A stretch of DNA of 23,078 bases, from IMG/VR virus record IMGVR_UViG_3300010885_051616, positions 1 through 23,078 of that record. The stretch is one strand, 5' to 3'. Below the pieces are notes generated by a model. The model had not been told where the DNA came from, did not search any database, and saw only the letters and a list, made by a program, of their open reading frames with translations. A program made the translations under genes and the position numbers. Numbering within the stretch: the stretch's first letter is position 1; the number at the start of each line of letters is the position of its first letter. This document shows positions 1 to 23,078 of the stretch, in pieces. The stretch is from a virus.

Positions 1-860
1 CCTGTATCAACACCAGCTACACCCGGTAATGTTATACTTGATGGTATCGGCAGTCTTGCTGGTAATCCTGGCTCTACGCAACTTGAAGGAACTGCGCAAC
101 TTGAAGGCAGTCCAGGAACAACTCAATTAACAGGTTTAGGAAGTCTTGCGGGTAACCCAGGTTCTGAAACTCTTGAAGGAAGTGGTCAACTTGAAGGAAG
201 TCCGGGATCTGTAGATCTTACGGGTATAGGACAACTTGAAGGTAATCCTGGAAATACACAATTAACGGGAATTGGTGAAATTAATGGCAATCCAGGTAAA
301 ACTATTTTAGATAGTCCGAATATAAACATCATAGGAAATACAGGACACACAGAATTAACAGGAATGGGTCAACTTGTAGGAAACGTCGGAAAGGAAACAT
401 TAACATCACCAAACACGGTGTTGGAAGGCGATCCTGGAAAAACTAAACTTGAAGGTAAAGCTACACTCGAGGGGGAACTGGGTTCAATTCCGTTAGAAGG
501 AACTGGAAAACTTGAAGGATCATTAACAAGTGTACCACTAACAGGTTCAGGAAGTTTAACTGGTGATGTTGGAAAAACTATATTATCTGCTGCACCAGTA
601 CCTGAAGGTAAACTTGCTCAAGTAATTCTTGATGGAATCGGTGATCTTAACGGTAATCCTGGCAATGTATCTTTTACAGATAACAATACAAAACTTGAAG
701 GATCTACAGGTAAAGTTGCACTTACAGGTTCTGCTGATTTAATCTCTAATGAAATGGGTGAAGTAACACTCGATGGAGAATCTAATCTTACTGGTGAACC
801 AGGTTCTGTTACATTTAAAGATTCTGGTGTTAAATTAGAAGGTAACATTGGTAAAGAAGA
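1..860 (+). repeat. Degenerate 45-bp coding repeats (15-residue units)
   Basis: Tandem in-frame 45- to 48-bp units encode the 15-residue motif of the overlapping gene. Units begin with L-(D/E/T)-G and carry a G-(N/S/D)-(P/V/T)-G turn near positions 9-12. They are most regular in the first 330 bases and degenerate downstream, with 16-residue variants. The copies differ at many codons, so this is an old, selected protein repeat rather than a fresh DNA duplication. Confidence 0.75.
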
Positions 861-1002
861 AATGATCGCTCCTAAAGTTGTACAATCTGAAACAAAAGGA
901 AATGTCAATCTTACAGGTCCTGCTACAAAGTTAACACGAAATGGTTTAGGAAATTCAAACCCTCCAGGAAATACTAACCCTTCACAAAATACCTCTCGAT
1001 AA
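1..1002 (+). CDS. Repeat-rich probable tail/baseplate structural protein (5' end outside window)
   Basis: The frame is open from base 1 to the TAA at 1000-1002, so this is the C-terminal 333 residues of a longer protein. An ATG at 364 lies inside the repeats and is not the real start. From about residue 13 to 285 the protein is about 19 copies of a 15- to 16-residue unit, roughly L-x-G-x-G-x-L-x-G-N/S-P-G-x-x-x (for example LEGSGQLEGSPGSVD). Alternating short hydrophobic strands and Gly/Asn/Pro turns suggest a beta-solenoid or fibrous shaft. The last 40 residues leave the repeat and are rich in Asn, Pro and Thr. The stop overlaps the spike gene's ATG by one base (TAATG), so the two are probably co-translated. 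A baseplate, spike-associated or fibre role is inferred from position only; no family is recognised. Confidence 0.7.
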   Translation, partial: PVSTPATPGNVILDGIGSLAGNPGSTQLEGTAQLEGSPGTTQLTGLGSLAGNPGSETLEGSGQLEGSPGSVDLTGIGQLEGNPGNTQLTGIGEINGNPGKTILDSPNINIIGNTGHTELTGMGQLVGNVGKETLTSPNTVLEGDPGKTKLEGKATLEGELGSIPLEGTGKLEGSLTSVPLTGSGSLTGDVGKTILSAAPVPEGKLAQVILDGIGDLNGNPGNVSFTDNNTKLEGSTGKVALTGSADLISNEMGEVTLDGESNLTGEPGSVTFKDSGVKLEGNIGKEEMIAPKVVQSETKGNVNLTGPATKLTRNGLGNSNPPGNTNPSQNTSR

Positions 1003-1763
1003 TGCAAAAATCCGAAAAGGACATATTACTTAAAGATGATCTAGGTGGAAAAGATTGGATAGGAAAGATCGTTGATGTAACGGATCCTGAATTTATGGGA
1101 CGCTGCAGAATTCGTGTCTTTGGTGTATTTGATACATTACCCGACGAACATTTACCTTGGGCTTTTCCAGCTACCAATAATACTTTTGCTGGGAGTACTG
1201 GTGGTTATGGATTCATATCAGTTCCTAAAATAGGAACTTTGGTTAAAGTAAGATTTGCAAATAGCGATAGATATTCTCCCGAATATTATGGAATAGTAAA
1301 TATTCATCCAGATGCTCAAGCTGCTATACAAGATTCATATGAAGGATCTCATGTATTAGTCTTTGATGTAGATGAGAATATGAAAATTTACTACACGCCA
1401 AGTATAGGATTAAAAATAACGCTTCAAGAATCTAACATAACAATTAATGCTGATAAAAGTATTACAATTGAACACGCAGATTCAAAAAGTATCATAGAAC
1501 TTGTAGGTGATAAAATTAATATCACAGCACAAGACACGGTAACAGTCACAGCTCAGAAGGTTATCGTTGATCACACTGACACAGTTGAACTTGGCGCAGG
1601 CGCAACCGAAAAACTCGTTCTTGGTGATGCGTTTCAAACTCTATTTAATACACATACGCATATAGGTAATATAGGGGTCCCAACATCACCACCCACAAAA
1701 CCAATGACACCAGCCGAACACTTAAGTGGTAAAGGTGCTAAACCAGTAGTAAAAACTAAATAA
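1002..1763 (+). CDS. Baseplate spike/hub protein, gp5/gpV-like, without lysozyme domain
   Basis: This 253-residue protein matches the layout of short contractile-tail spike proteins. Residues about 20-110 form a gp5/VgrG-type OB-fold (IVDVTDPEFMGRCRIRVFG, then PKIGTLVKVRFANSD, then EYYGIVN). Residues about 115-210 alternate short polar and hydrophobic strands typical of a trimeric beta-helix needle. Near the C terminus HTHIGNIGVPTSPP has an HxH pair (H218, H220), which in P2 gpV and related spikes binds a metal ion at the needle tip. The T4 gp5 lysozyme domain is absent; the length agrees with gpV-type spikes. The ATG at 1002 overlaps the previous stop in TAATG. The protein should sit at the centre of the baseplate and pierce the outer membrane. 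The family is well supported; metal binding is inferred. Confidence 0.88.
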   Translation: MQKSEKDILLKDDLGGKDWIGKIVDVTDPEFMGRCRIRVFGVFDTLPDEHLPWAFPATNNTFAGSTGGYGFISVPKIGTLVKVRFANSDRYSPEYYGIVNIHPDAQAAIQDSYEGSHVLVFDVDENMKIYYTPSIGLKITLQESNITINADKSITIEHADSKSIIELVGDKINITAQDTVTVTAQKVIVDHTDTVELGAGATEKLVLGDAFQTLFNTHTHIGNIGVPTSPPTKPMTPAEHLSGKGAKPVVKTK

Positions 1764-1770
1764 TAAACAT

Positions 1771-2253
1771 ATGCCATTAGTATCAACAGTATTAGAAACA
1801 GCACTCAAAACTAAAATAGAAGCTAAGCTTAAAACAGAGTTTAAAAAGCCAGCTGTTAAAGAATCTTTAAGAACACAGATTGACGGCGGAACATTAGCAG
1901 GGTCCAAATCAAATGCAAAAAACTTATCTGATGCATATGACAATATTAAAGATAAGACTGAGAACGTTTTATCATACACGCCCGATTTACCAGGTTCTGA
2001 TGTATTGTCACAAGAGCTTATCAAAAGAATCGTTTCAAACGAACACGCAAATGCTATATCTGATGCGACGTGTGAATGGCTATCTGATACAATAGCGCCA
2101 ATCATTGCAAAGGAATTATCAGCTATTATAGCTACTGAAGTAACTACATATATCAAAACCGCAACCATTATTACTCCTCCTGGGCAAGCCGTTGCAACGT
2201 CCGCGGGTGCAGGAGCAACTTCAGCACCGTCACTACCAGCAATCATTTCATAA
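1771..2253 (+). CDS. Hypothetical structural protein next to the spike
   Basis: This 160-residue protein is not recognised. It starts at an ATG seven bases after the spike stop, behind an A-rich leader with no Shine-Dalgarno. The first 60 residues are Lys-rich and probably helical, and the middle (about 75-130) also looks helical. The last 30 residues are low-complexity Ala/Pro/Ser/Thr (ITPPGQAVATSAGAGATSAP), resembling the Pro/Ala/Gly tails of several small myovirus baseplate or tail proteins. There is no signal peptide and no convincing membrane helix. Position between spike and wedge genes suggests a virion or baseplate assembly role, which is inference only. Confidence 0.65.
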   Translation: MPLVSTVLETALKTKIEAKLKTEFKKPAVKESLRTQIDGGTLAGSKSNAKNLSDAYDNIKDKTENVLSYTPDLPGSDVLSQELIKRIVSNEHANAISDATCEWLSDTIAPIIAKELSAIIATEVTTYIKTATIITPPGQAVATSAGAGATSAPSLPAIIS

Positions 2254-2301
2254 ATAGTAAATAACTTATTTTAATCTTAGGAATATATAAAAAAACAATA
2301 T
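2254..2301 (+). promoter_or_regulatory. AT-rich leader before the S1-domain gene
   Basis: This 48-nt gap is one of the largest between plus-strand genes in the structural block. It holds an interrupted palindrome, AAATAA-C-TTATTT (2259-2271), and an A-run GAATATATAAAAAAACAAT just before the ATG at 2302. No Shine-Dalgarno is present. Similar A/T runs precede the starts at 17221 and 19128. It could be an internal promoter or an A-rich ribosome-loading site; the sequence does not decide which. Confidence 0.3.
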
Positions 2302-3513
2302 ATGAACAACGTAGAAATCAAAAAACAACCAATCGTCGATGAGATTAATTGGGAATCACTCAATGGGGGATTTAAGAGAAGAAAACCTAACGCCGTAATA
2401 CTAGAAAAGTATGGTGAGCGCATTTACTGTCATGAACCGTATGCTGAAGAAGCATATCTTGCATACATGAAAGGAGTTTACGTCAGTAAAGAAATTACTA
2501 AGGATGCTTTAATGAAGATTATTAGTATCGGTAGAGTATCTAATGAAGAAGTTTGGTTTACTTGCGAAGGGTACACTGATTTTTGCATTAAAGTTGAAAA
2601 CGAGAAAAAGTTTTTCAGTCTATTTGGATTGAATTCTGAAGAATTTGTTTCTTGGATTAGTACACCAGAAGGAAAAGAATCTTTCATTAGACAGGGTCAC
2701 ACACTGTATGTAGAAGAAACTAATCCTAACACACGGGTTACACTATACGGAGGTTATGTTAAGAAACAAACCACTGAATTCTTTGACCAGATTAAGTCAC
2801 CTACAAATGCTTACTCTGCAAAAGTTATTAAACGCAATGATGGAGGATTCTTGATTGCAGTTGCTGGTGTTGAAGGTTTCTTGCCTGGATCACTCGCTGC
2901 AACAAATAAGATCGTTAATTTCGATTCTTATGTAGGGAAAGAAATTCTTGTTATGGTTGAAGATTACTTGAAGGACAGTAACACATTTGTATTCTCTAAT
3001 AAGAAATACGTTAGTTACATTCTTCCTAAGAAAATGGAATCTTTGTCAACACAAGATGCTTACACTGGTTTAATTACAGGAACGGCAAAATACGGTATCT
3101 TCGTTGAGTTTGATGATATATTCACAGGTCTTTTACATACAAGTAAAATGTCACCTGATATGAAAGACAAATTTAACCGTGGAGAATATAAAAACGGTCA
3201 AGAAATTAAATTCTGGATTCGTGAAATTACCACAGATAAGAAAATAATCTTAACTGATGAAAATCCTGCTATTCGTTCTGCAGAGATTGAAGAGTTTAGA
3301 GAAAAGAATATTGGTGTTATTAAAGGTGGAGAAGTAATCTCCGTGAAACCTTTCGGAACACTGGTAAAAATTGAAAAAGATATTGTGGGTCTGATTTCTC
3401 AGAAAGATATGAAGAGTCATAATAAGAAATACAATGTTGGGGACAAAGTATATGTAACAATAGAAAAAGTTCAGAACAATAAAATATTCCTTGCAATTCC
3501 AGATGAACATTAA
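2302..3513 (+). CDS. Protein with three S1 RNA-binding domains
   Basis: This 403-residue protein has an unrecognised N-terminal part (1-170) followed by three S1-type OB-folds. The first is at about 172-250 (SAKVIKRNDGGFLIAVAGVE). The second, at about 253-325, is the most canonical (YTGLITGTAKYGIFVEF, then GLLHTSKM, then GQEIKFWIREI). The third is at about 336-403 (GVIKGGEVISVKPFGTLVKI, then GLISQKDM, then VGDKVYVTIEKV). S1 domains bind single-stranded RNA, and tandem copies occur in ribosomal protein S1. A phage S1-like protein could favour loading of phage mRNAs that lack Shine-Dalgarno sites, as here, or protect RNA; both are inference. Its end overlaps the amidoligase ATG (3503) by 11 nt, implying co-translation. 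The location inside a baseplate operon is odd. Confidence 0.8.
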   Translation: MNNVEIKKQPIVDEINWESLNGGFKRRKPNAVILEKYGERIYCHEPYAEEAYLAYMKGVYVSKEITKDALMKIISIGRVSNEEVWFTCEGYTDFCIKVENEKKFFSLFGLNSEEFVSWISTPEGKESFIRQGHTLYVEETNPNTRVTLYGGYVKKQTTEFFDQIKSPTNAYSAKVIKRNDGGFLIAVAGVEGFLPGSLAATNKIVNFDSYVGKEILVMVEDYLKDSNTFVFSNKKYVSYILPKKMESLSTQDAYTGLITGTAKYGIFVEFDDIFTGLLHTSKMSPDMKDKFNRGEYKNGQEIKFWIREITTDKKIILTDENPAIRSAEIEEFREKNIGVIKGGEVISVKPFGTLVKIEKDIVGLISQKDMKSHNKKYNVGDKVYVTIEKVQNNKIFLAIPDEH

Positions 3514-4921
3514 AAAGAATTACACCAAGACTGAAGTTCTTGATGCAGGTAAAGTTGGAATAGAATTCGAATTCTACAGCTCAATGGATGTTATTAAAAC
3601 AGCCAGAGAAATGGGAAGATTCATCAAGAAACGAATTGTGGTTCCCATGAACGTTTCTTCGTTTGGTGAAGCTCGCCCTTTGTACCATTCGCCGGTTACA
3701 CCTTCATCAAGTATCTTCAAGCTTGAACCTGATTATTCAGGGGGTAAGAAGATGTGTGAATTAGTTACAGGACCGATGCCTTATCCTGAAGCTAGGAACA
3801 TAATCATAAAAGTGTTTGAATGGATTAGCAGTAACGGTTTCACAACTGAACGCTGCTCAATACATTTAAACATATCTATTGATGGTGTTAAGCTTCCTAC
3901 AAGATATACTGTTCAAAATCTTAATATGCTAAAATTTATTCTTAGCTTTGATGAAAACATGATTTATCGCGCATATCCTGATAGAAAGGATAGCGTATAT
4001 GCTCGTAGTATAAAGGAAATCTATCCTAATGATATTTTCTTTTATAGTGATAACACACCTGTAATTTCTTCTAACAATTTCTCGCTACCCGATGAAAAGT
4101 ATTTCGGAGTAAATTTTTTAAAGAGAGAAAAAGGTTATCTTGAGTATCGTTATTGCGGCGGTAAAGATTATGAAAAGAAATCTAAGAAAATTCTTGACAT
4201 ATTAGAGTATTGTATTTTGCATCTGCATGATACACTTAACTTTACTGATTATACACCAGAAGAAGTAAAATACTTCAAGGATTTGTATAAAAAACAAGCT
4301 GCCTTAGCAAAACCGTTTATTCGTGTAGAATCATTTAAGAAAGCATTTCCAAAATTGGAAGTGGCTATTGATTTAAATGCTGATGAATCTGTTATTCAAA
4401 CTTATTGGAATAACATTCGTGAGAAACTGTTTAATCTTATCGTTCGTGGTGGTTTACGTGAAGGGAAATTTAATTACGATTCGGACTTATCAAAATATCA
4501 ACTTCTTGGTGCAAAAATTAGAAATTGCAAAATTAGTGATATAGAATTTGTATCTTGTGACATTGAGGGTGTAATTTCACATTCAGCATTTTACAAATGC
4601 AAAGTTAGAAATTCTCGAATAACTGACTCTACTGCACCTATTGATAACCAATTCATCTTTTGTAAAATTGGTGAAGTTCCTTTACACGCATCTAACTATT
4701 GTGAAGATTGCTTTATTGAGAACAAGAAACAAATCATTAACTGTGAAGTTAAAGGTGGTGTAATTCGTAATGGTGAAATTGGTAAATTAGCTAACATATC
4801 TAAAGAAACTGCCATCGTTGAACAAATCGAACCAGCTGAATCTCCTGGTGCTTATAAAGATGAAAAGCAAGAGAAGGAAAATGTAGAGAAGGCAAAAGAT
4901 GCCAAGAAAAAAGACCAATAA
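3503..4921 (+). CDS. Predicted amidoligase (carboxylate-amine ligase fold) with pentapeptide/beta-helix-like C-terminal half
   Basis: I chose the ATG at 3503; a TTG at 3491 would add four residues but overlaps the S1 gene more. The protein has 472 residues. The N-terminal half shows the amidoligase signature: GIEFEF (19-24), a following acidic strand ending ELVTGP (E86), CSIHLNIS (H121) and YLEYRY (E214, R216). These fit the Glu-x-Glu, Glu, His and Arg motifs of the ATP-dependent amidoligase_2-type family, which joins amines to carboxylates of peptides or small molecules. Residues about 332-430 look like a right-handed beta-helix with short repeats (GAKIRNCKISDIEFVSC), and the last 25 are charged Lys/Glu. 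The substrate is unknown; a virion protein, peptidoglycan peptide or other cell peptide is possible. Confidence 0.72.
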   Translation: MNIKKNYTKTEVLDAGKVGIEFEFYSSMDVIKTAREMGRFIKKRIVVPMNVSSFGEARPLYHSPVTPSSSIFKLEPDYSGGKKMCELVTGPMPYPEARNIIIKVFEWISSNGFTTERCSIHLNISIDGVKLPTRYTVQNLNMLKFILSFDENMIYRAYPDRKDSVYARSIKEIYPNDIFFYSDNTPVISSNNFSLPDEKYFGVNFLKREKGYLEYRYCGGKDYEKKSKKILDILEYCILHLHDTLNFTDYTPEEVKYFKDLYKKQAALAKPFIRVESFKKAFPKLEVAIDLNADESVIQTYWNNIREKLFNLIVRGGLREGKFNYDSDLSKYQLLGAKIRNCKISDIEFVSCDIEGVISHSAFYKCKVRNSRITDSTAPIDNQFIFCKIGEVPLHASNYCEDCFIENKKQIINCEVKGGVIRNGEIGKLANISKETAIVEQIEPAESPGAYKDEKQEKENVEKAKDAKKKDQ

Positions 4922-4925
4922 GTAA

Positions 4926-5657
4926 ATGACAAGATCTGAACTTATCGAAATGGTTAAAGATGAACTTACAGGTTCATGCGCGCTCCCATATTCTATTCCT
5001 GAAAGGGAAATGGAAAGGATCATTAAACAGGCGCTCAACTGGTTTTATCTCAATTACCAATATGCTGTTGAAACACAGTATTATGTTATCCCAAAAACTG
5101 ATTTTGCTGCTAAAGAATTTAAAAGTACACGTTCTGTTCTATTACCCGAATGTGTTATCTCAGTTTTTGAAGTTAAGGAAATTAACGGTGGATCTCGTCT
5201 TGGTACAATTGATGCCGATTTCTCTGACAATAGATTAATTGCATCTGAACTTTTCTTATCACCATTTCAATCTGATGACTTGGTACTTAGAACAGCTCAA
5301 TACTCATATTGGGATTTAACACAGGCATTCTTTTTAGAAAGAATCGCTTATGATTATAACCAAAACACAAAGAGAATGAAAATTCTTGGTCGTGATCCAA
5401 AAAAGAATGTATTTTTACAAACACTTGTAAAAATTGAAGAATCAAAACTTTATGATGATTGGATGTTTCAACGTTATGTTACATGCCAAGCAAAAATGTC
5501 ACTGGGTAGAATCTTAGGATTTTTTGAATATAACTTACCTGGTGGTATTAAAGTTGATGCAAGTTCTATTAAAGATGAAGGGAAAGAAGAGTTAAAAGAA
5601 ATTCTTGAAAAAATTGATTCCGACGCAAGTCCAGATTGGTTCTACATCTTCCACTAA
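4926..5657 (+). CDS. Neck / head-tail connector protein, gp13-like
   Basis: This 243-residue protein starts four bases after the amidoligase stop. The N terminus (SRSELIEM-type helix, then ERIIKQALNWFYLNYQYAVE) matches the opening of gp13-type neck proteins, where two helices precede an aromatic-rich segment. The C-terminal third has the family's hallmark: an aromatic helix (MFQRYVTCQAKMSLGRILGF), then LPGGIKVD, then an acidic helix (EGKEELKEILEKI). T4 gp13 is about 310 residues, so this is a shorter form. Neck proteins close the filled head and connect it to the tail. Lying directly before gp25 and gp6 rather than next to gp14/gp15 differs from T4. The assignment rests on motif memory, not an alignment. 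Confidence 0.58.
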   Translation: MTRSELIEMVKDELTGSCALPYSIPEREMERIIKQALNWFYLNYQYAVETQYYVIPKTDFAAKEFKSTRSVLLPECVISVFEVKEINGGSRLGTIDADFSDNRLIASELFLSPFQSDDLVLRTAQYSYWDLTQAFFLERIAYDYNQNTKRMKILGRDPKKNVFLQTLVKIEESKLYDDWMFQRYVTCQAKMSLGRILGFFEYNLPGGIKVDASSIKDEGKEELKEILEKIDSDASPDWFYIFH

Positions 5658-5670
5658 AAATTCTTGTTAG

Positions 5671-6033
5671 ATGTTAAAAGATATTTATAACAGAACACCT
5701 GATGACCAATCTTATAATTCAAATAAGTTGGAAGTTAGTGATCCTATTGAATCACTAACAGGTAAAATAAGAATGCTATTATACACCAAGCCTGGTGAAG
5801 TTTTGGGCGAGCCTACTATGGGCATTGACTTAGAACGGTTATTATTTGAGTACGGACTCAATAACGGAGAACTTAACGGAAAAATATTGTATCAGATATC
5901 AGAATTTATTCCTGAGTCTGGAGTTTATAATATCACAGTCAATGTAAATTTCGTGCCTGGATCTGTGCGTGACGCAGCATTCATAGATATATATATTGAT
6001 GGTACAAGAGCACTTGGCATCTTTGCAAAATAA
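5671..6033 (+). CDS. Baseplate wedge protein gp25 / gpW family
   Basis: This 120-residue protein is close to T4 gp25 (132) in size. Residues about 28-60 carry the GPW/gp25 signature: IRMLLYTKPGEVLGEP, then MGIDLERLLFE. The C-terminal half alternates strands as expected (GVYNITVNVNFVPG, then FIDIYIDGT). In contractile tails and type VI secretion it sits at the baseplate-sheath junction and helps start sheath polymerisation. It lies immediately before the gp6/gpJ homologue, the conserved W-J order. The ATG follows a 13-nt gap with no Shine-Dalgarno. Confidence 0.88.
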   Translation: MLKDIYNRTPDDQSYNSNKLEVSDPIESLTGKIRMLLYTKPGEVLGEPTMGIDLERLLFEYGLNNGELNGKILYQISEFIPESGVYNITVNVNFVPGSVRDAAFIDIYIDGTRALGIFAK

Positions 6034-6042
6034 CGATAATAA

Positions 6043-7737
6043 ATGGCTTTAGAGATATTTAAACTTAATAGACTTAAGTACGAACAATTATACAATGATG
6101 CACGAGATTACTTACAAAATAAGTATTCGCAAACTTCAAATGTATTCACTTCCGCATCTCCATACGGACAGCTTTTAGAAGTTGCGCTGAATATGGGAAG
6201 ATTAGTTCTTTACTACGTAGAGGATTCGATTACAGAATTAAATATGCTAACAGCAACACGTGATCGTAGTATCCGTGGATTGGCTCGTTTGGCTGGTCAT
6301 AATCCCACAAGATCTATTGCAGCAACTGGAACACTTCGTTTAACATATAATGGGAAAAAGATTGATATGTATGGAAATACTGTCATCATACCTAATTATA
6401 CAGTATTAACAAATGGCGGTAATGGTTTAAGCTATCTTATTTTATTGAAAGACCAAGAAGTTAGATTAACTCTTGAAGGTCACAATTATGTCGATGTTAA
6501 TGTAATACAAGGAACTGTTGAAGCACAATCATTAACAAGTACTGGAACTGCTCTACAATCATATTCAATCACTGTTAAGAAAGCTTATCGTGTTGATAAC
6601 TTTTTTGTTAAGGTTTATGTAAACAATTCTGAATGGAAAGTTTATGATTCCATTTATGACATTCCATATGAGGGTGCAGGTTGTGTGGTTAAGACAGGCC
6701 AGAATGGCGGAATTGATTTATTTTTTGGTAATAAATACTTTGGTAAAATTCCTGAACAAGGAGCAACGATTCGTGTAGAATATTTAACTACCGCAGGTGC
6801 TGCTGGTAATATTAATACCGAAGATCCGATTGACTTTAAGTTTAAAGATTCTGGGTTTGATGTATTAGGTAATGATATTGATTTAAATGAAATTACCAAA
6901 ATTGATATGAAAACACTTGTTTCTTTCGGTTCAGACGAAGAACCGTTAGAAATGACAAAATTGCTTGCTCCAAAAACAAGTAGAGCTTACGTCCTGGCTA
7001 ATTCTGATTCGTACGTCTATTTCTTAGAAAAGTTTAATTTCTTTAGTGTCATCGATGCATTTACTACGTTTAATGACAATGATGTATCTGATGATAATAT
7101 AATCTATCTTTTCTTAATACCTGATATTAATAAGAGAAAGAATTCTTCCGATGATTACTTTACAATTCCGGTTAGTTTATTTACATTAACTGCAGCAGAG
7201 AAAACAAAAGTATATGATTTAATTGAAAATAGTGGTCAGAAAATACTAACGACTGTATTAAAGATTCTTGACCCATTACTTTCTAAATATGTTATGAACG
7301 TTAGCGTTATTGCATACGAAGGTTATAGTAAAGATAACATTACACAACAAATAATATCAAAAAGTAGTGATTACTTTTTAGCTAATCGTCGTAGAGATCG
7401 TCTTCCTAAATCTGACCTAATACGTATCATTGAAAGTGTAGAAGGTGTTGACTCCGTAAATGTTTGGTTTATATCTGAAAAGAATGAATTATTTAAGTCC
7501 GACCCAAATAATGTATCGAAACCAGATGTTGGTGTTGATGCGTTTGGGGATGTCGTAATTACACGAGGTGAACTTGCAATTATCCGCGGAGGATGGCAAG
7601 ATAGAAATGGTATTGTATTTGAAGATAGTACTTCACAATCAAAAACATCAAGCATTAATATCACATACGGAAAAGATACCATTGTGAATCTTAATCTTGA
7701 AATGCACAGAATTAATATTGAAAATATCGTTAAGTAA
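6043..7737 (+). CDS. Baseplate wedge protein gp6 / baseplate J-like
   Basis: This 564-residue protein follows gp25 by nine bases. The N terminus (EIFKLNRLKYEQLYNDARDY, then SASPYGQLLEVALNMGRLVL, then LNMLTATRDRSIRGLARLAG) matches gp6/gpJ wedge proteins, where a helical bundle precedes a conserved R-x-x-x-x-L-A-x-x-x-G helix. The middle contains beta-rich insertions (about 95-300). The C-terminal part (VMNVSVIAYEGYSKDNITQQ, then RRRDRLPKSDLIRIIESVEG) matches the J-family end, where strands and helices pack into the inner baseplate ring. T4 gp6 is 660 residues. Two copies per wedge form the continuous ring around the hub. The stop overlaps the next ATG in TAATG. Confidence 0.85.
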   Translation: MALEIFKLNRLKYEQLYNDARDYLQNKYSQTSNVFTSASPYGQLLEVALNMGRLVLYYVEDSITELNMLTATRDRSIRGLARLAGHNPTRSIAATGTLRLTYNGKKIDMYGNTVIIPNYTVLTNGGNGLSYLILLKDQEVRLTLEGHNYVDVNVIQGTVEAQSLTSTGTALQSYSITVKKAYRVDNFFVKVYVNNSEWKVYDSIYDIPYEGAGCVVKTGQNGGIDLFFGNKYFGKIPEQGATIRVEYLTTAGAAGNINTEDPIDFKFKDSGFDVLGNDIDLNEITKIDMKTLVSFGSDEEPLEMTKLLAPKTSRAYVLANSDSYVYFLEKFNFFSVIDAFTTFNDNDVSDDNIIYLFLIPDINKRKNSSDDYFTIPVSLFTLTAAEKTKVYDLIENSGQKILTTVLKILDPLLSKYVMNVSVIAYEGYSKDNITQQIISKSSDYFLANRRRDRLPKSDLIRIIESVEGVDSVNVWFISEKNELFKSDPNNVSKPDVGVDAFGDVVITRGELAIIRGGWQDRNGIVFEDSTSQSKTSSINITYGKDTIVNLNLEMHRINIENIVK

Positions 7738-8012
7738 TGGCATTAGAAAAAAATATAAAAACCGTTAATTTAGCTAGGAAGAGTTATTATGATTATGCTG
7801 AACACATGCAAGATGATATTAAAAACTACGGCTATGATTACGAAGATCAATTATTTGAACGCAGTGTATCTAACTATATACTACAAGATAAAACTCGTGG
7901 TGAGATTATAAATAGGTTCTCTATTTTATATGCATATATGATTGATAAAGTTAAAGATATTAAAAGATCGTATAATTATGCGGTAGGTAAAAAGTACAAG
8001 AAATTTAACTAA
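7737..8012 (+). CDS. Small hypothetical protein between gp6 and the giant wedge protein
   Basis: This 91-residue protein is unrecognised. It is tied to both neighbours by one-base TAATG overlaps, at 7737 and 8012, so it is almost certainly translated with them. It is highly charged and Tyr-rich (NLARKSYYDYAEHM, YGYDYEDQLFERSV, KDIKRSYNYAVGKK) and probably all helical, with a basic C terminus. No Cys pairs, signal peptide or membrane helix. In T4-like baseplates small wedge components (such as gp53) are needed at this stage, but it lacks the size and motifs I know for gp53. A wedge or adaptor role is inferred from coupling only. Confidence 0.7.
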   Translation: MALEKNIKTVNLARKSYYDYAEHMQDDIKNYGYDYEDQLFERSVSNYILQDKTRGEIINRFSILYAYMIDKVKDIKRSYNYAVGKKYKKFN

Positions 8013-11000
8013 TGATAGTAACTAACAAATGGCAATTCTTCGATAAGAAGGGTAACAATATGAATCTTAACCCACTTGTTGGTGTTAAGATTGTTGTCGT
8101 TGATCCTACAGAAGTTGGAGGATACGGCGCGTCTTTAGTTGCGACCACTAATTCAAATGGAACTATATTCCATGTTGAAATTGCAAATGGCGGAAATAAT
8201 TATAGCGCAGCAACCTACTTATCATTCAGATATAATGATGTACAGAATGGAGAGATTATATGGGACACCGATCCCAGTGATTTAACAATCACTGCAGGTG
8301 TTATCACCGCTTTTGTTATACCACCATCTACACAAAATACTAATTGGCCGTATCCCAATCTTGCATGGAATGGTGAAGCGTATTTTGATAAAGTTTCTGT
8401 TAATCTAATTGAATCAGAGCAAATATTTATTCTTGAAGAGGTCTTTGATGCAAACACCGGTAATTATGCTTATACATATCCTAGAATGGATGAGTACGGT
8501 CCGTATTCTTTTACTACATATGAAGGTGATGGGAAATACATAAAGTTTACGCAGATTGGACATCCTATGATTGCTGGGATGGAATTTAGATTATACGGTG
8601 GATCTCCGTATGACGGAAATTATTTTGTAAGTTATGTAACCAAGGATTCTTTTTTTATCGAATATGCTGTTACGTTTCCACCTACTACTGGTGTCGGTCT
8701 TGGATATGGTGTTGTTCCTAAATTGAGCTGTTCATTTTTAAATGGAGATTCGGAGATTTTCTATTATACGATTGACTATAATGTAGATTATCCAACGATT
8801 AAACCTGGAACTGATTTATATCTTACTCCAACTGACGGATCTTTATACGGTGATGGGTATGCTGGTACTACAAACGGACAATATATTAGAGGGATAAAAA
8901 ATAGCCCGGTTTCTGATAGTATTCAAATCAATCTTGGATTCCAAGCTGATTATGAAGCTATCTTTATTAAGAATGTTGTTATATCTGATGTCACACTACC
9001 ATATAGCCCAAAACTAATTGCTCAAATATCATATCGTGCTGAAAGTGTTGGGGAAGATGAAAGATTAGGTGATCTGTTAGAAACTTTTGGTCAAAGAATC
9101 AATCTTAGTGAAGAAATGATTTTCAGAGATTCTGATGTTAATGAATCATATCCTGACTTTGAATTGTTAAATGTAAAACGAAAAGAATTACTTCTCGAAT
9201 ATGCAAACATATTTCCATACTTAGGATCATACAAAGGTTTAGTCAATATCGTTAATTGGTTTGGTTATCCTGATTTAAGAATTAAAGAATATTGGCTGAA
9301 CATTGACAAAAATGATGTTTACTTTGGTCGTTATAAGAAAACACAGATCCCTTTACAATTAAAAGGAAAAGGACAATCTGCCGGTGTTGCTGAAAATGCT
9401 GCATTACTTCCTAATAGTGTTTATAAGAAAACGTCTCTCTTTGGATTGTATTATGACATAACACGTGAGGACGGTACATACGATTCTTTCGGGACACCTC
9501 AAACTGAGGATGCATTTGTATTCACTAATGAAGAAGTCTTAATTAAACTTTTTGCTTTAAAGAAATACTTAAAAGAAAAGTTCCTTCCGTTAAATGCAAA
9601 AATTGTTGATATTGTAGGTGAAGGTATTTACTTTGAACGCTACACAATCAATGCATGGAAAGATGATGTGAGTATTTTTACAATCACACCAACAAATACC
9701 GCAGATTTCGTAGCTGATTCTCAGAATGTTTATGTTAGAGATTTAAGAATTATTGACCCAACACGAAATTTACCCAATCCTGCTGATGATACCTCTATCA
9801 ACAAGTATTACAGTACTTGGGATGTAAAAGGTATAGAAGTTCTTGCAGAAGGATTTGGTTATTCAAGTATTCCTAGTTTAACTATTGTAGGGGATTCTCT
9901 ACAAGCAACTGTTGGATTACCGCGAGTAAAAGCTGATGCTGTTTTAGGTATCGTTCCAACTAACGGTGGAATAAATTATAATGTAAACGACATTATTACA
10001 TTAGGTGGCGGTGTTTGCGATTCTCCGATTAGAGTTATTGTTACAGCTATTGGTGGTCTTGGTGATGTTACTTCATGTGACGTGATTGTAGGTCCATATC
10101 AAGGATCTAACTATTCTTCATTGCCTGCTACTTTTAACCAATCATATGTTACGACTATCGTTGGTACATCATACGCGCCTGGTGCAGGGTCAGGTATAGA
10201 AATTCTATCTACATTACTTACATATAATATTGATTCCGTAAGAATAAGTCAATACGGCTTAGGATACATTAATAAACCTACATATGTGTTTTCACCAGTA
10301 GGTATCACTGATGCAACATTAGATTTAAAACTTAATGAACTTACAAATAACAATCTTGTTGGTTATTTCTCTAACTATGATAACTCTGTTGAATTAAATG
10401 ATTCTCCAAATGTTCCTGTTGGTTCAATTGTAAATCTTGAATGTACTTCTTTTAATGTTACATGGGATGATGCAAGTCCATATACATGGGAATCACTTGA
10501 AGGTAGCGAAGAAGCTACTATTGAACCAATTGTTTCGTATTTGCCAAGTGGTACCGGTCAAATAATTGGTTACACTATTGTTAATGGTGGAGTTGGTTAC
10601 AAAACAGCGCCGACAATAACAATCACGGGTGGCGGTGGTTTTTCTGCATCTGCATCATGTACTATCTTTAATGGTTCTGTAATCTCAGTTACACCAGTAA
10701 CATTAGGTTTTGGATATTATGCGGATCCTGACGTTAAGGTTGATGGCGGTATTACAAATACGTTATACAGCTGGGAAAATATTGGTAAAGGCGACTATTA
10801 TGAAATGGAGTGGAGATTCTTATTAACAGAATCACCACAAAATCAACAGTTCACTAAAACGATTCGTGGGTCTGTGGGTAGTCTGGAGAAATATCAAGTA
10901 ATGTTACCTTACATCGGAAAATATGATGTGGATATGTACTTGTATGATACTGATAATAATTTTACCAACGAATACAAAAATACTTACATTAATGTTCAAT

Positions 11001-13792
11001 TACCACAAGTAAGTTTTTCATACATCACACGTTATAGTGATTGTAGAGATACGTGGGAAGAGTTTGGAATACCACCGCCACAACAATTACCTACTACGGT
11101 ATCATTGAATGGTGGAAATTCTGCAGCACCTCCTTTACCGGTTAATGATTCATTATTAAACGATACACCCGTTTCATGGGATGAAATATTTAGTAGATGG
11201 GTTAATCCTATTTACGTAAACACTACATGGGATGAATCTGTGGTAAGATGGAACTCATTAGAGACGAGTGAAATTGATAATCTTAATGATTATAATTTTC
11301 CGCCATGTACAGATTTTCAGATTGAAAGAATCTCAGCGTATGATTTAAAAGAAGGTGCGATTCGTTCTTTTAATATGTCTACAAATTCTTTTATAGTCGA
11401 GAATCAAATCGTGAGACCGGAATTAATTGCAGGTGATAGAATTTACCTAAGACGAGATTTGAATATTTTTGAATACCAAGTTTCATCAGCTGACTATTCT
11501 GTGCCTGCACAAACTGAAATAACAGTAACTACTTCATTACCTAATGGCTTAAACACTAGCTGGGATGTATTACGTGAAGTTGAAGGTATCATTGAAATCT
11601 ATGGTAATGCTATTTATGATGCAGTCAATAATCTCGAAGGGTTTAAGATTGGAAATTGGGTAAAAATTACAGGTGCTGATGATATACCAAAAGTTCCTAG
11701 AATCCCAGTATTAAGTGTTACCGATAATCCATTACCAGGTTTACATCAAGTTTTAAACTTCCCAGCACCATATGCTACTGATGTAAGGTTTACAGAAGTT
11801 AATGAAATTGGTCAATTATACAGACTGCGTGATTACCATGTGTCAAACGGAAACTTGAATTGGAATCCCGCGATAATGAGTTCTATATGGAATTTAAGAC
11901 CCGTGCTTGAAGGTCCATATCCAGGAAATCCTTCTGACTATATCGGAAAACTTTACATTAACAAAACACCAACTGCATTACCTGCACTGATAACATCAGC
12001 GGATCCTATTAATGAGATTCGTCCAGGATTTACAATCATAACTGTTTTTGTAGAAGATTCATTTGGTAATATTGTATATGAACAGCGTTTAAGAACTATT
12101 CATATTTATGAAAACTTCAGTACGTCAGGTCCGACATGGAATATTTGGCAAGAGCCCGGATCTTGTATTGTAGAAATTGATGTTGAAGCAATTGACCGCG
12201 GAAGATTGAGTGAATTTAATGCAATTGCATCTACAGCAGGTTACACAACTTGGTGTGAATATGAATATGCCGTTTTCCCAACACGAGTAAATAATGCTTA
12301 TCCAACTGCTGGCCCTGCTATAAGTTTAGAAATGAACTTTAATACACACCCAGCAGCCGCATCTTTTGATTCTACATCATTTCCACCAACACCATTACAA
12401 ATATCTGAAAATGCTATATGGTTTTATGATCATGGTATTGTTTCAGGAGACTTTGCGCTGGAAATCATCAATACAGGTATTTCATCAGTAACAGGTAATA
12501 CACTTGTCACTGTTAATGATACTGATTATGAATTGGGCAGATCGGCGGGATCATTTGTAGCATGTTCACGAGACTTTGACGAAGATTATGCTGAACAACG
12601 ATTAGGTACATTAATCCTACGTTGGGAAAACACAAATGAAAATAGATGGTCACAATACTGTTCTCAAACATGGGATACGTTAAGTTATCACGAAAGCATT
12701 TACTGCGGATGGATTCTTGATACAGTTGCGCCAAATGGAAGAATTCAGTATAACGATGAACCAATATTTGAGTTTCAGACAATTACTGGATCTCTTTCAA
12801 TTCCATATACATGGAGATTTGCTTATGAAGAACTTATCACAACTGATAATAGCGGAATGGTTAGATTCTATTATAAGTTTGATCCTGCATACACAAAACG
12901 CGTAAATAGTACACAAGTATTAGGTGATACATTCATAATCGTTGATGACATAGCCGGGGTAACCGTAGGCGATACTATGATTGGGTTAGGTATTCCTTAT
13001 AACTCACAAGTTAATGCGATTACGATTGTACCTGGTGGTTTTCAATTAGATCTTGTACAAGAAGACGGAATCACGCCTTCTGCAATTACTGAAACATTAA
13101 CACAAAGAATAGAATTAATTTTAGGATCTGCGTTAACACAAAGAATCTTATCAACGGCAAAAAGTCCAGGTGCGGATTCTTTAGGATTCCTAAACGGAAC
13201 CAACGGGGTATTTTTCTATGATAGTTTAGATCTTGGTCAAGTAACTATTTGTCATACATTCCCTCTTGGAAATATGGGTTCATGGTTAACTGATGCATTA
13301 GTAGGCGGAAATCAAGGGGGGCGTGATAGATTAATTTTACGATATCCTAACCTACAAACATATTTTTATGAAGGGCAAAATCCTTCTGGTGAAGCTGGTT
13401 GGTATCCATCAGCAAACTTGAATTTCAATTATGATTCTACGGATAATCGTTGGCAATCATTCAGACTCCCATATGAAAGAAGTATCTGCGGAAGTTGGTC
13501 ATATGAAGAAACTAAAATAGGTTATAATGAAGTTAGAATACCAACAGGATCATCGGTCTTGTTAGTTCCTGATAACTGTAAGATATCTGGTAAAACGGGA
13601 TTCCGTTGGAGAATTAGTGAACAATTAACTGAGGAAGATTATCTTAATCTTGCTGAAACTGTTGATGGAGAAATCATGTGGACTTTTTCGCATCCCGGAA
13701 AATACAATGTTGAACTATCAGTTATTGATACAAACGGAAACGTAGGTACCAAAGAAAAGAAACAATTCATAACCGTTTACGATGAGGAATAA
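8012..13792 (+). CDS. Giant baseplate/tail structural protein in the gp7/gpI position
   Basis: This 1926-residue protein follows gp25 and gp6, the W-J-I order of P2 and gp25-gp6-gp7 of T4. Residues about 315-480 look like a tail-protein-I/wedge core ([20 protein letters not shown], then [20 protein letters not shown]). Residues about 600-910 hold at least four short GY-x-x-x-P segments ([19 protein letters not shown] is clearest). An Ig-like strand pair with a Gly-Lys-Tyr turn lies at about 960-985, and a PKD/Ig-like end at about 1885-1926 ([20 protein letters not shown]). Trp-Asp motifs (TWDD, TWEE, SWDE, TWDE, SWDV) recur from about 816 to 1830. T4 gp7 is 1032 residues, so this one is nearly twice as long, with decoration domains likely inserted. 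The stop overlaps the next start by 11 nt. gp7/gpI homology is inferred from order and the core. Confidence 0.68.
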
Positions 13793-16700
13793 GACAAATA
13801 ATATAGAAACTCGTGATAAGATATCAAAACTTTTACAAAGATTTGACGGCATAGAAAATAATAACCCGCCGACAAATGCTATTGATGGTAAAAAGTCTGG
13901 TATCATATACACAAGTGATTGGATAGACAAAAATAGTTATCCTGATGCTACGAATCCTTTAGATAATCGTTATGAAGAGAGCATTGTTGATCTTGATAAG
14001 TTGGTTCGCAAAGGTGAATGGGTATATGAAATTGATTTAGTTTTTAGAGATCCTGTTCCACCAGATTACGGTTTTAGCATTATAAATACCAATGACTTTT
14101 TTACAATTAAAAAAGTTGCTAAACGAGAGGAGATATGTTTTGATTACTCTACAAGTTATCAGATATGTGCCAAGGATTATGATGCATGGATACAGTTTCC
14201 ACCCATAATGGGAGATTCGCATTTCACTGTTGGAAGTACTGACCCGCTTTTCTTTAGTAATGCTATTGGTTGGGAATTGGATAGAGATTTGCAAAAGGCG
14301 ATTTCAGCACTCTGTTGTGCACACAGAGCTAAACATTTCTACATAAGTACTGTTACTGGTCCAACCGGTCCTGATGGTTTTGGTATGTATTATTGGGATG
14401 TTACCATCGTTGATGAAAACAATAATATCGTTACATATTGTAGAAAAGAATCGAGAGAGGAGCACTGGGATTTTTGTATTGGTGATAATTTTGACTTATT
14501 AATCTACATAGAACAATATCCTGAATTTACACCCCAGCCTGGAGATGTTATTAATTCATTTACATCAGATTGTGAAATACCTGTAGGTACATGGCATATT
14601 GAAAGTGTTACGCCATCGATTGATAATGTGTATTGGTTAGTTACAATTGTTAATGAAGTTGGGCTAAGACCTTATTGGCAAGATTATTGTAGAGGCAATG
14701 TATGTTTCCTGTCTATCTCGGCTAAGCCAAATTACAATAACGATGTTCGCGGTTACATTAAATATATTGAAGAGATTGTAGCAAGTTGTACTAATCCGCT
14801 GACGTATGTATTTGATAATTTTGTATTCTCTGGTGACTATGAGGAGGATCGACAAAATTTTACGGATATGATGACCGAAGGTATACTTTTACCAAGTGGA
14901 TCATATTGCTGTCCTGATTGCGAACCTTACTTTTTAGGTACACCGGAAGCATTTGCGGTTTTTGCCGATAAAGTTAATGACAGCGGGTTGTATCCAATTT
15001 TCACTGAACCGTGTTGTTTAGACAACAAAATGTTACTTCCTCCGTTTGAAAAATTAGAAAAGTACATAAAAGAAAATTTTATCAATCCGCCAGCTTGTTG
15101 TCCTGACACAGATTTTATTCAATGCGCCGATGCAATACTTGATGCAGTTGACCAAAACCGTTTTCAAACTTACACTGCGTTGTTATCTATGGGAATCGTT
15201 GAATATTCAACGATTGGCGGGAACACATCTCTATGCATACTAAATACGTTTCTTGCATTGATACCTGAAGAGCTTAGAACAGATTGGTTTGTAGACATTA
15301 TGAATCAAGGTATTGTTATTTACTGTGATGAAACAGGTATTCATATTTCCAATATTGAAGGGTTTAATCCAGTTCCAGTTGAAGGATTCGTATCAAGGTG
15401 GGCAACAACAAATGAAGGTGATTCGGGAAATAATCAAATAATATTACCGCTAACACCAAGTGGAACATATAATTTTGTTGTAAATTGGGGGGACGGAAAC
15501 TTTGATACTATCACAGCTTGGAATCAGGCCGAAACTACGCACACATATTCAAATCCTGGTGAGTACACGGTTACGATAACAGGAACAATTAATGGCTGGA
15601 GTTTCAGCCTGATTGGAGATTACAATAAATTATTAAACATTACTCAATGGGGAAGTTTACAATTAGGAAATGACGGAGGATATTTTGCTGGATGCGCTAA
15701 CTTAGATTTGTCGGGTGTAATCGATGTTCTGAACTTGACAGGAACAAACAACTTAAATGGAATGTTTAATAACTGCAGTTCATTAACAACAATAGGTGGT
15801 GTAAATTTATGGGACACATCAGGTGTTAATGATATGAGTTTTATGTTTTGCAATGCTCAAAATTTTAATCAGGATATAGGTGCATGGAATACTAGTAATG
15901 TTCAAACTATGAATCAAATGTTTTTGGGCGCATACATATTTAATAACGGCGGGTCCACTACAATTAATAATTGGAATACTGGTTCTGTCCAGGACATGGG
16001 TAATATGTTTTATGATGCAAATGTATTTAACCAACCTATAGGAAGTTGGAATACCGGAGCTGTTCAGAACATGTCTGCTATGTTTCAAAATGCAACTGCG
16101 TTTAACCAACCTATAGGAAGTTGGAATACTGGAGCTGTAACTAATATGTCTAATATGTTTGCAGGAGCATCTGCATTTAACCAACCTATAGGAAGTTGGA
16201 ATACCGGAGTTGTAACTGAAATGTCTGCTATGTTTGGAGGAGCATCTGCGTTTAACCAACCTATAGGAAGTTGGAATACCGGTGCAGTAACTGATATGTC
16301 TGCTATGTTTGGAGGAGCATCTGCGTTTAACCAACCTATAGGAAGTTGGAATACCGGTGCAGTAACTCAAATGAGTTCTATGTTTATTAATGCATCTGCA
16401 TTTAATCAAAGCATCAGTACTTGGAATACCGGCGCAGTAACTACTATGTCTAATATGTTTTATAACGCAACAGTATTTAACAATGGAGGGTCTAACACAA
16501 TTAACAGTTGGAATACCGGCGCAGTAACTACTATGTCTAATATGTTTCGCGCATCATCTTTTAATCAACCTATAGGAAGTTGGAATACTGGAGCTGTCCA
16601 GAACATGTCTGGTATGTTTGCAGGAGCATCTACTTTTAACCAACCTATAGGAAGTTGGAATACATCTAGTGTTCAGAACATGAATTCTATGTTTTATGCA

Positions 16701-17207
16701 GCATCTGCGTTTAATCAAAACATAGGAAGTTGGGTTACTTCAAGTGTTCAGAGCATGAATTCTATGTTTTCAGCAGCATCTGTGTTCAATCAAAACATTG
16801 GAAGTTGGAATACCGGAGCTGTAACTAACATGTCATATATGTTTTATAACGCAACAGTATTTAACAATGGAGGGTCTAACACAATTAACAGTTGGAATAC
16901 TGGCGCAGTAACTACTATGTCATATATGTTTCATAATGCATATGGTTTCCAACAAGACATCAGCAATTGGAACATATCCAACGTGAGCAATTTTACAAAC
17001 TTTATGCATGACAAATCAAGTGCAAACTATCCTACTGCGTATCTTGATGCAATTTTTAATACATGGGCAACATTAACATTACAACCTGGTGTTAATATTG
17101 ACTTTGGAACTATTAATGCTACTTTTGCTGGTGGTTTTGTACTCGGCTGGAGCATTCTAACTACTCCGCCAAAATCCTGGACAATAACATTTGGTGGTTT
17201 CATTTAA
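13782..17207 (+). CDS. Receptor-binding-type adhesin with Cys-rich domain, PKD-like domain and BspA-like (DUF285) repeats
   Basis: This 1141-residue protein starts at an ATG inside the end of the giant gene. The N-terminal part (1-330) is unrecognised and probably attaches to the baseplate. Residues about 333-525 are Cys-rich (CCPDC, CCLDN, ACCPD) and paralogous to the whole next protein. Residues about 540-610 are PKD-like ([10 protein letters not shown], then [16 protein letters not shown]). From about 620 to 1075 come DUF285/BspA-type repeats of 25 residues ([20 protein letters not shown]). A 65-residue beta-rich tail ends the protein. PKD plus DUF285 is typical of Bacteroidota surface adhesins, so the tip was probably acquired from a host-like source. 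A role in host binding is inferred. Confidence 0.75.
15864..17020 (+). repeat. Array of about 15 in-frame 75-bp DUF285 repeats
   Basis: Units start with Phe-Asn/Gln at 15864, 15939, 16026, 16101, 16176, 16251, 16326, 16401, 16476, 16560 and onward. Most are exactly 75 bp, and three variants carry an FNNGGS insertion. 16221-16292 matches 16296-16367 exactly over 72 bases (tandem shift 75). 16453-16516 matches 16837-16900 exactly over 64 bases, extended to 85 bases with one mismatch (shift 384, in frame). The near-identity at DNA level implies recent duplication or gene conversion. Confidence 0.9.
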
Positions 17208-17220
17208 AAATATATAAACT

Positions 17221-17853
17221 ATGAGTAACTGCGGCTGTAACATAACTGTAAATCAACAACCCGAACATTGTACTAATCCACTTTGTTATGCATTGGATTT
17301 ATTAGGAACGTTTGGAAATAATACATTACCAGAAAATTTTGGATATATGTTATCAAATGGATGGGCACAGACAAATCAAAATATGTGCTGCCCTGATTGT
17401 AATACTGATGGAATACCTACGTATATGTTACTTACAGGTGACCTGTTGAGTAACTATTTGAATTCTGGCGGAATTTTGCCCGATTGCTGTATTAGTATCG
17501 TAGCAGATAAAAAAAGGTTGGATGTACTCACTGCACTTATAGAAGAGAATGGAGGAACCGTCTGCAGCCCATCCGAGAGTAATATGGCAACGTGCTGGAA
17601 TGATCTACAAACATATTTAAGCGGGACACTCGCCGCCATGTTGTTTGAGACAGGAATTGTGGAAATTGGTAGCATCTGTGGATCTTCACAACTATGTACT
17701 ATCGCGGATTTCTTTGGTGCTCAAGGCGTAACACAAGAACAGGCCGATGCGTTTATGCAACAATGGCGAAATCGTGGAATCTTGATTACCTGTAATGATT
17801 GCGAAATCATAATCCAGCGCCCACATATTGAGGGAATTTTTCCCGGGGGATAA
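17221..17853 (+). CDS. Cys-rich stand-alone paralogue of the adhesin's middle domain
   Basis: This 210-residue protein aligns over nearly its full length with residues about 333-525 of the upstream adhesin. Shared landmarks in order: CTNPL-x-Y near the N terminus, an NF-x-x-M/ML-x-x-G segment, CCPDC, SG followed by a CC pair, GIVE, an LC, then I-x-C-x-x-x-x-I-x-I ending in IEG. About 15 Cys, many paired, suggest metal binding or disulfide structure. No function is known to me. It follows a 13-nt A-rich gap (AAATATATAAACT) and probably acts with the adhesin as an assembly partner, adaptor or tip module. It arose by duplication, or the adhesin absorbed a copy. Confidence 0.7.
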   Translation: MSNCGCNITVNQQPEHCTNPLCYALDLLGTFGNNTLPENFGYMLSNGWAQTNQNMCCPDCNTDGIPTYMLLTGDLLSNYLNSGGILPDCCISIVADKKRLDVLTALIEENGGTVCSPSESNMATCWNDLQTYLSGTLAAMLFETGIVEIGSICGSSQLCTIADFFGAQGVTQEQADAFMQQWRNRGILITCNDCEIIIQRPHIEGIFPGG

Positions 17854-17868
17854 TTAAATAAAAAGAAC

Positions 17869-18300
17869 ATGGGGGAAATAACTAAAAGATATCGTTTAAC
17901 ATGCGTCGTTACCGAAGGCGACCCATACCTTGTTGAGAAGGGTGATAAATACATATGGAGTCGTGATGAGTTTAGATCTGATACAAATCCATTAGAGAAT
18001 CCACCAATTAATCTGGAGTCACTCAATGTTAATTCAACCGGTGCTTTATTAACTTGGATTGATGAGACACAGATGGGTACACAATTTATTGTAAGAGTAC
18101 GCAGAGACGGATCTAATCTGCCTGGAGATATATACTATAGTGATAATATAACAACTATTACTACTCCGTCATATAATATCCCTTTTTCAACTTGGGGTTT
18201 AACCGGCGGTTCGTGGAGATGGAGTGTATGTACTATTTTTGATACTCAAAAGAAAATGTTTACTATGTGGTCAGAAGAAAGTTTACTTATAATACGATGA
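17869..18300 (+). CDS. Small structural protein with an FN3/Ig-like domain
   Basis: This 143-residue protein starts after a 15-nt A-rich gap (TTAAATAAAAAGAAC). Residues about 45-143 resemble a fibronectin-type-III fold: a Pro-Pro linker (NPPINLESLNVNSTGALLTW), a FIVRVRRDGSN strand pair, and a final GGSWRWSVCTIFD-type strand. The first 40 residues are not recognised. FN3 and Ig domains decorate phage tail fibres and bind carbohydrate weakly. The stop TGA overlaps the next ATG (ATGA), so it is translated with the HAD gene. Adhesin accessory or fibre role is inferred. Confidence 0.6.
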   Translation: MGEITKRYRLTCVVTEGDPYLVEKGDKYIWSRDEFRSDTNPLENPPINLESLNVNSTGALLTWIDETQMGTQFIVRVRRDGSNLPGDIYYSDNITTITTPSYNIPFSTWGLTGGSWRWSVCTIFDTQKKMFTMWSEESLLIIR

Positions 18301-18854
18301 TAAAAGAAGCAACTATAAAAGGGAAACAATCTGGGAAACTTGTCATGTTTGATCTTGACGACACTCTAATAATTAGTAGTGCTAAGATAAAAGTTTTAGA
18401 TCCCAAAACAGGTAATGTTATTAAAGAACTTACCCCAGCCGAATTTAATTTCTTTAAGCCATCTAAAAAATCTGTCTTGTCGTTTGAAGATTTTGAGAGT
18501 GCTGATGTTCTAAAGAAGTCTGAGTTTATTCAACATGTTTACGAAAAACTTAAAGACTACTACAAACGTGGTGTACATGTGGGTATTGTAACTGCGAGAT
18601 CATCGTCCCAACTTATTCGTGATTTCTTTTTAAGTAATGGTGTTGACATTCATCCTGATTTGGTAATCGCTGTTAATGATTCTCAATATGGGTTTACAGG
18701 ATCTGTTGCTGAAAAGAAAAAACAAGCAATACTTGGACTTGTAGAACAAGGGTACCACGATTTTATTTTCTTTGATGATAATGACGATAACCTTAAACTC
18801 GCAAAGGAAATCGAGAAGGAAAAAGACGTTAGAGTAGAAACTATTAAAGTTTAA
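18297..18854 (+). CDS. HAD-superfamily phosphatase
   Basis: I chose the ATG at 18297 (ATGA overlap with the previous stop); a GTG at 18267 would add ten residues and overlap more. The 185-residue protein shows HAD motif I VMFDLDDTLI (D19 nucleophile, D21 acid/base), motif II in VGIVTARSSS, and motif IV FFDDNDDN (158-165). Length fits a compact HAD phosphatase or a polynucleotide 3'-phosphatase-like domain; no kinase domain is present. It may dephosphorylate nucleotides or nucleic-acid ends. The following gene is three bases away. Substrate unknown. Confidence 0.8.
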   Translation: MIKEATIKGKQSGKLVMFDLDDTLIISSAKIKVLDPKTGNVIKELTPAEFNFFKPSKKSVLSFEDFESADVLKKSEFIQHVYEKLKDYYKRGVHVGIVTARSSSQLIRDFFLSNGVDIHPDLVIAVNDSQYGFTGSVAEKKKQAILGLVEQGYHDFIFFDDNDDNLKLAKEIEKEKDVRVETIKV

Positions 18855-18857
18855 TAT

Positions 18858-19112
18858 ATGTCCCTAAAACATATTACCGAAGGCTGGTTCAACGGCTTTT
18901 TACAATCTTTCAATTTATTGAATGAAGAGATGCAGCTTCTTGGAGAAGCTCGAATGAATGTATGTACTGATTGCAAAATTCGCAAAGGGTTTAAATGCTC
19001 ATCAGAAAATACTGGGATGGACATAAACAAAAAACCGTTCAGAGGCTGCGGTTGTCGTATAGACAAAAAAGTTCTTTGTGAAGAATGCGAATGTCCAGGT
19101 GGATATTGGTAA
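18858..19112 (+). CDS. Small Cys-rich putative zinc-binding protein
   Basis: This 84-residue protein has a helical N-terminal half (1-33) and eight Cys: C36, C39, C47, C64, C66, C74, C77 and C79, with CxxC, CxC and CxxCxC spacing. This suggests two zinc sites, one from C36/C39/C47 plus C64 or C66, the other from the last three plus a partner. It ends in ECPGGYW. No membrane helix. It lies three bases after the HAD gene. I do not recognise a family; small zinc proteins are common in large phages. Role unknown. Confidence 0.65.
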   Translation: MSLKHITEGWFNGFLQSFNLLNEEMQLLGEARMNVCTDCKIRKGFKCSSENTGMDINKKPFRGCGCRIDKKVLCEECECPGGYW

Positions 19113-19127
19113 AAAAATATAAAGCTT

Positions 19128-19895
19128 ATGGCAAATAGAAAAACAAAAAGAATCTCTGATGAAGAATTTGAAGCAACGTTTCCTGCTAATTATACTCCAC
19201 CAAACAATTCAAGATTTAGTATTGAAAAGCTAAATATTGATTTTAAGTTCAAGAACGCAAACCAAAAGAAATTTGTTCATTTAATTATTGACAATAAAAT
19301 AACCGTAACAGCAGGTCCAGCAGGTACGGGTAAAACATATCTTGCGTGTGCTCAAGCTCTTAAGTTATTAAAGTCAGATCCACGTTTTAGAAGAATTATA
19401 CTTGTCAAAAGTGTAACTGTTCTTGAAGGTGAAGAAGTGGGATTCCTAAAGGGTGACATCAAAGAAAAAATGTTTCCCTATACAATTTCATTCTTAGATA
19501 ACTTTCATAAACTTGTTGGTGAAGGCATTACGCAAATAATGATGGACCAAGGACTAATCCAAGTTTTACCACTTGCATATATTCGCGGGCGATCTATTGA
19601 TAATGCAATCATTATTGTGGACGAGGCGCAAAATATCACCCAGAAAAATATGAGAAGTACCATGACTCGTATTGGAACTGATACCAAGATGATTATTACA
19701 GGTGATACCAAACAGGTAGATATGAAGAATCCTAAACTATCGTCACTGGATCTTGTTGTGAAACTATTTCAAGACAAACCTGATATTGGTACTATGATTT
19801 TTGATCGCGCTGATATTGTACGTGATCCTATTGTAATGGTAATTGAAGAAACTTTTGATGAGTGGGAAGAAAAGAATCCACCAACTAAAGGATAA
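19128..19895 (+). CDS. PhoH-like P-loop ATPase
   Basis: This 255-residue protein has a Walker A GPAGTGKT (63-70), a Walker B with IIIVDEAQN (DEAQ at 165-168), and the PhoH signatures VKSVTVLEGEEVGFLKGD and IITGDTKQVD. PhoH-like ATPases have been linked to RNA handling and are common phage auxiliary genes; their reaction is still poorly known. The first 40 residues are variable and include a short Lys/Arg-rich stretch. The ATG follows a 15-nt A-rich leader (AAAAAATATAAAGCTT). Its end overlaps the minus-strand SET gene's end by 11 nt, a tail-to-tail arrangement. Often written phoH, but I leave the symbol empty because phage copies are divergent. Confidence 0.88.
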   Translation: MANRKTKRISDEEFEATFPANYTPPNNSRFSIEKLNIDFKFKNANQKKFVHLIIDNKITVTAGPAGTGKTYLACAQALKLLKSDPRFRRIILVKSVTVLEGEEVGFLKGDIKEKMFPYTISFLDNFHKLVGEGITQIMMDQGLIQVLPLAYIRGRSIDNAIIIVDEAQNITQKNMRSTMTRIGTDTKMIITGDTKQVDMKNPKLSSLDLVVKLFQDKPDIGTMIFDRADIVRDPIVMVIEETFDEWEEKNPPTKG

Positions 19896-20331
19896 CCTTA
19901 TCCACATACCATTTACTGTCAAACCAAGTCGCGCCGTAAGATACTGTTAGTTCTTCATCGGCCTTAATTGGTTTGACAGTAACTATACCTACACATCCCG
20001 TTTCCGTTAGTTTGATAAATTCACAATTAGGAGTGTCAGAATGATTATACATACTAACGTTTCCCAATGGAATGCATACCTGGTCAGCAGACCAACCAAT
20101 AACATATTGGTCAATTACTAAACTTTTAGGATGAATACCCGTTTCCATACTCGTTTTTAGAGAATGGTGGTAAATTCCTGTTGGAAAGATAACAGCCTTC
20201 GCTATTTCTATACACATGAAATCTGGGATATCCTCCGATGTAAAAACTCCAAGTGAACCTACAAGAGAATCCCTAATAGATAAACATTCTAAAGATTGAG
20301 GATAGCTATTTATTTCGATTGTTCGGCGCAT
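19885..20331 (-). CDS. SET-domain protein (putative lysine methyltransferase)
   Basis: I chose the ATG at 20331, which overlaps the upstream gene by 22 nt; an ATG at 20379 would overlap by 70. The 148-residue protein is a compact SET domain: GVFTSEDIPD (28-37) near the N terminus, the hallmark NHSDTPNC (96-103), and the catalytic-side ELTVSYG (127-133). The NHSxxPNC and ELTxxYG pair binds S-adenosylmethionine and the lysine channel. No pre-SET or post-SET zinc is visible. SET domains usually methylate protein lysines; in phages they are rare and could modify host or phage proteins. It is the second gene of a short minus-strand pair and is convergent with the PhoH gene. Confidence 0.82.
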   Translation of the reverse strand: MRRTIEINSYPQSLECLSIRDSLVGSLGVFTSEDIPDFMCIEIAKAVIFPTGIYHHSLKTSMETGIHPKSLVIDQYVIGWSADQVCIPLGNVSMYNHSDTPNCEFIKLTETGCVGIVTVKPIKADEELTVSYGATWFDSKWYVDKVIL

Positions 20332-20591
20332 GATGTTGTAATCTCTACAGGAATCTCTGGTACAAGATCCGAAAACCATTTAGGAACTAATTGGCATGTT
20401 TTGCAGATTACAACACGAGCAGGAATGTTTTCAGTATTTCCTGTTGGGCTAAGAATTGAAGATAGTCGTTTAAACATTGTCACTTCTTCATACATCATAC
20501 CACCGCATTCGCACTTTACCCAAGGAGCATCAATTAGATCTCGTTGTAGTTTCAAATCATCAAATGATTTATTGTCTTTATTTATTTCCAT
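20310..20591 (-). CDS. Small zinc-ribbon-like protein
   Basis: This 93-residue protein is the first of the minus-strand pair. Four Cys form a ribbon-like set: C27-x-C29 (KCECGGMMYEE) and C63-x-x-C66 (VICKTCQLV), separated by a charged helix. This could bind one zinc ion. The last residues (TSCAEQSK) overlap the SET start. No further domain is seen. It may be a DNA/RNA-binding or protein-adaptor protein acting with the SET protein. Function unknown. Confidence 0.65.
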   Translation of the reverse strand: MEINKDNKSFDDLKLQRDLIDAPWVKCECGGMMYEEVTMFKRLSSILSPTGNTENIPARVVICKTCQLVPKWFSDLVPEIPVEITTSCAEQSK

Positions 20592-20808
20592 ATTATTAGT
20601 TTTAGTATATATTCTTAATTCTTTTTAAGAGGATAGAAGCTTAGTCCTACTTAGGTCTTAATGCTTTGTCTTACTTAAGTCTTATTCCTTGTTATAAGTC
20701 TCTATCTATACTACCCCCTTAACTTTAATTGATATTAATTTTATTCAGATTTAAAAAAGAGTTTTACAAAACCATTTAACTTGAGTGTATATAATAAATA
20801 AAGGAAAT
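20592..20808. promoter_or_regulatory. Divergent spacer between the minus-strand pair and the exonuclease locus
   Basis: This 217-nt gap is the only long non-coding stretch and separates divergently transcribed genes, so it should hold promoters both ways. Upstream of the minus gene (reading minus) lies an AT-rich TATATACTAAAACTAATAAT just before its ATG. Near the plus start there is TTGAGTGTATATAATAAATA, with TTG at 20781 and a TATAAT-like stretch at 20790-20795. Between lie the short direct repeats at 20644-20690. An A-rich AAGGAAAT precedes the ATG at 20809. No tRNA or gene was seen. Promoter positions are guesses. Confidence 0.5.
20644..20700. repeat. Short direct repeats with palindromic cores in the divergent spacer
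   Basis: Two adjacent units begin at 20644 (GTCCTACTTAGGTCTTA) and 20668 (GTCTTACTTAAGTCTTA) and differ at two of 17 positions; a partial third follows at 20691 (GTTATAAGTC). Spacing is 24 then 23 bases, about two helical turns. The second holds a perfect 8-base palindrome, ACTTAAGT (20673-20680). This looks like a cluster of protein-binding sites, such as operator copies or a replication/recombination site. Confidence 0.5.
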
Positions 20809-20907
20809 ATGTTCTCACAAGCCTACTTAAAGAAACTGTTGTTTTTCGATATAGAAACATTGATATATAAACTAAAATATCAATATCAAAAATGGAAGAG
20901 AACTTAA
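20809..20907 (+). pseudogene. Severed 5' end of the exonuclease gene (32-codon leftover ORF)
   Basis: The ATG at 20809 opens a 32-codon frame ending with TAA at 20905-20907. Its first 17 codons encode MFSQAYLKKLLFFDIET, against MFTHAYLKKLLFFDIET at the intact exonuclease start (21725). The two 51-base stretches match at 43 positions and six of the eight differences are silent. After the DIET motif the frame runs into unrelated sequence. Its last 16 bases overlap the homing endonuclease's ATG (20892). It is the old 5' end of the exonuclease gene, left behind when the endonuclease entered; it may still act as a short leader for coupled translation. Confidence 0.8.
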
Positions 20908-21719
20908 TAAAAGAAGTTTGTGCTTTAGAAACATGCGAAACCGTTTTTTATAATAAAAAAAATATAAAACACAAACAAAAATATTGCTCACACAAGTGTT
21001 CTATAAAAGCTAGGACAGGTAACTTGGAATACAATAAAAAATTAAAAGAACTGCATAACAGAAAAGAAACAAAAGAAAAACATTCTAAAGCCTTTAAGAA
21101 AAGGTGGGAAGATAAAGAATCGAGAAGTACATTGCTAAATAGCACATGGAATGATTCCACTTATAGAAATAACAAAATATGTTCATTAAAGAAAACCTGG
21201 AGTGATCCTTTATTTAAGAAAAAGATATCAGATATACATAAAGAATATATGTCAACTGATGAATATAAACAAAAAAGTAGTATCTTACAAAAAGAAATAC
21301 AAAATAGACCGGATGTTAAAGCAAAAAAATCTGCAACCATGACAGAAAAATGGAATGACACATCATATGCTGAAAAGACAATTAGCAGAGGGTATGCTTA
21401 TAAAAATTTTACATTACCTTCTGGAAAAATAGCAAAACTGCAAGGATACGAACCGTGGGTATTAATGGATCTTTTAAATATATATGAAGAATCGGACATA
21501 GTAATTGGTGTTAAAAATATACATGAATATATTGGTCATATTACTTATACTTTTGAAAATAAAGTTTCTCGTTACTTCCCAGATTTTTACATTATAAGTG
21601 AACATTTAATAATAGAAGTAAAAAGTCATTGGACTTATGAAAAACATTTAAACAGAAACTTAGAAAAACAAAAAGCATGCTTAGCCAAAGGAATAAATTT
21701 TAAATTCATCATAAAATAA
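20892..21719 (+). CDS. Homing endonuclease, zinc-finger + helical repeat + PD-(D/E)XK nuclease
   Basis: This 275-residue protein has an N-terminal zinc finger (C10, C15, C32, C36). From about 64 to 165 come six repeats of about 17 residues with a W-x-D core (KRWEDKESR, STWNDSTYR, KTWSDPLFK, EKWNDTSYA are clearest), resembling NUMOD-type DNA-binding helices. The C-terminal nuclease (175-275) has GYEPW (185-189), YFPDFYI (D231) and IIEVKSHW (E242, K244), the PD-(D/E)XK catalytic set. This combination is typical of free-standing phage homing endonucleases. The sequence is richer in A and Lys codons than its neighbours, a sign of transfer. It sits between two copies of the exonuclease's 5' end. 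Nuclease type is well supported; the target site is unknown. Confidence 0.85.
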   Translation: MEENLIKEVCALETCETVFYNKKNIKHKQKYCSHKCSIKARTGNLEYNKKLKELHNRKETKEKHSKAFKKRWEDKESRSTLLNSTWNDSTYRNNKICSLKKTWSDPLFKKKISDIHKEYMSTDEYKQKSSILQKEIQNRPDVKAKKSATMTEKWNDTSYAEKTISRGYAYKNFTLPSGKIAKLQGYEPWVLMDLLNIYEESDIVIGVKNIHEYIGHITYTFENKVSRYFPDFYIISEHLIIEVKSHWTYEKHLNRNLEKQKACLAKGINFKFIIK

Positions 21720-21724
21720 CACAT

Positions 21725-22438
21725 ATGTTTACACACGCCTACTTAAAAAAATTACTGTTTTTTGATATAGAAACAATCGGTAAGTACAAAGATTACAGTT
21801 CATTTAAACAATCGGATCCCGAAGGTGCAAACATCTGGGAAAAGAAAATGACTCGTATTAATTACGAAAAGTATAATGATCATTCTGAAGCATATGCAAA
21901 ACAAGTTTCACTTTTTCCAGAGTTTGGACAAATTGCTTGTTTATCTTACGGTATTTGGAAAGACGGCGATATGCAAATATCTACTATTCGTAATGAAGGT
22001 GATGAAAAAGAAATGATGAAAAAGATCGCAACTCTTTTTTACAAATCCGCAAGCAATAATATGATACCTATTGGCTGGAATATTAAAAACTTTGATGTTC
22101 CTTGGGTAGTTCGTAAATGCTTAATCCACGGTATACAAGTTCCAACAGTATTAAGTACATATGAAAAGAAACCTTGGGAAGTAAGTGTTGTTGATCTTAA
22201 AGATATTTGGAAATCAAACAGCAGTCTTGATGTTACATTTGAAGATGCTGCATACTCGATGGGTATTCCTACTCCAAAGGATGATATTGATGGAAGTCAA
22301 GTTCATTCAACTTATTGGAATGAGGAACTTGACAGAATCGTTACATACTGTGAAAAAGATGTAAAGACAATGATTCTTATGGGAGAGAAACTTTATAAAA
22401 TTTATAGTCCAGAAACACTAATAGGAAAACTCGTATAA
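21725..22438 (+). CDS. PolB-type 3'-5' exonuclease (DnaQ-like/RNase H fold)
   Basis: This 237-residue protein has the DEDDy exonuclease motifs: Exo I in LLFFDIETIG (D14, E16), Exo II in IGWNIKNFD (117-124), and Exo III TYCEKDV (Y208, D212). The layout matches the predicted PolB-related exonuclease family (DNA_pol_B_exo2-like), with no polymerase domain. It would remove 3' nucleotides for proofreading, repair or DNA degradation. It starts five bases after the endonuclease stop; that ATG lies in a rebuilt 5' end, the original copy being at 20809. It is followed after two bases by the glycosylase gene, so both may serve DNA repair. Confidence 0.87.
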   Translation: MFTHAYLKKLLFFDIETIGKYKDYSSFKQSDPEGANIWEKKMTRINYEKYNDHSEAYAKQVSLFPEFGQIACLSYGIWKDGDMQISTIRNEGDEKEMMKKIATLFYKSASNNMIPIGWNIKNFDVPWVVRKCLIHGIQVPTVLSTYEKKPWEVSVVDLKDIWKSNSSLDVTFEDAAYSMGIPTPKDDIDGSQVHSTYWNEELDRIVTYCEKDVKTMILMGEKLYKIYSPETLIGKLV

Positions 22439-22440
22439 AT

Positions 22441-23078
22441 ATGCCTGAATTAGCAGAAGTAAAAATAACATCTGAGTTTATTACAAAATATGCTCACGGA
22501 AGAAAGTTTATTAGAATTGAAAAATCACCGGAATCAAAAGTAAAAACTTACTTAAGCACGTGGGATGAAGCAGCGTTTACTGTTAAAGCAAAATCACGCG
22601 GCAAGGAAATCTTAATTGAATGCGAAAAGATTGGCGGAGACATTAATGGTTCAGCAACTAAAACAATGTTAGTAACATTGGGTATGAGTGGAACATGGGT
22701 TTATTTATCTGACGATATAACCGAAGGCAGAGACCAATATTTAAAACATATGCATTTGCGGTTTATTACTGATGACGGCGGGATATTAGGAATGATAGAT
22801 GTTCGTAGATTCGCTAAATGGAAATGGGTAAAAACTTGGAGCAGTAATCGTGGACCATGCCCACTTACTGAATACGAAAAATTTAGTTTAAACTTGACAG
22901 ATACACTGAATAAAAATAGAGCAAAGAAAATTGTCAATCGAGATAAACATTCTGACTTATGTGAAGTACTAATGGACCAAACCGTCTTTAATGGCGTTGG
23001 CAACTATCTTAGAGCGGAAATTCTATACCGTGCTGATATTAATCCTTTTCAAAAGTTTTATGAGACTACTCATGAAGA
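22441..23078 (+). CDS. Fpg/Nei-family DNA glycosylase (3' end outside window)
   Basis: This frame stays open to the window end (212 residues visible). MPELAEV carries the N-terminal P2/E3 catalytic pair after Met removal. SRGKEILIE (K55) is the beta-hairpin lysine, LGMSG (80-84) and VRRFAKW (121-127) match the conserved core, and FNGVGNYLRAEIL (183-195) is the helix-two-turn-helix. The C-terminal zinc or zincless finger is beyond the window, so Fpg and Nei cannot be told apart. These enzymes excise oxidised bases and cut the strand. The start follows the exonuclease stop by two bases. Confidence 0.88.
   Translation, partial: MPELAEVKITSEFITKYAHGRKFIRIEKSPESKVKTYLSTWDEAAFTVKAKSRGKEILIECEKIGGDINGSATKTMLVTLGMSGTWVYLSDDITEGRDQYLKHMHLRFITDDGGILGMIDVRRFAKWKWVKTWSSNRGPCPLTEYEKFSLNLTDTLNKNRAKKIVNRDKHSDLCEVLMDQTVFNGVGNYLRAEILYRADINPFQKFYETTHE

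Follow-up and report, generated by a model that had tools for sequence, protein, structure and literature searches.

The window, 23,078 nucleotides long, represents part of a tailed-phage genome from a metagenome, T4-like in appearance judging by its genes (a Phage_base_V baseplate protein, PhoH and others). Within it, codons 1-17 of a gene for a DEDD-type exonuclease are present two times, flanking an open reading frame (ORF) for a DUF7487 nuclease. The features of the locus are listed below.

20780..20808 (+), putative native leader of the exonuclease gene, with a TGTATATAA promoter-like motif and an AAGGA ribosome-binding-like sequence
20809..20859 (+), left copy of codons 1-17, read as the native start and truncated after DIET (repeat and ORF comparison)
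20809..20907 (+), short 32-aa ORF, the apparent remnant of the truncated start (ORF list and translation)
20860..20891 (+), junction with an AT-rich 8-bp hairpin and a ATATATAA promoter-like motif, directly before the nuclease start
20892..21719 (+), DUF7487 (PF24308) nuclease (Pfam profile, PHROG match and conserved motif)
21725..21775 (+), right copy, the putative replacement for codons 1-17 (repeat comparison)
21725..22438 (+), intact DEDD-type 3'-5' exonuclease, PF10108 / PF13482 (D14, E16, D124 and D212 conserved)

A nuclease gene between two exonuclease starts

The two starts form a direct repeat (20807-20859 and 21723-21775; 53 nt, 85% identity, spacing 916 bp), in agreement with a first-pass annotation of this DNA, which had described the first 17 exonuclease codons on both sides of an endonuclease, 916 bases apart. 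Their translated match (19 aa, E = 1.8e-7) lies in the top 0.1% when set against left and right flank pairs drawn from different loci, and a chance origin of the repeat is ruled out on these two measures. Both copies open with ATG and encode M-F-x-x-AYLKKLLFFDIET, and they part ways directly after the DIET codons, where that annotation had also placed the junction; the longest exact stretch common to both in the repeat alignment is 12 nt. Past the repeat, the left frame runs through 15 unrelated codons to a stop about 15 nt inside the nuclease ORF, giving the translation MFSQAYLKKLLFFDIET, then LIYKLKYQYQKWKRT and the stop. From this overlap of stop and start, the left ORF and the nuclease may be translationally coupled. 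The right copy begins 5 bp past the nuclease ORF and opens an intact exonuclease of 237 aa (N-terminus MFTHAYLKKLLFFDIETIGKYKDY...), in which D14 and E16 of DIET, as well as the motif residues D124 and D212, are shared with its relatives. The ORFs (20809-20907 versus 21725-22438) confirm the original description of a truncated left and an intact right copy. The insert between the copies is essentially a single ORF, the nuclease accounting for 828 of 916 bp. Rfam, Pfam and NCBIfam show no self-splicing RNA or protein around the nuclease: no intron match was obtained from Rfam for the insert, and no intein families appear in the Pfam or NCBIfam results for the window.

The nuclease ORF (275 aa) belongs to Pfam family DUF7487 (E = 4.8e-23; score 82.7 bits, Pfam cut-off 27) and also matches PHROG 15137, annotated 'endonuclease'. 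It comprises a Cys-rich N-terminus, a predicted helical middle and a C-terminal PD-(D/E)XK-like domain (PDFYI ... IIEVKS), whose residues D231, E242 and K244 are invariant across 17 aligned homologues. A structure model built from the homologue alignment was confident only over the C-terminal third (residues 171-275), and the top Foldseek matches were mostly PD-(D/E)XK nucleases, including Vsr and RecE, none of which passed an E value of 0.001. Single-sequence searches with the nucleases of the window and of two further loci discussed below (L094 and L124) returned nothing, or just those loci again. Family membership and gene context make its assignment as a putative homing nuclease well supported.

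Uninterrupted relatives and the origin of the two copies

Among the 64 viral contigs that encode the exonuclease, 17 do so with at least 54% identity. The first-pass annotation had proposed looking for relatives without the endonuclease, and these are plentiful: all 17 closer relatives have one start, uninterrupted through the DIET codons. Such sporadic presence, with empty sites in relatives, is as for a homing endonuclease. Neither a near-identical phage carrying the empty site nor a donor was found. In many of these 17, the leader contains a TATATAA-like motif some 20-25 bp ahead of the ATG. Such a motif (TGTATATAATAAATAAAGGAAATATG) also precedes the left copy, in a leader whose spacing and motif are like those upstream of the uninterrupted gene in, for example, L005, L010 and L011; the right copy lacks it. 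The left copy is therefore best read as the start that the gene had from the outset, still in place, and the right copy as its replacement. Since the left copy appears to hold both the native start and the native leader, these data and the uninterrupted relatives support the earlier proposal that the element broke the gene there and restored it downstream. The same proposal had called the insertion point a typical conserved target, for which support is moderate: the junction region does exceed the average conservation of the gene (rank 55 of 688 windows), although it is not the most conserved part.

In a relative phage, a DUF7487 nuclease gene (L012:4700-5578, minus strand) lies directly 3' of an uninterrupted exonuclease gene (match ends at 4690) in convergent orientation, and L036 and L143 carry one at the same place. 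Related nucleases thus appear to visit one neighbourhood at two sites.

Over the 17 codons (51 bases), 8 base differences separate the copies (3, 0 and 5 at codon positions 1, 2 and 3), which amounts to five silent and two replacement codon changes and agrees with the mostly silent differences first noted. In a neutral simulation 5.6 replacements were expected against the 2 observed (P = 0.0038), a comparison whose power is limited by its 17 codons. The copies share 43 of 51 bases with each other, and either shares at most 39 of 51 with the 12 relatives compared. Because the copies match each other better than they match any of these relatives, the putative donor would have been close. The proposed comparison of both 51-base copies with relatives was thus made, but for each of these relatives left and right lie at about the same distance, so the foreign copy is not assignable in that way; that it is the right one is our inference from the layout. 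Both copies were probably working gene starts in related phages before they were joined, since a truncated copy that drifts would rarely diverge with such a silent bias, and most of the divergence would then have accumulated while both starts worked. Codon-by-codon recoding against re-cutting is compatible with these data too and would give the same pattern as a related-phage donor.

The gene start might instead have been tandem-duplicated within the phage, with the nuclease landing between the copies later. That the copies are mutually closer than either is to any relative compared would suit this course of events, but a useless left copy should gain replacements, whereas the changes in the window and in L094 and L124 are mostly silent or silent-biased. 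Moreover, none of the 17 closer relatives has a duplicated start without the nuclease, and related nucleases show this layout again in other genes. An earlier tandem duplication is accordingly unlikely, and the silent-biased divergence favours a related-phage donor over a decaying local duplication, as had been suggested.

The signals around the left ORF also bear on its present role. The junction hairpin is weak (z = -2.3), and ATATATAA, a late-type promoter-like motif at 20863-20870, occurs as three exact copies in the window, each shortly upstream of an ORF start, a number at chance level. Several T4 homing genes have hairpins of this kind (PMC3014915). These signals, the retained promoter and ribosome-binding-like site, and the stop that overlaps the nuclease start would fit a retained leader peptide of 32 codons that controls or couples translation of the nuclease and the exonuclease, the constraint on it being regulatory. 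This account does not explain why the sequence is that of an exonuclease start, and as a full explanation we consider it quite improbable; the left ORF could be a remnant first and serve translational coupling second, both being compatible.

Duplicated gene ends at other nuclease loci

Relatives of the nuclease were gathered from viral contigs and phage records, and the flanks of 146 non-redundant loci were tested for duplications. A gene end is duplicated around the nuclease at four further loci, so that the strict layout is rare: three are 5' cases (one strong, one moderate and one tentative), and one is a 3' case linked to an intron.

The strong case, found in two contigs (L094/L128), involves DNA polymerase 43B (the C-terminal half), with the nuclease antisense. 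The repeat spans 39 codons, from the ATG to VKI, and ends just before the FINSCYG motif. The upstream, broken copy adjoins gp45, which is the site of the single 43B start in L183 and L184, and the copies are silent-biased (P = 0.0002). The 238-kb contig of L128 also encodes the window-type exonuclease, uninterrupted (L038). In the moderate case, a gp47-like metallophosphoesterase gene in contigs of two different samples (L124/L131), the left copy MAKRIWMVSDSHL is broken and the right copy MQSKDTKRIWLLSDTHLGC intact, relatives reading ...KRIWLISDTHLGVRSNS. These copies are likewise silent-biased (P = 0.0002); their pair score (p = 0.0027 against cross-locus pairs) fails correction for 146 tests if gene context is left aside. 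The nuclease start codon at this locus lies within a strong hairpin (z = -5.5). The tentative case is a glycosyltransferase (PF13528; L309), in which 16 codons up to TGNGHIT are repeated (p = 0.015) and the left copy has an apparent 1-nt deletion. The break points fall at catalytic motifs: at DIET, between SDTHL and G, and between VKI and FINSCYG. The 3'-end version (L127:1770-3355) has the last 40 codons of the gp23 major capsid gene (PF07068) on both sides of an insert composed of a group I intron (RF00028; E = 1.2e-10, just below the Rfam gathering score) and the nuclease; between the copies, 19 codons have changed silently and 3 with a replacement. Among the top flank matches inspected for 262 control ORFs there were N-terminal tag families, noncoding promoter-like repeats and tRNA-like sequences, and no broken gene starts.

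These loci also bear on two further explanations of the window. Since it comes from one metagenomic contig and no near-identical record turned up, an assembly artefact could have fused strains with and without the nuclease; however, a longest exact match of 12 nt is short for an assembler to join, and the gp47 arrangement is present in contigs from two samples and that of pol 43B in two contigs, which makes an artefact very improbable. Least credible of all is that the left reading frame is restored by removal of the insert as a group I intron, an intein or a bypass element: although L127 holds a group I intron with a related nuclease, the window insert has no intron match and is mostly nuclease ORF, and the gene is already restored by the right copy.

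Several other high-scoring flank matches proved not to have this layout. Those at L024, L152 and L164 are N-terminal tags resembling capsid-targeting sequences, and L089 looks alike; the unrelated neighbour genes at these four loci have common short tags (MKYIKEYEEY, NEKFKEESDPIKDMGIG, YSDFINE), which may serve large phages as capsid-targeting signals. The matches at L162 (a control ORF) and L178 come from repeats that resemble promoters or terminators, that at L214 from a broken tandem nuclease, and L126 has no matching gene start. At L106 and L111, related nucleases lie between what seem to be the parts of a split gene, with intein-like segments (TLQDEFGKEF.., YKVLTPSGFQDFAGV), an arrangement resembling fractured genes with split inteins; L111 has an apparent second intein-like segment upstream.

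A candidate mechanism and its known counterparts

Homing genes within coding sequence are usually assumed to depend on an intron or intein, or on a split that the gene tolerates. On the anatomy of the locus, the empty sites, the native left copy, the silent-biased divergence and the reappearance of the layout in one or more other phage genes, we consider it likely that the window holds a free-standing homing-endonuclease element that carries a replacement for the piece of the host gene broken by its nuclease. We infer cleavage, its site, homing or mobility, the identity of the donor and the order of events as follows. The DUF7487 nuclease would cut the uninterrupted exonuclease gene around codons 17-18, near the catalytic motif. 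A related phage genome with the nuclease and an exonuclease start would serve as the repair template, both being copied in, with the gene body providing homology on the right side of the repair. The donor's first codons would join the rest of the gene in frame, giving a complete hybrid exonuclease 5 bp downstream of the nuclease, and the recipient's own start would be left where it was, reduced to a remnant of 17 codons that still follows the native promoter. The nuclease would retain or gain the ATATATAA motif and the hairpin. Because the replacement start is in frame, the exonuclease gene would survive without an intron or intein.

The closest likeness is to the mORF elements of fungal mitochondria, described for atp6, atp9, cox2 and nad3 in Allomyces, Glomus, Rhizopus and Mortierella (PMC3630166). 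There, an endonuclease ORF arrives together with a foreign 3' end, the resulting hybrid gene is expressed, and the gene's own end, which differs from the new one mostly at silent positions, is displaced. An endonuclease with a replacement gene terminus, a hybrid gene, a displaced native terminus and largely silent changes are common to both, and the window has the full order of displaced native end, nuclease, replacement end and intact gene, the right copy being putatively foreign. However, mORFs affect the 3' end in mitochondria and encode LAGLIDADG or GIY-YIG enzymes, whereas the window element lies at a 5' end in a tailed phage and encodes a PD-(D/E)XK-like DUF7487 protein; it would thus work like an mORF in mirror image, yet is not classed as one.

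T4 has 12 free-standing homing genes, of GIY-YIG or HNH type and intergenic; split genes are described for mobE, mobA and seg43, and with mobE and mobA in the coding region the gene stays split (PMC2988022). The window element resembles the free-standing Seg and Mob genes of that review in being an intron-less nuclease gene of a T4-like phage beside a DNA-metabolism gene, but its exonuclease is restored by the duplicated start, unlike the mobE and mobA hosts. The text of the T4 review contains no word beginning 'duplicat', and a survey of phage nuclease genes mentions duplications in other senses only (PMC10448857). No phage or 5'-end case of a carried gene end was found in the papers searched, which included few subscription titles, and we claim no priority.

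A conserved phage gene whose parts lie on either side of a nuclease, as also seems to be so at L106 and L111, recalls the fractured phage genes that Dassa et al. reportedly described in 2009, in which split inteins accompany homing endonucleases and splicing rejoins the halves. Fractured genes need splicing, whereas in the window one gene end is just present twice and the gene can do without splicing. Synthetic rescue homing drives cut a gene and carry a recoded working end. The window element, for which cutting and a recoded end would be alike, may be their natural counterpart, although the drives are engineered and the likeness is an analogy only.

If correctly read, the window element represents a further route of entry into coding sequence, carrying along the broken piece, and predicts a searchable signature in phages of mosaic gene starts and short displaced starts beside nuclease genes. 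The similar layouts in a few other phage genes suggest that this may be a recurring way to invade coding sequence while the host gene survives. More tentatively, and a little short of an even chance in our estimation, DUF7487 could include phage homing elements that hit catalytic-motif codons near gene starts and bring a recoded replacement 5' end; such natural cut-and-rescue elements would invade essential coding sequence without intron or intein, leaving chimeric gene starts.

The large phage contigs G040, G048 and G049 (L162-L175, L179, L180) contain 9 to 16 DUF7487 matches each, an unusual density for a single nuclease family. Elsewhere in the window, a 1141-aa protein in the structural gene region (13782-17207) contains DUF285 (BspA-like) units in repeated form (E = 1.4e-173); this family takes its name from Mycoplasma proteins. 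A SET-domain protein (19885-20379, minus strand; PF00856, E = 1.6e-13) adjoins PhoH, and a MutM/Fpg-like DNA glycosylase (22441-23078; PF01149, PF06831) begins 2 bp past the exonuclease stop and runs off the contig.
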